A DNA stretch of 64,000 bases, taken from positions 36,665-100,664 of the IMG/VR virus record IMGVR_UViG_3300040801_004314. One strand, 5' to 3'. How positions within the stretch are numbered: the first letter of the stretch is position 1; each line of letters begins with the position of its first letter. The notes beneath the pieces are model-generated. The model saw only the letters and a list, made by a program, of their open reading frames with translations, made no database searches and was not told the DNA's origin. The position numbers and the translations under genes were made by a program. The DNA is from a virus. Positions 1 through 64,000 of this stretch are shown here, in pieces.

Positions 1-27
1 AGCAAATCTAACTTTAGGATATATGAA

Positions 28-1587
28 ATGTCCGATGAATCAAAAATAAATGAACTATTCAACATGAACAAAAATGAATTTGTAACAAAAAAACAATTGA
101 CTGATTACTCACAGTATTTAGTTAAAGAGCTTAACGAAACTAAGAAAGGCGTTAAGGAAGCAGTTTCAAAGGGACAAATGGACCCAGCGAAATTAGAGAA
201 GTTATTAGAGTATTATGAAGAACTTAATGCTACTAACGAAAAAGTTGTTGGTTACCTAGATTACTTAGCTGAAAAAGTACAAGTAGTAGTTAACGAAAAC
301 AAAACTTTAAAAGAGACAACAGGTAAGTTGACAAAACACAATGATTATCTAGCTGAAAACCTAGAAAAAGCAATCAATTATTCTGAGTATGTTGCTGAGA
401 ACTTAGACAAGAATATTAATTATTCTGAATATTTAGCAGAGAACTTAGACAAAAACATTGCTTATTCTGAGTATGTTGCTGAGAACTTAGACAAGAACAT
501 TTCTTACTCTGAATATTTAGCTGAAAACCTAGATAAGAATATTGATTATTCTGAATATTTAGCAGAGAACTTAGACAAGAACATTGCTTATTCAGAATAC
601 ATCGCAGAGAACTTAGATAAAAACATTGACTATTCAGAATACATTGCTGAAAACGTTGACAATTCTATTTCTTATGCTGAGTATTTAGCAGAACACGTTG
701 AGGGTAATATTGCTTACTCTGAATATATCGCTGAAAACTTAGATGATAACATTGCTTACTCTGAATATGTTGCAGAGAACTTAGATAAATCTATTGATTA
801 CCAAGCTATGATCGTTGAAAAATTAAACGGAACTAGTTTAAACGAATCAACTGAGGATAAATTACCAACACCTGAAATGGCAGGATTTGGAATTGAAGAA
901 TCTAAAGAGGAAAAAGAAGAAGTAAAAGAAGTAGAAGAATCTAAAGAAGATAAAGAAGAATGTGCAACTAACGAAGATGCACACCAAGAAGAGCATGAAG
1001 AAGAAGCTAAAGAAGTGGAAGCTCATGAAGAAGAGGAAGAGGAAGAAGTTCAACCATCAGGAGAATATGATGATGAATTATCTGAATCTATTGATAAATT
1101 AATCGAAGAAGCTAAAAAACGAAAAGTTTCTGAGACAAGTGATTTGAATTTTTTAAAGTTCTTAAACAAATCACAAGTAGATAGCTATTATGCTTTAACA
1201 AATGAGGAACAAGAGGATATTAAACTACACATAAACGAAAGTAGTTACTTCACACAAAAAGATGTTCTTAATTTAATAAGCGAAACTCTATCAAAAAAGA
1301 ACGAGACTCTTGAACAAAGAGTTGTCAGATTGATGCCTGACTCTGTTAAGCCAATCTGGGAGCAGTTAAATGAATCTTCTAAAAAGTCTGTGCTTTCACA
1401 AGCTAGATTATATCCAGAAGATAATATGATGACTGAGAATCAAGTTGAACATTTCTGGGATACTAGAAATTTCAAAGTGAACGAATCTACTACTAAGAAA
1501 TTAGTTTCAGAAGATAAGTTAATCCAAGAGGACAATTTATCAGATGATGAAACTAACGCAATATTAGAAAGATTCAAAAATCTATAA
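28..1587 (+). CDS. Probable prohead core scaffold protein (T4 gp22-like position)
   Basis: Located directly upstream of the gp23-type major capsid gene, where T4-like phages keep the prohead core scaffold. It is helical and strongly charged: a coiled-coil-like N-terminus (residues 1-100), eleven tandem 14-residue units (about 104-257) of the type YSEYLAENLDKNI, a Glu/Lys-rich acidic linker (about 290-350) and a globular-looking C-terminal third. The length (519 aa) is greater than T4 gp22. Repeats of this kind suit an extended rod filling a prohead core. The same frame is open to the left window edge without a stop, so the true start may lie outside; the ATG used is the first visible. Function is inferred from position and composition, not from a recognised domain. 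Confidence 0.6.
   Translation: MSDESKINELFNMNKNEFVTKKQLTDYSQYLVKELNETKKGVKEAVSKGQMDPAKLEKLLEYYEELNATNEKVVGYLDYLAEKVQVVVNENKTLKETTGKLTKHNDYLAENLEKAINYSEYVAENLDKNINYSEYLAENLDKNIAYSEYVAENLDKNISYSEYLAENLDKNIDYSEYLAENLDKNIAYSEYIAENLDKNIDYSEYIAENVDNSISYAEYLAEHVEGNIAYSEYIAENLDDNIAYSEYVAENLDKSIDYQAMIVEKLNGTSLNESTEDKLPTPEMAGFGIEESKEEKEEVKEVEESKEDKEECATNEDAHQEEHEEEAKEVEAHEEEEEEEVQPSGEYDDELSESIDKLIEEAKKRKVSETSDLNFLKFLNKSQVDSYYALTNEEQEDIKLHINESSYFTQKDVLNLISETLSKKNETLEQRVVRLMPDSVKPIWEQLNESSKKSVLSQARLYPEDNMMTENQVEHFWDTRNFKVNESTTKKLVSEDKLIQEDNLSDDETNAILERFKNL
337..798 (+). repeat. Eleven tandem 42-bp coding repeats
   Basis: Eleven in-frame 42-bp units encode 14-residue repeats in the scaffold candidate. 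The Y-x-E-Y-x-A-E-N-L-D core is nearly invariant, and divergence is mainly at codon third positions and in units 7-8. There is no spacer between units, so this is a protein repeat and not a CRISPR array. Confidence 0.95.
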
Positions 1588-1666
1588 AAAATCCACGTTT
1601 GAAAAAAGTAGTAAAATAAGGGTTTATATATAGACTATACAAAAATAAAAAAAAATAAATTAAATT

Positions 1667-3364
1667 ATGTCACACATTAGAATAGACAATCAAAAAGCCA
1701 AGAAGAAATGGTCACCAGTTCTTGAGAACATGGGGGTTACTGGCGAAAGAGTTGACTGGATGAGCGAATATGCAGAATTCCACTCAATCAACGAGAATGC
1801 TTACGCAAACGCATCTAACGTATCAGGTATGGGAGGTGTTGTTGCAGCACAACCATCAACATTATCAGGTTCAACAGTTGGTAATGCATTTACACAAGGT
1901 GGATCAGAAGGATCAGGTGATGTAGGTCAAAACCTATTACCTGTTGCTATGAAAATTGCAGCACAAACAATCGGTTTAGACCTTGTTGCTGTTAAGCCAT
2001 CTCCAGGTCCAAAAATCGATTTACTTTATGTAGATTTTCGTTATGACGATACTCATACAGGTGATGCTGATGAGAGACCACAAGTTTTCAAATTGAATGC
2101 TGATAACTTAACTGATATCAAAGATTCTATTAAAAGAGAATTAGCTTCAAGAGGTCTTACTGAATCACAAGGTGGATTACAAAATGGACAACTTTTCGTA
2201 AACATTGCTGATGGATCATTCCTAGCTGATGCGCCAAGTAACAAAGAAGGTATCGTAGAATTCTTAGGATTCTCTCGTATCGATGGTTTCCCAATGTTCA
2301 GAGCTTACAGACAAGCTAACACAGCACATGGTGTTGTAGGTGGAACTGCTGGAACTGCATTTGGTTTTGACCAAACAAGAAACACTTTTGATGCAACAAC
2401 TGCAATGACAGATCAAATTGAGCAAATCGGTAACGATGGTGCTGGAACTCCTGTCGCAATTGATGTAACTGCACCAAAAGTAGAGCTAGTTTCTGCACTT
2501 GAAGACCACATCCCAGGATTTTCTGCTAACTGGAATTCAAGCGAAAACGGTTTCTCTGGAAACTATCCAATGGATAGAGAGCAAGACGATAAAAGATACT
2601 CTGGTATCATCGGACCAAAGATTTCTTCTAAAACAGTTGCAGTTGGTACTATCGAAGTATCTTCAGCTCTAAGAAGAACAGAAATTGAAGATATCAAAGC
2701 TAACACAGGTATGGATATCGTTCAAAAAATGGAAAGCATTCTTGTTAATGAACTTTCTCAAACAATCTCTAAGCAAATTGTTGCTAAGATTTTTGAAATG
2801 GGTGAACTTAACAGAGCATCTGCTCCAACAAGAACAGGTGGTGCTTCATTATTTGACCTTAACACAGACTACGTTACAAGTGGACCAGGTGGTGAGACAA
2901 CTCACGCAGTGCAAAGAAAACTTATTACTAAGATTATGCACGCATCTAACTTCATTGCAACAGAAGGACGTGTTGGACCAGCACAGTACTTAGTTACTAA
3001 TGGTGGATTGGCAGCAGCTTTATCAGACGTTTCAGGTTATACTATTAACCCAGTAAAATCTAAACTAAATGGAGCAGGTCAACTTTATCCAGTAGGTTCT
3101 ATCGGAGATATTTCAATATATGTTGATCCATATATGAAGTATGATGATAACAGAATTGTACTTGGTAGAAAGAACAACCCAGACCAACCAGGTGTTATCT
3201 TCGTGCCTTATTTAATGGCACAATCAATCAGCGTAATATCTGAGGCTACATTCGCACCTAGAATGCTTCTAAGAAGCCGTTATGCTGTGGCAGAAGTAGG
3301 TTGGTATCCACAAAAGCAATTCATGACTCTTAGAGTTACTGATGAAGCTGGATTACTAAACTAG
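1667..3364 (+). CDS. Major capsid protein, T4 gp23 family
   Basis: The 565-residue protein has the N-terminal layout of T4-like major capsid proteins: a charged propeptide containing WSPVLE, an SINENAYANAS segment, a Gly/Ser-rich stretch, then the HK97-fold body. In T4 the prohead protease gp21 cuts after (L/I)xE; residues 41-43 here read INE and are a plausible cleavage point giving a propeptide of about 43 residues. The leader before the ATG is A-rich with no Shine-Dalgarno sequence, as in Bacteroidetes. A hairpin terminator follows. The upstream neighbour is the scaffold candidate; the protease and portal genes expected further upstream are outside the window. Confidence 0.9.
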   Translation: MSHIRIDNQKAKKKWSPVLENMGVTGERVDWMSEYAEFHSINENAYANASNVSGMGGVVAAQPSTLSGSTVGNAFTQGGSEGSGDVGQNLLPVAMKIAAQTIGLDLVAVKPSPGPKIDLLYVDFRYDDTHTGDADERPQVFKLNADNLTDIKDSIKRELASRGLTESQGGLQNGQLFVNIADGSFLADAPSNKEGIVEFLGFSRIDGFPMFRAYRQANTAHGVVGGTAGTAFGFDQTRNTFDATTAMTDQIEQIGNDGAGTPVAIDVTAPKVELVSALEDHIPGFSANWNSSENGFSGNYPMDREQDDKRYSGIIGPKISSKTVAVGTIEVSSALRRTEIEDIKANTGMDIVQKMESILVNELSQTISKQIVAKIFEMGELNRASAPTRTGGASLFDLNTDYVTSGPGGETTHAVQRKLITKIMHASNFIATEGRVGPAQYLVTNGGLAAALSDVSGYTINPVKSKLNGAGQLYPVGSIGDISIYVDPYMKYDDNRIVLGRKNNPDQPGVIFVPYLMAQSISVISEATFAPRMLLRSRYAVAEVGWYPQKQFMTLRVTDEAGLLN

Positions 3365-3384
3365 TAGTAACTAGACAATAATAA

Positions 3385-3415
3385 AAAAGAGGAGCATCTA
3401 TGTTCCTCTTTTTTT
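3385..3415 (+). terminator. Rho-independent terminator after the major capsid gene
   Basis: The stem AAAAGAGGA / TCCTCTTTT encloses a short loop and runs into a T tract, immediately 3' of the capsid gene stop codon. Confidence 0.85.
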
Positions 3416-3474
3416 ATGTCAAAACTTTTGAGTATATTTACATATAATTATAAGATAAAATACCTAATTATTAA

Positions 3475-5103
3475 ATGAATAAACAAAGATTTAAAATAAT
3501 AAATGATATACTTCAAGAAAAGCCTACTAGATTAAGAGAGTCGTATTTTATTAAAAACTATAATGATGTCTATAATAAAATAGTAAAATATACTGAAGGC
3601 ATAGATTTACCTTTTAAACAAAGAATGTGGCACTGGATAAATGAACTACCGACTATTTATGTCTGTAAGTGTGGTAAACCTACTAGTTTCTATAAGAATT
3701 GGAAACATGGATATAGGAGTGCATGTTCACCAAAGTGCGCACAAACAAATGATAAAACCAAGGAAAAAAGAAGAAAAACTACATTAGAAAAATATGGCGT
3801 AGATAATATTGCTAAATTGGAAGAAATTAAAAAAAAGCAAGAGGAAACTAACATACAAAAGTATGGTCATAAATCTACATTTCAAAACGAAGAAGTTCAG
3901 AAAAAATGGAGAAAAACTATCGAAGATAGATATAGTGTAGATCATTATTTTAAAACTAATGAGTTTAAGAAAAAGGCTAAGAAAACATCTAAAAAAAAAT
4001 ACGGGAAAGAACATTACGTACAATCAAAATCATACAAAGAAAAACTTAAAGAAATTGGATTCAATGATATATTGAAACAAATAAATATCAATAAACATCT
4101 TAGGAAATATGATAATATAGGTTTAGAATTTATAGATTTAAGCGATAGAATATTAACATTAAAAGGTGAATGCGGACATCAATTTGAAATACATTATGAT
4201 TCTTTAAAACGAAGAATAGAGAATTCTTATGATTATTGCACTATATGTAATCCAGTTAATTCAGTACAATCACAAGATGAGAAAGTACTAATAAAGTGGT
4301 TAATGGAAAAAAATATAGATCTCGTAGAGAAGGATCGAAGCTTAGGTATTGAGCTAGATATATTAATACCTTCCAAGAAAATAGCAATAGAGTTTAATGG
4401 ATTATATTGGCATTCTGAATTATTTAAAAATAACAATTACCATTTAGACAAAACTACAATATGTAGAAACAATGATATAAGATTAATACACATATGGGAA
4501 GATGATTGGAAATACAATAAAACAATTGTAAAATCTATTATTTTGAATAGCCTTGGGCTGATTGAGAAAAAAGTATATTCTAGAAAATGTGAAATAACTA
4601 CCTTAAGTAACAAAGAAAAAAACTTATTTTTAGAAAAAAATCACATACAAGGGAAGTGTGTATCAAGTGTTAATTTGGCACTTATGTATAATAATGAAGT
4701 AGTCTCTGTTATGACATTTGGGAAACGCAAAATGAGTAATAAAAACGAATTTGAGTTAATAAGGTTTTGTAATAAAGTAAACAATGTAGTAATCGGTGGG
4801 GCTTCAAGATTATTTAACTATTTCATTAACAATTACCAAAGTGATCATATAATTTCTTTTGCTGATATATCTCATTTTGAAGGTGGTGTATATAAGAAAT
4901 TGGGATTTAAATTTGTACACAGGACTATCCCAAATTATTGGTGGGTAGTTAGTGGTATTAGGTTTCACCGCTTCACCTATAATAAAAAAAGGTTAGTGAA
5001 AGAAGGTGCTGATCCTAATAAAACCGAAGTTCAAATAATGTATGATAAAGGATATTTTAGAATATTTGGTTGTGGTCAAGATAAGTACGTTTATCATAGG
5101 TAA
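3475..5103 (+). CDS. Homing endonuclease, Vsr/EDxHD-like nuclease with Mom/GNAT-like C-terminal domain
   Basis: Modular 542-residue mobile nuclease just after the capsid gene terminator. A CxC...CxxxC zinc-finger-like segment (about 64-88) is followed by short recurring motifs with KYGVDN or variants (about 105-185), typical of DNA-binding repeats in phage homing endonucleases. A nuclease core (about 262-360) carries ELDILIPSKKIAIEFNG, YWHSE and IHIWEDDW, resembling the Vsr-like EDxHD family. The C-terminal domain (about 375-500) holds NHIQGK, MTFGK, ELIRFCNK, VIGGASRLF and SFADISHFEGGVYKKLGF. The last two domains recur in another endonuclease in the window, and the C-terminal domain also in a GIY-YIG enzyme. 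Homing activity is inferred from the architecture. The catalytic residues look intact. Confidence 0.75.
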   Translation: MNKQRFKIINDILQEKPTRLRESYFIKNYNDVYNKIVKYTEGIDLPFKQRMWHWINELPTIYVCKCGKPTSFYKNWKHGYRSACSPKCAQTNDKTKEKRRKTTLEKYGVDNIAKLEEIKKKQEETNIQKYGHKSTFQNEEVQKKWRKTIEDRYSVDHYFKTNEFKKKAKKTSKKKYGKEHYVQSKSYKEKLKEIGFNDILKQININKHLRKYDNIGLEFIDLSDRILTLKGECGHQFEIHYDSLKRRIENSYDYCTICNPVNSVQSQDEKVLIKWLMEKNIDLVEKDRSLGIELDILIPSKKIAIEFNGLYWHSELFKNNNYHLDKTTICRNNDIRLIHIWEDDWKYNKTIVKSIILNSLGLIEKKVYSRKCEITTLSNKEKNLFLEKNHIQGKCVSSVNLALMYNNEVVSVMTFGKRKMSNKNEFELIRFCNKVNNVVIGGASRLFNYFINNYQSDHIISFADISHFEGGVYKKLGFKFVHRTIPNYWWVVSGIRFHRFTYNKKRLVKEGADPNKTEVQIMYDKGYFRIFGCGQDKYVYHR

Positions 5104-5115
5104 TTAATATCTATA

Positions 5116-5126
5116 TTTAATATATA
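5116..5126 (+). promoter_or_regulatory. TTTAATATATA motif
   Basis: An exact copy of the recurrent TTTAATATATA element, 4 nt before the peptidase start codon. It is a candidate phage promoter or start-proximal control element, judged only by recurrence. Confidence 0.4.
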
Positions 5127-5130
5127 CCAC

Positions 5131-5919
5131 ATGAACATCAAAGATACTTTTCTTAAATTAGTTGATAAGACACATCCACATGGAACAGAACATCAATTAT
5201 TAGAATCCTTACCAGAATTAAGCAAAGATAGTTTCGGGAATTACTATAGGATTATAGGCACTAATCCAACCATTATGTTTAATTCTCATTTAGACAATTA
5301 TGCTAAAGAACAAACCTCAACTAATGTATACACTAAATATATAGAAAATGAAGAATATGTATTCAGTGATAATGGAATATTAGGTGCTGATGATAAGGCA
5401 GGTGTGTCACTTATGCTTTATATGATTTCTAAAGAAATAGATGGGTTGTATTACTTCTTTACTGGGGAAGAAGTAGGTACTATTGGATCTTCATCTTTAG
5501 CATCCAAATTTGAAGATATTCCTTATTTAAAAAACATTACAAAATGTATATCTTTTGATAGAAGAGGTGAAAGTTCTATAGTAACTCATCAATCTGGTAA
5601 AAGGTGTTGCTCTGACGTATTTGCACACAGTCTAATGGAAGAACTATCTGATAATGACATGGAATATCAACTAGATACAACAGGTGTTTATAGCGACTCT
5701 GCTAGCTTCATAGGCAATATTAGAGAAGTGACTAACATATCGGTTGGGTATTATGATGAGCATACATCAAAAGAATCACAGAATTTAACATTTTTAGAAA
5801 AGCTATCCAAGGCATTAGTTTCTATAGAATGGGATAATTTAATTGTTCATAGAAAGGTTAAAACACCTAATGGACATTTATTAACTTTTGAGTCTTTTAG
5901 GTATAAATTAGTAAACTAA
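5131..5919 (+). CDS. Zinc metallopeptidase, M28/M20-like
   Basis: A 262-residue protein with the metal-ligand pattern of co-catalytic zinc aminopeptidases: SHLDNY (H53, D55), GADDKAG (D87), TGEEVG (E113/E114), FDRRG (D143) and DEHTSKE (H211). The catalytic Glu pair and bridging Asp are present, so it is probably active as an exopeptidase on small peptides. The substrate is unknown, and such enzymes are accessory in phages. The frame stays open after the stop codon into the next reading frame, so the two may have been one longer protein. It is preceded by a TTTAATATATA motif. Confidence 0.75.
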   Translation: MNIKDTFLKLVDKTHPHGTEHQLLESLPELSKDSFGNYYRIIGTNPTIMFNSHLDNYAKEQTSTNVYTKYIENEEYVFSDNGILGADDKAGVSLMLYMISKEIDGLYYFFTGEEVGTIGSSSLASKFEDIPYLKNITKCISFDRRGESSIVTHQSGKRCCSDVFAHSLMEELSDNDMEYQLDTTGVYSDSASFIGNIREVTNISVGYYDEHTSKESQNLTFLEKLSKALVSIEWDNLIVHRKVKTPNGHLLTFESFRYKLVN

Positions 5920-5991
5920 AATTATATTAGCTCTGATATTAAGATAGGTGATATTTATGATGAAGCAGATATTTATTCTTATGTACAAAGA

Positions 5992-6276
5992 ATGCACCAC
6001 ACATACGATGATTTTATAGAAGGTGATTTAGGAGATAGAATAGAGGAGTATAATAAATATAAAGTTTGGAAGGTTGATATAAAAGAAATAGATATAGATG
6101 AATTTACATTAGACTATGATCTCATAGAAGATTATAAAGAAACTTTATTAAGCAATGATAAATACCCACCAGTTGTTTTGAATAGCGATTATGATATAAT
6201 AGATGGGAGTCACCGTTTGAATGCATTAGATGAGCTAGCTCATACGAAGGTTATAGCTTTTGTTGGGATAGAATAA
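5992..6276 (+). CDS. ParB/sulfiredoxin-like domain protein
   Basis: The 94-residue product ends in a compact ParB-N-like domain: WKVDIKEIDID, then YKETLLSNDKYPPVVLN and the signature IDGSHRLNAL. Such domains bind nucleotides or act in DNA modification and nuclease contexts. The reading frame is open back to the peptidase stop codon (from 5920) and that stretch looks coding (SSDIKIGDIYDEADIYSY), so the real N-terminus may be longer, using a non-ATG start or reading through the upstream TAA. The first ATG is used here. Confidence 0.6.
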   Translation: MHHTYDDFIEGDLGDRIEEYNKYKVWKVDIKEIDIDEFTLDYDLIEDYKETLLSNDKYPPVVLNSDYDIIDGSHRLNALDELAHTKVIAFVGIE

Positions 6277-6287
6277 GAATATGTGGA

Positions 6288-6298
6288 TTTAATATATA
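6288..6298 (+). promoter_or_regulatory. TTTAATATATA motif
   Basis: A recurrent AT element 17 nt upstream of the following start codon; candidate phage promoter. Confidence 0.4.
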
Positions 6299-6315
6299 AA
6301 AGAAAATAAAAGAAT

Positions 6316-6693
6316 ATGAAACACTTAAAACTGTGGGAGAATTTAAACGAAAATGGCGACTTTTATAGCAAATTTTGGATAGAGGCACTATCGGAAAAGT
6401 ACGGAACTTGTGAGATAGACGAATACAAACCAATTAAGCCATTATATGGTGGTGGTAAATTCTCACAAATAGGATATTTATGTAATGTAGAAGATAAAGA
6501 TGTGTCGAAATTTATATTAGAGGGTATTACAAATAATGGTAAATTTATACACTCAAGTATAATTACATTAGACCAAAATGGTGATGCACTATCACACGGC
6601 ACTATTTATATAGATAATACTAAAGGAGATACATATTCAGATAATATACTTAAAGTGGTTGATGAAATCGATAAATATATAGAAAATATGTAA
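6316..6693 (+). CDS. Hypothetical protein with capsid-targeting-like N-terminus
   Basis: Unrecognised 125-residue protein. It begins MKHLKLWENLNE, matching the pattern of T4 capsid-targeting sequences (T4 internal proteins start MKTYQEFIAE and are cut by gp21 after I/L-x-E). Here LNE at residues 10-12 would be the cut. Two other, otherwise unrelated proteins in this window share the same MKHLK start. The remainder is mixed alpha/beta with no membrane segment. It may be packaged inside the capsid; this is an inference. Confidence 0.55.
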   Translation: MKHLKLWENLNENGDFYSKFWIEALSEKYGTCEIDEYKPIKPLYGGGKFSQIGYLCNVEDKDVSKFILEGITNNGKFIHSSIITLDQNGDALSHGTIYIDNTKGDTYSDNILKVVDEIDKYIENM

Positions 6694-6731
6694 AAATATA
6701 TAAACATTTTTCATAATTCATATATAATATA

Positions 6732-6739
6732 TATATTTG
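6732..6739 (+). promoter_or_regulatory. Bacteroidetes-type -7 box TATATTTG
   Basis: An exact match to TAnnTTTG, the -7 element of the Bacteroidetes housekeeping sigma factor. No good TTG -33 box is visible at the usual spacing. It would drive the transcript across the gene-poor stretch. Confidence 0.45.
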
Positions 6740-6830
6740 CAAGATAACCATGGGGAAGTTTAGAATAGATTTATGGTGAATTAGTAATTATGCAAGTATC
6801 GGATTGTTTTTTAACCGATTAATAAATTAA

Positions 6831-6938
6831 GTAACAATTTTTTTAAGCGGAAACGTAACAGAAGTAGGAACTCGTGAAGATGTAGTAGCGACTCTACAAA
6901 ACAACATGATCCAAGTAGAGGATCTAGCAACTGCCTAA
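6831..6938 (+). pseudogene. Orphan coding-like fragment without a start codon
   Basis: Between two in-frame stop codons lies a 35-codon frame reading VTIFLSGNVTEVGTRE, then DVVATLQNNMIQVEDLATA. Its residue composition looks like a genuine structured protein end, but there is no ATG. Two short frames with ATGs precede it in other registers, so it could be the 3' remnant of a broken gene or be reached by frameshifting. The family is not recognised. Confidence 0.3.
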
Positions 6939-6965
6939 CAGTAGTTACTAAAAAATCTACAGTTG

Positions 6966-6998
6966 ATCTACACAATTAAAAATGTAGGATGGTTTTTT
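6966..6998 (+). terminator. Probable Rho-independent terminator
   Basis: ATCTACA pairs with TGTAGGAT (one bulged G) around a 10-nt loop, followed by GG and six T. It would end a transcript starting at the upstream TATATTTG box. Confidence 0.5.
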
Positions 6999-7126
6999 AT
7001 ATTTTTAGAGTTTGTCAAAAAATTATATATTTTGTTTGTTTAGAAAAATAAACTAAACTTGTAAACGATTAGTTATTGATTACTGTTGAAGACAAGGTGG
7101 GCGGTACACCTTCTTCTCCACAAAAC

Positions 7127-7153
7127 AAAAACCCACCAAAAGGTGGGTTTTTT
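7127..7153 (+). terminator. Strong Rho-independent terminator
   Basis: A perfect ACCCACC / GGTGGGT stem with a four-A loop, A tract before and T tract after. It lies just ahead of the small-gene array, and this argues against any gene starting upstream and reading through it. Confidence 0.85.
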
Positions 7154-7174
7154 ATAAACTTCAAAAATTATAAA

Positions 7175-7291
7175 ATGAAAATATTAATATGTAAGCTATT
7201 TCATAAAAAATATCATAAAAGAGAATGGTATGGATGTGAGGGTGCAGAAGGAGCAAAAGATTATTATATAACATGCAGTAAATGCAATTAA
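7175..7291 (+). CDS. Small Cys-containing protein (38 aa)
   Basis: The product begins MKILICKLFHKKYHK and ends YYITCSKCN, the pattern of very small phage proteins with a basic start and a single terminal CxxC. Frame and ATG follow an A-rich leader and the strong terminator. A longer frame with a TTG start exists but would span the terminator. The stop codon lies 3 nt before the next start codon. Possibly a metal-binding micro-protein; function unknown. Confidence 0.45.
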   Translation: MKILICKLFHKKYHKREWYGCEGAEGAKDYYITCSKCN

Positions 7292-7294
7292 ACT

Positions 7295-7591
7295 ATGAAT
7301 ACAGAACAAAAGCAACCAAGATGGATCAGAAAGGCATGGAGTATAGCCAATGTTATGCGATGGCTTTCTCGTAAAAGTGAACGAACCATTGAGGTTGAAA
7401 TACCAAAAGGGTTTATGAATTGTGGAGTTTGCATTTGTAACCATTTTATAGCCGACACAAACAATAGTGCAAATTGGGATACGATTAAATTCCCATTACC
7501 CAAACCTAAATACAAGTGGAATATTAAATGCTACACAGGTGATATTGATAAACCCGAAAAGCAAAGAGTAGTGCTGATTGATAAGTACTAG
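7295..7591 (+). CDS. Hypothetical protein (98 aa)
   Basis: Unrecognised basic protein with a segment CGVCICNHF (two closely spaced cysteine pairs) and a C-terminal beta-rich stretch ending RVVLIDKY. It starts 3 nt after the preceding small gene, implying co-transcription. It belongs to an array of short genes of a style common in Bacteroidetes accessory DNA. Confidence 0.5.
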   Translation: MNTEQKQPRWIRKAWSIANVMRWLSRKSERTIEVEIPKGFMNCGVCICNHFIADTNNSANWDTIKFPLPKPKYKWNIKCYTGDIDKPEKQRVVLIDKY

Positions 7592-7634
7592 CTTGTGCAT
7601 AACATATTGTGTATGAACCTGTAAATTATAAAAA

Positions 7635-7745
7635 ATGAATTGGATTAAACGATTATTTAGTAAAAAAGAAACTACTAAGCAATGTGATACACACGTTATT
7701 GTGAGTAGTGCTTGTGAATGTGGTAGACAAAAAAATGCGGTGTAA
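7635..7745 (+). CDS. Very small Cys-containing protein (36 aa)
   Basis: A short frame after an A-rich leader encodes MNWIKRLFSKKETTKQ and a C-terminal SSACECGRQ. A basic amphipathic start and a CxC tail resemble the 38-residue neighbour. A hairpin terminator lies about 80 nt downstream. Supported only by codon pattern and leader context. Confidence 0.35.
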   Translation: MNWIKRLFSKKETTKQCDTHVIVSSACECGRQKNAV

Positions 7746-7825
7746 GAAGTGGGTTGTGTTTAAAAACAGGTATATGGTACACTTAGCATTACTTACAACG
7801 GTTTGGATATGTACTGCATCCCGTA

Positions 7826-7862
7826 GGGTATAGCATATAGGTAATGTTATACCCTTTTTTTT
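7826..7862 (+). terminator. Rho-independent terminator
   Basis: A GGGTATA / TATACCC stem with a 15-nt loop followed by eight T. It closes the first small-gene group. Confidence 0.8.
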
Positions 7863-7881
7863 GAGCGTTTGAAAAATAATT

Positions 7882-7926
7882 TACAGAAAATTGTATTTTA
7901 TCTGGTAGTTAATACAGAAAGCTGTA
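7882..7926 (+). promoter_or_regulatory. Tandem dyad operator-like sites
   Basis: TACAGAAAATTGTA and TACAGAAAGCTGTA lie exactly 31 bp apart (about three helical turns). The second is a clean dyad (TACAG-N4-CTGTA) and runs into the -7 box. This is the layout of a repressor operator pair; the regulator is unknown. Confidence 0.4.
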
Positions 7927-7932
7927 TATTTG
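7925..7932 (+). promoter_or_regulatory. Bacteroidetes-type -7 box TATATTTG
   Basis: An exact TAnnTTTG match 28 nt before the start of the 77-residue gene, overlapping the second dyad site, so binding there should block transcription. Confidence 0.55.
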
Positions 7933-7960
7933 AAGTATAATAATTAAAACAAAAGAAATT

Positions 7961-8194
7961 ATGATAGTAATTTGCATACAAAATTTATATAAGTCAACAT
8001 ACGAATGTGATGTTTTTACAGAAGGCAACGAATATGAAATAATTGAAGAATATAAAAATAGAAGTAAAAATAAAATGTGTAGAGTGAAATCAGATATTAT
8101 TTTAGGTGATGGTGGTTTAGACTTTTATTTTGATGAGGGTGATAGCTTTCCTTATTATAACTTCAAGGATTATTTTAAAATAATATCTGATTAA
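7961..8194 (+). CDS. Small hypothetical protein (77 aa), cassette-like
   Basis: Acidic beta-rich protein with a CRVKSDIILGDGGLDFYF segment and aromatic C-terminus (YYNFKDYFKII). It resembles the short SH3-like proteins frequent in flavobacterial accessory arrays. It has its own TATATTTG promoter with operator-like dyads and is followed by an attC-like inverted repeat. Function not recognised. Confidence 0.5.
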   Translation: MIVICIQNLYKSTYECDVFTEGNEYEIIEEYKNRSKNKMCRVKSDIILGDGGLDFYFDEGDSFPYYNFKDYFKIISD

Positions 8195-8230
8195 CTGTTT
8201 ATAGGGGTTGAGTGTATGATCAGTAGCCTA

Positions 8231-8328
8231 CACGAACATTTGATAAATGAACAAAACTTTAAATTAATAACCGAGCAATAGTAAAAACGCCTAACGGCTA
8301 TTGCTTATGCACATTGTTAGGCAACGTT
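8231..8328 (+). repeat. attC-like inverted-repeat module 1
   Basis: GCCTAAC (8289-8295) and GTTAGGC (8316-8322) form a perfect inverted pair fitting the integron consensus RYYYAAC and GTTRRRY. CAATAG and CTATTG form an interleaved second pair. A GAACATT...AAATGAACAAA block precedes them and recurs in module 2. GTTAGG also pairs with CCTAAC after the next gene. The spacing between core boxes is shorter than in a classical attC site, so the assignment is tentative. Confidence 0.45.
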
Positions 8329-8332
8329 TATT

Positions 8333-8545
8333 ATGAAATATAAAATAGGTGATAAAGTTTGGATAAAACCAATAGATGCTGGTGATTTAGAAGGTGTAGT
8401 AATAGGTTTTCAAAAGGTAGAACCTTATAATCCAATTATTGAGTTTGAATATTGCGGTGAAAAGAAAAGCAATGCCTTTGATTTAAATAGAATTAATCCT
8501 TTTGGTGATGGTAAGGTTAAGCCTGTGTATGTTAGGGTTATTTAA
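8333..8545 (+). CDS. Small SH3-like protein (70 aa), cassette-like
   Basis: Begins MKYKIGDKVWIKPIDAGDLEG, a KOW/SH3-type beta-barrel signature, and ends with a basic VYVRVI tail. The gene is closely bracketed by the inverted sequences GTTAGG upstream and CCTAAC downstream, leaving only a 10-nt leader, like a gene cassette. Function unknown. Confidence 0.5.
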   Translation: MKYKIGDKVWIKPIDAGDLEGVVIGFQKVEPYNPIIEFEYCGEKKSNAFDLNRINPFGDGKVKPVYVRVI

Positions 8546-8550
8546 TGTTA

Positions 8551-8683
8551 CCTAACGTTAAAATATAAGAACAGTAGCGTGTTCACAAAAACAGACTGTT
8601 CAGGTTACGTGAACATTAGTAAATAATGAACAAAGTAATAGTTAAACACTGCCTAGCTATTATTTTTATATAGTGTTGGCAGT
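8551..8683 (+). repeat. attC-like inverted-repeat module 2
   Basis: Starts with ACCTAAC (fits RYYYAAC), contains the GAACATT...AATGAACAAA block shared with module 1, the AATAG / CTATT pair, and ACTGCC (8648-8653) pairing with GGCAGT (8678-8683). The last box also pairs with ACTGCCAAC at 8920-8928 after the next gene. The shared block order with module 1 shows common ancestry. Confidence 0.45.
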
Positions 8684-8698
8684 AGTTAATTTTTAATT

Positions 8699-8917
8699 AT
8701 GAAAAAATTTTTATTAGTAAAGCTGAAAGAAGAAATACGTGTTAGTGGTGGTTGTTCTCCAGATGACCCTGAATTTGCTTATGTAGTAGGCGATTGTTTT
8801 AAAAGCACAGGGAAGTATTTTGCAGATAAGAAAGAAGCTCTTAAAGAAGCAAAAGCAAAAACTTTAAAAAACCAAGAAACAGAAGTGTTTGGTGTAATTA
8901 AAATAGATATGCCTTAA
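8699..8917 (+). CDS. Small hypothetical protein (72 aa), cassette-like
   Basis: Lys-rich protein with a beta-alpha pattern (MKKFLLVKLKEEIRV ... KKEALKEAKAK ... FGVIKIDMP). Perfect 9-bp inverted repeats GTTGGCAGT and ACTGCCAAC flank it 15 nt before the start and 2 nt after the stop, the same cassette geometry as its neighbour. Function unknown. Confidence 0.5.
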   Translation: MKKFLLVKLKEEIRVSGGCSPDDPEFAYVVGDCFKSTGKYFADKKEALKEAKAKTLKNQETEVFGVIKIDMP

Positions 8918-9007
8918 TTACTGCCAACAATATTATATACACACCTTTTATATAAATTATTCATAACCAGCTAATTAATATTATTAAAACAAAAGGGTTA
9001 TAAATAT

Positions 9008-9454
9008 TTGTGTTTAAAAGTTTATATTCTTAATTATGATCCAAGTATAAATGTATCATATTTATACTACATCAATAAACTTCACAAAAAATACACCTAT
9101 AAGACCAAAAGGCTTTTTATTCATATGAGTAAACATAATAACATACATTGGATAAAACAAAGGGAATATTATAGATTAGAAAAATACTCTCAATATACTA
9201 CTGATTTTGAATATTTAACTGGTAATTTTTTAATTACCTCATCAGAATACGCAGAAGTATCGAAAAAATTAAATGTTCTGTTTTATGATAAAAAGTGTAG
9301 GTGTGAAAACTATTCAAAAGCACCTAAATATTTTAGAAAAAAATTAAATCGAACACAGAGATATAAATCAAAAAGAAATATTAGAAAAATATTAAATGGA
9401 GAAAATGATAAACTTACACCTAGGTATAAAGGCGCAGATTACGATTGGTGGTAA
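9008..9454 (+). CDS. Hypothetical basic protein (148 aa)
   Basis: Tyr/Lys-rich protein with a basic C-terminal region (PKYFRKKLNRTQRYKSKRN) and a terminal ADYDWW. The listed start is TTG with no ATG upstream in frame; the first ATG, at 9125, would give 109 residues and may be the true start. It is followed 15 nt later by the NADAR gene, so probably co-transcribed. Not recognised; the basic tail suggests nucleic-acid contact. Confidence 0.5.
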   Translation: MCLKVYILNYDPSINVSYLYYINKLHKKYTYKTKRLFIHMSKHNNIHWIKQREYYRLEKYSQYTTDFEYLTGNFLITSSEYAEVSKKLNVLFYDKKCRCENYSKAPKYFRKKLNRTQRYKSKRNIRKILNGENDKLTPRYKGADYDWW

Positions 9455-9469
9455 AAACATATACAAATT

Positions 9470-9976
9470 ATGATTGGTGTTTTTAGGGGCGAAAATCACT
9501 TCTTATCTAATTTCTACCCATGTGTTATAAACCATGATGGGATTAGATATCCAAGTGTAGAACACTATTATATAGCATTAAAGGCAAATAGTAAATTGGT
9601 TAAGTTTAATGGCAAGGATTATAAATTAAGAGACTTTAGGTTAATGGTTTCTGGTTTAGATAATCCAGGACTTGCTAAAAAAGTTGGAAAAGAAATAATA
9701 GCTAGAAAAGATTGGGATGAGCATAGGATGATAGTGTTAAAGGATGGTATATACGAAAAGTTTAAAGATCCTGTTCTTAGAAAGAAACTCATAGATACTG
9801 GTAAACAAGAATTAGTTGAGGGTAACTGGTGGCATGATAATAATTTTGGATCATGCTTTTGTGATAAATGTAAAGATAAGAAAGGAAAGAATAAATTAGG
9901 GAAGATAATAATGAAAGTGCGTGATGAGATAACAGGTAATGGTAAAAGAGGTTTAGAGCAAATATTTTTTAAATAA
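9470..9976 (+). CDS. NADAR family protein (YbiA-like)
   Basis: A full-length NADAR domain: LSNFYPCVINHDGIRYPSVE then HYYIALKA, AKKVGKEI, DWDEHRM, LIDTGKQELVEGN, WWHDNNFGSC and NKLGKIIMKVR near the end. NADAR proteins cleave N-glycosidic bonds in ADP-ribose-related substrates, and some remove ADP-ribose from guanine in DNA. A CxCDKCKDKK insertion (about residues 120-135) adds a possible zinc site. In a phage it could counter DNA ADP-ribosylation defence or act in NAD metabolism; the sequence alone cannot decide. Confidence 0.85.
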   Translation: MIGVFRGENHFLSNFYPCVINHDGIRYPSVEHYYIALKANSKLVKFNGKDYKLRDFRLMVSGLDNPGLAKKVGKEIIARKDWDEHRMIVLKDGIYEKFKDPVLRKKLIDTGKQELVEGNWWHDNNFGSCFCDKCKDKKGKNKLGKIIMKVRDEITGNGKRGLEQIFFK

Positions 9977-10013
9977 TTGTGTTAAATTTAACAACAAAAC
10001 ACATTTAAAGCTA

Positions 10014-10021
10014 TATAAATA
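10014..10021 (+). promoter_or_regulatory. TATAAATA, T4-late-like box
   Basis: An exact copy of the T4 late -10 sequence TATAAATA, 15 nt before the recombinase start codon. In such AT-rich DNA a chance match is possible. Confidence 0.35.
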
Positions 10022-10036
10022 AAAAATAATTTTTAT

Positions 10037-11245
10037 ATGGCAAAGAAAAAAAGTAAAGAATTTGAATTTAGTAAAGTAGGTACTATATTAGATAATATAT
10101 CCAAAAAAGTTCCAATTCGAATAGAAAAAGAAGTAACCAAGAGAACGTTTATTTCAACTGGTGTTTACTTACTAGATGCAGCACTATCTGCACATATGTT
10201 AGAGGGTGGTATCCCAACTAATAGAATATCAGCTTTTGCTGGGGAATCAGGAAGTGGTAAATCATTTTTAGCATACTCAGTTGTTAAGAACGCACAGGCT
10301 AAGGGATATTCGTGTATTTATATTGATACAGAGCAATCAATTGACTTAGAAGATCTACCAAACTATGGTATTGACACTGACTTGAACAAGTTTAGATTAA
10401 TTCGCTCCAACAAAGTAGAGGATATAAACATTACCTTAACTCAGTTAGTTGATGATTTGAAAGAGCAAAAATTAGCAGGTGTTAAATTACCAAAAATATT
10501 ACTTGTCTTAGACTCACTAGGTCAGATGGCATCTAATAAAGAAAAAGAAGACTTGCTAAAAGGTGATATTAAGCAAGATATGACTAAAGCAAAAGCACTT
10601 AGCTCTATGTTTAGAAGTTTAAATATGGATTTAGGGTTATTGGATATTCCTTTCTTAGTGATAAACCAAACTTATAAAACTCTTGATATGTTTCCTAAGG
10701 AAATGCTAAGGGGTGGTAACGGTCTTTTATATTCTGCTTCTGTTATTGGGTTCTTATCAAAATCAAAACTTAAGACAGGCAATGAAGATGATATGGACTT
10801 AGGCTCATCGGGTATTAATGTTCTATTTAAAACTTCTAAAAACAGACTTGCTAAACCTAAAAAGATAAGATTCGATATATCATTTGTTGAAGGCATGAAT
10901 CCTTACTCAGGTCTAGAAGGCTTCTGTAGACCTGAATTCTTTGATCAGATTGGGATAGCAAAGGGTAAAATGGAAGTAGATAAAGAAACTGGTGAGATGA
11001 AATTTAAGCCAGGTGGTAATAAGTATTATGTTAGGCATTTAGATAAGTCCTTTTTCTTAAAGAAGCTACACAAACCCGAAATTTTCACACAGGAAGTTTT
11101 AGAAAATATGTGTCCTATTGTTAATGATTACTTTAGGTTTAAATCAACTGATGAGTTAGAAGAACTTGATAAAGAGTTTGAAGAAAAGCTTGATGAGGTA
11201 GATAACTTCACAGACTCTACTGATGCAGAAGATTTATTTGATTAA
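10037..11245 (+). CDS. uvsX: UvsX-type RecA recombinase
   Basis: A RecA-fold ATPase of 402 residues. Walker A GESGSGKS lies at 69-76, an IDTEQS acidic motif near 95-100, Walker B LLVLDS near 155-160, and a conserved INQTYKT segment follows. An acidic C-terminal tail (EELDKEFEEKLDEVDN) matches the regulatory tail of phage recombinases. It catalyses strand invasion for recombination-dependent replication and repair. Size and motifs are complete and no intein is present. A symmetric terminator separates it from the convergent membrane protein gene. Confidence 0.92.
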   Translation: MAKKKSKEFEFSKVGTILDNISKKVPIRIEKEVTKRTFISTGVYLLDAALSAHMLEGGIPTNRISAFAGESGSGKSFLAYSVVKNAQAKGYSCIYIDTEQSIDLEDLPNYGIDTDLNKFRLIRSNKVEDINITLTQLVDDLKEQKLAGVKLPKILLVLDSLGQMASNKEKEDLLKGDIKQDMTKAKALSSMFRSLNMDLGLLDIPFLVINQTYKTLDMFPKEMLRGGNGLLYSASVIGFLSKSKLKTGNEDDMDLGSSGINVLFKTSKNRLAKPKKIRFDISFVEGMNPYSGLEGFCRPEFFDQIGIAKGKMEVDKETGEMKFKPGGNKYYVRHLDKSFFLKKLHKPEIFTQEVLENMCPIVNDYFRFKSTDELEELDKEFEEKLDEVDNFTDSTDAEDLFD

Positions 11246-11300
11246 TATAAAGTTTACTTAACTTAGTAAACTGGTGGATGTCGGACAAAAGTCAGACCCT

Positions 11301-11331
11301 AAAAAGGCTCTATTATTTAGAGCCTTTTTTT
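11301..11331. terminator. Bidirectional terminator
   Basis: AAAAAGGCTCT / AGAGCCTTTTT around a 7-nt loop, with A and T tracts on both sides. It serves the recombinase gene and the convergent small membrane protein gene, whose stop codon lies inside it. Confidence 0.85.
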
Positions 11332-11810
11332 ATGGATATTAATTTCTTTTTATGATTTATGAGTGTAATGGATACAAAGTTGTAAAAGAAAAATGCTATT
11401 AATAATGTATTTTCAAACATTATAATTGTTGTTGTAATGGAAATTATAAATGTACCGCTTAACAAATCTATCAGCTTATTAGTTATTTTAGGATCAGTGT
11501 TTAAGTCATTACATATATCATCTATTTTTTCTAATAAACTTCTATTTTTTCCTGCATCTATCTTGTTTAATTTGTCCAATCTTCTACATTTATTACACAT
11601 AGTTAGTCCATATCCTTCTATATTAGATAAATATTTCTCAAAAGACTCATATATATAACTATCACATTTAAAGCATATCTGACCCATAATTTTTTTAGAA
11701 CTGGTGATCCTATTTTTCTTAAACCAGTGTTTAAATATTGATATACCAATTATAAGAAAAACATATAGTATAAAAGGTATTATTACAAATGTTATAAATG
11801 AGTAGTCCAT
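11313..11810 (-). CDS. Membrane protein with zinc-ribbon-like CxxC pairs (165 aa)
   Basis: An N-terminal hydrophobic segment (residues 5-27) is followed by a soluble middle with CFKC (47-50) and CNKC (about 72-75), a zinc-ribbon pattern, and one or two C-terminal hydrophobic segments (about 116-150). It looks like an inner-membrane protein with a cytoplasmic zinc module. The gene has a TATATTTG box just upstream. Function not recognised. Confidence 0.6.
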   Translation of the reverse strand: MDYSFITFVIIPFILYVFLIIGISIFKHWFKKNRITSSKKIMGQICFKCDSYIYESFEKYLSNIEGYGLTMCNKCRRLDKLNKIDAGKNRSLLEKIDDICNDLNTDPKITNKLIDLLSGTFIISITTTIIMFENTLLIAFFFYNFVSITLINHKKKLISIKKGSK

Positions 11811-11818
11811 TTTTTAGC

Positions 11819-11826
11819 CAAATATA
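11819..11826 (-). promoter_or_regulatory. Bacteroidetes-type -7 box (TATATTTG)
   Basis: The reverse complement reads TATATTTG, 8 nt before the start of the membrane protein gene. A near-leaderless mRNA is implied. Confidence 0.5.
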
Positions 11827-11852
11827 CTATTATATACACAGGGAATGTTATT

Positions 11853-11863
11853 TTTAATATATA
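11853..11863 (+). promoter_or_regulatory. TTTAATATATA motif
   Basis: A recurrent AT element in a divergent gap, 4 nt before the RuvC-like start codon. Confidence 0.4.
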
Positions 11864-11867
11864 TTTA

Positions 11868-12590
11868 ATGAATTATGTAGGAATAGACCCCAGTTTAATA
11901 TCAACTGCATTAGTTGTATCAAATGAAGATAGCTTTAAAATATACAATTATGCTAGAGAAAAAGATATATATGGAAAGAAAAGTATGAAGAAGTGGTTTA
12001 AAATGGCTGAAGAACACGTTGTGTATAGATATATTTCTTATAGAGATTTTAAAGATTATTCAGAAGGTGAGCTAACTAAGCTAAAAGATTATGATGCTAT
12101 AACAGATATGATAATTTCAGATATATTAGAAAACATAGATATCAACGAACCTACAAAAGTGGGAATCGAAGGGTATAACTTTGGATCACAAGTTGGTGAT
12201 CTGGTAGATTTGGTAGCATTTTCTACTCTACTTCGAAAAAAATTATATGACGAAGTAACAACCAATATAGAAGTTATGTCACCAAGCACATTAAAGCTTG
12301 AATCTTGTAAGCTAACATATGTTCCCGAAGTAAAAGAAATAGGTGGTAAGAACCCAAGGAAAGAATATAAATGGAGAAATAACATAGGTATTTCAGGTGG
12401 TAAATTTATGAAACCAGATATGTTACTAGCAATTGTAGAGAATGATAATTTTGATGACTACTGGTTTAATCATTGTATTTCAGTTAAAAGTGATTTATTG
12501 TCTGTAAAAACAGTTAATAAACCATATGAAGATTGCAATGATGCTTATTTAATATACCAAGTACTAAAAAAACAAAAAGCCCACAATTAA
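11868..12590 (+). CDS. RuvC-like Holliday junction resolvase
   Basis: RNase H-fold nuclease of 240 residues with catalytic acids in the RuvC order: YVGIDPS (D7), KVGIEGYNFG (E101) and a C-terminal EDCNDAYLIY pair. An insertion between strands and a basic helix (SPSTLKLESCK) match phage-type resolvases. It would resolve branched replication intermediates before packaging, the job done by gp49 in T4. It starts right after a TTTAATATATA motif and ends in a terminator shared with the convergent gene. Confidence 0.75.
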   Translation: MNYVGIDPSLISTALVVSNEDSFKIYNYAREKDIYGKKSMKKWFKMAEEHVVYRYISYRDFKDYSEGELTKLKDYDAITDMIISDILENIDINEPTKVGIEGYNFGSQVGDLVDLVAFSTLLRKKLYDEVTTNIEVMSPSTLKLESCKLTYVPEVKEIGGKNPRKEYKWRNNIGISGGKFMKPDMLLAIVENDNFDDYWFNHCISVKSDLLSVKTVNKPYEDCNDAYLIYQVLKKQKAHN

Positions 12591-12606
12591 TGTGAGCTTT
12601 TTTTTA
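12574..12606. terminator. Bidirectional terminator
   Basis: AAAAAGC and CACA pair with TGTG and GCTTTTT around a short loop with T tracts both ways, overlapping the end of the RuvC-like gene. Confidence 0.7.
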
Positions 12607-12621
12607 TTTATACAATTTTAC

Positions 12622-14043
12622 TTACCTATTTATATTTAGTTCCTTTAAGTAAATTCTAGCTGTTAAGCTCTCATTATGGAATTCACTTAAAGCATTGCCT
12701 ATCTCTTGCATCCTTTTCCTGTCCCCAGAATCTAAAGCATCATCCATAAGTATTCTTAACTCTCTTTCAGACATTTTGGAAAGGTCTTCCTCGTCCACAA
12801 CATCATCCACGGTTGATACACCTAGGCTATCATCATCGTGACCAATCACTTCACCTAATTCATATGATTTAATTTCATCTACTATTTCATCTACTATACT
12901 ATCAACCTTAGTCCTAGCTTCATCAGTTTTGTTAAGAATGCCTCTGAATAAAGCAAGAAACTCTTTTTCTGACATATATTCTGGATCTAATATCTTACCA
13001 TAAACATATAATCTCATAATACTACTGTAATTAGCATTAGGGCTATCATTTATAAAATCTCTTAAATCTGATGCGATTTGAGGTCCTGTTCTAAAATCTT
13101 CGGCTTCATCTTCCATTGAAGAAACATTTATTTTAACAGTTTTAGCATCTTCTATTTCTTTGGGACTAGATCCTTCCTTTGGCTGATAAACAGAAGCAAC
13201 TAGTTCCATTATACCTTTTACCGCTTCGTGTAAAAGCATAGGGAAGTCAATACCCCTTGCTTTTATTACTGGTGTGTAGGAAACTTCCTGTTCAGTCTCA
13301 TCACCTTGGGAATCTGTTTCTACTTCGTATTCTTTTTCATCTTCTACTTTATACTCTTTCCAGTCTATTTTGACAGCACCTGCTAAACCATCTGGTTTTT
13401 TTCTAATCATATCAGCTTTCACATTTATTGGGATAACCCAATCAGCTTGATTTGCTATTTCAGTTATTTTATTCCACGTCTCAATGGAATCTTCGAAATC
13501 ATCCCTCATAACTCCCTTAAGCAAATCTATTGAAAAAGTTGAATTTAGTATTAACTTTGTGTTTTTGGCTTCACCTTGTATTAGATTATTAGCTAATTTA
13601 GCTTTGTGTATTTTGTTCTTAAGAACTTCATCTTTTATATTTTCATATTCTATACTTTCATCTTCACCATCTTCATCATCTTCGTTAAGCATTTTAGAAA
13701 TCTTAGTTCCATCTTTTTCAAACTTGATGTCTAATTCAACACCATCCAATATTTCACCAAACTCATTGAGTATTATTTCTTCTGCTATTTTTTCTAATTC
13801 TTCTTCTCTTCCACTTATATATGATTCAGATTTTTTGATCAAGTTCATGAAATTTCTACCAATGTGATTAGTTGGAATAAAATTACCATCTGGCATTTTT
13901 CTAACACTGTAGTCTCTTTGGGCTTTATTTTCTAAGTCATTTAGATAGTCTCTATCATTGGAATTTCTCTCACCCTCATTTGGTATTCCAGGGTTGCCCT
14001 TAATAGTTACTTCTTCTAGGAATTTATTAAATTTTTTTATCAT
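12622..14043 (-). CDS. Acidic hypothetical protein with capsid-targeting-like N-terminus (473 aa)
   Basis: The start MIKKFNKFLEE fits a capsid-targeting tag with a gp21-type cut after LEE (9-11). The body is acidic, with Asp/Glu-rich linkers (about 118-135 and 235-260) and a conserved-looking core containing GIDFPMLLHEAVKGIMELV (about 265-285). No catalytic motif is recognised. It lies 7 nt after a small Pro/Lys-rich gene that also carries such a tag, so the two probably form an operon of capsid-internal proteins. The size suggests a major internal component. Assignment rests on the tag only. Confidence 0.55.
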   Translation of the reverse strand: MIKKFNKFLEEVTIKGNPGIPNEGERNSNDRDYLNDLENKAQRDYSVRKMPDGNFIPTNHIGRNFMNLIKKSESYISGREEELEKIAEEIILNEFGEILDGVELDIKFEKDGTKISKMLNEDDEDGEDESIEYENIKDEVLKNKIHKAKLANNLIQGEAKNTKLILNSTFSIDLLKGVMRDDFEDSIETWNKITEIANQADWVIPINVKADMIRKKPDGLAGAVKIDWKEYKVEDEKEYEVETDSQGDETEQEVSYTPVIKARGIDFPMLLHEAVKGIMELVASVYQPKEGSSPKEIEDAKTVKINVSSMEDEAEDFRTGPQIASDLRDFINDSPNANYSSIMRLYVYGKILDPEYMSEKEFLALFRGILNKTDEARTKVDSIVDEIVDEIKSYELGEVIGHDDDSLGVSTVDDVVDEEDLSKMSERELRILMDDALDSGDRKRMQEIGNALSEFHNESLTARIYLKELNINR

Positions 14044-14050
14044 TTTATAA

Positions 14051-14275
14051 TTATTTTTGTTTAGTTATAGCTTTAAACTTGTTTATAACATCTTCGACAG
14101 ATGCTTTCTTAGGCTCTTTTTCAGCCTTTGGAGCAGGTTTTACTGCTGGTTTATCCCTTCTTATAGGTGAGGGTCTATTAGGTTTTCTAGTAGGCTTTGT
14201 ACCAGGATGCACTAAAGGCTCTCTTTGTGGGGAATTTTCTTCTAAGAATAACTTAAAATCTTTTACTTTTTTCAT
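14051..14275 (-). CDS. Pro/Lys/Arg-rich small protein with capsid-targeting-like N-terminus
   Basis: 74 residues starting MKKVKDFKLFLEEN, with a predicted cut after LEE (11-13). The remainder is a low-complexity basic linker (KPTRKPNRPSPIRRDKP) and a short C-terminal helix (VEDVINKFKAITKQ). After cleavage it would be a small, very basic peptide suited to binding packaged DNA, like T4 internal proteins. It is first in an operon with the 473-residue protein. Confidence 0.55.
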   Translation of the reverse strand: MKKVKDFKLFLEENSPQREPLVHPGTKPTRKPNRPSPIRRDKPAVKPAPKAEKEPKKASVEDVINKFKAITKQK

Positions 14276-14296
14276 ATTTTTATTTAATTTAAGATA

Positions 14297-14312
14297 TATA
14301 ATATATATTAAA
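14297..14312. promoter_or_regulatory. Near-palindromic AT motif in a divergent gap
   Basis: TATAATATATATTAAA differs from TTTAATATATATTAAA at one position. It stands between the divergent 74-residue gene and the 211-residue gene, 21 and 44 nt from their starts. Confidence 0.4.
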
Positions 14313-14356
14313 ATAAAACTTTACATTTGTGGGTATGTGAAAATAATATATAACAT

Positions 14357-14992
14357 ATGAGAAAATTTAGTAAAATACAAGAATCAAATAAAGAAAATGA
14401 GTATGTAGTAAAGGCTACTATAGAATTGGTTGTGAAAGCTGAAAACGAGGGTGAGGCTGGATATATTGCTGATGATACATTAGGTGGTTTAGAAAATGTT
14501 GACACATACGACATAATAAACATTGACAAGAAAACAATAGGATTAAAAGAGAGTAGAAAAGCTGACTTGACACCTAGACAATGGAGAATAAAATATGATA
14601 ACAAACCAATATATTCTTATATTTTTATAATTGAAGATCCAATGGGTAACCAACAAAGGTATATAGTTCATTTGAAATACCAACATACACTAAAAGGTGA
14701 TGAGATATATTTTAAAGAATCTTTAGTAAACGGAGCAGAGGGTAATGGTGCTAGGCTTAGTATGTCAAACCTACAAAATACACCTACAAATCTATTTAAT
14801 CCACAAGAAAGAGACATTTATAAAAATCCTGTAGATTTTGATGAAGAAATCATAAATAATGATAATTTAAAAGAAAGCCTAGATAATATGATTACTGAAC
14901 ACAGAGGTCAGTCTATTCCTACACTTGTTACAAAGTGGATGGAAAAGGGTGTTTATAAGTTAATAAACTATACTGAAAAAAAACAATTTTAA
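14357..14992 (+). CDS. Hypothetical protein with possible capsid-targeting N-terminus (211 aa)
   Basis: Begins MRKFSKIQESNKEN, with IQE (7-9) as a possible protease cut. The body contains an alpha/beta segment VVKATIELVVKAENEGEAGY (first 20 residues of a strand-helix unit) and a second beta-rich domain with QQRYIVHLKYQHTL. No family recognised. It ends 2 nt before the next gene, forming a tight operon with the Dps-like protein. Confidence 0.55.
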   Translation: MRKFSKIQESNKENEYVVKATIELVVKAENEGEAGYIADDTLGGLENVDTYDIINIDKKTIGLKESRKADLTPRQWRIKYDNKPIYSYIFIIEDPMGNQQRYIVHLKYQHTLKGDEIYFKESLVNGAEGNGARLSMSNLQNTPTNLFNPQERDIYKNPVDFDEEIINNDNLKESLDNMITEHRGQSIPTLVTKWMEKGVYKLINYTEKKQF

Positions 14993-14994
14993 TA

Positions 14995-15501
14995 ATGAAA
15001 AAATTCACACAAATTAAAAAAACAGCTAAAACAGCTAGAATAGATAGAATAGTAGAAGATACAACCAATGAGTTGAGACCAGAACAAAAAACAGATGAAT
15101 TAGTAGAAGTTGGTCAAAAAGATAGTAATGTTGTAAAGTTCTTCTCTAAGCTTTTTGAGTCTAAAGAAATGGCTCATGTTTATCATTTACAAGTAAAAGG
15201 CGAAGAAGGATCATATGCAGCACATAAAGCACTAGAAGATTATTATGAAGATATGCTAGAGCTATTAGATGATACCATTGAGGTTTACCAAGGACAATAT
15301 GGCGTGATAGAAGGATATGATATAATAGATACTGATGATACCAAAGATAAAGACTTCGTATCTTATTTTGAAGAAATAGCAGAATTTGTTAAAGTCTCAA
15401 AGAAATGTATACCAGAGGAAGATACACATACACATAGTCTTATAGATGATATAGTATGCCTAATTTACAAAACACTATATAAGCTTAAGTTTCTTAAGTA
15501 A
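14995..15501 (+). CDS. Dps/ferritin-like four-helix protein (168 aa)
   Basis: The central part reads FSKLFESKEMAHVYHLQVKG, EEGSYAAHKALEDYYEDMLE and LLDDTIEVYQGQYG. The pattern of H-x2-HLQVKG, a later His, then D/E-spaced helices matches the first helices of Dps-like ferritins, where these residues bind iron. A similar domain of unknown function is common in large phages. The N-terminus is basic (MKKFTQIKKTAK) with IVE near residues 20-22. It may protect or bind DNA or sequester iron. The stop codon abuts that of the convergent gene. Confidence 0.5.
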   Translation: MKKFTQIKKTAKTARIDRIVEDTTNELRPEQKTDELVEVGQKDSNVVKFFSKLFESKEMAHVYHLQVKGEEGSYAAHKALEDYYEDMLELLDDTIEVYQGQYGVIEGYDIIDTDDTKDKDFVSYFEEIAEFVKVSKKCIPEEDTHTHSLIDDIVCLIYKTLYKLKFLK

Positions 15502-15819
15502 TTAGTCAGAAGTATATAAAAAATCTCTACCATTTTCATTATAATTTAATAAGTTATTAATTATAGTATCTATTTTATCAATAGATTCATTATTATTTTT
15601 AACAACAATTTCTAATGCAGATATTGAATCGTCAATTTGATCATTGCCTTTCTTAGACGAACTTTTGTAGTTAGATAACTCATTTGTGTATGATTTTACC
15701 TTTTTATTTTTGTCCTCTAAATTAGCAACTATTTCTCTTAAATCTTCTATTATTTCATTCACTCTATCACCTGATATATCTATTGAATCAAAGCTTTCAT
15801 TAAATTTTTTTATTTTCAT
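15502..15819 (-). CDS. Coiled-coil protein with capsid-targeting-like N-terminus (105 aa)
   Basis: Begins MKIKKFNESFDSIDISG, then is almost entirely helical with heptad-like spacing (VNEIIEDLREIVANLEDKNK ... DKIDTIINNLLNY). No LxE cut site close to the tag. Probable structural or internal protein; function unknown. Stop codons of this gene and the convergent one are directly adjacent, leaving no room for a terminator. Confidence 0.5.
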   Translation of the reverse strand: MKIKKFNESFDSIDISGDRVNEIIEDLREIVANLEDKNKKVKSYTNELSNYKSSSKKGNDQIDDSISALEIVVKNNNESIDKIDTIINNLLNYNENGRDFLYTSD

Positions 15820-15835
15820 AATTGACGTTTCTATT

Positions 15836-15851
15836 TTTAATATATATTAAA
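15836..15851. promoter_or_regulatory. Perfect 16-bp palindrome TTTAATATATATTAAA
   Basis: A fully palindromic element in a 33-bp gap between divergent genes, 1 nt from the rightward start codon. A candidate bidirectional phage promoter or regulator site. The same 16 bp recur at 46197-46212. Confidence 0.5.
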
Positions 15852-15852
15852 T

Positions 15853-16533
15853 ATGGGAAGACGTAATAAATTAATATTAGAATTCACAGAGTTTAACGTA
15901 CAACGTTTCAATTCTGACTCGGTTAGACCTGCTATGCATGTAGATAACCCACAATTGTCAACAAATGCATTTGATAAGCACCAAGATGGTTTAAGACAGG
16001 CAATGGCTAGAATAGATAGTATACTATTTAAATTAAAAGGAACATCTGCGTATTCATCTTTAAGGAGCAAATTAGCTATTGAAGACCAAGATATCCAGAG
16101 TATGAAAGTACTTAGAATAGTGAGAAGTAATAGTGTTCATTATGATGTTTTCATAACCTTTGTAATAGGTGAAGAAGAGTATTGGGGTAAGGTAGAAGAT
16201 ATTTTAGGTGTAAACCCTACGCTATCATCCGAAGTTTTTAAAGACTATGACCTTTATCAACCTAAAGAATGGGTTATAAAAATAAAAGGTTTAGTCATAA
16301 AAACTATCAAAGAGTGGCTTAAGCCACAGCCTGGTGAATACAAACTCTTAAAAGATGAAATAATATGCTACTCTAGTGAAAGCGGTAAACAAATTAGAAT
16401 AAAAGAGGGAACTGAGATAACGTTAGTTAGATCTCATGATGATAAGATAATAATAAAATACCAAAGTGATTATTTCAACCTAGTAGATGATAATTATATT
16501 TATTTCAACTGGTGGTTTGAAAGGGTAAACTAG
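15853..16533 (+). CDS. Hypothetical protein (226 aa)
   Basis: Unrecognised. The N-terminal part is basic (MGRRNKLILEFTEFN, then QRFNSDSVRPAM), followed by a helical segment and a beta-rich C-terminal half (IRIKEGTEITLVRSHDDKII, IIKYQSDYFNLV) ending FNWWFERVN, perhaps an SH3-like barrel. The stop codon overlaps the stop of the convergent tail fibre gene in a shared CTAG. Located beside tail fibre genes, it could be a virion component, but nothing specific supports this. Confidence 0.5.
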   Translation: MGRRNKLILEFTEFNVQRFNSDSVRPAMHVDNPQLSTNAFDKHQDGLRQAMARIDSILFKLKGTSAYSSLRSKLAIEDQDIQSMKVLRIVRSNSVHYDVFITFVIGEEEYWGKVEDILGVNPTLSSEVFKDYDLYQPKEWVIKIKGLVIKTIKEWLKPQPGEYKLLKDEIICYSSESGKQIRIKEGTEITLVRSHDDKIIIKYQSDYFNLVDDNYIYFNWWFERVN

Positions 16534-19058
16534 ATAAGGTCAAATGAACCACCGCCGTCAACAGGATTTATTACAGGGGGCAATTCTTCTGGATCACCCG
16601 AACCTGGATTTGGTGTAAGACCACCACCGTTGTCAAACCCACCAGTATCTCTACCTAATTGTGTGAATGATCTTATTTCTACTTCACCATTTGGTATATC
16701 TTGAACAAACCTTAGAGTCACAAATCTTGATGCAGTGCTAGGATTGCTACTTATTGAAAATATAAGATTTACACCTCCTGTATCACCAATTTCATCGGAA
16801 TTTTGTATATTTACATATGTACTATAATTTCCTAAGTTTGATATTGTCCAAGGCGCAGTAGAATCAACGAATAGTGTAAATGCCCCTCCTCTACTCAAAA
16901 TATCATTTGGTGGTATTTCAGCAACAGTAAACACATTATTAGGTGCTGCTGCCTGTGTTATTCTAACTGAGTCAGTATCATTATCAACGTTTGTAAAGCC
17001 TATTCTCGCAGCTCTTAGTGTTGTTAGTGGGTTCTGTGTAAATGTAATAGTAACTTGTGTAGCCCCACTACCAGATGATGCTGGCGATACACTAGTTACG
17101 TATGTGGAGTCTATATCACCTGAGTCAACTATCCAACTAGAAGTACTATTCACAGTTACTGTGGTGCTAGTAGCAGTGTTTGTTACGTTAGAATTTTCAG
17201 GTGTTACTGTGATGTTAGATGGATCTGGTTCTGGTTCTGGCACAGTGATAGGGTTATCGTCTCGCCCCCCACCGCTAGGTGGGGGGGTACTAAAATCCCC
17301 GACACCAACATATATTATGTAAGCTAATGCATAATAGGGTGGTAGGTTTCTATTTGTACCTGAAACACCAGTAGTGTTCACATTATGTGAGTGTGAACCC
17401 CCAAATACATTTTTATTCCAAGTTCTATTAACTGGGTTATTATCAGATGCTGATGGTATACTTTTAGTTTCTGATTCACCATTACCACCTAATTCTTGAG
17501 ATATTGAGTGAGAGTGTGATCCACTATTAGAAATAGTATGACTGTGAGATACTACAACAGAATCGGTATATCCACCAGTTTGGTTAGCATTATATTTATC
17601 ACCTCTACCAACTATAAATCTATTTACAAGGTTAGGTATTTCGATCCCATTAACTGTTCCACCTTGGCACAGCCTCCACCCCTCAGGAATTTGTGAATTA
17701 CTACCAGAAAACATAACAATAGTCCTTAACGGTACAGAGCTTCCTACTTCTTCCTCTTCTTCATTTCTAGGATTAGAGTTAAAACCAACTTTTATTACTT
17801 TTTCTGTCCAAGGTTGATCTGTAACATCTACATCATTCACATAACTCATGTATATTTCTGGCTCAGATGTTAAATTACCTATTAGTGAGTAAACTGCTGT
17901 TGTGTAGTTAGTTTTTACTTTCTGGTAAAAATATATTCTTCCTTGTGAGTCACTACCCTCTCTTACTATCCTAAAGTCGTCTTCAACAAAATGAGAAGTT
18001 CCGTAATTACAAATATTTGCATATATTCTATTGGCTTCTGTTTGGGATTTAAAAGCAATATGTAGATCAGTGTTATGTGCATCATTTTCTATACTACCAC
18101 TGCTGTTAATAGATAACTTAAATCCAAAAAAACTAAAAGTACTAAATGGTAAGCTAAATAATTTAATCCATTGCCCCACTCTGTTATTTGAAGAACTAGG
18201 TGATTTGAAATTATAATACCCTCTAGTTGCTCTTATATTACCAACTACATCTAACCTTTCTGTGGATGATGATTTACCTAATGATAAATTCCCATCAACA
18301 AAAGCAGAGCTACCAACTCTGAATAAGCCATCACCTCTCAATTGTATAAACCTATCACTTACTTCGTTTTTTATAGTAAAATCACTATTAGCAGAAGTAC
18401 CAAATCCTATGTATGCTTGTCTAGTCGAGCCATTATTTTCATAGAAAGGGATAAATAAAACATTAGAATTACCACTTGAGCTACCATAAAGTCTTAAAGG
18501 AACAGAACCTCTAAATATACCGCTACCATTTACATCTAATCTCTGTGAAGGTGATGTTACCCCTATACCAACATTACCATTAGGATTAACCCTAAATCTT
18601 ATAGCATTATTAGTAACCATCTCAATGGTATCATTTGCTGGGAATCTAATTATTGTATCACCATCGCCTATATGTCTTATTTCAGAATCTATGTATAATC
18701 TTTGTCTAACATTAACTTCGCCATTCACATCTAGTGTTCTAGATGGGTTAGGGATATTAATACCTATATTTCCATTATTTTGATAAACCACAGAATTAGA
18801 TACTGTATTTGCGCTTGAAAATAAAGCTAATCTGTTTGGTGTACCATTAACAAAACCAGTTGATTGGTTTTCCTCCACCCATTCATCACCATCCCAATAA
18901 AAAGAATTTGATGCATCTTTATCCCACACTCTTAATCCTTCGTACTTATGTGTTATGCTATTTTTTGTCTCATAAAACTCACCAGCACCAACAACAAACC
19001 TATTATCTATTGGTTTTGCTGTATTTACTTCAAAGTTATCTATTAATGGTGTTGACAT
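16530..19058 (-). CDS. Tail fibre protein with collar domain and BACON-like repeats
   Basis: 842 residues. The N-terminal half carries repeated GNIGINIPNPSRTLDVNG-type units (about 96-113, 163-178, 258-272), typical of trimeric fibres. A phage tail collar domain spans about 441-585 (PEGWRLCQGG, NRFIVGRGD, several His-rich SHSH motifs, LPPYYALAYIIYVG). Two Ig/BACON-like domains follow (about 613-703 and 708-808) with WIVDSG, TITFTQNP and RITQAA, resembling Bacteroidetes carbohydrate-binding BACON modules. It likely contacts host surface glycans. It is the last gene of a leftward fibre operon. Confidence 0.82.
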   Translation of the reverse strand: MSTPLIDNFEVNTAKPIDNRFVVGAGEFYETKNSITHKYEGLRVWDKDASNSFYWDGDEWVEENQSTGFVNGTPNRLALFSSANTVSNSVVYQNNGNIGINIPNPSRTLDVNGEVNVRQRLYIDSEIRHIGDGDTIIRFPANDTIEMVTNNAIRFRVNPNGNVGIGVTSPSQRLDVNGSGIFRGSVPLRLYGSSSGNSNVLFIPFYENNGSTRQAYIGFGTSANSDFTIKNEVSDRFIQLRGDGLFRVGSSAFVDGNLSLGKSSSTERLDVVGNIRATRGYYNFKSPSSSNNRVGQWIKLFSLPFSTFSFFGFKLSINSSGSIENDAHNTDLHIAFKSQTEANRIYANICNYGTSHFVEDDFRIVREGSDSQGRIYFYQKVKTNYTTAVYSLIGNLTSEPEIYMSYVNDVDVTDQPWTEKVIKVGFNSNPRNEEEEEVGSSVPLRTIVMFSGSNSQIPEGWRLCQGGTVNGIEIPNLVNRFIVGRGDKYNANQTGGYTDSVVVSHSHTISNSGSHSHSISQELGGNGESETKSIPSASDNNPVNRTWNKNVFGGSHSHNVNTTGVSGTNRNLPPYYALAYIIYVGVGDFSTPPPSGGGRDDNPITVPEPEPDPSNITVTPENSNVTNTATSTTVTVNSTSSWIVDSGDIDSTYVTSVSPASSGSGATQVTITFTQNPLTTLRAARIGFTNVDNDTDSVRITQAAAPNNVFTVAEIPPNDILSRGGAFTLFVDSTAPWTISNLGNYSTYVNIQNSDEIGDTGGVNLIFSISSNPSTASRFVTLRFVQDIPNGEVEIRSFTQLGRDTGGFDNGGGLTPNPGSGDPEELPPVINPVDGGGSFDLI

Positions 19059-19084
19059 GTATTATATATTATTTTTTTGCTCTC

Positions 19085-20542
19085 CTATGTTATATTAAAA
19101 GTAAATTTTGTAGGTATTTCTAGGTTAAATGAATTTACCGAAGAATATAAATAATATTCCTTGGATGCCCAATATCCTTCTGGTGAGGAATAGCTTATTG
19201 TTTGCATATCTGTATTGATTACATTACCATCCTTATCCTCAACATTATCCAACTCCCCATATTCTATTGGGTATAGTAAAAATATCTTACCTTCACCAAT
19301 GAATTCAATAGTTTTGCTACCTTTATCTTCTACAATTTTAGATAAGAATGATAAGTTAGAGTTGCTTATATTAGGTGGATTACCCACACCAAAAAAGTAA
19401 GGATATACACCTTTTATACTAACGCTATCAGTTGATGTAGAAGTCCCATCGCTAACCTCTATTGTATAGGTTTGTGTAGTTGTAGTTATAGGGGATATAA
19501 CAATCGCATCTGCTATATCTACTATTGTTTTATAAGGTATACCACCTATAGGCTCGTAAAAGCTAGGATTCATATTTCTAAGTATTGTACCAACAGTTGG
19601 GTTAGTTTTTTTAACTATTGTATATTGTATTTTTGGATTAGGAAATGTACCCACCTCAGCAAAGCCTTTATCAAATGGTGGTAACATTTCTAATGATCCA
19701 TCAGGTGCTTGATTAGGATACACTATTCTTTTAAGTAGTTCCGATATACTATTTGCACCAAAAGTCTCACCTTGTATAAGCCCACCAATATTTACTGGGA
19801 GTTTTCTGTCATCAGTGAAATCCAATGGGAATCCGTTTACATTTACTCTACCTAACATGTTAAGCTCTTCATCTTCATCTCCTATATTATCTAAGGTAAC
19901 AACAAAGTTGCCCCAATCTAATTCATTTGATGAATTGTTGTATATCAAAATTTTATTGTTTATGTCCTCACTTTCGCTATCCTCGGTATTTGGGAACTTT
20001 ATATTATTGACAGTGGTGTTACTATCAGATTTAAATGAAATCGAATCATTAGCCACTATACTCATTGATAATGCTTCTACATCACTTATAAACTGTGACG
20101 ATATATAAGGTGCATCAGCATATAGATCACTATCTGTTCCAGCTAAGAAAGATAACTTTGTTGTGTTCTGATCTTCAAGATCTTCTTTAGTATTAAAAAA
20201 GTATATATCTGTATCATTTGATATGAGTGTTTCGTCTAAAATATCTACATTATCAAAGCTTCTTTTACCAAATAACATTTTGAGCTTTAAATCTTTATTG
20301 GGTTTTGAAGGATTTAAAGTATCTATACCAATATATCTTTTGCTCCCTACATAAGTCTCTTTAAATGCATTATTAGCCCATGCAGTTATCATTGCATCTC
20401 TTATTGGCTTAGGCTCTATAAATCCATCAGTGTTATCTTTTAAACGTTGTAGGAAAGAGTTTAGTGCTGTATTATTGGCAATTTCAAAACTATCGCCCTC
20501 TTGTACTGTATTAGGATTTAATTTAAATTCTAAATTGCTCAT
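19085..20542 (-). CDS. Tail/adhesin structural protein, paralogue A (485 aa)
   Basis: Shares an N-terminal plan with the neighbouring larger protein: an IRDAMITAWANNAFK helix, YIGIDTLNP, a KMLFGKRS segment, then TDIYFFNT and FLAGTDSDLY. Beta-rich repeats and a DFTDDRKLPVNIGG, IQGETFGANSISELLKRIVY segment follow. No enzyme motif. Likely a fibre or baseplate-proximal adhesin; tandem duplication with the neighbour, from which it is separated by 1 nt, suggests they form a heteromeric or sequential fibre. Confidence 0.65.
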   Translation of the reverse strand: MSNLEFKLNPNTVQEGDSFEIANNTALNSFLQRLKDNTDGFIEPKPIRDAMITAWANNAFKETYVGSKRYIGIDTLNPSKPNKDLKLKMLFGKRSFDNVDILDETLISNDTDIYFFNTKEDLEDQNTTKLSFLAGTDSDLYADAPYISSQFISDVEALSMSIVANDSISFKSDSNTTVNNIKFPNTEDSESEDINNKILIYNNSSNELDWGNFVVTLDNIGDEDEELNMLGRVNVNGFPLDFTDDRKLPVNIGGLIQGETFGANSISELLKRIVYPNQAPDGSLEMLPPFDKGFAEVGTFPNPKIQYTIVKKTNPTVGTILRNMNPSFYEPIGGIPYKTIVDIADAIVISPITTTTQTYTIEVSDGTSTSTDSVSIKGVYPYFFGVGNPPNISNSNLSFLSKIVEDKGSKTIEFIGEGKIFLLYPIEYGELDNVEDKDGNVINTDMQTISYSSPEGYWASKEYYLYSSVNSFNLEIPTKFTFNIT

Positions 20543-20543
20543 A

Positions 20544-22187
20544 CTAATAAATTATTTCTATTTTAAAATTACCATCTACGGTAACCCTTAATTTACTTTT
20601 ATATAATCTATAACCTCCTAAAAAGTTATTTGGGGAACTAGGTGTTATACTATTAGACACCTCGAAAGAGCTTAATCCTGATTCATTTTTGTCATATATA
20701 ACAAAGCCATTTGTGTCTTTTATTCTTGATACTTCTGGATAATTGACTGGTTGAGCAAAATATATATAACCACCACCACTACTAATAGTAAATTCTAAAG
20801 ATTCGCCAACATTTGGCATAGCCTTTATTATCTTACCAGTATTAGGTGAGGTTATTATACTATTCAAACCGCCACCAGTAAGTGTGTGATTTATATCAAT
20901 AAAAGAATGTATAATAGGTCTAACATATTCTATACTGTCTTTAATCCTAAAATCAAAGCCAAATAAACTGCTACTAGGCACTAATGTTATATCGTTGTTG
21001 TTAGATGCTAACAACTCAAATTCTAATGTTCTAGGGGTAGTTATGTTACCTGGTATATTATAATTGACACTTCCATTAAACACGTCACCAGGATTATTAG
21101 ACAGTGGTCCACCCTCTGCTATTATGTTCCAAGTTGTTTCAGTATCAGCATTATTTCTCAAAAACCATTTAGCAACAACCTCATCATCTTTTCTAGGGAA
21201 ACTTTTTATAGAATATGAAAAGGATAAAGTTGTAGGTTTACCTACCTCAGCATACTTTATGTTTCCTGGTGCTGCAACACTTAATGTTAATTCGGGTGCT
21301 ACTTCTGGATATATAACTTTTCTTAATACCTCACCTAATGCCCAATCTTGACCATCATTAGCACTCGTATAATTACCATTTTGATCCATACTATTGGATT
21401 CAAATGTATCTCCTTGTTTTACACCACCTATATCCACAGGCACTACATCATCTTCTACAAATTCAAGGGGGAATCCATTTAAATTAACTGGATCACCGTA
21501 TATATTAGTTTCAGAGCCAGTTGATCCAATATTAAAATCACTAGTATCTAACTCAGACCATTCTAAACCACCAAAAGGAAATGTTCCTACATATTTTAAT
21601 ATCTTATCTTCTCCTACATTATCTAATGTTTCTTGTATCGTAGGAAAGGATATACCATTTATATTGACTACATCATCATTTGATGATATATTAAGACTAC
21701 CACCAGGACTTGGATTTATTATGTTAAAGTCTATAATAGATTCACCATCTACTTTTTCACTTTCTAAATATGGTGAGTTTATATACAAATTTCGACTTGT
21801 CCCTGCTAATAAAGATACTTTTGTTTTATTTTGGTCAGCATCATCGGGTTTGGTATTATAAAAGAATACATCGGTATCACTAGTATTTAAAAGGGATTCG
21901 CTCATTATATCAAAAGATCCTACACTTCTTTTACCAAGTAGCATTTTAGCTTTAACATCTTTGTCATTAGGATTACCAGTGTCTATGCCTATGTATTGTG
22001 TATCACCACTAGTTGATGTTAGCTTAAAAGTTGAATTTGCCCATGTTGTTAAGAAAGCATCCCTTACGTCTCTTGGTCTTATTAACTTTTGTGTGTTGTC
22101 AGGTAAAAATTCCAGTAGACCAAACAAATCTGCCTTACTACTACTTTCTACAACTTGACCTGTGAATATGCTATAACTATTTGGCAT
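20544..22187 (-). CDS. Tail/adhesin structural protein, paralogue B (547 aa)
   Basis: First gene of the leftward fibre operon. It parallels paralogue A (VRDAFLTTWANSTFK, YIGIDTGNPNDKD, KMLLGKRSVGSFDI, TDVFFYNTKP, LLAGTSRNLY, VPVDIGGVKQGDTFESNS, VLRKVIYPE), with an extra C-terminal beta domain containing LTGGGLNSIITSPN. The middle has an Ig-like beta pattern. A probable fibre or adhesin subunit; the recognised similarity is only to its neighbour. Confidence 0.65.
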   Translation of the reverse strand: MPNSYSIFTGQVVESSSKADLFGLLEFLPDNTQKLIRPRDVRDAFLTTWANSTFKLTSTSGDTQYIGIDTGNPNDKDVKAKMLLGKRSVGSFDIMSESLLNTSDTDVFFYNTKPDDADQNKTKVSLLAGTSRNLYINSPYLESEKVDGESIIDFNIINPSPGGSLNISSNDDVVNINGISFPTIQETLDNVGEDKILKYVGTFPFGGLEWSELDTSDFNIGSTGSETNIYGDPVNLNGFPLEFVEDDVVPVDIGGVKQGDTFESNSMDQNGNYTSANDGQDWALGEVLRKVIYPEVAPELTLSVAAPGNIKYAEVGKPTTLSFSYSIKSFPRKDDEVVAKWFLRNNADTETTWNIIAEGGPLSNNPGDVFNGSVNYNIPGNITTPRTLEFELLASNNNDITLVPSSSLFGFDFRIKDSIEYVRPIIHSFIDINHTLTGGGLNSIITSPNTGKIIKAMPNVGESLEFTISSGGGYIYFAQPVNYPEVSRIKDTNGFVIYDKNESGLSSFEVSNSITPSSPNNFLGGYRLYKSKLRVTVDGNFKIEIIY

Positions 22188-22205
22188 TTATGAACTATTT
22201 TTTAT

Positions 22206-22216
22206 TATATATTAAA
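22206..22216 (-). promoter_or_regulatory. TTTAATATATA motif
   Basis: The reverse complement is an exact TTTAATATATA, 18 nt before the first gene of the leftward fibre operon, and directly after a terminator: the expected position for a promoter. Confidence 0.5.
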
Positions 22217-22241
22217 ATATTTATGCCATATATTAAAAAAC

Positions 22242-22269
22242 ATTGAAAGCCCCCTATGGGGCTTTCAAT
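22242..22269 (-). terminator. Rho-independent terminator
   Basis: A perfect ATTGAAAGCCCC / GGGGCTTTCAAT stem with a 4-nt loop. Read leftward it is followed by GTTTTTTAA, terminating the 133-residue gene ahead of the fibre operon. Confidence 0.85.
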
Positions 22270-22288
22270 TAAAAAAAAAGATACTCAT

Positions 22289-22690
22289 TTACTCAAACAA
22301 GAATTCAAGTTTCATAAGGTTTTTAACTTTAGCAGTTTTCAAACCTAAATCATCGAATTTGAGTTTATCAAATTCTAATTTATTTTCTAATTCTGATAAT
22401 TCTTTCATTTCCTTAGTGAACTCTTTGGGATCTTTAAGTTCTACTGATCCTTCTATAACCTCACCCTTTTCGTTTTTTCCTGAAATAGGCTCGCCATCTT
22501 TATCACGATTTACCCATTTTTCTAAGATTTTCTTTTCTAATTTAGTCTTATCATCAACTATAGATGATAAGTCTTTTACTATTCGCATAAGTTTAAATGC
22601 AGTGGATGCATTTATATCTTCCTCAATTAGAGTATTTAAAGCTTCAATTGTTTCTGCGTTTAGCTCTTTATTTTTAACTATTATTGCCAT
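22289..22690 (-). CDS. Hypothetical protein, DUF1617-like (133 aa)
   Basis: Helical protein with the pattern of a small phage family: an N-terminal helix with paired Leu/Glu (KNKELNAETIEALNTLIEED), a kinase-like-looking but non-catalytic AFKLMRIVKDLSSI helix, a variable charged loop (ISGKNEKGEVIEG) and a C-terminal helical pair. Resembles DUF1617-type proteins of tailed phages, whose role is unknown. Single gene with its own terminator. Confidence 0.5.
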   Translation of the reverse strand: MAIIVKNKELNAETIEALNTLIEEDINASTAFKLMRIVKDLSSIVDDKTKLEKKILEKWVNRDKDGEPISGKNEKGEVIEGSVELKDPKEFTKEMKELSELENKLEFDKLKFDDLGLKTAKVKNLMKLEFLFE

Positions 22691-22771
22691 AAGTATTTTT
22701 ATTTTAATATTATATACATATTATTCTTTTTGTTTAATTAAAAAGTCGTATTTTTGAAAAAAAAAATATAC

Positions 22772-23542
22772 ATGAGTTTAATAGATTTCACTAAAAATAT
22801 GTTTAGTAAAGAAAAAGTGCTAGATTTAGAAAAATTACCCTCGATGGGTTTGTTTTATCCAGATGATTTTCACGTAAAAATTAAGAAGGCTAGAAAAGAG
22901 GATATAATATTCTATGAGCATGGATTCAATAAAGATGATATATCACTTACTATATCAAAACTTAAAGAGGTAGTTAGTAATAATATCACCTTTTCAAAAG
23001 GTTACGACTTTGATGATCTAGTTAGTGTAGATATAGTTTATATTTTTATAGAAATAGTAAAGTTAACCACTAATAAAAAGATAGGCTTCGAGTACTTTGA
23101 TAAAGAAAAAATTAAGACCAAATTCATAGAGTTTGCTCCTGAAAATTTTAATTATTTAGAAATAGATAGTAAGCTAAAAAAAGCTTACGATGATAAACAA
23201 AAAGTATTTATTATAGACAATTATAAATATTCACTTCCTAAGATAGGTGTTGAGAATTCTTTAAGTGATTTTTTAGTAACTAAAACATTAGAGGGTGTTG
23301 GAAATGAATATGCGGATAAGTTTATGGGATTTACATATTTTGTTTCACATAAAAAGCATTTAACTACTAGTGAAATAGAAAATTTAATTAAAATATTCAA
23401 TGAAGATATCGAAGAAAGTGAGATTGAGAAAGTCAAAGCAATACTTGATAAGTTTTCAAAATTCCAGTCTTATTCTTTATTAAGAAATGGTGAAAAAATA
23501 GAACTAAAGGGTAGAATAGATCTTGAAAATATTTGGAGATAA
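22772..23542 (+). CDS. Baseplate hub-type protein, T4 gp26-like
   Basis: The segment LEKLPSMGLFYPDDFHVKIK (about residues 20-39) is the signature opening of T4-like baseplate hub and assembly-chaperone proteins, where a PSKGxxYP motif precedes a helical domain. The rest (DIIFYEHGFNKDDISLTISK, VDIVYIFIEIVKLTT) is helical, and the 256-residue length is close to the 208-residue T4 gp26. An upstream in-frame TTG would add six residues, but the ATG after the A-rich leader is the better start. It probably helps build the baseplate hub. Confidence 0.6.
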   Translation: MSLIDFTKNMFSKEKVLDLEKLPSMGLFYPDDFHVKIKKARKEDIIFYEHGFNKDDISLTISKLKEVVSNNITFSKGYDFDDLVSVDIVYIFIEIVKLTTNKKIGFEYFDKEKIKTKFIEFAPENFNYLEIDSKLKKAYDDKQKVFIIDNYKYSLPKIGVENSLSDFLVTKTLEGVGNEYADKFMGFTYFVSHKKHLTTSEIENLIKIFNEDIEESEIEKVKAILDKFSKFQSYSLLRNGEKIELKGRIDLENIWR

Positions 23543-23543
23543 T

Positions 23544-23581
23544 AAAAAAGGGGGATAATTTAATTATCCCCCCTTTTTTTA
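23544..23581. terminator. Bidirectional terminator
   Basis: GGGGATAAT / ATTATCCCC with A tract and T tract on opposite sides, between the convergent gp26-like and nrdA genes. Confidence 0.88.
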
Positions 23582-23596
23582 TTTACTAAAATAGTA

Positions 23597-26173
23597 TTAA
23601 GAACCACACATTAGGCAATCATCATCATCTTGTGCATTTCTAGAAGATTCCACCATTTTTCTAAAATCTTCTGGTGACATTTCTTCGTCTTTAGACTCTT
23701 CTTTTTCTTTCTCTTGCTGTACTGTAAACTTAACAGCATCAGAAGCTCCTTTATTTCTTAAATAGTAAATACCTGTCTTTAAGCTATTTCTTTTATCTCT
23801 ATAAAATTTAGGATTTCCTTCCTCGTCATAAACAACTTCTACATTCTCACCTGTTGGGATAACGTTTTCACCATTTTCATCTTTGATAAACTTTCTCTTA
23901 CCCCATCCATAGAAATGCATTGCTGTTAATTTACCAAAATTAGGCGAGTCCATAAATATATTCATTGACTGTGTTTGGTCAACAAAAGCACCCCTTTCAG
24001 CACACATGTCAATAACATCTTTTTGCTTAATCTCATAAACTGTTTTAAATATTTCTTTTAAATCGGTTGGTATTTCTGGAACATTTTGAACAGAACCATT
24101 TTCAGAAATTATTTTCTTTCTAACAGTATCATCCCAAATTCCTCTTTTAACAAGCTCTTTTACTAGATACTTATTAACCATTATAAAAGAACCAGATAGT
24201 GTTCCACGAGAATACATATTTGATGTTTGTGCTTCATAAGAAGCTTCATTACCAAGTATATTAGCAGTAGATGCTGTAGGCATAACACAAGTGGTTAGTG
24301 AGTTTCTAACACCATGCTCCATAACTTTTTCTCTAAGCTTTTCCCAATCCCATCTATCAGTTGGTTTAGCACCCCATAAATCATATTGAAATTTACCTTC
24401 TGATAAAGGAGAACCTTTAAAGGTTGTATAAGCACCTTCTTCTTTTGCTAAGTCACAAGATGCAGAAATAGATGCATAGTATATAGTTTCAAATATTTCT
24501 TTATTCAATTCTTTAGCTTGGTCAGAATCATAAGGAATCCCAACTAGAAAGAAAACATCAGCAAGTCCTTGAACACCTAACCCAATTGGTCTATGTAAAA
24601 TGTTAGAAAATTTAGCTGACTCTGATGGATAATAATTATTATCAATAACTTTATTTAGATTAACAGTAGCTTGATAGGCTGTTTTATATAACTTTTTATG
24701 GTTATAAGTCTTATTTTTATTTACAAACTTAGATAACGCAATAGAAGCTAGGTTACAAACTGCTGTTTCATTTACACTATCCCTACCATAAAATTCGCCT
24801 AAGTCTAAACTTTCTAATAATTCTTTATCTTTCAAGATTTCTTTTTGGACTTTAGTGACACCTGTTGCTTCTACAATTTCAGCACAAAGGTTAGAACTTT
24901 TTACCACACCAATATTTTTTTGGTTTGATCTTTCATTAATAGTATCTTTATATAAAATATAAGGTGTGCCAGTTTCTATTTGTGATTCTAATATTTTATT
25001 CCAAACCTCTCTAGCTTTTACTACTTTTTTATACTTTCCTTCTTTTTCATATCTAGTATAAATTTCTCTAAACTCATCTCCATATGTACCTTCCAGATCT
25101 TTACACTCATTAGGACACATTAAAGCCCAATCTTGATTAAGGTCTACACGTTCCATGAATAAATCGTTCATCCACATAGCTAAAAATAAATCCCTTGCTC
25201 TCATTTCTTCTTTTCCTTGGTTTTTCCTTAGGTCTAAGAATGCCATAATATCAGCATGCCATGGTTCAATATACATAGCAATAGATCCTTTTCTTTTACC
25301 ACCACCTTGGTCAACTGCCCTTGCTGTTTCATTGTAAATTTTAAGGAATGGGATAATACCATTAGAAGTTCCATTAGTACCTGCAATGTAGCTTCCTGTT
25401 GCTCTAACTTTATTGAAGTTTATACCTATTCCACCTGCATTTTTAGATATTTGAGCAGATTCTTTAAGTGTATTGAATATTCCCTCGATAGAATCACTTT
25501 CAGTATCTAAAAGGAAGCAAGAACTTAACTGTGGTCTTCTTGTTCCTGAATTAAATAAAGTTGGTGTTGCGTGTGTGTAATATCCCTCTGATAAAGTGTT
25601 GTATGTATCAATTACTTTTTCTATATCATTTCCATGTATTTGAATAGCTGTTCTCATGTACATGTATTGAGGTCTTTCTGCAACCACACCATCTATCTTA
25701 AGAAGATATGATTTTTCTAAAGTTTTAAAACCAAAGTAGTCAAAGTTATGGTCTCTGGAATGTATAATAGCGGAGTCTAATTCATCAGCATTTTCTTTTA
25801 CGATGTTATAAAAATCTTTTGAAACTATAGGTGCTTTTTTACCAGTTTTTGGGTTTACGTACTTATATAATTTCTTAGCAGTTTCTGAAAAAGACTTATT
25901 GGTGTCTTTATGTAAGGCTGTAATAGCCAATCTAGCTGCTAAGATAGAATAGTCTGGATGTTTTGTTGTTAAAGAGGCTGCTGTTTCCACTGCTAACTGA
26001 TCCAGTGTTGAGGTTTTTATATCAGGTGCTAATCCTGCAATTACCTTTTGAGCAACATCTATTGGCTCAACCCATTTTCTATCTAGTCCATAAGTTTGTT
26101 GTTTTACTCTATCTAGAATTTTGTCTAAGATAGCTGGTTCTTTTTTACCATTTCTTTTTACTACTTTAATCAT
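23597..26173 (-). CDS. nrdA: Ribonucleoside-diphosphate reductase alpha subunit, class I
   Basis: A complete 858-residue NrdA. It has an N-terminal ATP-cone (RNGKKEPAILDKILDRV), active-site cysteines in QLSSCFLLD (C219) and TAVCNLASIAL, the radical-site motif NLCAEI, the TTCVMPTASTANILGNEASY loop and a C-terminal redox tail CLMCGS. It converts ribonucleotides to deoxyribonucleotides for phage DNA synthesis and needs a small radical subunit (NrdB), which is not in this window. No intein or intron interrupts it. Confidence 0.95.
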   Translation of the reverse strand: MIKVVKRNGKKEPAILDKILDRVKQQTYGLDRKWVEPIDVAQKVIAGLAPDIKTSTLDQLAVETAASLTTKHPDYSILAARLAITALHKDTNKSFSETAKKLYKYVNPKTGKKAPIVSKDFYNIVKENADELDSAIIHSRDHNFDYFGFKTLEKSYLLKIDGVVAERPQYMYMRTAIQIHGNDIEKVIDTYNTLSEGYYTHATPTLFNSGTRRPQLSSCFLLDTESDSIEGIFNTLKESAQISKNAGGIGINFNKVRATGSYIAGTNGTSNGIIPFLKIYNETARAVDQGGGKRKGSIAMYIEPWHADIMAFLDLRKNQGKEEMRARDLFLAMWMNDLFMERVDLNQDWALMCPNECKDLEGTYGDEFREIYTRYEKEGKYKKVVKAREVWNKILESQIETGTPYILYKDTINERSNQKNIGVVKSSNLCAEIVEATGVTKVQKEILKDKELLESLDLGEFYGRDSVNETAVCNLASIALSKFVNKNKTYNHKKLYKTAYQATVNLNKVIDNNYYPSESAKFSNILHRPIGLGVQGLADVFFLVGIPYDSDQAKELNKEIFETIYYASISASCDLAKEEGAYTTFKGSPLSEGKFQYDLWGAKPTDRWDWEKLREKVMEHGVRNSLTTCVMPTASTANILGNEASYEAQTSNMYSRGTLSGSFIMVNKYLVKELVKRGIWDDTVRKKIISENGSVQNVPEIPTDLKEIFKTVYEIKQKDVIDMCAERGAFVDQTQSMNIFMDSPNFGKLTAMHFYGWGKRKFIKDENGENVIPTGENVEVVYDEEGNPKFYRDKRNSLKTGIYYLRNKGASDAVKFTVQQEKEKEESKDEEMSPEDFRKMVESSRNAQDDDDCLMCGS

Positions 26174-26286
26174 ATTTTTCTTATTTTTTTTTATTTATTC
26201 GTTTTTTATATATCTAATAATTTTAATTCCATAAATCGCCAAATGACTTTTTTTGGCGGTTTTTTACACACGCTTTGGTAAACCAA

Positions 26287-27168
26287 TTATAGAAAATCTA
26301 TATGGTCTAATTTGTTTAAGTTATACTTAAACTTAGTGTTATTGAGTATTTTTGTAACATCCTCTAATTTAACCATATACTCGTTTTCATAGGAGTTAAC
26401 TTTAAATATCGAGTCGTCATAATCTACTTCTAAAACTACACCTGTATAAAGTTTCAGTTCATTATTATTGGTTACTTTAAATTCAATTTCAGTACCCTCA
26501 TATATGTTTCTATTACTAACTTCTTTTGAGTTACCACCTTTACCAATATGCTCCTGTAGTTCTTCAATTATATAATTTCTCCACTTATTATCTAATAATT
26601 TAAACATATTGAATAGATTGTCTGAAAAATAAACAGAAAGCTCGTTAAATAATTCTACATTGGTAAAATTCTCATCTTTCAATTCTTTTTTAAGAAGTCT
26701 ATAATATTTGTTAAAATCAACTTTAGATGGTTTTCTTCTATTCGCAGTAAAGCTTAGGGTAGTTTTATTTTTTAAAATATCATAAACTTTCTCTTTAACT
26801 TTCTTTTCCCTTACATAGGCTTCGTGATCCCTTGATTGTTTATAATATGAAGAAGTCTTATCTACTTCTATAGTATCTTTAAAGAGTTCTGATATATTAC
26901 CTGGTTCTTCTTCTGTTACAGGATCTTCTTTCTTGCCTTTAAATATAGAATCATATTTTAGAGAGTGTTTACCCTCGCTTTTATGCTTAGATAGTGTGAC
27001 TTTATCATCTTCATTTGAATCATCTTCATCATCTTCATCATCATTGGAAATAATATAATCATCTTCTTCTATCTCGATTGATATATCTAAATTATCATCA
27101 TCCTCTTCACTTAAAAAATCAAATTTCTTATTTTCTAAGTTTTCCTCTTTTATTTTTTTATCACTCAT
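26287..27168 (-). CDS. Acidic hypothetical protein downstream of the helicase (293 aa)
   Basis: The N-terminal third is extremely acidic (residues about 15-55, mainly D and E), the middle is helical and basic (KVDFNKYYRLLKKELKDE) and the C-terminal 80 residues look like an SH3-type barrel (TEIEFKVTNNNELKLYTGVV, LEVDYDDS). It starts 17 nt after the helicase C-terminal gene, so is co-transcribed with replication genes and could be an accessory replication factor. No family recognised. Confidence 0.5.
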   Translation of the reverse strand: MSDKKIKEENLENKKFDFLSEEDDDNLDISIEIEEDDYIISNDDEDDEDDSNEDDKVTLSKHKSEGKHSLKYDSIFKGKKEDPVTEEEPGNISELFKDTIEVDKTSSYYKQSRDHEAYVREKKVKEKVYDILKNKTTLSFTANRRKPSKVDFNKYYRLLKKELKDENFTNVELFNELSVYFSDNLFNMFKLLDNKWRNYIIEELQEHIGKGGNSKEVSNRNIYEGTEIEFKVTNNNELKLYTGVVLEVDYDDSIFKVNSYENEYMVKLEDVTKILNNTKFKYNLNKLDHIDFL

Positions 27169-27185
27169 GTCTTTTATTTTTATTT

Positions 27186-28346
27186 TTATTGTTCTACAAA
27201 CATATCATCTTCTAATGTAAGATAAGTTGTATTTAAATTTAATCTAACTTGTGATTTTAAGAAATCACCATCTCTTTGTTTTAATAATTTAAATCTAAAT
27301 AAGTTTTGCCTTTTCATTTCCTCGGTTCTTATAATAGCAAAGAACGTATCTGCGGTTTCTGCTATTGCTTTAGATTCTGGAACACTTTCTAATGTTATAT
27401 CAGAAGAATTCCAAGCATCTTTAGCAACTTGAACTCCTGTGACCACAGGAAATAAATATTTAGCTCCTAATGCCCTTAAACCCTCTGCTAGTTGTTTTCC
27501 TTTAGTATATAAATTATCAGCACCAGGACCTTTCATAGGGGCTATCAGAGTAATGTAATCCACTACTAACATATCTATTTTTATATTTCTTTTATCTTTT
27601 AACTGCTGTATGTAATAATCGAAATCCTCTACTGTTGCAGTACCTGCTGCCCAAAACTTAGTCATTATCTTACCGACTTTATTCTCAAAGAGATCATTAC
27701 CAGAGGACTTAGATAGGTTTTTTATTTTCTTTCTAATAAGCTCTGTGTCTTTTGAGACTTCATCATAATCATTTATAGGTATTTTTAAACGCATTGCCCC
27801 TAGTCTTTTTAGAACTTTTCGCTCACTCATTTCTAAAGTTATATACAATACGTTATGACCACTATTAGCACTTTTGACTGAAAAGTTTTGCATCCATAAG
27901 GAATTATGACTTAGTATATTATTCGTATAGTATCTTTTATTAGATCCTTCACTTAGTTGTAAGTCATACATATGTGATTTTTTACCAGTAGTGGACAAAT
28001 CCATTATCATATCAGGACCATCTTTAGTCATTATGAAATCACCTAACTCTAATTCTTTACAATACACCTCATGCATATCACATTTTTTTGAATTAAAGTC
28101 TAAATTATCACACCTGTATAAAATATGATCATCAGCACAAATAAGTTCATCACCACTGGCTAATACAAGTTTGTGTTCTTCATATTTTACAGTCTTACCA
28201 ACACCCTCTATGTTTATCCATCCCTGAGGGGTTTGTGCTTCTAAACCATCAACTTCATAAGCTTCAATAAACTTATCGTATAAAGGTCTATCATACTCTC
28301 CCTCTAAAAGAGAATCGGCTTGAATTATTTCAAAATTATTTATCAT
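27186..28346 (-). CDS. Split-intein C-part fused to C-terminal half of gp41-type helicase
   Basis: Residues 1-148 form the C-terminal part of an intein: block-B-like LVLASGDELICADDHILY, later MYDLQL and the canonical end NNILSHN, with Ser149 as the +1 residue. Residues 149-386 resume the DnaB/gp41 helicase exactly after the Walker A GGK: LWMQNFSV, then LYITLEMSERKVLKRLGAMR, DMLVVDYITLIAP (Walker B) and RFKLLKQRDGDF. No homing endonuclease domain is present. It works only after trans-splicing to the N-half encoded upstream; the joined helicase would have about 443 residues, close to T4 gp41. Confidence 0.9.
   Translation of the reverse strand: MINNFEIIQADSLLEGEYDRPLYDKFIEAYEVDGLEAQTPQGWINIEGVGKTVKYEEHKLVLASGDELICADDHILYRCDNLDFNSKKCDMHEVYCKELELGDFIMTKDGPDMIMDLSTTGKKSHMYDLQLSEGSNKRYYTNNILSHNSLWMQNFSVKSANSGHNVLYITLEMSERKVLKRLGAMRLKIPINDYDEVSKDTELIRKKIKNLSKSSGNDLFENKVGKIMTKFWAAGTATVEDFDYYIQQLKDKRNIKIDMLVVDYITLIAPMKGPGADNLYTKGKQLAEGLRALGAKYLFPVVTGVQVAKDAWNSSDITLESVPESKAIAETADTFFAIIRTEEMKRQNLFRFKLLKQRDGDFLKSQVRLNLNTTYLTLEDDMFVEQ
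27903..28346 (-). mobile_element. Intein C-part (148 aa) of split helicase intein
   Basis: Encodes the larger intein portion with the block B, F and G features and terminal HN before Ser. Together with the N-part it makes a mini-intein of 185 residues without an endonuclease. Confidence 0.88.
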
Positions 28347-28409
28347 TTTAATATTTTTCGTGTATATGTTATATTATTTTTTATATAAAAGTCTTATTGT
28401 GAATAAAAA

Positions 28410-29138
28410 TTATTTACTATTTTTTGAATCTTTAAACTTATTAAAAAGTTCTCCAATGGTCGAATTTTTCTCTATACCACTTTTTTTATCCCTAATGTTT
28501 AATTTAGTATTAGATAAAGAACATTTTCCACCATTAGTTTGAGCCATTATTACGTTAAGTGTAGAGATATCCCATCCACCACCTAACATGTGGTCTATAG
28601 TTTCAAAGCCACACTTGACTTTATACCTAGAAGAATCTTGAACATGGTTCTCGGGATCATCGAAATCAGAACCCATATCTTCGTCCTGCACAAAGTTTAC
28701 AGAAGACATCTCATTTATTATAGATTTTATTTTATCGGCTGAAGTAACAGCATCATCAAAATTAGATATATTGTCTAGGTTTCTAGTTTCTTCAATAACA
28801 TCTACAGTACCTGTTTTCAAACGATTTGATAAAACCCATCCATTAAATTTAGGAACTATAAAATCTTTTTCATTATATTCATCTAAGTTTATAGATAATA
28901 TAGACTTAAGTATAGGCTTTGTTATGATACCTTCTTTATCTTCAAGAGTAACCATATCTAATATTTGTCTGTTACTTGGTGGGTTAGCATCAGAAGATTT
29001 GAGCATATAATCTCTAAGAACTTCGTAAACAAATTGTATACTAGAGTTCTTAAAAAAATAAGGTTTAACTATATCATAATATTTCTTATTCTTCGATAAG
29101 ATAAAATTGAAAAAAACTTTTTCTAATTGTGGTGTCAT
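28410..29138 (-). CDS. N-terminal half of gp41-type helicase fused to intein N-part
   Basis: Residues 1-205 are the N-terminal and first RecA-core part of a DnaB/gp41 replicative helicase, ending in VIMAQTNGGK, the first half of Walker A (usually GGKS/T). Cys206 opens the intein N-part CSLSNTKLNIRDKKSGIEKN and the protein stops after 37 intein residues. The matching C-part lies 63 nt downstream in a separate gene. The break inside the P-loop makes each half inactive alone. It unwinds the phage replication fork after protein splicing. Confidence 0.9.
   Translation of the reverse strand: MTPQLEKVFFNFILSKNKKYYDIVKPYFFKNSSIQFVYEVLRDYMLKSSDANPPSNRQILDMVTLEDKEGIITKPILKSILSINLDEYNEKDFIVPKFNGWVLSNRLKTGTVDVIEETRNLDNISNFDDAVTSADKIKSIINEMSSVNFVQDEDMGSDFDDPENHVQDSSRYKVKCGFETIDHMLGGGWDISTLNVIMAQTNGGKCSLSNTKLNIRDKKSGIEKNSTIGELFNKFKDSKNSK
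28413..28523 (-). mobile_element. Intein N-part (37 aa) of split helicase intein
   Basis: An unusually short N-part beginning with catalytic Cys. The split comes soon after block A, as in atypically split inteins (AceL-TerL, VidaL types) and unlike the common split near the endonuclease site. Confidence 0.85.
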
Positions 29139-29180
29139 ATATAATCATTTTAGTGTTATATAGACTTTTGTGTATTATGT

Positions 29181-29966
29181 TTACTGCTCTTGTATTATTT
29201 CAGTCCCCTCTGGAACTTCACTGTCATTGTAGTATGTGGTAAATCCCTTTATATCAGTGTCTTGTGATTCTATATCTTTTGATATTTTAGATTTATTTAA
29301 CTTATCTATATCTTCAAGAGAGTCAATGATATTTTTGATACTTTCTTTAGATATACTTAAGGAAGCACCGCTAGAAATATTATTAAAATTCATAACTATA
29401 TCTTCATTTGACATTTTATATTCTAATATTATATCTGATAATATTTTAAATACGTTATTAATCCCCTTTATTGATATAAGATCATTAAAATTATTTATAT
29501 CCTTATCCATATGACTATAAATAAAAGATATAAAGTTTTTTATACTCTCTAATGATTTTATTATTTTTTTCACCATGCCATTACCAACACCCCTTAGTTT
29601 TAATTCTTCTAGTAAAGTTCTTGATGCTTTTGTTAAATATTCTTCATTTGAATTTTTTTCTTTTTCTAGGTAAATTATGAAAGATGTTGCTATAGTTGAT
29701 AAAATATTTATTTCTTCATCATTTTCTATGCTAGATACATTACTTAATACGGATTCGATAACTGGTAGAAATACACTGATACTTTTTTTAAACTGTTTTA
29801 ATTCAGACAAATCAACTTTTAGATCCTTAGAAATTTTATTTACCAAGTCTTTATTTTCACCATCTTCAGTTTCTTTTAGTTCATTTGTTTTAGATAGCTT
29901 ATAGGCTAAATCTGTAAGCATGTTGTCTGTAATTTCGTACTGTTTGAATGTATTTATTTTAACCAT
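29181..29966 (-). CDS. Hypothetical helical protein (261 aa)
   Basis: Unrecognised. It starts MVKINTFKQYEITDN, which weakly resembles the capsid-targeting N-termini seen elsewhere here. The body is helical and Ser/Lys/Ile-rich with amphipathic stretches (FLPVIESVLSNVSS, INILSTIATSFIIYLEKEK) and no clear membrane anchor. It lies upstream of the split helicase genes in the same direction, so may share their transcript. Confidence 0.5.
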   Translation of the reverse strand: MVKINTFKQYEITDNMLTDLAYKLSKTNELKETEDGENKDLVNKISKDLKVDLSELKQFKKSISVFLPVIESVLSNVSSIENDEEINILSTIATSFIIYLEKEKNSNEEYLTKASRTLLEELKLRGVGNGMVKKIIKSLESIKNFISFIYSHMDKDINNFNDLISIKGINNVFKILSDIILEYKMSNEDIVMNFNNISSGASLSISKESIKNIIDSLEDIDKLNKSKISKDIESQDTDIKGFTTYYNDSEVPEGTEIIQEQ

Positions 29967-30064
29967 AAAGTATATATAAAAAAAATTATATAAATTGTAT
30001 AAAAAGAGGTAAAATCATAATTAAATAATAATATATATCTTATACAAAAATAATCACACATACA

Positions 30065-30406
30065 ATGAAACACCTTAAAAAATTCGAAACTTTTGATCTA
30101 GGAAGATTTTCCGAAGAAGATGAAAACGATTGGATGGATGATGTAGACTCGAATAACATAGAAGGTGTAGAAAATGAGATTCAAGATAAATTGAATAAAG
30201 AAATCCAAGATGACAAGGAAGAAGATGAATCTGAAGAGGATGCTATAAGAAGAAGAGTTATAAGTAGTGAAATTGTAGAAAAGGTTAAAAATAGTAATGA
30301 ATCTGACGAAGAAAAATACCTAACAAAAGGTCAAAGGAAATTACCCCAAAAGTTGAAAGAAGGTATAATTAAGAAAATGAAAAAGAAAGAGAAAAATAAT
30401 AAATAA
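30065..30406 (+). CDS. Charged small protein with capsid-targeting-like N-terminus (113 aa)
   Basis: Begins MKHLKKFETFDLGRFSEEDE, sharing MKHLK with two other proteins of the window, and continues as a highly charged, low-complexity acidic stretch followed by a basic tail (LKEGIIKKMKKKEKNNK). A good candidate for a capsid-internal protein. A single-gene unit with its own symmetric terminator; function otherwise unknown. Confidence 0.55.
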   Translation: MKHLKKFETFDLGRFSEEDENDWMDDVDSNNIEGVENEIQDKLNKEIQDDKEEDESEEDAIRRRVISSEIVEKVKNSNESDEEKYLTKGQRKLPQKLKEGIIKKMKKKEKNNK

Positions 30407-30434
30407 AAAAAAAGCACCTTAGGTGCTTTTTTTA
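30406..30434. terminator. Bidirectional terminator
   Basis: AAAAAAAGCACCT / AGGTGCTTTTTTT, a nearly loop-free symmetric hairpin between convergent genes; it overlaps both stop regions. Confidence 0.85.
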
Positions 30435-31268
30435 TTTTATCTTTAAATTGAAATCCTTTTCTTCTTTTAATTTTTTAATTCTATTTACCGCTATATCAAA
30501 GTATTTATCATCTTTTTCTATACCTATGAAATTTCTACTAGTATTGATACACCCCACACCAGTAGAAGCACTACCCATGGTAAAATCAAGAACTGTATCA
30601 TTTTCGCTTGTGTACGTGTTAATAAGATATTCCATAAGTGGCACAGGCTTTTGTGTAGGGTGTTTATTAGAATTCACACTTTTATTTATTTTTAGAACAC
30701 TTTTTGGGTTTCTAAAACCATCATCCTTTTTTCTAGTTCTTTTAATATCATTTCCTATATGTGTTTTATTAGTCTTTGGATTATTTATAGTTTTTCTTCT
30801 ATCAACTTTTCCATATCTATCATAATCCTTATTTTCGAAAACAGACTTTAAAGTTTTTTTATCCATTTCTAGGATATCATTAAATTCAAGAACTTTATAT
30901 TTTTGTGGATAATAATTATGCTTATTTTTAGAAAATACTGAAATTATTTCGTGATATTTAAGAGGTTGGTATTTTGCCCCCATAAAATTACTAGCTTTTT
31001 GCTTTTCCCATATCCAATCATATTTAAAATTATCAATGTTACTCATTCTCAAAGCACTCGAAAATGGCTCACTCCCAAATAATACAGTCGCTCCATTAGG
31101 TTTTACAATTCTGTTTAGTTGTTCCCACATTAAATTAAAATCAATAACACTATCCCATTTACATGCTGTTGTTCCATATGGTGGATCTGTTATAATAGCA
31201 TCTATACTATTATCTGGTATTTCTTTCATAATTTCAAGGCAATCGCCTTTTCTTAAAAATATTTTCAT
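30432..31268 (-). CDS. DNA methyltransferase, beta class (N6-adenine or N4-cytosine)
   Basis: 278 residues with DPPYG (28-32; catalytic motif IV) near the N-terminus and the AdoMet-binding motif near the C-terminus (HPTQKPVPLMEYLI, VLDFTMGSASTGVGC). This order (IV before I) defines the beta class. A basic, variable region between (about 125-205) is the likely target-recognition part. It probably marks phage DNA against host restriction. No cognate nuclease is adjacent; the preceding gene is a DinG-like helicase. Confidence 0.88.
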   Translation of the reverse strand: MKIFLRKGDCLEIMKEIPDNSIDAIITDPPYGTTACKWDSVIDFNLMWEQLNRIVKPNGATVLFGSEPFSSALRMSNIDNFKYDWIWEKQKASNFMGAKYQPLKYHEIISVFSKNKHNYYPQKYKVLEFNDILEMDKKTLKSVFENKDYDRYGKVDRRKTINNPKTNKTHIGNDIKRTRKKDDGFRNPKSVLKINKSVNSNKHPTQKPVPLMEYLINTYTSENDTVLDFTMGSASTGVGCINTSRNFIGIEKDDKYFDIAVNRIKKLKEEKDFNLKIK

Positions 31269-31280
31269 AATTATTATTCT

Positions 31281-32939
31281 TTATTTTACGTTAATTGTTT
31301 TTATTGCTTTTTGAAACCACAATGGCAGAAAGTGACTGGAATACCTTAATACATCCCCAAATGATGAATCTATTATTATTGTATCCCCATAATCCAATTT
31401 AGATCTAACTATCCTACCACAAGCTTGTTGTAATAAAGCCGATGTCATCCAAGAATACCACTCTGGGTTCTGTTTTTGTCTAAGTTTATTTTTCTTTGAT
31501 GCCAATGAAGGATAAGGTATTTTTGCTATTATTTGAAATCTAGCATAATCATCATCAAAAGATACACCAGTAGCCATTGATGGTGATACTATGACAGTTG
31601 GCTCATCTGATTCCATGTGCATTTTAAGCACCTCATCTTTATTACTAGAATCATGATAAACCAATCTAGGATCATCAATGCTCTCTTGAATCCATTTTTG
31701 TAATTCGAATGAATTAGTGTGTATTATCCCTTTCTTACCTTTATACTTGTTAAGTATTTTTTTAATGTAAGGAATATATTTTTTAAAGGTTTCTTCTTTT
31801 TTAGTATAAGACATTTTTCCAAGTGGCATGTATATAATTGGTCTAGCCCTTGGGTTAAATGGTGAGGGTATAGAATAGTATTTGGCTATGCTAGGCTTTA
31901 ATCCGTTTAGGTCACAAAATAGTTTTTTATTTAGAATAGTACCTGACATCAAAAAAACCATATCATACTTACTGAATATGTACTTATCCAGATAATCATA
32001 AGCCCATATAGGCTCTAATGATAACTCCTTTTGTTTAGTTTTTTCATTATAAGGTGTCTCTAATACCCAATTGTCTGGATTTTCCTTATACTCCCTTAGA
32101 AATATCTCTATCTTAGTCCCTAATTGTTTTAAGTCTGTTACCAGTTTCATTATCTTTAAATCGGGATTTTTACTGTTTAATATTTTGCCTAATTTTAAGC
32201 TTCTCTTATCATTCAATACAGACCTATTAGCAGAAGATAGTGAACCTTCAAGACCTTTAACACACCCTTCAACTTCTTTCCAAAAATAGTTTAAAAAATC
32301 AACATACTGGTCTATGTTTCTAACATACTTTAGTCTTTTTAACATAGATTCTTCATTAGGAAACTTAAACTTTTTGACCATTTTAGATGTTATCTTTATC
32401 GTTACGAAATTAGACATAACATCATCAAACTGATGACTTTCATCTACTATTAACACACTAGAGTTTCTGCTTTCCATAACTTTTGAGTTATACATAGAAT
32501 ATAATATGAATAGATAAAAGTTTGTTAAAGAAATACCACCTGATAAAAACGTCTCTCTTGCACTATTATATGGACAAGACTCACATTTTGTTTTATTAAG
32601 TTTATTGAACTCTGCCCCTTGTGCGCAAGAGCAAGAATATGATGTACATTCATAGTTTTCTTTACCCTTTAAATCTGATATAGATTCATATGTTCCAGAA
32701 TATTGATCTTGTAGTATTTTGCTATTGGTTATTACATCAACACGTGTTGCCCTATTTACATTTTTTCTATACCAATCAGTTATCATCATAGTAAGGTGAG
32801 ATTTTCCAGTACCAACTGGTAAATCTAGTAGAAAAAACTTAGTATTAGGATTAGATTTGTATTCACTATCTATAAATTCTAACGTATCTCTTTGTTCTTT
32901 CCTAGGTTTATATTTTTGAAGGTCTTTTTTAAACGACAT
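31281..32939 (-). CDS. SF2 helicase, DinG/XPD-like with Fe-S-type cysteines
   Basis: 552 residues. Walker A PVGTGKS (41-47), a cysteine cluster at C98, C103, C105, C119 and C122 between motifs Ia and II, DESH (166-169) as the DEAH box, and C-terminal motifs SMATGVSFDDDYAR and QQACGRIVRSKLDYGD. This layout is that of XPD/DinG helicases with a 4Fe-4S cluster, which unwind 5' to 3', often at R-loops or repair forks. It is followed by the beta-class methyltransferase in one operon. Confidence 0.85.
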   Translation of the reverse strand: MSFKKDLQKYKPRKEQRDTLEFIDSEYKSNPNTKFFLLDLPVGTGKSHLTMMITDWYRKNVNRATRVDVITNSKILQDQYSGTYESISDLKGKENYECTSYSCSCAQGAEFNKLNKTKCESCPYNSARETFLSGGISLTNFYLFILYSMYNSKVMESRNSSVLIVDESHQFDDVMSNFVTIKITSKMVKKFKFPNEESMLKRLKYVRNIDQYVDFLNYFWKEVEGCVKGLEGSLSSANRSVLNDKRSLKLGKILNSKNPDLKIMKLVTDLKQLGTKIEIFLREYKENPDNWVLETPYNEKTKQKELSLEPIWAYDYLDKYIFSKYDMVFLMSGTILNKKLFCDLNGLKPSIAKYYSIPSPFNPRARPIIYMPLGKMSYTKKEETFKKYIPYIKKILNKYKGKKGIIHTNSFELQKWIQESIDDPRLVYHDSSNKDEVLKMHMESDEPTVIVSPSMATGVSFDDDYARFQIIAKIPYPSLASKKNKLRQKQNPEWYSWMTSALLQQACGRIVRSKLDYGDTIIIDSSFGDVLRYSSHFLPLWFQKAIKTINVK

Positions 32940-32982
32940 ATTTTATTGTTTATTGTTATATTATTTTTTATCTTTTAGTTTA

Positions 32983-34596
32983 TTACTTTATGGTCAAATC
33001 TAAGGTTTTATCTATACCCAGTTCATCCCTAAAATAGTCTTCGGTGGGTGTTATACCACTCTCAATTATTTTATTTATATTGATATCTGGGACCCATTTG
33101 AATATTTCTAAGTTAACATGTTGTTTAACCTTTCTAAGCCTTACAAGATAAGATACGATATCACTCTCTAAATATTTCTTAAATATTAATAACTCTTCTT
33201 CTGTGTTAAAATCAAAAAAAGAAAAGCTTTGGCTACATAATTCACCTGGTTTAGCAATTATCATTCTGTTATACCACTCTTTTCTCATCCCACCAGAATT
33301 AGTTGTATTTGGTATAAGTAGTTTCCATTTATCTACTTTCTTAAGCCTTAGGTCAATACCTGATATATACTTTATATTACCCTTTACTTTAGAAACATGA
33401 CACTTATACTGCCCACTCTTATACAATCTTTGATCATTAGTTTTAATACCAAAATGTAGAGATGAGTTAAGCCTGTAATTAATATTTTTCTTATCAATAA
33501 CTTTATCAATTATAGAAAATGCTAATTCAGATGTATCATTCGGTATTATTTCATATTTAGATAAATTGATGTACTCACCATCTACCATAACTTTAGAGTT
33601 TTTAATGCTAGATTTATCTATCAAGGAATAATTAACACCACCTCTTAATTTGAAATTATCATATACATCATCACTCTTTATAGTGTTTATTATTTTTAAA
33701 CCAAAATCATTAATCATTTTTCTCCTAAATGCACTATTGTTACTTTTACTAAACCATCTAATAGGTGATGTGCTTACTGTTAACCTAGACATAGATTGAG
33801 ACTTTTCTATAAATTTATCATAGTAATCCGAATAGTGTTGTGATTTCTCCTTTACCTTTTTGAAAGGTGGATCTTGTATAACTAGGTCAAAGCCCTCAAT
33901 GTCCCAAACACCTTGCATATGCTTTTCAAAACCATCTGATAAAAAATCTCCCCAAAATATATTAGGATTATATTCGCTATTTACATCAATAGAAGTAAGC
34001 CAACCAAAGCAATTTTTTATATTTATATCTCCATAGTATATGCAATTGTTTATGATCCATTTTAGTCTTTCTTCCTCACCAATTATTTTCCCTGATAGAC
34101 CATCCATAAACTTTTCTATGACTAGCAATAATATATTACCAAAGCCACCACAGGGGTCTAGAACTTTATGATAAGGGTTTTCCCAAAATGAACTATCATA
34201 ATTATCAATCATTTCAATCATTGGAATCACTAGCTTATTTTGGGGTGTCTTTATAATACTTTTTGACTTTATTTCATCATCATTATACTTTAAATATTGA
34301 AATACATTTCTCTGAACCTTTTTTATTCTATCAATACCATGTGTTTTTTCTATTATATTTTTTAGGTCATACCAAATAATATTCTCATCACCTAAGTAAA
34401 CTAAGTTAGAATATCTTTTATCCTTAAGATTCACGTCATTTAAGTAAGCTTTTAAATCTTCATCTAAGCAGTATTTATCATTTATTATTTTTAAAATGGC
34501 ATCGTTGAATATATCTATAGATTTAGAGCTTTCGAAAACTTCTAATATATTAGTATCATTATAAAAACCTTTACTTGTACTTTTTACGTCTATCAT
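32983..34596 (-). CDS. DNA methyltransferase with C-terminal specificity region (gamma-like)
   Basis: 537 residues. A helical N-terminal part (1-110), AdoMet-binding motif LDPCGGFGN (146-154), catalytic FDLVIQDPPF (DPPF in place of NPPY, 242-245), then a C-terminal region of about 200 residues (YKCHVSKVKGNIKY, LRLKKVDKWKLLIPN, FSFFDFNTEEELLIFKKYL) like target-recognition domains of Eco57I/Type ISP enzymes. Its start codon overlaps the stop of the upstream helicase (ATGA), indicating translational coupling. Probably the modification and specificity subunit of a three-gene system. Confidence 0.78.
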   Translation of the reverse strand: MIDVKSTSKGFYNDTNILEVFESSKSIDIFNDAILKIINDKYCLDEDLKAYLNDVNLKDKRYSNLVYLGDENIIWYDLKNIIEKTHGIDRIKKVQRNVFQYLKYNDDEIKSKSIIKTPQNKLVIPMIEMIDNYDSSFWENPYHKVLDPCGGFGNILLLVIEKFMDGLSGKIIGEEERLKWIINNCIYYGDINIKNCFGWLTSIDVNSEYNPNIFWGDFLSDGFEKHMQGVWDIEGFDLVIQDPPFKKVKEKSQHYSDYYDKFIEKSQSMSRLTVSTSPIRWFSKSNNSAFRRKMINDFGLKIINTIKSDDVYDNFKLRGGVNYSLIDKSSIKNSKVMVDGEYINLSKYEIIPNDTSELAFSIIDKVIDKKNINYRLNSSLHFGIKTNDQRLYKSGQYKCHVSKVKGNIKYISGIDLRLKKVDKWKLLIPNTTNSGGMRKEWYNRMIIAKPGELCSQSFSFFDFNTEEELLIFKKYLESDIVSYLVRLRKVKQHVNLEIFKWVPDININKIIESGITPTEDYFRDELGIDKTLDLTIK

Positions 34597-36251
34597 ATTC
34601 TGTTTGATTTAAGTAATTCTAAAGGCGACATATTATTTATTCTTTCACGCCTTTCTAATTCTATTAAATCTTTGTCAAAAGTTTCTATATTATGAACTAT
34701 TTCTTCTATAAAAACAGCTTTTTTTTGCTTTCTGTCTAAATCATTTAATCCATCGTCCTGATATACGAGTTCAGATTCAGCTATATCGTCACCCAATGAG
34801 ACTTCAAATCTAGGATCAAACCCCCATCTATCTCTCATATCTTTTATAGTAAATGCAAGTTGTTCTTTTGTGAACTCGCTTCTACTATCCCAATAAGGTA
34901 GTATTACTGCACAATATGGTTTTATCCATTTAGATAAATCATCTTGTGATAGGTTACCCTTTCTTATCTGGTTTCTATCTTTTTTATGAAGTCTAGTTGA
35001 TCTACCAACATTTTGTATTATCTTAGCACGTGTAGGCATTTTTCCCTGTAAAAACATAACACCTGTTATACCTGGTACATTTATCCCCTCACTGAATATA
35101 TCATATTGTAATATTATTGCAGGTTGATTATCTTTTATTTTTTGAACTTTCCCAACAAATTCATCTCTACTTTTTATCCCCTCATCATCTATAAAATGGT
35201 TATTGGGGCTATTTTTGTTATATGATGCACCTGCGCATATAGTAACATCAGGCATTAGTCTATTTAATTCCCTTTGTAAATCCCACATTCTAGGCACAGA
35301 CTCACACCTTACGAGTATTTTAGGGGCAATGTCTTTGGGTTTCGAAGAATTTTTCTTTAACCACTTCTTATGAGAGTTAAAAACTTCTTTCACAAATAGA
35401 GACTTATTTTCTAACGAATCATAATTCTTATCCTCTATTATGTCCGAGGGAAGTGCCACATGTATTATAGGTGTTGATATATAAGATTTTTGAATACATT
35501 TTTTAAATGGAACAGTATATATATCACCGAATATATCTTTGTTGTTCATCAAAAATATATCAGAAGTCTCATCTTCTTTTATTAATTCGGTGTCAACATC
35601 TTTAGGTGTAGCAGTAAAAAAGAAACGCCTTTTAGTATTTATTACTTCATAAGATTTTTTAAAATCAGAATCTTCCTTTTCAGAAGCCAATATATGCGCT
35701 TCATCACAATATAAAACATCAAGATGTTGATCTTTTAATTTGTCTAAACTATTGTAAGTGGATATAATAATGGTTTTAAAGCCTTTTGAGTCATTATCTG
35801 CGACAATTCGATTTATCTCTAGTGGACTCAAAGAAGATTTAAATATGTTGCTCTCAGTTAGTCTATCGGTTATGTCTACTTTTAAATTATACTTGAATAA
35901 CGAGTTGTTAAAGCTTCTTGCTAAAACCTTGTCTTTCTGTAAAACTTTGTTTATGTCCAAAGACATAGATCCAACTGTTAGAAATTTGACCTTACCTATT
36001 AGCTCTAACTCACAAAAAAAGTCTATTAAATCTTTTAAATGTTGGTTATTAAGGCTAAGTCTGTGACTAGCTATGGCTACTTTAGTATCTTTAGTTTTAA
36101 TAAGCCTCCACAAAATATGCAATATCATAACATACCCCTTACCCACACCAGTAGGAACTCGGAATTGATGAACATTATTAGCTTGTAGGAGTTTGAACAT
36201 TTCTCTTTGGTCATCATTCAAAGTCAACAAAATTTCTTTAATATCTCTCAT
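34593..36251 (-). CDS. SF2 helicase, DEAH type (restriction-translocase-like)
   Basis: 552 residues with RVPTGVGKGY (Walker A), LYCDEAH (183-186), FFFTATP (motif III) and a motif VI-like QNVGRSTRLHKKDR. The fold and motif spacing suit UvsW-like helicases and the translocase domains of Type I, III and ISP restriction enzymes. The gene order (nuclease, this helicase, methyltransferase) and overlap with the methyltransferase gene favour a restriction-type role over UvsW-type repair, but the two cannot be separated by sequence alone. Confidence 0.8.
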   Translation of the reverse strand: MRDIKEILLTLNDDQREMFKLLQANNVHQFRVPTGVGKGYVMILHILWRLIKTKDTKVAIASHRLSLNNQHLKDLIDFFCELELIGKVKFLTVGSMSLDINKVLQKDKVLARSFNNSLFKYNLKVDITDRLTESNIFKSSLSPLEINRIVADNDSKGFKTIIISTYNSLDKLKDQHLDVLYCDEAHILASEKEDSDFKKSYEVINTKRRFFFTATPKDVDTELIKEDETSDIFLMNNKDIFGDIYTVPFKKCIQKSYISTPIIHVALPSDIIEDKNYDSLENKSLFVKEVFNSHKKWLKKNSSKPKDIAPKILVRCESVPRMWDLQRELNRLMPDVTICAGASYNKNSPNNHFIDDEGIKSRDEFVGKVQKIKDNQPAIILQYDIFSEGINVPGITGVMFLQGKMPTRAKIIQNVGRSTRLHKKDRNQIRKGNLSQDDLSKWIKPYCAVILPYWDSRSEFTKEQLAFTIKDMRDRWGFDPRFEVSLGDDIAESELVYQDDGLNDLDRKQKKAVFIEEIVHNIETFDKDLIELERRERINNMSPLELLKSNRI

Positions 36252-36253
36252 AC

Positions 36254-36931
36254 TTAGTAAGTATATTTTTTATCTTTATAAATATTAGTTAACTCATCAA
36301 TATCCATACTTTTTATTGTTTCCAATACAATATCTTCAAATGAACTCCAAAAGGCATGATTGTTATCAGTTAATTTTTTGATAGATTCGTAATTAATAAC
36401 TCTATATAAGTCTGTGAATACTTGTGACTCACTATACCAATGAAGACCTGCACAATTAGTAAATATAACCATAGATTCTTGTCTATTATAGTCTACGTTG
36501 AAATCAGTTATACTTTTAAGACCGAATTGTTTTATGTCTCTTTCTTTTAGCTCGTATGTTGGGTTGTTTCTGAATTTAACTTGGACTGTGCATGGACCAC
36601 CCTCTATATTTTTGCCATATCCATCTACACCATTATCATCTTCGGCTGGAACAGGGAGATAATCATACACGCCTACTCTATTGTCTTTACCATATATCAA
36701 AAAGAAAACTTCTGCAAATATCTCAAATAAATCACCTGCAAACTTCATTGTACCTAATTTTACATCTTCTTCTATGTTTTGATCAGAGTATCCATATTCT
36801 AATGACTTTCTACTAATTAGATTTATCTGCTTGCATATATTGTCAAAATTCCCAGCAGATGCCATCATAGAAAAGTATTGCCCGAAATCTTTTTGGACAA
36901 TATTATAAAAAGATTCATGTTTTATTATCAT
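36254..36931 (-). CDS. Mrr/PD-(D/E)XK-like nuclease
   Basis: 225 residues from the ATG after the A-rich leader (an upstream ATG would add 11 residues and overlap the endonuclease gene). A helix with DLFEIFAEVFF, then DDNGVDGYGKN (D103) and TVQVKFR (Q117, K119), giving the D...QxK active-site pattern of Mrr-type restriction nucleases. It lies 2 nt ahead of the helicase gene in an operon. Likely the cleavage subunit of the nuclease-helicase-methyltransferase trio. Confidence 0.65.
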   Translation of the reverse strand: MIIKHESFYNIVQKDFGQYFSMMASAGNFDNICKQINLISRKSLEYGYSDQNIEEDVKLGTMKFAGDLFEIFAEVFFLIYGKDNRVGVYDYLPVPAEDDNGVDGYGKNIEGGPCTVQVKFRNNPTYELKERDIKQFGLKSITDFNVDYNRQESMVIFTNCAGLHWYSESQVFTDLYRVINYESIKKLTDNNHAFWSSFEDIVLETIKSMDIDELTNIYKDKKYTY

Positions 36932-36947
36932 ATTTTTATTGTTATAA

Positions 36948-38732
36948 TTATTTCCTATATACAAACTTTAGAGATCCTAAATCCCATATTCTATAAAAGC
37001 TCTGCTCATGCATTATTTGTATTTCTGTTTTATTTATATCATGTCCCTTTGACACTAGCAAATCTTTTCTAAAATTAAATCTGTTCTTTCTTTTATAGTC
37101 TATTATATAGAAATAGTTGGGTATTGTTTTATCAACTAGTTCAAATCCAAGGTTTTTATATAAGTTTCCCTCACTCCACCTATAATCAGCATAGCTCAAA
37201 ATGTAATCTGGATTGTATTTGTTTATGAAATATTTAAATAACCTAGAAGCACCACCAACTATACTCAAGCCTTTCTTATTACAAAACCTTAGCAACTCAT
37301 AGTGTCCTTGTTTACTTTTTTGTCCAAGGTTTTTTCTCAAAGAACCGAATGTTATTAATGATACTAGCTCATCTTTATAAAATAATCCTATTTTAACTTT
37401 AGATCCTACAAATCCCTGTAAGTGGTTTTCCTTTAAGAATTTTTTTATTAACTTATTATCAGAAATTTCTTTAATAATGCATTTTCTAGCTCCTATTTTC
37501 CTAGAAAATCCTAAAGCATTCTTTATTCTAGATTTTATTATATCTTTATTACTATCCCATTCATCATCAAATATGATTATATCATGGTTATCTTTTTTTA
37601 TCTTAGTTGTGTTATTAAAAATTTCAGATTCTTTTATAGTTTTCAAAAATCTTATTTTTATTTTTTCATTGTAAATCATATCATCCTTTAAAACTGTTTC
37701 ACTATACAAACTCTTTACGAATAAAAAAAGTTCAACTATATCAGAATCGTTCTTTTCTTTTTCAAATAAATACTTGAAATCATTTGTATGAATAGTAACT
37801 TCCTTACCATCATCATTTAAACACACACAAGTCTTTTTATTTCTTTTCAATAAAACATATCTATCTTTCTTATAAAAGAAGAGATCTCCTTTATTTATGA
37901 GAAACTTATTTGATTTAATGTTATCTGTTTTATTCTTATATTTAAAATAATACCTAGTGGGTGATTTTATATCACCTCTACAACATTTAGATATTAAGGA
38001 TTCATTTATACCAGTGTTTTCCGATGCCTCTTTTACAGACTTAAAAGATTTTAAGTATTCCATGTTTAAATTATACATATCTACCTCCTTGTTGAATTTT
38101 TGACAAGATTGCTTTATCAAATCATTGGATATGTTATTTTTTCTATGTTCTTTTAACCTAGTCTTGGCTTCTTCGGTATGTTTCTTCCCATACATAGGGT
38201 GACTTACGCCACTCATTAATTCTGAGTGGCGTTCTTTCACTTCTTCACTATGTTTTTTCCCATAGAATCCATTACCTTGACCTTTCTGCTTTTGTGACAT
38301 TTTTTTAAGTGTTTCTTTTTTATGATTCCATTTTAAATTCTTAGATAGATATGTTTTTGATATTTTATCTTTAACTTCCTGCGTATGTGGGCTACTTAAC
38401 CTACCATCTCCACCACCTGTTAAATTAACTAATGAACCATTTAACTGATCTCTCCTACCTATTAAATTTATGTATTTTTTCTCTAATAAGATAGCTTTTT
38501 CGTTACTTATACCTTCTTTTATTTTAATAGATATGATTTCTACCCCAAGGCTATTTAATTTATCTATTTTATTCTTTTTAAAAGAAGTCTTATCGTATAA
38601 TGTATCTTTTATTCTATTACCAGTTCCTTTACCTATATAAAAAGGTTCATAATCGAAAGACAAATCGTCATATTTATAAGTTCCTGGTTTAGACGAATCT
38701 AATAATGCATAAACATAGTAGTTACTATTCAA
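36948..38732 (-). CDS. GIY-YIG homing endonuclease with NUMOD motifs and Mom/GNAT-like C-terminus
   Basis: 594 residues. A GIY-YIG nuclease domain at the N-terminus (YYVYALLDS ... FYIGKGTGNRI), two NUMOD3 motifs (GFYGKKHSEEVKER, PMYGKKHTEEAKTR), a NUMOD1 helix-turn-helix segment (LKSFKSVKEASENTGINES), a degenerate remnant of the Vsr-like domain (IIIFDDEWDSNKDI), and the C-terminal domain shared with two other endonucleases (NHLQGFVGSK, ELLRFCNKK, VGGASRLFKYF, YADYRWSEGNLYKNLGF). It sits at the 3' end of the truncated polymerase gene, where a homing element would be expected. Confidence 0.82.
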   Translation of the reverse strand: MNSNYYVYALLDSSKPGTYKYDDLSFDYEPFYIGKGTGNRIKDTLYDKTSFKKNKIDKLNSLGVEIISIKIKEGISNEKAILLEKKYINLIGRRDQLNGSLVNLTGGGDGRLSSPHTQEVKDKISKTYLSKNLKWNHKKETLKKMSQKQKGQGNGFYGKKHSEEVKERHSELMSGVSHPMYGKKHTEEAKTRLKEHRKNNISNDLIKQSCQKFNKEVDMYNLNMEYLKSFKSVKEASENTGINESLISKCCRGDIKSPTRYYFKYKNKTDNIKSNKFLINKGDLFFYKKDRYVLLKRNKKTCVCLNDDGKEVTIHTNDFKYLFEKEKNDSDIVELFLFVKSLYSETVLKDDMIYNEKIKIRFLKTIKESEIFNNTTKIKKDNHDIIIFDDEWDSNKDIIKSRIKNALGFSRKIGARKCIIKEISDNKLIKKFLKENHLQGFVGSKVKIGLFYKDELVSLITFGSLRKNLGQKSKQGHYELLRFCNKKGLSIVGGASRLFKYFINKYNPDYILSYADYRWSEGNLYKNLGFELVDKTIPNYFYIIDYKRKNRFNFRKDLLVSKGHDINKTEIQIMHEQSFYRIWDLGSLKFVYRK

Positions 38733-38777
38733 AATTATTGATTAATTTGTAAGTATATATAACGTGACTTCGGATAC

Positions 38778-40304
38778 CTATATTTCGGCTTTAAGCTTGG
38801 AAATTTTATTGGTTATCTTTTTAAGCTCTTCTTTTCTGGACATCATAATTTTTTTATTCTTCTTTCTATCAGCGTACACGTCCTCTAACATTTTTAATGT
38901 AGGTGACAGCCTTTTTTCAAAAACTGTCTTGTTAACGCACACTACGTGGTTATCAGGGTCTATTTTCTTACCATTTGTACACACTGTTTTGTCATTAGGG
39001 CTTTGCAAACCTACAAAATTTTCTGGTGCAATGTAAAATTGCCTTTGTGTGGTTGGATAAAGCGAAGCGAAATCATAGCAGACAACCCACTGATTTAGAC
39101 CTACAACAGGATCTCGAACCCAACCACCTTTAATGGTTGACTCAGCAGGACCTTTATCATCTTTGAATAAAACAGTATTATCCTGTTCTCTAAACCGATT
39201 CCTTAAGACACCTTCTGTTATTGCTAGTGATGCCAAAGAGTTATTCATATGGGATATTACATCTACTATTCTAATTCTAGCTAATGAAGATATCGCAAAT
39301 ATTATAGATATGTAGTTTCTAGATTCGTGTATTTTTTGAACTAGAACACTATCCACTGCGTTATAATACATAAAGGTTTCAAAATCATCTTCATATAATT
39401 TTTGTAATGATCCAGTATATTTAATTTTTTCTACATCTACTAATTTACTTGATACAAAATCTAATGATGAACTTTCTTTCACTTTGATAGATGTATCTGC
39501 TATCTCATATAATTGCATGTAGTCAAAAATCATTCTATGTGCAGGTAGCTCAAAATCTGCACCCCACTGTTTTGTTATCTTTCTAGTAAGTGAAGATACA
39601 TTTGGATTAATATTGTATTCTTTACCATTGACCGTTTTAGATATTTTCCTAGCTCTATTAACCAAATATAACCAGTCATACTTAAGGAAGTTCCACCCTG
39701 TTAACACTGGCATTTTTGGGACCATTTTATTGAAAAAATTATACATCATATCAAATTCATCATCATATTTTACATATCTGAATTTATATTCTGTACCAAA
39801 CTTCTTAAAATATTTATTGGTATTATCTTTAATTCTTTTCTGCATATCCTCAGGCATATCTTTTAAACCTAATAATATTATTTTATCGTCATACACTATT
39901 GATATAGATAGTACTCTGGTTGCTGCTCCCTCCTTTATTACATTTCCTTCGTTGTCCAAAATGTCGGCTGCTTCTGGAAATCCATCTACAATTTCTGTTT
40001 CAATATCAATGAAATATATCTTTGGTATATTAAATGCGAAAATTTCTTCTTTTTCTTCCTCTGGAAGATCATCTAAGAAATTATAGACAGTATATCTATC
40101 TGGATAATTTACCTCAACTTGTTTCACACGTTTATCATCCCAAGATTTATATTTAGGATCTTGATGTGGATCATTATCATCACACGATACGTATTTCATT
40201 GGGTTATCCCAATTGTAATACTTTAGTTTTAGTTCACCGTTTTTATCAACGTAACTAACTACTAATCTTTTTGTCTTTTTTAAGTATTGAGTTTCTACTA
40301 GCAT
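38778..40304 (-). CDS. Family B DNA polymerase, N-terminal part only (gp43A-like)
   Basis: 508 residues cover the exonuclease domain (FIDIETE, an NFLKYDWLYL exo II region, YYNAVDSVL exo III) and the start of the palm with motif A (CYDFASLYPTTQRQF). The frame then stops after a coiled KKITNKISKLKAEI tail, before motif B (KxxxNSxYG) and motif C (DTDS). Those halves are absent from all reading frames in this window. In some T4-like phages gene 43 is divided into 43A and 43B by an endonuclease insertion, and a GIY-YIG gene lies here right after the break. The polymerase must be completed by a partner gene elsewhere. Confidence 0.88.
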   Translation of the reverse strand: MLVETQYLKKTKRLVVSYVDKNGELKLKYYNWDNPMKYVSCDDNDPHQDPKYKSWDDKRVKQVEVNYPDRYTVYNFLDDLPEEEKEEIFAFNIPKIYFIDIETEIVDGFPEAADILDNEGNVIKEGAATRVLSISIVYDDKIILLGLKDMPEDMQKRIKDNTNKYFKKFGTEYKFRYVKYDDEFDMMYNFFNKMVPKMPVLTGWNFLKYDWLYLVNRARKISKTVNGKEYNINPNVSSLTRKITKQWGADFELPAHRMIFDYMQLYEIADTSIKVKESSSLDFVSSKLVDVEKIKYTGSLQKLYEDDFETFMYYNAVDSVLVQKIHESRNYISIIFAISSLARIRIVDVISHMNNSLASLAITEGVLRNRFREQDNTVLFKDDKGPAESTIKGGWVRDPVVGLNQWVVCYDFASLYPTTQRQFYIAPENFVGLQSPNDKTVCTNGKKIDPDNHVVCVNKTVFEKRLSPTLKMLEDVYADRKKNKKIMMSRKEELKKITNKISKLKAEI

Positions 40305-40355
40305 AATATTTTTTTATATACCTTATATGAACAAAAATTAAAATGTTTATATATA

Positions 40356-42161
40356 ATGTGTATGTGTGATAATAGTAAGTTTTATAAATTCTCAGAATCT
40401 GGTATTAAAAAAAGGAATCCTGACCTTTGGAAAGCTATTAATGATCATATAAGTATTGATTATATTAAATTTAAAGAAAAGTTTTATTTATATGATAATA
40501 AAATACATAACATACCTAAGTGTTATTGTGGGAATCCAGTTAAGTTCATAGACATGAAAAAAGGATTTAGAGAATTTTGCTCTAAAAAATGTGTTTATGG
40601 TTCAAAAAAAGTAAAGAAGAAAAGAAAAGAAACATCTATAAGCAGGTATGGTGTCGATAACCCATCCAAATCATCTAAAGTTAAAAATAAAGTAACAGAA
40701 ACTAATAAAGAGAAATTTGGTCATGATTGGGCTACTCAAAACGATAAAGTATTGAAGTCTATAAAAGAGACTAATTTAAAAAAATACGGTGTTGATAACC
40801 CATCCAAGTTAAAAGAAATTAGAGAAAAAGCCAAAAGTACTATGGTAGATAAGTATGGTGTAGAATATGCTATGCATTCACCTATTATAAAAGAAAATCT
40901 AAAAGAGTATTTTATAGAAAAGTTTGGTGTTGATAATCCTCTAAAGGTAAAGAAAACAAGAGACAAGATTAAAGAAACTATGCTGAATAGGTATGGTGTA
41001 GAATACGCACTTCAAAGTAAAGAGGTTGTTGAAAAACTAAAAGAGACAAATAAGAGTAAATATAACTCTGATTTTTATATCACATCAAAAGATTGTAGAG
41101 ATAAAACAAGAAAACATACAAATCAAAAAAATAAAAAAATAGTAGACGATAAGAGATATACATTAAATGATTCGTCTACAAGAGAGTATGATATAAAGTG
41201 TTCAAAATGTAACGATTCATTCACTATACAAAGGCAGTTATACCGAAACAGGTTAAAAAATGATGAAGAAATTTGTTTAATATGTAATCCCATATCTAAA
41301 AATACTTCAATAGCTGAAAAGGAAATATTAGACTATATAAAAAGTATTTACAAAGGCATTGTTTTAGAAAATAATAGGATTAATAATAAAGAAATTGATA
41401 TTTATCTACCAGAATTAAAATTAGGTTTCGAATATAATGGTTTATATTGGCATTCCGAGTTAAATAAGGATAAAAACTATCACTTAGATAAAACTGAGTT
41501 TTTTAATAATATTGGAATAAACCTTATACAAATATGGGAAGATGAGTGGACTAGCAAGAAAGATATAGTAAAGTCCATGATAAATAATAAATTATCTAGA
41601 TCTAATAGAATATTTGCCAGGAAATGTACTGTTAAGGAGATAACAGACAATAAATTAGCTAAACAGTTTATAGAAGATAACCACATACAAGGCTTTGTTG
41701 GATCTAAAATAAAGTTAGGGTTGTTTTATAATGAAGAACTAATTAGCATAATGACATTTGGGAAAGTTAGAAAATCATTAGGGCAGTCTAACAAGGGTAA
41801 TAATTATGAGTTGCTTAGATTTTGTAATAAGTTAGGATTTACAGTCGTTGGGGGTGCATCTAAATTGTTTTCATATTTCAAAAAGAACTTTGTATTTGAT
41901 AAATTAATTTCTTATTCATTAAATAGCCATTCTAAAGGTGGTGTTTATTCTAAAATGGGATTTATTATAGATGGAAATTCTAGACCTGATTATTTTTGGT
42001 GTAAAAATGGTATAAGGTATCATAGATTTAATTTCAGAAAAGACAAATTAGTTAGTCAAGGTGAAGATATAAACAAAACTGAAAAAGATATAATGTATGA
42101 AAAGGGTTACTTTAGATTATTCGGATGTGGATCTAAAAAGTGGATTTATGAATCAGAATAG
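40356..42161 (+). CDS. Homing endonuclease, Vsr/EDxHD-like with Mom/GNAT-like C-terminal domain
   Basis: 601 residues; a longer paralogue of the endonuclease downstream of the capsid gene. A Cys motif (CYCGNP ... CSKKC), five or six KYGVDNPSK-type repeats (DNA-binding), CSKC and CLIC zinc-like pairs, a nuclease core with EIDIYLPELKLGFEYNGLY, WHSE and IQIWEDEW, and the C-terminal domain (NHIQGFVGSK, MTFGKVRKSLG, ELLRFCNKLG, VVGGASKLF, SLNSHSKGGVYSKMGF). It lies upstream of and divergent from the polymerase gene, flanking it with the GIY-YIG gene on the other side. Likely mobile. Confidence 0.78.
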   Translation: MCMCDNSKFYKFSESGIKKRNPDLWKAINDHISIDYIKFKEKFYLYDNKIHNIPKCYCGNPVKFIDMKKGFREFCSKKCVYGSKKVKKKRKETSISRYGVDNPSKSSKVKNKVTETNKEKFGHDWATQNDKVLKSIKETNLKKYGVDNPSKLKEIREKAKSTMVDKYGVEYAMHSPIIKENLKEYFIEKFGVDNPLKVKKTRDKIKETMLNRYGVEYALQSKEVVEKLKETNKSKYNSDFYITSKDCRDKTRKHTNQKNKKIVDDKRYTLNDSSTREYDIKCSKCNDSFTIQRQLYRNRLKNDEEICLICNPISKNTSIAEKEILDYIKSIYKGIVLENNRINNKEIDIYLPELKLGFEYNGLYWHSELNKDKNYHLDKTEFFNNIGINLIQIWEDEWTSKKDIVKSMINNKLSRSNRIFARKCTVKEITDNKLAKQFIEDNHIQGFVGSKIKLGLFYNEELISIMTFGKVRKSLGQSNKGNNYELLRFCNKLGFTVVGGASKLFSYFKKNFVFDKLISYSLNSHSKGGVYSKMGFIIDGNSRPDYFWCKNGIRYHRFNFRKDKLVSQGEDINKTEKDIMYEKGYFRLFGCGSKKWIYESE

Positions 42162-42254
42162 CAATTTTTATGTATTTTAGTTTTAGATGAATGAAATAAA
42201 AAAATAAAATATGTTAATCTTTTCTTAATATTTTATGATAGACCATTTTTGTGC

Positions 42255-42262
42255 TATATTTG
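42255..42262 (+). promoter_or_regulatory. Bacteroidetes-type -7 box TATATTTG
   Basis: An exact TAnnTTTG match, 23 nt before the ATG of the following gene. It sits inside the longest possible reading frame and so decides the start codon. Confidence 0.6.
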
Positions 42263-42285
42263 TATCAACTAAAAAACATAAAACT

Positions 42286-42705
42286 ATGAAAACTAACAGA
42301 TTATACGAGTTTAATATTGATGACAGACAAGATTGTTCTCATGAAACTAAAGCTCTATCAGAACAATTAGATCAAGAAATTGACAATTTTTTTGAATCGT
42401 TAGAAAACATTAAAGCTGAGGTGTCAGATATTGATACACTTATAATTTATTTGACAGAAAATAAATACAAAGAGATGTGCTATATATTAGACAAATACAA
42501 CGCAAGCTATTATAGTGAAGATATATCAGATGTTATCCTCTCCGATGAAATCTTAGATTACTACTATAATATTGATATAGTCAATGAATACAGATCTGAT
42601 AATCTTAGCATAGATGATGTTCTTGATAAAGTTAGTTCCATTGGTTTAGATGGTCTAAATGAGGTTGACATTAAAATATTAGAAACAAAAAAATCCACTC
42701 TATAA
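42286..42705 (+). CDS. Acidic helical protein (139 aa)
   Basis: Starts MKTNRLYEFNIDDRQD, after a TATATTTG promoter; an in-frame ATG 51 nt upstream is rejected because it precedes the promoter. The protein is acidic and helical (LDQEIDNFFESLENIKAEV) with Asp-rich turns and no catalytic motif. The N-terminus is only weakly like a capsid-targeting sequence. Function unknown. Confidence 0.5.
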   Translation: MKTNRLYEFNIDDRQDCSHETKALSEQLDQEIDNFFESLENIKAEVSDIDTLIIYLTENKYKEMCYILDKYNASYYSEDISDVILSDEILDYYYNIDIVNEYRSDNLSIDDVLDKVSSIGLDGLNEVDIKILETKKSTL

Positions 42706-42744
42706 TTAAATAAAGTGAATTTTAAATTTAATATAATAAGTTTA

Positions 42745-43107
42745 TTATCTATTTTGGTTAGTTGAGTGTTTAGCACCTGATGCTAATTCACCAAAACCAG
42801 TTTTTCCACCTACGTATACAACAAAAGTCCTACCGTCTTTTCTGGAAGTTCTTTCTTCTAACTTACCAAGAAATTTATTTTCTTTAGCTTGCTTTAAAAG
42901 ACTAGCTTTGTCAAAGACAAAATCCTCACCAGCTTTTTCAGCTTTCTTTTCCATTTCTTCTAATTCTTTCATGAAAGCATCTTCTGCTTTCTTTTTTTCT
43001 TCCTTAGAAGCATATCCTGTTGCAAACTTAGAAACTTTTCCTTTGATATCTTTTAGACCCTCATTGGTTTTTGTTTCGTAACTTTCAAATGTTTTTAAAT
43101 GTTTCAT
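42745..43107 (-). CDS. Charged protein with capsid-targeting-like N-terminus (120 aa)
   Basis: Starts MKHLKTFESYETKTNEG, again MKHLK. A Lys/Glu-rich helical middle (GYASKEEKKKAEDAFMKELE) is followed by a Gly-rich C-terminus with KDGRTFVVYVGGKTGFGE. Likely a small DNA-associated or capsid-internal protein. It has a TTAATATATAA-type element about 27 nt upstream. Confidence 0.5.
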   Translation of the reverse strand: MKHLKTFESYETKTNEGLKDIKGKVSKFATGYASKEEKKKAEDAFMKELEEMEKKAEKAGEDFVFDKASLLKQAKENKFLGKLEERTSRKDGRTFVVYVGGKTGFGELASGAKHSTNQNR

Positions 43108-43133
43108 ATAACAATGTTTTTTATTTTATAACT

Positions 43134-43143
43134 TATATATTAA
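43134..43143 (-). promoter_or_regulatory. TTAATATATA motif
   Basis: A one-base-shorter copy of the recurrent AT element, 27 nt upstream of the 120-residue gene. Confidence 0.35.
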
Positions 43144-43190
43144 TTAACAAAACCGAATTATTGCTATTTTTTTATTATTTTTTAATAAAA

Positions 43191-43679
43191 TTAAAAATCA
43201 GTATCATAGTAGTCAATTTCTATACCACTTTCTTTATTATAAAAAATAAGCTGATCTCTTTTAATCAAATGATGCTCGTAATGGTGACCTATTCTAAAGA
43301 GTGTCTTTAAGAATGGAATTCCATCTCCTTTATTGACTTTCTCACTATCTACCATCAAGCAAAGTATTTTTTTATCATCTTCTTTGCTTTCAGATATACC
43401 AGTCTCATCTTTCTCTAAACCCTTTTTACCATATGCGGTAAATATAGTATCTAATTCCTCACCAGATGGTGTCCACTTCATCGTAATTATATCACCCGTA
43501 TTTATATTCAAATTCTCTTCTTTTATATAAATTCTTATCCAGAAATAAACCCTCTGCTCGGATAATACCTCACTTTTTACTTTTTTATCTACATCATCTG
43601 ATAACTCATCGGTCTCTATATTCTTTATAGATTCTATAAGGGTGTCTTGATAGTTCTTTAATTCTAATTCTTTACTCAT
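43191..43679 (-). CDS. Hypothetical protein (162 aa)
   Basis: Unrecognised. A helical N-terminus is followed by RVYFWIRIYIKEENLNINTG, a strand-rich region with WTPSGEELDTIF, and a C-terminal FRIGHHYEHHLIKRDQLIFY stretch rich in His. It lies 15 nt downstream of thyA on the same strand, so is co-transcribed. Possible metal site in the His cluster; no function inferred. Confidence 0.5.
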   Translation of the reverse strand: MSKELELKNYQDTLIESIKNIETDELSDDVDKKVKSEVLSEQRVYFWIRIYIKEENLNINTGDIITMKWTPSGEELDTIFTAYGKKGLEKDETGISESKEDDKKILCLMVDSEKVNKGDGIPFLKTLFRIGHHYEHHLIKRDQLIFYNKESGIEIDYYDTDF

Positions 43680-43693
43680 AATTTTGTTTTATT

Positions 43694-44539
43694 TTATATA
43701 GCTATTTCTAATGGGCTTTTTAATTTCTCTATACCCTTTATATTTTTAACAGTAAAATCACTGAGTGTGTAATCATAAAAATCTTTATTCTCATTCAAGA
43801 CTATACATGGATTAATATCTAAGGGATCTCTTTCTAGAATCTCTTGCATAGCATCCAAATGTCTATCATACACATGTAAGTTTTGAACTAAATGACAGAA
43901 TTTGCCTACTTTAGTTTTCATACCGTATTTATTTAGATGTCCCACCACCATCATTTGAAGTGCAACATATTGTATTTTGTTTATGAATCCAGCCATAATG
44001 TAATCATTTGATCTCTGATTAAGTGTCATATCTATATAATATACATCATCAACTTTTCTAACTGACCAAGATGTAGAATATGCACATGGGTATAAACCAT
44101 TTGTTTCTTCCAAATCTTGATATTGAAACATATCTATTATATGCCTTCTAGAGAATGGATTATTTTTAAGACCATCTAATAGTTTATTCATTAAATCATA
44201 TCTCTTTATAGTAAACCCATATCTATTGCCTATACTCCCGTTTCCAACATCCCATTCATCCCACCATTTTATACCTAAGTCCCTTGCAACTTCCAATGAG
44301 TTAGATTGTTTCTGATAAATCCAGAATATTTCTTTTATACCAGTTTTGGTAGCAGTGTTTCTAAGTGTTGTTATAGGGAACTCACCTTTAGAGAGGTCAT
44401 ATTCCTCAAAAACCCCTGTTATGAATTTAGTATGGGATGGTGTCCCATCTTTGTATTTAGGTCTAGGATTCTCATCCCATGTTCCTTCATTGATAATTTT
44501 GTTTAAATTATCAATATAATATTTATCTGCTTTATTCAT
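43694..44539 (-). CDS. thyA: Thymidylate synthase
   Basis: 281 residues with ThyA landmarks: folate-binding N-terminal segment, SRRHIIDMF, the catalytic Cys in GLYPCAYSTS (C152), QRSNDYIMAGFINKIQY and NLHVYDRHLDAM. It methylates dUMP to dTMP for phage DNA synthesis, complementing the reductase. The AGFINKIQY segment departs from the usual G-x-PFNI, so substrate or cofactor handling may differ slightly, for example with a modified base. Co-transcribed with a following hypothetical gene. Confidence 0.92.
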   Translation of the reverse strand: MNKADKYYIDNLNKIINEGTWDENPRPKYKDGTPSHTKFITGVFEEYDLSKGEFPITTLRNTATKTGIKEIFWIYQKQSNSLEVARDLGIKWWDEWDVGNGSIGNRYGFTIKRYDLMNKLLDGLKNNPFSRRHIIDMFQYQDLEETNGLYPCAYSTSWSVRKVDDVYYIDMTLNQRSNDYIMAGFINKIQYVALQMMVVGHLNKYGMKTKVGKFCHLVQNLHVYDRHLDAMQEILERDPLDINPCIVLNENKDFYDYTLSDFTVKNIKGIEKLKSPLEIAI

Positions 44540-44627
44540 TTAAATTATTTTTATGTTATATTATTTTAACAAAAAAAGTTTAAATTTTAACAAAAAAGAT
44601 GCAGCATAATGATATATAATAAATTAA

Positions 44628-45101
44628 TTATTTAATTATAATTTCTTTATCTATTAATCTCTTTATATAATTAGAATGTTCTAGGTTTAAATGTGTTGCC
44701 CTACCCATTGTTATATGGAATCCATAATATGGTCTACCTAGACCCATAGAATTTCTTATGACTTCACCATCATCACAATATGATTTTACCCACCAGTGAC
44801 CTTTATCATTGCATCGGATATCCTCTGGGTTATATCTTACTGTAAATTCTTTACCATCGAATATTTCTTTAGCTTGGTTGTATATATCATCATTTATCTT
44901 ATCATTGATAAGTGTCATATGTGAACCCCTTAACGGTTTGTTCAAATACAGATTAAATCTTTTATTTAAAAACCAAGTATAGTATTCTGGTAAGTCATCA
45001 TTGAATTTTATTATAGCAACTTTTTTCCATGAAGATTGTCTGTGATGCTTTTTAGTCACATTTATCGGATCAAAGTGTAATTTTCCTTTTATTTCAAACA
45101 T
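44628..45101 (-). CDS. 2H phosphoesterase, Acb1-like anti-CBASS candidate
   Basis: 157 residues from the second in-frame ATG, chosen because a TATATTTG box overlaps the first. Two HxT motifs, SHMTL (H61, T63 in this numbering) and FHITMG (H129, T131), define the 2H phosphoesterase superfamily; the aromatic-rich WWVKSY lies between them. T4 gp57B (Acb1) has this architecture and size and degrades cyclic oligonucleotides to block CBASS. Other 2H enzymes act on cyclic phosphates of RNA. The family call is firm, the anti-CBASS role inferred. Confidence 0.68.
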   Translation of the reverse strand: MFEIKGKLHFDPINVTKKHHRQSSWKKVAIIKFNDDLPEYYTWFLNKRFNLYLNKPLRGSHMTLINDKINDDIYNQAKEIFDGKEFTVRYNPEDIRCNDKGHWWVKSYCDDGEVIRNSMGLGRPYYGFHITMGRATHLNLEHSNYIKRLIDKEIIIK

Positions 45102-45105
45102 GGCA

Positions 45106-45113
45106 CAAATATA
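45106..45113 (-). promoter_or_regulatory. Bacteroidetes-type -7 box (TATATTTG)
   Basis: The reverse complement gives TATATTTG directly before GTGCC-ATG of the 2H phosphoesterase gene, implying a nearly leaderless transcript. A gene start placed upstream would put this box inside the coding region. Confidence 0.5.
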
Positions 45114-45122
45114 CATTTTATT

Positions 45123-45133
45123 TTTAATATATA
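45123..45133 (+). promoter_or_regulatory. TTTAATATATA motif
   Basis: An exact copy in the divergent gap, 19 nt before the membrane protein start codon. Confidence 0.4.
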
Positions 45134-45152
45134 AAATAAATTATAACATATT

Positions 45153-45542
45153 ATGAATGAACTTATTATAATATTTTTAGCCAATGTGTTTTGGGGTTTG
45201 CACTGTTTTTCTTGTGGTATGGTAGAAGGTGTTAATGATTCTAAGATAATAATATGCGACAGAGATTTAGATTTTGATGGTGACAAATTACTTAAAATAC
45301 AAAGCATATTATACTTAGCATTAATAACATTTTTATGTGTTATATTTATAGACTATTATACTATACCAACAGTTTTATCAATTATTTTAATGTATAGGTA
45401 TTTGAAAACTTTATTCTATAACTGCACTATAAGATATATAGATAGTAGATTAGGAAAATTACCTATTAAGGATTATTTAAATTCTTTTTTAATAGGCATA
45501 ATTATACTAATTCTAACAATAATTTATATAATTGCATCATGA
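45153..45542 (+). CDS. Small membrane protein, three to four TM segments (129 aa)
   Basis: Hydrophobic helices near residues 4-22, 50-66, 68-85 and 109-128, separated by short charged loops with two Cys in the first. The C-terminus is hydrophobic. No family recognised. It overlaps the next small gene by 4 nt (ATGA), implying translational coupling. Confidence 0.5.
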   Translation: MNELIIIFLANVFWGLHCFSCGMVEGVNDSKIIICDRDLDFDGDKLLKIQSILYLALITFLCVIFIDYYTIPTVLSIILMYRYLKTLFYNCTIRYIDSRLGKLPIKDYLNSFLIGIIILILTIIYIIAS

Positions 45543-45664
45543 AAGAAAATAAAGCGCACAATAAAGAAAAGGTTCTTAAAAAAATATGTAAAGAAAGGAA
45601 CTGGAATCCAGATAATTTAACTCCTAAGCAAAAGCTTTTTATTGCTTTACATAAAGCCTATTAA
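45539..45664 (+). CDS. Small basic protein (41 aa)
   Basis: A short frame overlapping the membrane protein stop codon in ATGA. The product (MKENKAHNKEKVLKK ... NLTPKQKLFIALHKAY) is a basic helical peptide. The overlap and codon pattern support translation. The stop codon abuts the convergent gene. Confidence 0.4.
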   Translation: MKENKAHNKEKVLKKICKERNWNPDNLTPKQKLFIALHKAY

Positions 45665-46186
45665 TCATTTATCAAAGATATCTTTTATTTTAGCGTTTCT
45701 GACGTAGGATTTCACATATTGATCAAAAGAATATTTATCTTTAGTTTTCATATCTGTTATATAATAAATATTTCTATAGGAATCCCATCCTCTATTATTA
45801 CCCTCTATCCTTTCTTCTGAAATTTTGTAAATATTCACATTTTTATCAGTATTCACATAATGGTAATTATTAGATATTATGATAAACTTCAATCCTATAT
45901 TGCTTAGATATTTCTTGACTTTAGACACATCTTCAACAGAATCTTTAAACATATCAACTATAATTACATCTGCACGGAAAGTATTTGCGCTGTCTTCTAA
46001 CAATTCGAATAGCTCCTCTATGTCTCTATATTTGAATTGTGATGCATCAGAATGGTAATTTATATAACTATGGAATAAAACTACATTAGTCCCTATTAAG
46101 TCTAAAAAGTTTATAATCTTACTAACCCCAATATTTACTTCATTTTCCCCACCGCTTATAAAATTCTTCTTATTTATGTTAATCAT
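45665..46186 (-). CDS. Hypothetical protein, P-loop-fold-like without P-loop (173 aa)
   Basis: The order of strand and helix elements (FISGGENEVNIGVSKIINF, TNVVLFHSYINYH, ADVIIVDMFKDS, LKFIIISNNY) resembles a RecA/DnaB-type nucleotide-binding core, with DVIIVDMF in the position of a Walker B motif, but the glycine loop lacks the lysine. It may be a degenerate ATPase. Function unknown. Divergent from the glycosyltransferase cluster across a 25-bp gap. Confidence 0.45.
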   Translation of the reverse strand: MININKKNFISGGENEVNIGVSKIINFLDLIGTNVVLFHSYINYHSDASQFKYRDIEELFELLEDSANTFRADVIIVDMFKDSVEDVSKVKKYLSNIGLKFIIISNNYHYVNTDKNVNIYKISEERIEGNNRGWDSYRNIYYITDMKTKDKYSFDQYVKSYVRNAKIKDIFDK

Positions 46187-46196
46187 AGCTTCTATT

Positions 46197-46212
46197 TTTA
46201 ATATATATTAAA
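46197..46212. promoter_or_regulatory. Perfect 16-bp palindrome TTTAATATATATTAAA
   Basis: Identical to the element at 15836-15851. Its last A is the first base of the glycosyltransferase start codon. It sits in a 25-bp divergent gap. Confidence 0.5.
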
Positions 46213-48860
46213 TGGTTGTAGTTTTTAAATTCACTGACGATTATGTGAAAAATAACAGAAGTAAAATTAACTCCTGTCTTCGAAAAAACAAAGATAATGT
46301 TTCTATTAGTAGAATACTAGTTTTTTTAGAGAAAAATGATCTTAATCTTGTTAAAAGTTCAGATATAAAGTATTATATAAAGAGAAATTATGATGTAACA
46401 AGAACTATAGATTATTGTTATAATATATATTCTGGAAGAGATTTTATATTTTCAACAGAAGTAATAAACTACTCTTTTAATGATATTAAAAAAGCCATTT
46501 ATGGTATCAACTATAAGCACTCCAAAAATTACTTTTTATACAATAGTAATAACATTGAAAATCTAAAGAGAAAAAGTGAACAAAAAAAAGAGACAAATAA
46601 GCCTTATAAGAGAAAGAAAAACATAAGTCCTGTTAATAGAAATAAAGTTAAAGCTTATTCAAAGTACATTAGTCGAAAATTAGATGTTATTATAGTTTGT
46701 GTTAACTACAGTGATGTTTTAAAAATTACACTACCACAAAATAAAAAAATATTCGAAAATATAACAATAGTCACCCATGTTAATGATAGAAAAACTATTG
46801 AATTGTGTAAAGTAAATAATATAAAATGTATAAAAGATAGTAATTGTGTTGATGAGAAGTTAAATAAGTCAATGGCTATAAATACAGGTATTCAATCTAT
46901 AAAAGATCCTGATTACATACTACTTTTAGATGCTGATATTATTGTCGAAAACGAAATAGATATTTATAAACTTAAAGATGATAGCATATATACCTGTGGT
47001 AGATACATAGTACCCAATGTTAATGATTATGATGAGTACTTATATAATTCTAAAGATATAAAAGATATATCCAGAAAAGAGAATGATAGAGGATTAGGCT
47101 TTTTCCAATTATTCAATTATAAAGAAAAGAATAAATATCCTGAGTCTGATTTTGACAGATACTCAAAAAACGAATGGGTAGATATTATATTCAAAAAATC
47201 ATTTAAAAACATAAAAAATATCGGTTTTGATGTTATCCACTTGGGAGTTGAGGGAAGCCCATGGTTAAATGTAGAAAATAAAGTAAAAAGAATAACTGAA
47301 ATAGAATCAAAAAGAGAGTCAACTAAAAAACCAAAGCTAGCCGTATTAACAACATTTTTCAACCCTAATGGTTATACCAATATAAAGTATAACTACATAA
47401 AATTCTCTGAAAAAATAAAAGATAAATGTGATCTTTTCCCTATTGAACTTTCATACGATGGGAACTTTTTCATAGATGACGAAAATTCAATAAGAATAAA
47501 AGGTAGCTCTAATAATGTTTTGTGGCAAAAAGAAAGATTATTAAATATAGCTTTAGAAAAGCTTCCAGAAAAATATACAAATGTTGCATGGATAGATTGT
47601 GATGTTTTATTCGATAATGATGATTGGGTGGATGAGGTTAATTATAAATTAGAAGAATTTAAAGTTTTGCATTTATTTGAGGAAGCAAAAAGGCTTGATA
47701 GAAAAGGTGATATAGGTAGATCTAGCAAAACCATACTAGTTAATAAACAGCCTGAGAATATAAATCTAAATAAAGGGATAACAGGTTTTGGTTGGGCTAT
47801 AAGGAGAGAAGTAATTGATGAATTAAAATTTTACGACAAGCAAATAATTGGTGGGGCAGATGCTCTTATGTTTTATTCTTTTATAGGAAAAGTAGATAAT
47901 GAAGTATCTTCTAAGATGAATGAAAAATGGTTTAACCATTACAAAAAATGGGCAACTAAATCATATGATATGGTTAAGGGATCTGTATCTTATGTTAGTG
48001 GTGATATAACACACCTTTATCATGGTGAAATTTCGAATAGAAATTATAATAATCGATATGAACTACTTAGTGATAATGACTTTAATCCTACCAAAGACAT
48101 GTATAAAAATAACAAAAAGCTTTGGCAACTTAGAAACAAGAACATAAAAAAGGGAATGAAAGAGTATTTTGTAGATAGAAATGAAGATGATAACGTTATT
48201 AATGTAAATGACTATTTTGATAATATATATGTTCTTAATTTAAAAAGAGATGCTGAAAAGATGAAAAAAGTATCCGAAAGATTAGATAGTTTTAATATAA
48301 ATTACGAAAGGTTTGAAGCAGTAGATGGTGAAACACTAGACACTGATTATGATTTTTCAAATTTTGTACAGGGAAAAGGTATGATTGAAAATGTCTATGC
48401 TTTGGGATGTTTGGAAAGCCATATGTCTATTATAAAAGATGCTAAGAAGAATAAGTACAAAAGAATACTTATCTTAGAAGATGATGTTTTACTAGCTGAA
48501 AACTTTCATGCACATTTTCAAAAGATAAGAAAGCTAAATAGTTGGAAATTATTGTATTTGGGTGCTAGTCAATATAATTGGGATGTAGAAGATATTGAGG
48601 ATTTTTATTACTGCAAAAAGACACTAGGTACATTTGCATATGCTCTTGATGAATCTATCTATGATATTATGCTTAATCAACCTATTGATAAATCAATCGA
48701 TAATATTCTATCTAGAGTTCAAGCTCAATTAGGCAGAAAAGCTTTATCTTTTTTCCCTTATCTGTGCATATCTGATGTATCTACATCAAATATAAGAGAC
48801 AGTAGAAATCAGGCTTTACATAGTAAAAGAATGAAATGGGATAAGCTAAAATATATATAA
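46212..48860 (+). CDS. Multidomain glycosyltransferase (882 aa)
   Basis: Three catalytic-type modules after a unique N-terminus of about 150 residues. Module 1: a GT-A domain with VIIVCVNYS and ILLLDADIIVEN (DxD-like). Module 2: a GT2-like domain with LAVLTTFFNPNGY, VAWIDCDVLF and GITGFGWAIRREV. Module 3: a GT25-type domain with IYVLNLKRDAEKM, ALGCLESHMSI and RILILEDDVLL. The set could add a three-sugar chain. The acceptor might be phage DNA bases, a virion protein or a host glycan; nothing here decides. First gene of a five-gene cluster. Confidence 0.78.
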   Translation: MVVVFKFTDDYVKNNRSKINSCLRKNKDNVSISRILVFLEKNDLNLVKSSDIKYYIKRNYDVTRTIDYCYNIYSGRDFIFSTEVINYSFNDIKKAIYGINYKHSKNYFLYNSNNIENLKRKSEQKKETNKPYKRKKNISPVNRNKVKAYSKYISRKLDVIIVCVNYSDVLKITLPQNKKIFENITIVTHVNDRKTIELCKVNNIKCIKDSNCVDEKLNKSMAINTGIQSIKDPDYILLLDADIIVENEIDIYKLKDDSIYTCGRYIVPNVNDYDEYLYNSKDIKDISRKENDRGLGFFQLFNYKEKNKYPESDFDRYSKNEWVDIIFKKSFKNIKNIGFDVIHLGVEGSPWLNVENKVKRITEIESKRESTKKPKLAVLTTFFNPNGYTNIKYNYIKFSEKIKDKCDLFPIELSYDGNFFIDDENSIRIKGSSNNVLWQKERLLNIALEKLPEKYTNVAWIDCDVLFDNDDWVDEVNYKLEEFKVLHLFEEAKRLDRKGDIGRSSKTILVNKQPENINLNKGITGFGWAIRREVIDELKFYDKQIIGGADALMFYSFIGKVDNEVSSKMNEKWFNHYKKWATKSYDMVKGSVSYVSGDITHLYHGEISNRNYNNRYELLSDNDFNPTKDMYKNNKKLWQLRNKNIKKGMKEYFVDRNEDDNVINVNDYFDNIYVLNLKRDAEKMKKVSERLDSFNINYERFEAVDGETLDTDYDFSNFVQGKGMIENVYALGCLESHMSIIKDAKKNKYKRILILEDDVLLAENFHAHFQKIRKLNSWKLLYLGASQYNWDVEDIEDFYYCKKTLGTFAYALDESIYDIMLNQPIDKSIDNILSRVQAQLGRKALSFFPYLCISDVSTSNIRDSRNQALHSKRMKWDKLKYI

Positions 48861-48863
48861 ACA

Positions 48864-49529
48864 ATGAAAGAGGAAAATTTAGTCTACTATAAACATAAAG
48901 ATGGAAGTGGTGACTTTGGTGATTTTAAACATAAATTTTGTATAAATTTAAATAGAAGAAAAAATCGATGGAGAAATTCATTTAAAAATTTTAGTAATAA
49001 TAATATAACAGGCGTAAAGAGGTTTATAGCAGAAGATCATTATGATGTGAAAAATAAAAACATCAAAATAAACAAAGGATCGTATTGCTTAGGATTAACA
49101 ATAGAAAAAATATTATTAAAAGCCAAAGAAAGGGGTTATGAAGAAGTTTTAATATTCGAAGATGATGTAGAATTTGTAGAAAATTTTGAAAAACTATCAG
49201 AAAACTATTTGAAAGATATATACAAATACTGTAGTGAGTGGGATATGATATATTTCGGTGTGAATAACATAAAGACACCGATGAAAATAAATAAAAATAT
49301 AAATAAAATTAAAAAAGGATACACATCACACTGTATGATAATTAGGGATACTGTGTATGATATGATATTAGAAAAATTTAATAAATATAAATATATTAAG
49401 GAAATAGATGTTATTTATAGCGAAATGCACGAATATATAAATGCATATACTCCAAGTAAAGCACTTTGTGTACAAAGAGAAGACTTCTCTGATATAGAGG
49501 AAAAAGTTGTTAAAAAATATGTAGTTTAA
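48864..49529 (+). CDS. Glycosyltransferase, family 25-like
   Basis: 221 residues with FCINLNRRKNRW near the N-terminus and VLIFEDDVEFVENFEKL, the EDD motif of GT25 (LPS-type) transferases. Shorter than the typical 250 residues but with both key motifs. Starts 3 nt after the multidomain enzyme and ends directly before the next GT gene, so operonic. Confidence 0.72.
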   Translation: MKEENLVYYKHKDGSGDFGDFKHKFCINLNRRKNRWRNSFKNFSNNNITGVKRFIAEDHYDVKNKNIKINKGSYCLGLTIEKILLKAKERGYEEVLIFEDDVEFVENFEKLSENYLKDIYKYCSEWDMIYFGVNNIKTPMKINKNINKIKKGYTSHCMIIRDTVYDMILEKFNKYKYIKEIDVIYSEMHEYINAYTPSKALCVQREDFSDIEEKVVKKYVV

Positions 49530-50375
49530 ATGTATAAGATAAGCGCAAATATAGTATGTAAGGATGAAGTATATTGGATCAAAGAATCCATACTATCCAT
49601 TGTTTATCTACTTGATGAAATTATATATGTTGATGATAGATCCAAAGACGGAAGCCTTGAAATAGTTAAGGAATTAGCAAATAATCACAGTAATATAAAA
49701 ATATTTGAATATTCTACACATGGATTAAATAATTTATGTGATTTAAAGAATTATGCTATGAATAAATCAAAAAATAAAATGGTTATCAGGTGGGATGCAG
49801 ACTTTATAGCTTATGAAGAAATAGAGAAACTGTTCTCTTATTGTCTAGAAAATTCAGACACTTATGATGCATATGTGCTTAAAGCACCAAATTTGCACGG
49901 TGATATAAATCATTTTTTAAAAGGTAAAGAGCATTTTGGTCCAGAGGTGTGTTTATACAAAAAAGATAAGATGCAATTCGAGCAAACTGATAGGTATAAT
50001 GATTATCCCATTTTTGACGAAGATACAAAATATTGCTATCCACATAATACAGCTTTATCCAGAAGTCATTTTTTTGTACATACTAACAAATTGAAATCTT
50101 GTGAAAAGCTTGCATATAGAAAAAGAATGACTGAATATCAAATGTCTGGTGAAAGCCATAAATCTTATTGGAAATGGTTAGGTGAAAAGACAAATCTAAC
50201 ACCAGAAGGTGTTAAGGATAGAGAAGTTAAAAATATAAAAAACGAAATATTGGAACTGGAAGAAATAGACTTTGAAAAATGGGGTAAACATCCAGAAATT
50301 TTAACTAAATCTAAGTCTTGTGAAAGTTTTAAAATAGAAAAGTTTGATAGTGGCTTTAAAATAGTTGCGCCATAA
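49530..50375 (+). CDS. Glycosyltransferase, family 2
   Basis: 281 residues with a GT-A domain: ANIVCKDEVYWIKESILSIV, IIYVDDRSKDGSLEIV (nucleotide-sugar site) and MVIRWDADFIAY (DxD). A C-terminal region with SYWKWLGEKTNL and a terminal FKIVAP completes a shape matched in full by the next, frameshifted gene. The initiation codon follows the previous stop without a gap. Confidence 0.8.
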   Translation: MYKISANIVCKDEVYWIKESILSIVYLLDEIIYVDDRSKDGSLEIVKELANNHSNIKIFEYSTHGLNNLCDLKNYAMNKSKNKMVIRWDADFIAYEEIEKLFSYCLENSDTYDAYVLKAPNLHGDINHFLKGKEHFGPEVCLYKKDKMQFEQTDRYNDYPIFDEDTKYCYPHNTALSRSHFFVHTNKLKSCEKLAYRKRMTEYQMSGESHKSYWKWLGEKTNLTPEGVKDREVKNIKNEILELEEIDFEKWGKHPEILTKSKSCESFKIEKFDSGFKIVAP

Positions 50376-50388
50376 AATAAATAATATA

Positions 50389-51239
50389 ATGAAATATAAG
50401 ATATCAGCAAATATAGTAGCTAAAGATGAAATGTATTGGGTAAAGGAATCTATATTATCAATTGTAGAATTGGTTGATGAAATAATATTTATAGATGATG
50501 AGTCAACTGATAAAACCTTAGACATAGTTGAAGATCTAGCTAAAAAATATAAAAATATAAAAGTATTGAAAGCACAAGATCATGGACTTAGTAATTTAGG
50601 TGACCTTAAAAATTTTGCCAAAGATAACTCTAAAAATAAATGGATAATGAGATGGGATGCTGATTTTATAGCATACGAAGATATATATAAATTATTTGAA
50701 TTTGTGATGCTTAACGAGGACAAGTTTGATGGATATCCCATGACAGGTCCTAACTTATTCGGTGATATAAACCATTATTTAAATGGTAAAGAACATTACG
50801 GACCAGAGGTCAATATATTTAAAAAAAATAAAATGAGTTTCAAACACCAAAACAACCATATAGCCTACCCTGTTTTTGATAAAGGTATCATATACTGTTA
50901 CCTACTAAGAACTAAGTTGAAAAAGGATCATTTTTTTGTCCACATGAATTCGTTAAAAACAATAGAAAAAATAGCATTTAGGAAAAAAATGAATCCATAC
51001 CATATAACTAAAAAAATAATGAAAGCTATTGGGAGTGGATAGGGAGGAATAATAAAATAGATCCTAAAGTAGCCAAACATATAGAGAAAAACAAAGTTAG
51101 GGACACTTTTTATAATTTAGAAAAATTTGATTTTGAAAAATGGGGCAATCATCCAAAAATTCTAACCAATTCTGAATCATGTGATTTATTCAAAGTAAAG
51201 CAATTCAAAAAAGGCTTCAAAATAGTTGCACCTGACTAA
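50389..51239 (+). pseudogene. Glycosyltransferase family 2 paralogue, frameshifted at an A7 run
   Basis: The first 218 codons match the upstream paralogue (ANIVAKDEMYWVKESILSIV, IFIDDESTDKTLDIV, MRWDADFIAYED), then the frame ends early at 51042. The paralogue's C-terminal segment continues in another frame (ESYWEWIGRNN ... FEKWGNHPKILTN ... FKIVAPD). The break maps to ACT followed by seven A; one extra A, or a -1 slip, restores the full protein. It may be a real pseudogene, an assembly error in a homopolymer, or ribosomal frameshifting. Confidence 0.72.
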
Positions 51240-51271
51240 ACAAAAGGTTGTTTATTGATATAATAATCAAT

Positions 51272-52027
51272 ATGAACAATATTTATGAATTTTCGGTGAT
51301 TATGTCTTATAGACACTCTCCTGATAGAATAAAACCACTTAGAAGAGTTCTAGACTGGTTAGATACATTTAAAAAATGTCAAGTTATTCTAGTAGAACAA
51401 GATAAGCACTCAAAGATAAAAGACTTAAATTTATCTTGTGAACATATTTTTGTCAAGAACGACCAGTTATTTAACAGGTCATGGGGATTCAATATAGGTT
51501 TAAAATACGCACAGAGCGATATTGTTGTTTTTACTGACACTGATATACTAATGGAACAAAATAGTTTATTAGAAGGCTTAAAAATGACTAAAACTTACGA
51601 AGTTGTAAGTCCTTATAATAAAGTAGTTGATTTAGATCCAAGCGAAAGTCGGAAACCTTTAAGTGATATCTATAAAATAGATAAGGATGGAAGAGGTGAA
51701 AAAGATAATCAAAAAATAAATATGTGTGGTGGTCTTGTGATTTTTAGAAAAGATGCCATTAATAAGATCCAAGGTTGGAATGATATATTTGAGGGATGGG
51801 GTGCTGAAGATGACTTTCAAAACATGAAAGTCAAATATTTTCTTACACATAAAGAAATGAAATCAAATTGCTATCATTTATACCATATAAGAGAGTTAAA
51901 AGACAGAAATGCATATAAAAGAAACCTAATAATTTTACAAAAATATAATGAAATGAATAGGTTGACTTTATCTAAATCAATTAAACCTTTGATTAAGAAA
52001 AATAAAAAACTAAAGTATGATAAATAG
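51272..52027 (+). CDS. Glycosyltransferase, family 2/27-like
   Basis: 251 residues from the ATG preferred over an upstream TTG. Contains FSVIMSYRHSPDRI, a DIVVFTDTDILM acidic motif and a C-terminal GWNDIFEGWGAEDDF motif, typical of the galactosyltransferase-type C-terminal half of GT27/GT2 enzymes. Overlaps the following gene by 11 nt. Member of the sugar-transfer cluster. Confidence 0.75.
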   Translation: MNNIYEFSVIMSYRHSPDRIKPLRRVLDWLDTFKKCQVILVEQDKHSKIKDLNLSCEHIFVKNDQLFNRSWGFNIGLKYAQSDIVVFTDTDILMEQNSLLEGLKMTKTYEVVSPYNKVVDLDPSESRKPLSDIYKIDKDGRGEKDNQKINMCGGLVIFRKDAINKIQGWNDIFEGWGAEDDFQNMKVKYFLTHKEMKSNCYHLYHIRELKDRNAYKRNLIILQKYNEMNRLTLSKSIKPLIKKNKKLKYDK

Positions 52028-52775
52028 AGACTTTTTAAAAGACATAAAATCGATTTGTAACGTAGAATTTAAAGAGATAGAAAACAAACAAAATTTGATT
52101 TATCACTATACTTCTGCCTCTTATGAATATAGTAAGAGTGTGTATGATGATATAAACAAAGCTTTAAGACCTTTAAAAATAAAACGTTTAAATTTTGAAA
52201 TATCAGATGATGATTATGATAAAGAGAAAAATAAATTAGATAAATCAATAAAAAGAACATCGGATAAAAACACATTTACTTTTAAAACTTATGCATCGAG
52301 TTTCGAAAGGTACAATTTTTTAACCTATGAGACAATTTATGATTTTATAGTTGAAAAAATTATAAATTCTGATATTCTTATAACCAAACCTATTGATACA
52401 AATAAATATAAACATCTACATTTAACTAAATTAGAAACGCTAGATAGTAATTTTAGAAACATCCTTAATAATATTAATTATTATAACAATATGTATGTTT
52501 ATCGAAACAATCCAAGCTTAAATTTTTCGATAAACCCCACACTTATATTTGGCGAAGATCTACATGAGTTGTACATGCACGTAATATCTTCTGAATATAA
52601 AAAAGCCAACTTTATATTTGATAAAAATCTTGATAGAAAGTCAGTAATAGTTACCATACCCAATAATCAGATCAGTGAGGGTATAAATGTTATTATTGAT
52701 GAAAAAAATAAAGCTTTTTTGTATAGCCAGACTAAAAATTTCGATTATAATTATTATGAAATGCCAATTATTTAG
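52017..52775 (+). CDS. Hypothetical protein (252 aa)
   Basis: Unrecognised. Helical N-terminus, a Lys/Asp-rich central part (ISDDDYDKEKNKLDKSIKR) and a C-terminal beta-rich region with VIVTIPNNQISEGINVII. No motif. Overlaps the end of the last glycosyltransferase, so it belongs to the same operon, and converges on the next gene with an 8-nt overlap. Confidence 0.5.
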   Translation: MINRDFLKDIKSICNVEFKEIENKQNLIYHYTSASYEYSKSVYDDINKALRPLKIKRLNFEISDDDYDKEKNKLDKSIKRTSDKNTFTFKTYASSFERYNFLTYETIYDFIVEKIINSDILITKPIDTNKYKHLHLTKLETLDSNFRNILNNINYYNNMYVYRNNPSLNFSINPTLIFGEDLHELYMHVISSEYKKANFIFDKNLDRKSVIVTIPNNQISEGINVIIDEKNKAFLYSQTKNFDYNYYEMPII

Positions 52776-53310
52776 TATTTTCTACTCTAACCTTGTCGTA
52801 TTTTATAAGTAATTTGAAAAAATTATTATACTCTAATAATGGATTGTCAACAGTTTTTTTACACCAATTATTATTGTTATTTAAATACTCGACTACCATT
52901 CCTTTTTTTAGATCATCATGTTTTTTTGGTTTCCAGTATCTAGTTTGATCTAGAAATGAGAATGATATACCATTTAATATGTAAGAAATTTTATCCTCAT
53001 CAGTGTTATAAACTGATAGTGTTAATAAATCTTCCCTACCATCGTGAAATATTCTTTTTATAGATTCATCGCCATTGTATTTTATGATACAGTCACTTAT
53101 ATCAAAATGGTTTAATAAAAATACTGAATTTTTTCTAAGCTCATCATTGCTAACATCATTTGTAGCTAGTACACTATCACCATAGACACCCTTAAAAAAA
53201 GTCTTAAGGTCTAAGATGTGATAACCCATGGCATACAAAACAGATACTACATCATCTATTTTATTACCATGGATTATCAAATAAGAGCTATTGATATTAG
53301 TTAGATCCAT
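52768..53310 (-). CDS. Hypothetical protein with SH3-like tail (180 aa)
   Basis: Unrecognised; N-terminal alpha/beta region (SYLIIHGNKIDDVVSVLYAM) and a C-terminal segment of barrel type (LKKGMVVEYLNNNNNWCKK, FFKLLIKYDKVRVE). It starts 3 nt downstream of the polymerase-like gene, so likely co-expressed with it. Function unknown. Confidence 0.5.
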   Translation of the reverse strand: MDLTNINSSYLIIHGNKIDDVVSVLYAMGYHILDLKTFFKGVYGDSVLATNDVSNDELRKNSVFLLNHFDISDCIIKYNGDESIKRIFHDGREDLLTLSVYNTDEDKISYILNGISFSFLDQTRYWKPKKHDDLKKGMVVEYLNNNNNWCKKTVDNPLLEYNNFFKLLIKYDKVRVENTK

Positions 53311-53313
53311 GAG

Positions 53314-54582
53314 TTATATATTAAAATTGAATTCTTTTGCTAATTCATCAACAAATATCTCTTGTGCCATCTCATAATGCTTAGATGGCACAGAAATACT
53401 ATCATGTACAGTGAATAAGTTAATGCTTGGCTCTTTTTCCATTATTCTTTTAACTATCCTATTAAAGATAAGGTTAGATTCTAGCCTTTGTAATTTATAA
53501 GATAGAACTTTATGATTATTATGTTGGTTCTTAAATATCGTTATAAATTTAAATATAGATGGAAATATTTTTTTAAATTCATTGTTTTTATCAAATTTAT
53601 CCTCTGTGTATATCTTATTCTTGCCAAATAATACGTTATAAGTTACTTTTTTAGCTGTTTTCTTTTTAGTTATACCCATTCTATCCATTATATATGAATA
53701 ATATTTCCCTTTTTTAACCAAATCTTTGAAAAATTTTAATTCTTCTTTATCCACCCAAGGACTGTTACATGAATCAATTAATTTAGCTAAAAACATAGGT
53801 TGAGAGTTATGTATATCAAGCTCTTTTAACTTATCACCATTTATAGATAAGCACTGTTGTCTTATAAAACTTCTAAGTACAGTAAAATTAGTATGCATTC
53901 TTCCATAATTATCAAAATGGTAAAATAGATCACCTTTTCTTATGGCTTCTATCGCATGCATATTTCTATTAAAGATATCATTTTTATCATCTTTGAGCAT
54001 ATTGATATATTCCTGAGCCTTTTTCATGTCTATATCTATTGTGAAAAGACTCTCTATCATCTTTCTTCTGACTAGAAATTCAATATTATATTCATTGTTA
54101 TTTATTTTCTCATCCTCATATAAACCGATTGCTCTTTTAATGTATTTTTTTAATAGAAACTTATCATAGTTTTTATACCTCCTTATTTTTTTATCTAATA
54201 TCTCTGGATTGAGTGAATAGCTATTAGAATGACTGCCTTTTAAGTAACCTCTTCCTTTAACTAATACTCCCTCATCAACTAAATAATCTACATAGATGTT
54301 ATAATGACTTCCATATCTCACTCTCATAACAGCAGAATTTAACTGAAAGGTGTTTCTTTTATAAATCAATACATTAAAAATACCTGTGTTTACTAAGTCT
54401 ATAATGTAACTAGATTTTAAGTTTTTATTTTTATATTTTACTTTCTGCACATCTAGTAAGTATGCTATTTCATCTGGTACAAATTGGTATATAAATTTTT
54501 TTGATTTTATTTTTTCAATAGTTTTTCTATCATCATCATAACTTTTATCGGTTAAGATTGGATTATTTTTTACTAAGCTCAT
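53314..54582 (-). CDS. Divergent family A polymerase-like palm protein (422 aa)
   Basis: No exonuclease domain; an N-terminal winged-helix-like region with YLVDEGVLVKGRGYLKG (about 100-115). The C-terminal part has the three palm motifs of the family A/T7-type superfamily: motif A KELDIHNSQPMFLAKLI (D256), motif B KTAKKVTYNVLFGKNKIY (K and Tyr with closing Gly320) and motif C FTVHDSISVP (H393, D394). FDNYGRMHTNFTVLR before motif A resembles the GR...N segment of such polymerases. It could be a primase-polymerase or plasmid-type replication polymerase. No family name is certain. Confidence 0.5.
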   Translation of the reverse strand: MSLVKNNPILTDKSYDDDRKTIEKIKSKKFIYQFVPDEIAYLLDVQKVKYKNKNLKSSYIIDLVNTGIFNVLIYKRNTFQLNSAVMRVRYGSHYNIYVDYLVDEGVLVKGRGYLKGSHSNSYSLNPEILDKKIRRYKNYDKFLLKKYIKRAIGLYEDEKINNNEYNIEFLVRRKMIESLFTIDIDMKKAQEYINMLKDDKNDIFNRNMHAIEAIRKGDLFYHFDNYGRMHTNFTVLRSFIRQQCLSINGDKLKELDIHNSQPMFLAKLIDSCNSPWVDKEELKFFKDLVKKGKYYSYIMDRMGITKKKTAKKVTYNVLFGKNKIYTEDKFDKNNEFKKIFPSIFKFITIFKNQHNNHKVLSYKLQRLESNLIFNRIVKRIMEKEPSINLFTVHDSISVPSKHYEMAQEIFVDELAKEFNFNI

Positions 54583-54596
54583 ATAATAAGTAGTTG

Positions 54597-55922
54597 TTAT
54601 TGTTTGTTTTTGTTGTCTAACGGATCAATACCTTTGCTTTTTTTGTCTTTTTTAGAATTTGAGTCACTTCCTTTTTCAAATTCATCATAAACATCTGGAT
54701 AGACTTGCCCCTCAGCATCCGTATCATATTTTATATCGAAAAAATCTCCAAAATCTAAAAGACCAGATTTGTTTAATTCTACCTCATGTACCATACCTAG
54801 GTGAATATCAATCATATTCGATATTTTATCAACGAATTTATTGAATAATACAACTGTGTTTTCAGTAAATATACCGATAGGCTTTTTCCTTTTCGTTTTA
54901 AAAGATCCTAGTATGACTTTAAAAATATATTCTAATTTCCTATGTTCTTTTATATATTCCTTGGTCAATTTGTTGTCGATAAGTTCTGTGTTTATTTTAA
55001 ATTTATCTTTATCGAAAAAATCTGGAACGACAAAATCAAATTTTAAAAGATCATCTTTGACTTCCGAAACATATATGTTGAAAAGTTTACACATTATGTA
55101 AATGTAGCATTCTTCTCTAGTATTTTCATCAATTTTTATATCTTCTAGATTCACTGACTGTGAAAAGTTAAGAAAGTTCACTAATATCAAAGTATAAACC
55201 TCAACGAATTCAGTATTATTAGTATTTTCTACTCTAGAGTATAAAGGATTCAATAACTGAAAAGATATATCGTCTTTTTTTGTCTTTATTATTATCTTTT
55301 CAATATTTTTTTGATAGTAATCACCATCCATTAAAAATGAATTATTTAAAGATGGGTTTAGTATTTTATAAAAGAAATAAGCAAAAGACTTTTCACCAAA
55401 TATATACTCTAAGTCATCCTCACTAGTATTTAAAAAGTATTTTATCGCTTCTTTCATACTTTCTGTTAGCTTTCCCTGAAATATAACAGGCACTACATCA
55501 ACGTTTAATAATCTTGAATATTCTTCTAATTCTTCTATATTAAATTTATATTTACCAGATTTATTTATAGATGTAAGCACCATGTTATTTTTAGGTGTTT
55601 TATCATATTCTATATTACCTGGTTGGTTATCTGGAAAATATTCGAAACAAAACCACCATTTTTTATTTAGTAATGCTTTGACTCTTTTATCCATGGAATT
55701 GAAATATTCAATAGCTGGATTATAATATTTTTGCATAGCAAGATCTATTAAGTTAATTGGTTTTGATGATAATGATTTTGGTTTAATAGTAAACTCTTCA
55801 CCATCCCAATTAACCCATATTTTACTTCCCTGTACATCCTCATATACTACTAACTCATCGTTCATCATATCATTAATGATATCATCTTCGTTAAGTCCAT
55901 TTAATGTAATTAGTTTACCCAT
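54597..55922 (-). CDS. Possible RNA-ligase/nucleotidyltransferase-fold protein (441 aa)
   Basis: The N-terminal part reads KIWVNWDGEEFTIKPKSL and then WWFCFEYFPDNQPGNIEY, PKNNMVLTSI, whose order matches motifs I, III and IV of nucleotidyltransferase ligases (K-x-DG, then aromatic-F-E). The catalytic Lys position of KxDG reads N here (VNWDG), so it may be inactive or use another residue. The rest is helical, with an acidic Lys-rich tail. Lies 14 nt ahead of the polymerase-like gene in one operon. Low-confidence fold guess. Confidence 0.4.
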   Translation of the reverse strand: MGKLITLNGLNEDDIINDMMNDELVVYEDVQGSKIWVNWDGEEFTIKPKSLSSKPINLIDLAMQKYYNPAIEYFNSMDKRVKALLNKKWWFCFEYFPDNQPGNIEYDKTPKNNMVLTSINKSGKYKFNIEELEEYSRLLNVDVVPVIFQGKLTESMKEAIKYFLNTSEDDLEYIFGEKSFAYFFYKILNPSLNNSFLMDGDYYQKNIEKIIIKTKKDDISFQLLNPLYSRVENTNNTEFVEVYTLILVNFLNFSQSVNLEDIKIDENTREECYIYIMCKLFNIYVSEVKDDLLKFDFVVPDFFDKDKFKINTELIDNKLTKEYIKEHRKLEYIFKVILGSFKTKRKKPIGIFTENTVVLFNKFVDKISNMIDIHLGMVHEVELNKSGLLDFGDFFDIKYDTDAEGQVYPDVYDEFEKGSDSNSKKDKKSKGIDPLDNKNKQ

Positions 55923-55954
55923 AATTCTTGATTTCTGTTTTTATCAATTATTCT

Positions 55955-56230
55955 TTATTTGTTGTCTAAAAAGCTTATAATTTTATGAATATTATCTTTG
56001 GTAAAGCCATACATCGGCTCACCACCATTTTTTAAATACTCACCATATAAATTATTATACTCATCTATTGTATAGAAGTTATTTGTTATATCACAAAATA
56101 CTACATCAGTATCATGACCAGTTACAGTTTTATTTTGAATCCCTGTTTCACCATATGCAGGTCCAACAGGTCCGACTAATTCAGTTCCTGAAATTTCTTC
56201 ATTTACAAATTGTTTAAATTTCTTAATCAT
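55955..56230 (-). CDS. Small protein with capsid-targeting-like N-terminus (91 aa)
   Basis: Starts MIKKFKQFVNEEISGTEL, with VNE (9-11) as a possible cut, close in form to MIKKFNKFLEE of the 473-residue protein. The middle has a Gly-rich GPVGPAYGETGI stretch and the C-terminus a helix. The start overlaps the preceding gene stop by 4 nt (ATGA). Confidence 0.5.
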   Translation of the reverse strand: MIKKFKQFVNEEISGTELVGPVGPAYGETGIQNKTVTGHDTDVVFCDITNNFYTIDEYNNLYGEYLKNGGEPMYGFTKDNIHKIISFLDNK

Positions 56231-56640
56231 AGTCTGGTTATTTTTTCAAAATATTCATCATGTTCTTCCAAAGAGTATACTTTTTTCTTTTCGTTATATA
56301 TAATATTATACAAGTACCTGTCGTGTATTTTGTGTGTAATATCTCTTTTCATATAAATATCATAAGATTCATTATTTCTATTTTCATTATCTGAAACTTT
56401 TACTATTTTTTCACCTATCTTCCCATTTCTGTCTTTTAGGTTACAAATAATACTTACTTTATTTTCTAACATATCTCTTAGTCTATAAAAGGTGTTAGTC
56501 ACTGAAAGCATCATAAAGTCTTGTCCATTGTTATAAATAGAAGAATATATTTTACTTTTCTTTTTATCAGTTATCTTTTTCTCTATTTTACCAAATCCAA
56601 AGAATATGTTTTCTAGCTTGTTATTTCTAATGATTTTCAT
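56227..56640 (-). CDS. Hypothetical protein (137 aa)
   Basis: The start chosen follows a TTAATATATAC element by 4 nt; an upstream in-frame ATG would add 17 hydrophobic residues lacking support. Strand-rich protein (KIYSSIYNNGQDFMMLSVTN, RDGYV-like loops absent) with a C-terminal RYLYNIIYNEKKKVYSLEE. Overlaps the following small gene. Function unknown. Confidence 0.45.
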   Translation of the reverse strand: MKIIRNNKLENIFFGFGKIEKKITDKKKSKIYSSIYNNGQDFMMLSVTNTFYRLRDMLENKVSIICNLKDRNGKIGEKIVKVSDNENRNNESYDIYMKRDITHKIHDRYLYNIIYNEKKKVYSLEEHDEYFEKITRL

Positions 56641-56644
56641 ATAG

Positions 56645-56654
56645 TATATATTAA
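56645..56654 (-). promoter_or_regulatory. TTAATATATA motif
   Basis: A copy of the recurrent AT element in the divergent gap before the tape measure gene, 4 nt from the leftward start codon. Confidence 0.4.
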
Positions 56655-56701
56655 TAAGAATACTTGATATTTTATATATACTTTGAAACAAAAGTTTTTA
56701 A

Positions 56702-59605
56702 ATGGATCAAAAGTTATTAAACGCCTTAGATAATATTAGTGAAGGTTTACAGCAATTAGCCGAGTCTTTAGCTGAAGATAAAGAAGCTAAATCAGCTACC
56801 GCAGAAGCCATACAGAGTGGTAACTTTGGTAAGCAACTACAAACTATTTCAGAAAATATTTCAGAAATAAAAACCAACACAGAGGAAATATTAAAAAACC
56901 AAAAAACTATTATTGACTTATCTAAAGAAAGGGAATCTAAAAAGACCCAAGATATTGAAGTCAGTAAAGAAAGGGAAGAACAGATATCCCGAGGGGTTGG
57001 GACTATACTTATGATAGCGGTGGCAGTATTAGCAATAGGTTCGGCTTTTAATTTGGTTGGGTCAGTAGATGTTTTATCAGTTATAGGACTTTCCTTGGCA
57101 ATCACAATAATATCCATAGCTTTTGAGAAAATTGCTAAATTGGATCTTGATGTTGAACAGGCATCCATTGCAAGTGGTGCTATAGTTGTTATGTCTATTG
57201 CCTTTGCTGTTTCTAGTTACTTTTTAGCTAGAACCTCAAATGTATCCCCATCACAATTTGCATCTTTAATAGTTATGTCATCAGCTTTTGCCATAATGTC
57301 TTATGGTATTAAAAATATGATAGATGCTTTTGATGGTGTATCATTAGGGCAAGTGGTAACTGCATCTATATTCATACCTATAATATTACCTGTTTTAGCA
57401 TGGTCTATTTCAAAAGCTTCTGGATATTTGGCAGAAACTAAATCCATAGGACTAGCATCCTTCTTCGGTGCTATTCTCACCAGTGGTGTTTTTGTAGTTT
57501 TGTCTTTTGCTATGAAAAATATAGTATCATCGTTTCAAGGGATGGACTTTGAGACTGCGGTGTTAGCTGCTGGGTTATCAAGTATATTATTTGTTGGGTT
57601 TTCTTTTGCGATAATGGCTTCTTCTAAATTCTTATCAGCAACTACGCCAATAGGTCTGAGTCAATTTTTCTCTGCTGCTATGGTTAGTGGTGTTTTTGTT
57701 ATATTATCTTTCGGTTTAAGGCAAATTATAAAATCCTTTCAAGGAATGGACTTTAAAACTGCCATTGTAGCATCAGCTGCAGCACCTCTTATTTTCACAA
57801 CATTATCATTGGCAATAATGGCTTCATCTCAATTTTTAAAAGATACAGCTAATATAGATTCATCTAAGATGTTGAACATACTTTTACTCAGTGGTACTTT
57901 AGCTGTTGCAGTATCTTTAATGATATTACCTATTAAGCTTATAGACAAATTAAAAGTTGGGTTAGGAACTGTTTTAAAAGGTGGTATTGCTATTGTTGCA
58001 ATAGCAGGTGTTATTGCTGCATCATCACAAATACTAAACTTAGGTAATTATGAAGATTATCCTAATTTAGATTGGATATCTGGTGTTAGTTTATCATTAT
58101 TAACATTTGGTGTAAGTGCGATTGGATTAGGACTCTTTGTAGCAGGTCCACAGGCTCTTATATTTGCAGCTGGTATGGCTGCTATATTAGGTGTAGCAGG
58201 TACTATTGTTGCAACTTCGAAAATATTACAAAATGGTAATTATAATAATACAGGAATGTATGATTGGGCAAAAAGTACTGCATTATTGTTTGGTACTTTT
58301 GCGCCTATTATTATTGCATTGGGAGCAGTTGGTATAGCATCTAGTGTAGTTCAAGCTTTTGGGGCTGATAATCCATTCGAAAAGGCAAATAGAATGATGC
58401 TTGATATTGCTAGTACAATAGTACATGTTTCATTTGAATTACAAAAAGGTAGTTATGCAGGTGGTCCTAGTGAAGATTGGGCAAAGGGTACTGCATTAGC
58501 AATAGGAGCATTTGCACCTGTGTATGAGGCTATAAGTAATAGTAAAGGCTTCTTTTCCTCGGGAATATCAGTGGAAGATATGACAAATGGGATTAGATCT
58601 ATATCGAACAGTATAATTGAGTCGGCAAGTATATTTAATAGTAATAGAGTTGGGTTTACAGGTTCTTATCCTTCTGAAAAATGGTCTAAAGGTGTTGGTG
58701 GTGCTATAACAGCATTTGCGCCTGTTTTCGACTTACTTATGGAAAAAACTGGATTCTTCACGTCAGGGAAATCTGTTATAAATGATATCAAAGATGGGAT
58801 TAAAGGCATAGCACAATCCATCGTAGAAGTTGCAGGTGTATTTAGTAGTGAGAATGTAGACTGGGAAAGCTATCCAGATAAAGAGTGGTCTAGTAATGTC
58901 GGTAAATCAATTGGGAGCTTTACTGCTATGGCTAAATATATTGATGACGAAGATGCTAACTATAAGAAAGTCTTATATACTGCAAATAAAATATCCGAAG
59001 TAGCAAGAATACTTTATGATAAAGATGGGATTTTCTCTACATCTATCGATTCTAACTATGTATCTGGGATATCAAAAAATATAATTGACTTCAATAATTT
59101 AGTTAAAGAAATAACTAATGAAGGGGATAGGTCATTTTTGGATAATGTTAGGGAGTCTGCATCTGATATATTCGCAACTGATCCAATAGTTAGAATTGCC
59201 AAAAGAATGGTTACATTAGCCGAAGGATATGATACATTAGCATCATCTCTTATTAATCTTGGAACAGCAATGAGATCACTTAACGTAACTGATTTCAACG
59301 ATATAGTTAAATTTACTGGACAAATAACTAATCCAGAAGCTTTTGATATACAAAAAACAGAAAGTGGTGCAAGTGGAAACGATGAAAATAATAATACAAA
59401 TGTTGTATCCGAAACCAAAAGTGATAAAAAACAAGCTAATGATGTATTAGAAGAAAAATTAGATAAGGTTATAGAGCTATTATCTAACATTGATAATTCA
59501 ACATCTTCCCTAAATAACATGCTTAGAGAGCTTTCAGAAGAAAATGAAGGTGACCCAGAAGAAGGATTTAAAGGATTTTTACAAAAAATGCATGATGGTT
59601 TGTAA
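56702..59605 (+). CDS. Probable tail tape measure protein (967 aa)
   Basis: A coiled-coil N-terminal region (1-95), then a long series of hydrophobic helices (about 100-560) with internal repeats of the SFQGMDFxTAxxAA type, two further repeated segments with KGSYAGGPSEDWAKGT and GSYPSEKWSKGV, and a charged coiled C-terminus. Length and composition match tape measure proteins, which fix tail length and pass through the host membrane during injection. It is the first gene of a rightward tail operon. Confidence 0.6.
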   Translation: MDQKLLNALDNISEGLQQLAESLAEDKEAKSATAEAIQSGNFGKQLQTISENISEIKTNTEEILKNQKTIIDLSKERESKKTQDIEVSKEREEQISRGVGTILMIAVAVLAIGSAFNLVGSVDVLSVIGLSLAITIISIAFEKIAKLDLDVEQASIASGAIVVMSIAFAVSSYFLARTSNVSPSQFASLIVMSSAFAIMSYGIKNMIDAFDGVSLGQVVTASIFIPIILPVLAWSISKASGYLAETKSIGLASFFGAILTSGVFVVLSFAMKNIVSSFQGMDFETAVLAAGLSSILFVGFSFAIMASSKFLSATTPIGLSQFFSAAMVSGVFVILSFGLRQIIKSFQGMDFKTAIVASAAAPLIFTTLSLAIMASSQFLKDTANIDSSKMLNILLLSGTLAVAVSLMILPIKLIDKLKVGLGTVLKGGIAIVAIAGVIAASSQILNLGNYEDYPNLDWISGVSLSLLTFGVSAIGLGLFVAGPQALIFAAGMAAILGVAGTIVATSKILQNGNYNNTGMYDWAKSTALLFGTFAPIIIALGAVGIASSVVQAFGADNPFEKANRMMLDIASTIVHVSFELQKGSYAGGPSEDWAKGTALAIGAFAPVYEAISNSKGFFSSGISVEDMTNGIRSISNSIIESASIFNSNRVGFTGSYPSEKWSKGVGGAITAFAPVFDLLMEKTGFFTSGKSVINDIKDGIKGIAQSIVEVAGVFSSENVDWESYPDKEWSSNVGKSIGSFTAMAKYIDDEDANYKKVLYTANKISEVARILYDKDGIFSTSIDSNYVSGISKNIIDFNNLVKEITNEGDRSFLDNVRESASDIFATDPIVRIAKRMVTLAEGYDTLASSLINLGTAMRSLNVTDFNDIVKFTGQITNPEAFDIQKTESGASGNDENNNTNVVSETKSDKKQANDVLEEKLDKVIELLSNIDNSTSSLNNMLRELSEENEGDPEEGFKGFLQKMHDGL

Positions 59606-59634
59606 ACTTATTTATAAAATATTATATAAGTGGT

Positions 59635-60063
59635 ATGAAAAATGTGTCAATTTTTAAAAAGATTAGCCTTTTCAATTACTACAAAAAGACAATTAAAAGT
59701 AATAGAGAAGAATTAAAGCTTAAGTTCAATATCAGAATTGATAAAGCTAAAAGAATGTACACTGTTCTCAATGTACCCAAAGAATTAATAGGCGAAGCTT
59801 ATTCTTTGAAAAAGCAAGATATAGATAAAATATCTGAAACTTATATAAAGAAATATAGCTCTGAGTTGAACGACTATTTAAATTCATTAGGTATAAACGA
59901 ATTACATGATTTTTACCAAATGAAAAAAGTTGGTAAATATTCATATCTTTTAGTATTTGGATATTCTTTATTTAAATCACAGAAGTATTATAACTATGTT
60001 TATTATGGATTATTGCCAATAAGCATTTTAGGAACATCTTTATTAATTTACACATTTTTATAA
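59635..60063 (+). CDS. Hypothetical protein with C-terminal membrane segment (142 aa)
   Basis: Basic helical N-terminal part and a single hydrophobic segment at the end (YGLLPISILGTSLLIYTFL). Directly downstream of the tape measure candidate, so perhaps a tail component. Function unknown. Confidence 0.5.
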   Translation: MKNVSIFKKISLFNYYKKTIKSNREELKLKFNIRIDKAKRMYTVLNVPKELIGEAYSLKKQDIDKISETYIKKYSSELNDYLNSLGINELHDFYQMKKVGKYSYLLVFGYSLFKSQKYYNYVYYGLLPISILGTSLLIYTFL

Positions 60064-60102
60064 ACTTTTTTATAAACACTTATATAAGTAAAAACAAAAA
60101 TT

Positions 60103-60528
60103 ATGGATAGATACACAGAATTATCAGAAGAAACGATTGAAGATTTCATTAAAATTTTTAGTCAAAAAGCATTTCCTATAGATATAGGATTTGAATTTAT
60201 TGGGGATTATAAGCAAAAAACCCTAATAAAAGTCTCTAAACTACCAGAAGATTTATCTTTCGTGGTTGGGAAGCAGGTTAAAGTAGTTATAAACGAAGAA
60301 ATGATGGATGTTTATGATGAAGAATCTATTAAGATCTTATTTGAACAAGAGCTTGATAAAATTGAATGTAACCTAGAAACAGGAAAAATCAAAATGAGAA
60401 AGACTGACTTAAACACATTTTCATCTATTGTGAATAAGTATGGTGTTGAAAAAGTAGCAAAGGCTAATCAGGTCGAAGAACTATATCAAGAGCAATCAAG
60501 AGATAAGCAATCAGAAAATATTATTTAA
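60103..60528 (+). CDS. Hypothetical tail-region protein (141 aa)
   Basis: Acidic alpha/beta protein with a domain resembling small tail assembly proteins (FVVGKQVKVVINEEMMDVYD ... FEQELDKIECNLETGKIKMRK). No recognised family. Its stop is 1 nt before the start of the next gene. Confidence 0.5.
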   Translation: MDRYTELSEETIEDFIKIFSQKAFPIDIGFEFIGDYKQKTLIKVSKLPEDLSFVVGKQVKVVINEEMMDVYDEESIKILFEQELDKIECNLETGKIKMRKTDLNTFSSIVNKYGVEKVAKANQVEELYQEQSRDKQSENII

Positions 60529-60529
60529 T

Positions 60530-60778
60530 ATGGACTCTAAGATAAGATTAAATGATATAGGAAAAGGCTTTGTTGAATCTCTTAGAGAAAAGTATCTAGC
60601 TGAAATGTCAGAAGCTAAGTCCACACTTAGACTTTACACTAACGGTTTAAGCGGAATAGGAGAACATTCAAAGATAACAGAAGAGCAAAACACCTGGTTA
60701 CAAAAGTATTCAGATGCGAAAGGAAAATTAGATGCAATAAATGATTTATTTGCATTAGAAGGTAATATTAACGGATAA
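60530..60778 (+). CDS. Hypothetical helical protein (82 aa)
   Basis: Helical small protein (MDSKIRLNDIGKGFVESLRE, KITEEQNTWLQKYSDAKGKL) between two other tail-operon genes. Function unknown; the tight spacing to the preceding gene supports co-expression. Confidence 0.5.
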   Translation: MDSKIRLNDIGKGFVESLREKYLAEMSEAKSTLRLYTNGLSGIGEHSKITEEQNTWLQKYSDAKGKLDAINDLFALEGNING

Positions 60779-60797
60779 ACAAAAAAAATAAAAATTT

Positions 60798-61445
60798 ATG
60801 AATAAACAGGATATACAGACAAATGTCGTAAAACCAGAATTAAAAACATTAGTTGGTGATGAGCAAAAACCAATTCTTGATGAGAAGCACGAGTTAGCCA
60901 TGGATAAATCAGCTGCTTTAGTTGAGAAATACATGAAAGATAATAATGGTAAGGGTAAACCCGATGAAGAAAAAGACAATCTATACAAAGAAGCATCAGA
61001 TCTTTTAAAAGATTATAATAAGGCTCAAATGGAAGCTAAGTATAACTTCTTTTTAACCAGACCACAGTACAATTTCTTATTTAACTTATTAGATAAGAAA
61101 ATGGAATATAATGTCAACACTGTCTTTATCGCTATCGAGTTATCTAGCCTATTATCTAGATTACAAGAAGGAAAATACACTAATGATACAGAAAGTATTA
61201 TGTATAGTGTGAATGCAACTGAAATTACTTATATTTATCACTTAATCTCTGAGCATAAGGTTAAGGGTCTTAGTAAAGAATCTTATATGTTTGCACAGGT
61301 TTTAAGAAGAATTGGGGATATTAGTAAATCTATTAACTATTATGACACCTTGGGTAAAAACCTTAGAAGTGATATCAGTAACTGGGTTGCATCTTTCGAA
61401 CCTAATGTTACATTAGAGCAAAAAGCTGAATTAAATCAGGAATAG
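60798..61445 (+). CDS. Hypothetical helical tail-region protein (215 aa)
   Basis: Mostly helical with two parts: a charged N-terminal region (to about residue 90) and a Tyr/Leu-rich helical bundle (FFLTRPQYNFLFNLLDKK, VFIAIELSSLLSRLQEGK). Last gene of the rightward tail operon, followed by a symmetric terminator. A virion assembly role is a guess from position. Confidence 0.5.
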   Translation: MNKQDIQTNVVKPELKTLVGDEQKPILDEKHELAMDKSAALVEKYMKDNNGKGKPDEEKDNLYKEASDLLKDYNKAQMEAKYNFFLTRPQYNFLFNLLDKKMEYNVNTVFIAIELSSLLSRLQEGKYTNDTESIMYSVNATEITYIYHLISEHKVKGLSKESYMFAQVLRRIGDISKSINYYDTLGKNLRSDISNWVASFEPNVTLEQKAELNQE

Positions 61446-61466
61446 AAACAATAAAGATTATAAACG

Positions 61467-61501
61467 AAAAAATCCCCTTGAATTAAGGGGATTTTTTTTT
61501 T
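61467..61501. terminator. Bidirectional terminator
   Basis: AAAAAATCCCCTT / AAGGGGATTTTTT around a short loop, between the convergent tail operon and the baseplate gene. Confidence 0.87.
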
Positions 61502-61530
61502 GCTTAAATTTTTTGTAATAAAATTACCAG

Positions 61531-64000
61531 TTACTGTACTGGTGTTGTATAAATAGGTGTTAATGGTGATCTTAGACTGGGTAAGCTATCTATTTGGTTT
61601 ACAGAACTCATTCCTAAATCATTCAAACCTTTAAGTTCATAATTTTTAATATCTCTATATATTTCACCATAACCATTATCAGATGTAACTTCTATAGCTA
61701 TAAATGGATCTATGTTTGAGTCTACGGTAAAACTATATGGTAGCAAGTTATCACCTTTTCTAAACTCATTTATTGTTTGAACTGGTTCTAAATCTATTTT
61801 TATCCATTGAGATATGTTAAGCCATGATTGTGGGCTTACACTAGGTGGCATTTGACTACTCACACCATTCTCACCCCTATATGAATAGTAATTCCTATCA
61901 TATAAAACTATTGTACCTGCTTCGTATAATGTATTTGGTGACCATGGTAAAGCAGAATCATATTTCCTTGGATTGTTTGTTCTATTTCCATCATTTACAG
62001 ATTCGTATATGAAGTCAAAGTATTTAACCTTATCTCCTTTGTTATAAGATTTGAAAGCTTCCCATTCTTTATATGTTTTATATGTTCTTACAGTCACATC
62101 AAAACTATCTGGAAGTTCTAACACTGTATTTTCTATGCTTTCAACAGGATCTATTAGCATATCTTCTTTCCCAACACCCTTTATTATACTATAAAAGTCA
62201 ATAGAACAATTATAAACAGTAGAACCTGAATTAACTGGCATCAAATACACCTCGTTCATTTTAAATGTTATCGGTGTCATATTCTCTTTTATATTTATTA
62301 TTCTTATATCATGTAGTCTATGTTGTATATAGTCAGAAGTTTTTACATATGCCTTTCCTGTTATATCCTCAATCTCATGCGTTAAAGGAATGATATTATT
62401 TTTTAACCAATATTTTAAACCTTGTAATTTTATAATAACCTCATCTAACGTATAATCTAATACATTATTACCGTCTTTATCAGTTATGTTGTAAGTTAAA
62501 TTGAAGAGTTTAGTATCCTCATAATTTTCATTAGGGTATGTCCCTTTTATGAAATCGTTTTCCTCCCAACCTTCGACTGTGTTATCAAAGATGTCAGGTA
62601 TTTCGACTTTAAAAAGCTTAGAAAAGTTTTCAGATTCAGGATTTATATTTCTATAATACTCGTTGAGTTGTAAATCATTATATCCAAAGAAATTAATTGC
62701 ATTTATAATAGACTTATATGCACCTATGTATGGATATATTAAGTGCTTAGTCATCATTAACTCTTTTCTTTTCTTATTTAGAAAAGTCCAGTCTATACCA
62801 CCTTCTTGGATATCATATTGTTTGAATATAAATACCTCATCAGGACCTATAAGTTTACCAACATTCCCCAATTCTATTTTAAAACGCTCATCCTCTTCTT
62901 CTGTCTGTCCATAAACATTAAATCGCCCAATTTCTTTGTCAGATATTTTGAAGGTTGTGTTGAGGTAAGTTACATCATTAATATTAGGGTAGTCTATAAC
63001 TCTAGTGTTTTCTTCTACTAAGAAATCCCCCTCGTTTATGAAATCTAATATAATACTTTTTGTGAAAACTTGCCTTATTTTAAATACAGAAGACATGTTA
63101 TCAGAAGAATATTGGTTAAACTCATTAGTTATATCATTTAAATAGATGACTAATAGTTGTTCAGGCTTTAAGTTCCTATTTAAGAAATTTTCATTTGAGT
63201 CTTGATTTATTGTTATTTTACCATATCTATCATTTTTAGTTTCGATAGTTTCAAAATTTATATTAGTAAATTCATCACTTTTTATATCAAATCTTATTTC
63301 TTCTTTTTTGAATAAACGAAGTGTTGATTTATAAGCACCCTCATTCTCTGATTTGTACCCAATGAATAATTCAAGTGGCTCTACATCAGTTGATATTTCA
63401 TCTTGATCGTCTATAAATGGTATGTCATAAGATATCTTATCGAATATTGTTTGTTGGTACTCTGGTAAAAAAACTTTACTCTTGTCTTTGTTCTTGTTTT
63501 TATTTAATACTATTTTATCTAAAGGCTTAACTCCTTTATAAGCATAAACACCATCCTTATCAAGTTGTTCACCAGAAAAGTCATACATAAAAAATTCAGG
63601 TGTGTTATCATCTTCCCACTTCCAATATAGTTCTGTTTGAATACCACCTTCAAAATTCTCACGTGGTTTTCTTATATATTCTTTTGTTTTCAACCACATA
63701 TCTTCACGTGGTGTATAGTCTGGATCTAGTGTTCCATATAAATTCTCACCAACTAGCTGTGGGTTTACATCTAAAGGCTTTATAACGCTATTTAAGGTGA
63801 CAGATACCTCAATTAACGTTCTGTTATCTGGTTGAATAGCCCACATTGAGTTTCTTTGAGGGTTATTAATTATCCTTGTTGCTCCTGATGTTAGATTTTG
63901 AGTATGTACCACTGCCCCTGATGACGGGTTTATAACATATAAAACATCTATATTTTGTGCAGTTAAATATAAATCCCCATCAAATTGATTTAATCCTAAG
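61531..64000 (-). CDS. Baseplate/tail structural protein, N-terminus beyond the window (partial)
   Basis: The frame is open to the right edge (coding begins LGLNQFDGDLYLTAQ in the part before the first internal GTG), so the gene continues outside. The visible 823 residues include beta-propeller-like start (NIDVLYVINPSSGAVVHTQN), an all-beta middle and two aromatic-rich modules near the C-terminus (FKSYNKGDKVKYFDFIYESV ... NNPRKYDSALPWSPN, and LYEAGTIVLYDRNYYSY), of a form seen in chitin/cellulose-binding modules. Likely a baseplate wedge or tail adhesin. Family not firmly recognised. Confidence 0.6.
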   Translation of the reverse strand, partial: LGLNQFDGDLYLTAQNIDVLYVINPSSGAVVHTQNLTSGATRIINNPQRNSMWAIQPDNRTLIEVSVTLNSVIKPLDVNPQLVGENLYGTLDPDYTPREDMWLKTKEYIRKPRENFEGGIQTELYWKWEDDNTPEFFMYDFSGEQLDKDGVYAYKGVKPLDKIVLNKNKNKDKSKVFLPEYQQTIFDKISYDIPFIDDQDEISTDVEPLELFIGYKSENEGAYKSTLRLFKKEEIRFDIKSDEFTNINFETIETKNDRYGKITINQDSNENFLNRNLKPEQLLVIYLNDITNEFNQYSSDNMSSVFKIRQVFTKSIILDFINEGDFLVEENTRVIDYPNINDVTYLNTTFKISDKEIGRFNVYGQTEEEDERFKIELGNVGKLIGPDEVFIFKQYDIQEGGIDWTFLNKKRKELMMTKHLIYPYIGAYKSIINAINFFGYNDLQLNEYYRNINPESENFSKLFKVEIPDIFDNTVEGWEENDFIKGTYPNENYEDTKLFNLTYNITDKDGNNVLDYTLDEVIIKLQGLKYWLKNNIIPLTHEIEDITGKAYVKTSDYIQHRLHDIRIINIKENMTPITFKMNEVYLMPVNSGSTVYNCSIDFYSIIKGVGKEDMLIDPVESIENTVLELPDSFDVTVRTYKTYKEWEAFKSYNKGDKVKYFDFIYESVNDGNRTNNPRKYDSALPWSPNTLYEAGTIVLYDRNYYSYRGENGVSSQMPPSVSPQSWLNISQWIKIDLEPVQTINEFRKGDNLLPYSFTVDSNIDPFIAIEVTSDNGYGEIYRDIKNYELKGLNDLGMSSVNQIDSLPSLRSPLTPIYTTPVQ

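Follow-up and report, generated by a model that had tools for sequence, protein, structure and literature searches.

Family B replicative DNA polymerases encoded by two genes are already known as such. In T4-like phages of Aeromonas and Acinetobacter, the polymerase is divided at the finger tip into 43A and 43B (502 aa for 43A of Acj9 and Apostate), the two halves lie about 2.4–3 kb apart in the replication cluster, and in Apostate a gene for the mobile endonuclease MobE is found between them. For the T4-like phage 25, co-purification of 43A and 43B and activity are mentioned in the passage of PMC2988022 that cites Petrov 2010. In Tenacibaculum phage PTm1, the same finger break is combined with a split intein at motif C, and a Vsr endonuclease lies between the pieces of the C-terminal half (C-half); the GenBank record of this phage already names a split, intein-containing polymerase. 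PHROGs contains separate families for the N-terminal half (N-half, phrog_2062) and the C-half (phrog_1918), and a 2025 preprint reported endonuclease-split polymerase genes in Jug phages (PMC12363816). In the open-licence literature, we found no description of a far-apart split in the phage clade treated here, or of the inserts in motif B that are reported below.

These inserts matter more than the split, as very few systems with natural translational bypassing are known. In T4 gene 60, the landing codon matches the take-off codon, behind which a stop codon follows, a stem-loop is present, and there is a tie to a homing endonuclease; counterparts have long been presumed to exist (both reviewed in PMC5009743). 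In mitochondria of Magnusiomyces capitatus, 81 short inserts (byps) in 12 organelle genes are bypassed in translation, some of them without a perfect codon match (PMC5009743).

The window analyzed here is a stretch of 64,000 nucleotides, bases 36,665–100,664 of a 100,664-base IMG/VR record, and all gene positions are given in window numbering. The record is evidently a fragment of a phage genome, because the genomes of its relatives comprise 460–735 kb. The nearest relatives are Mahaphage-type huge phages. In translated searches, the closest records were LR745206 (79%), LR756502 (74%), LR756501/3 (43%) and LR756504 (41%), followed by the more distant LR756500 (32%) and the Lak phages (28%). 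The LR records are huge phages of Al-Shayeb 2020. The features under study are as follows:

36948..38732, minus strand: GIY-YIG/NUMOD homing endonuclease, 45 bp downstream of the N-half (Pfam, PHROGs)
38778..40304, minus strand: N-half of a split family B DNA polymerase, ORF of 508 aa (Pfam, PHROGs, alignment of relatives, AlphaFold2)
38784..38903, minus strand: last helix of the N-half, the first finger helix, residues 468–507 (AlphaFold2 model; alignment of L396 with RB69 gp43)
39054..39074, minus strand: polymerase motif A, DFASLYP, residues 411–417 (read from the sequence)
40356..42161, plus strand: DUF7487/Vsr-like homing endonuclease, upstream of and divergent from the N-half (Pfam, PHROGs)
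42235..44539, strand not assigned: genes for 156 aa, 120 aa and 162 aa proteins and thymidylate synthase (order common to the window and LR745206)

The polymerase frame has an ATG start, its own stop codon and 508 codons. The content that the initial annotation had described, i.e. exonuclease and motif A without motifs B and C, was recovered with Pfam across the 100,664-base record: DNA_pol_B_exo1 matched residues 162–264 (9.5e-7), and DNA_pol_B matched only with positions 25–149 of its 453 profile positions (8.5e-6). Thus, the protein comprises the exonuclease domain, the first part of the palm with motif A, and the first finger helix, and the presence of exonuclease and motif A on the first chain is a feature of the 43A/43B type of split polymerase. 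In an alignment with 29 relatives, the exonuclease motif residues D100, E102, N205, D210, Y314 and D318 and the motif A residue D411 were invariant or nearly so, and within motif A, D411, S414, L415, Y416 and P417 were invariant in the alignment of the relatives. The AlphaFold2 model (pLDDT 85, pTM 0.81) ends in a helix of 40 residues, and its best PDB match was RB69 gp43. Comparison with four relatives yielded low dN/dS values of 0.03–0.05, with dS saturated.

About 60 distinct N-halves, with 37–86% identity, end in one helix at the finger tip. Most are 467–514 residues long, and a few contain an in-frame insertion of 46–58 residues elsewhere in the protein. Therefore, the gene had been wrongly called truncated; it is, by these measures, an intact and full-length N-half gene. 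A read-level frame error is likewise ruled out, because about 60 independent assemblies stop at the same position.

A PF00136 search of the whole 100,664-base record yielded a single match, namely the N-half, and a C-half of the relatives used as query gave no match at E<=10. Hence, neither a half with motifs B and C nor a complete second family B polymerase is present in the record, whereas all complete relatives have a C-half. The absence is real for this fragment, because the PF00136 search recovers the N-half and the C-half in complete relatives. No relative of the C-half turned up in a scan of bacterial genomes. The C-half of the window phage would thus be located in the part of the genome outside of the 100-kb record, and, in that case, at least about 23 kb from the N-half on one side or about 75 kb on the other.

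In eight out of eight relatives that were searched as whole genomes with PF00136, the N-half and the C-half were separate genes. In the Mahaphage and Lak genomes, about 11 to 280 kb separate the two genes, which are often found on opposite strands. The approximate positions in kb are 232.8 (+) for the N-half and 131.9 (-) for the C-half in LR745206, 253.9 (+) and 121.9 (-) in LR756502, 255.9 (+) and 539.2 (-) in LR756504, 91 (-) and 709 (+) in the 735-kb genome of LR756501, 163 (-) and 391 (+) in Lak-C1, and 262.5 (-) and 251.7 (-) in LR756500. Nine IMG/VR contigs hold both halves, at distances of 41–171 kb. In the smaller phages PAU, pT24, PTm1, MA9V-1/2 and Vibrio V6Aob, the halves are found within a few kb. 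The far-apart arrangement is, in the genomes compared, the shared state of the huge-phage clade. It had been proposed that the second half lies further away, which would imply a rearrangement or a trans-assembly of two chains; the separate halves of all eight complete relatives support a distant second half, while the 100-kb fragment itself lacks it.

The likeness to 43A/43B that had been noted at the outset is real, insofar as the break is at the same place. In contrast to the T4-like phages, however, the halves in the window clade are separated by tens to hundreds of kb and often reside on opposite strands, and the adjacency within a replication cluster is seen neither in the Mahaphage and Lak genomes nor in the IMG/VR contigs. 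In addition, another phage group is concerned, and the split is common to the whole clade. The split of gp43 in Acinetobacter phages apparently arose independently of that in the huge phages.

One relative, L396, is unsplit and encodes a single chain of 949 residues, in which the ends are joined as ..DRKKNKKWATESKDKAKTYSDQMKAEKSKL-KPDKELMAELKVKYEEAMASYNRFDAIQMALKLVLNGSYG... An alignment of L396 with RB69 gp43 (1clq, E 1.7e-27) placed the break between the two finger helices of the RB69 structure. In the N-half tree, L396 is nested inside the split group with strong support, so that a re-fusion of the two halves is apparently the simplest reading, although the deep order is uncertain because of long branches. 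On this tree, three changes of the split label are needed, which, given the long branches, allows only a tentative count of the origins of the split.

Because the break is at the finger tip, each chain contributes one of the two long finger helices and a separate part of the active centre, with motif A on the first chain and motifs B and C on the second. With halves this far apart, the enzyme would have to be assembled from two chains, which would associate in trans via the finger helices and the palm to form one T4/RB69-like enzyme. The natural fusion in L396 indirectly supports that the two chains work together. Taken together, the N-half in the window is very probably one of two far-apart genes for a family B replicative polymerase that is assembled in trans, with its C-half beyond the record. 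A two-chain polymerase from genes up to hundreds of kilobases apart would imply that split genes can drift apart once assembly occurs in trans, and half of such an enzyme will be overlooked when huge phages are annotated.

Two other readings of the half gene were considered. It could be a pseudogene, truncated by insertion of an endonuclease, in a phage genome that is replicated by another polymerase. The 100-kb record indeed contains only half an enzyme, flanked by mobile endonucleases. However, the common end in about 60 relatives, the low dN/dS and the conserved C-half gene in all complete relatives refute this for the clade, and we regard it as highly improbable for the window gene. Alternatively, a split intein at the break could ligate the halves into one chain, as in the fractured genes described by Dassa 2009. 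Split inteins are indeed present at motif C (DTDS), within the C-half, in PTm1, LR756500, Lak-C1 and some IMG/VR relatives. They are confined to motif C of some C-halves, however, and no intein sequence was found on either side of the finger break at the N- and C-half ends of the relatives: the terminal helix of the N-half is polymerase sequence, and the C-half begins with a plain ATG followed by polymerase sequence. In this respect, the window clade differs from fractured genes with split inteins. The C-halves of LR745206 and LR756502, the closest complete relatives of the window, are also devoid of inteins, unlike that of PTm1. Ligation by a split intein thus has a very low probability.

The two flanking endonucleases had been correctly placed, with the GIY-YIG gene downstream and the Vsr-like gene upstream in the opposite direction, although the nuclease-domain calls of both are below the Pfam cut-offs; both have strong matches to homing/HNH endonucleases in PHROGs. 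For the downstream product, NUMOD3 scored 47.4 bits, over the cut-off, NUMOD1 was at the cut-off, and GIY-YIG, with 24.3 bits, was slightly below the cut-off of 27. For the upstream product, DUF7487 scored 105.6 bits, and the Vsr-like domain MTES_1575 was below the cut-off (E=0.0035). In their C-terminal parts, the two proteins have a stretch in common (45% over 282 columns), and different nuclease domains precede it.

The initial annotation had associated these genes with the break. A mobile endonuclease is also present in Apostate, as beside the N-half in the window, and the location of its MobE gene between 43A and 43B favors an endonuclease-caused split, as does that of the Vsr endonuclease between the C-half pieces of PTm1. 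Yet most of the N-half loci examined have neither endonuclease and nevertheless show the identical break, and the halves of the Mahaphages are far apart with no endonuclease needed. A relative of the GIY-YIG gene was found directly downstream in six other N-half loci, one of which also has a Vsr-like gene upstream, and in LR756500 a Vsr-like relative is situated downstream of the N-half. The gene order from thymidylate synthase to the N-half in LR745206 (locus L002), compared by reading, is the same as in the window but lacks the Vsr-like gene, and shows what appears to be the empty site. Because the endonucleases are mostly absent beside other N-halves and the Vsr-like gene is missing in the collinear LR745206, both can be regarded as later mobile insertions, i.e. 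as passengers and not as the cause of the split. The relatives that share the break without them refute the present endonucleases as the cause and indicate that the split is older; a general origin of the split from homing endonucleases beside the N-half is improbable, while an ancestral split by an endonuclease that has since been lost may have occurred.

The C-half genes of the relatives, which lie outside of the window, contain inserts in motif B. Motif B was resolved in 57 unique C-half genes. In a stricter set of 54, 34 genes contained an insert of 36–48 nt (31 distinct inserts), 19 had none, and one (L132) had an unrelated insertion. A typical insert consists of a codon X, usually one further codon, a stop codon, a GC-rich hairpin, a few nucleotides, and a codon X'. 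The inserts occupy six neighbouring codons, the sites being QL|A, LA|L, KL|V, LN|G, NG|S and SY|G. All 23 distinct inserts at the first five sites have synonymous codons X and X' that agree in their first two bases; at SY|G, matched codons were found in none of the eight inserts, some of which have complementary ends. An in-frame stop codon follows within two codons in 27 of the 31 inserts, and the other four lack an early stop. The stems comprise 8–17 bp and usually begin 5–6 nt behind codon X. Pairing is kept despite differing sequences: inner pairs were formed at 100% with the own arms, a value given by construction of the stem search, versus 58% with exchanged arms, the maximum among 1000 exchanges being 69%. 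The codons of the C-half up to both edges of the insert are conserved and under purifying selection.

A structure scan of 4.3 Mb of retrieved and in part redundant DNA, as well as of shuffled DNA, did not reveal the full insert architecture elsewhere. A simpler hairpin pattern, applied to 26 whole records, returned the known inserts and a few matches in one 597-kb contig; two of these additional CCCCC..GGGGG matches are intergenic and terminator-like. No Rfam family matched the inserts. A covariance model of the inserts had no match in the window, which says little since the model contained no base pairs (MAFFT had misplaced the 3' arms). A hairpin at window positions 17265–17286 turned out to be ordinary coding sequence (PPPSGGG).

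The codon-phased match, the stop codon and the position of the hairpin fit a bypass of the T4 gene 60 type. The ribosome would release the message at one codon and re-pair at the synonymous codon behind the hairpin, and we consider this the most likely mechanism. As in T4 gene 60 and mobA, a short gap, an early in-frame stop, a hairpin and a linked homing endonuclease are combined. The C-half inserts differ in that they concern another gene and phage group, with 31 distinct inserts at six codons, and, unlike in T4 gene 60, the hairpin is located wholly behind the take-off codon and one site has no matched codons. To judge by sequence, the cassettes would work like T4 gene 60/mobA; we do not claim membership in this class, because bypass is a prediction and SY|G fails the codon match. 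The byps are spread over many genes, while the C-half inserts occur only in motif B of a single phage gene and are tied to endonucleases.

The exception at SY|G keeps open an RNA-level mechanism, in which the inserts would be very short introns that are spliced rather than bypassed. The precise edges, the strong hairpins that bring the ends together, and, at SY|G, the complementary ends of some inserts and the missing codon match would be in accord with splicing. Splicing, however, needs no codon-phased match with equal first two bases, as seen in all 23 inserts at the other five sites, and the inserts match no Rfam family. No self-splicing RNA is known to be as short as 36–48 nt. Overall, splicing appears unlikely.

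Termination and restart behind the hairpin, resulting in a three-chain polymerase, would make use of the early in-frame stops in 27 of the 31 inserts, and TTG or GTG codons occur near some of them. In about half of the inserts, however, the first in-frame start is at least 29 codons past the resume point, and for ATG this is true for 29 of 31, so that re-initiation would lead to the loss of motif B. The conservation up to both edges is also in conflict with it. Re-initiation is thus not a general explanation of the inserts, and we judge it rather improbable. If ribosome bypass holds true, the inserts represent a large natural family of gene 60-like viral bypass sites, in an essential enzyme whose two halves are already encoded far apart.

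The distribution of the inserts points to mobility. A homing endonuclease gene is located directly upstream and divergent in 18 of the 34 C-half genes with an insert, versus none of the 20 that lack one (Fisher p 4e-5, with no correction for kinship). These endonucleases contain DUF7487 repeats and belong to PHROGs homing endonuclease families. Enzymes close to that of L090 accompany inserts at QL|A, LA|L and KL|V (11 genes), and more distant ones those at LN|G, NG|S and SY|G (6 genes); L138 is ambiguous. The upstream endonuclease travels together with the 36–48-nt hairpin inside motif B, and the catalytic half of the polymerase in this clade is probably a recurrent target of such cassettes of endonuclease and bypassed hairpin, with at least 31 elements at six codons of motif B. 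The 31 inserts, with occupied and empty sister alleles, make the rules of bypass and the homing-cassette model accessible to direct testing.

One such pair of sisters is L086 (empty) and L088 (occupied). Their upstream flanks are mostly 89–97% identical, and L088 differs by a clean insertion of about 0.9 kb that contains the endonuclease. In the C-half gene, the first 150 nt are just 75–84% identical, followed by mostly 91–99%. This is the trace expected of homing with co-conversion. The insert label requires a minimum of 11 changes on the C-half tree, across which it is scattered just like shuffled labels. L094 and L096, in turn, encode a near-identical downstream protein and have their inserts at different sites.

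In relatives of the window virus (loci designated by L-numbers), the polymerase is typically encoded by separate N-half and C-half genes, and the following features were found:

L078-L116, L129, L136, L138, L153, L214, L223, L264-L309: inserts within polymerase motif B, in the gene for the C-half
L018, L022, L105, L108-L111, L118 (some relatives): inteins at motif C (DTDS) of the C-half gene
L396:3001-5847: single-chain polymerase of 949 aa, nested among split polymerases

In the loci listed first, motif B was broken by inserts of 36-48 nt, usually with a stop codon near the start of the insert, followed by a GC-rich hairpin. The insert positions comprised six neighbouring codons, and the flanking codons were synonymous at five of the six. 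Often, a homing endonuclease was encoded directly upstream of the interrupted C-half gene. In L105 and L108-L111, the hairpin insert and the intein were present together in one gene. The motif C inteins were often split inteins.

The unsplit polymerase of L396 is likely to be a natural re-fusion of the N-half and the C-half.

The two homing endonucleases of the window (36948-38732, minus strand, GIY-YIG/NUMOD; 40356-42161, plus strand, DUF7487/Vsr-like) had a common C-terminal stretch (45% over 282 columns), which in one of them showed weak similarity to Mom (GNAT fold), and were joined to different nuclease domains. The cutting domain appears to be subject to modular exchange.

In Chryseobacterium phage MA9V-2 (L009), a TnpB-family gene directly preceded the C-half gene and lay between both polymerase halves; the related phage MA9V-1 (L120) had no TnpB-family gene at the corresponding place. 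Otherwise normal N-halves of L053, L055, L064, and L076 contained an in-frame insertion of 46-58 residues, always at one position past the exonuclease motifs and ahead of motif A. Downstream of the N-half in the window, an Eco57I-like methylase adjoined a DEAD/ResIII helicase (32983-36251), possibly representing a modification or defence pair.
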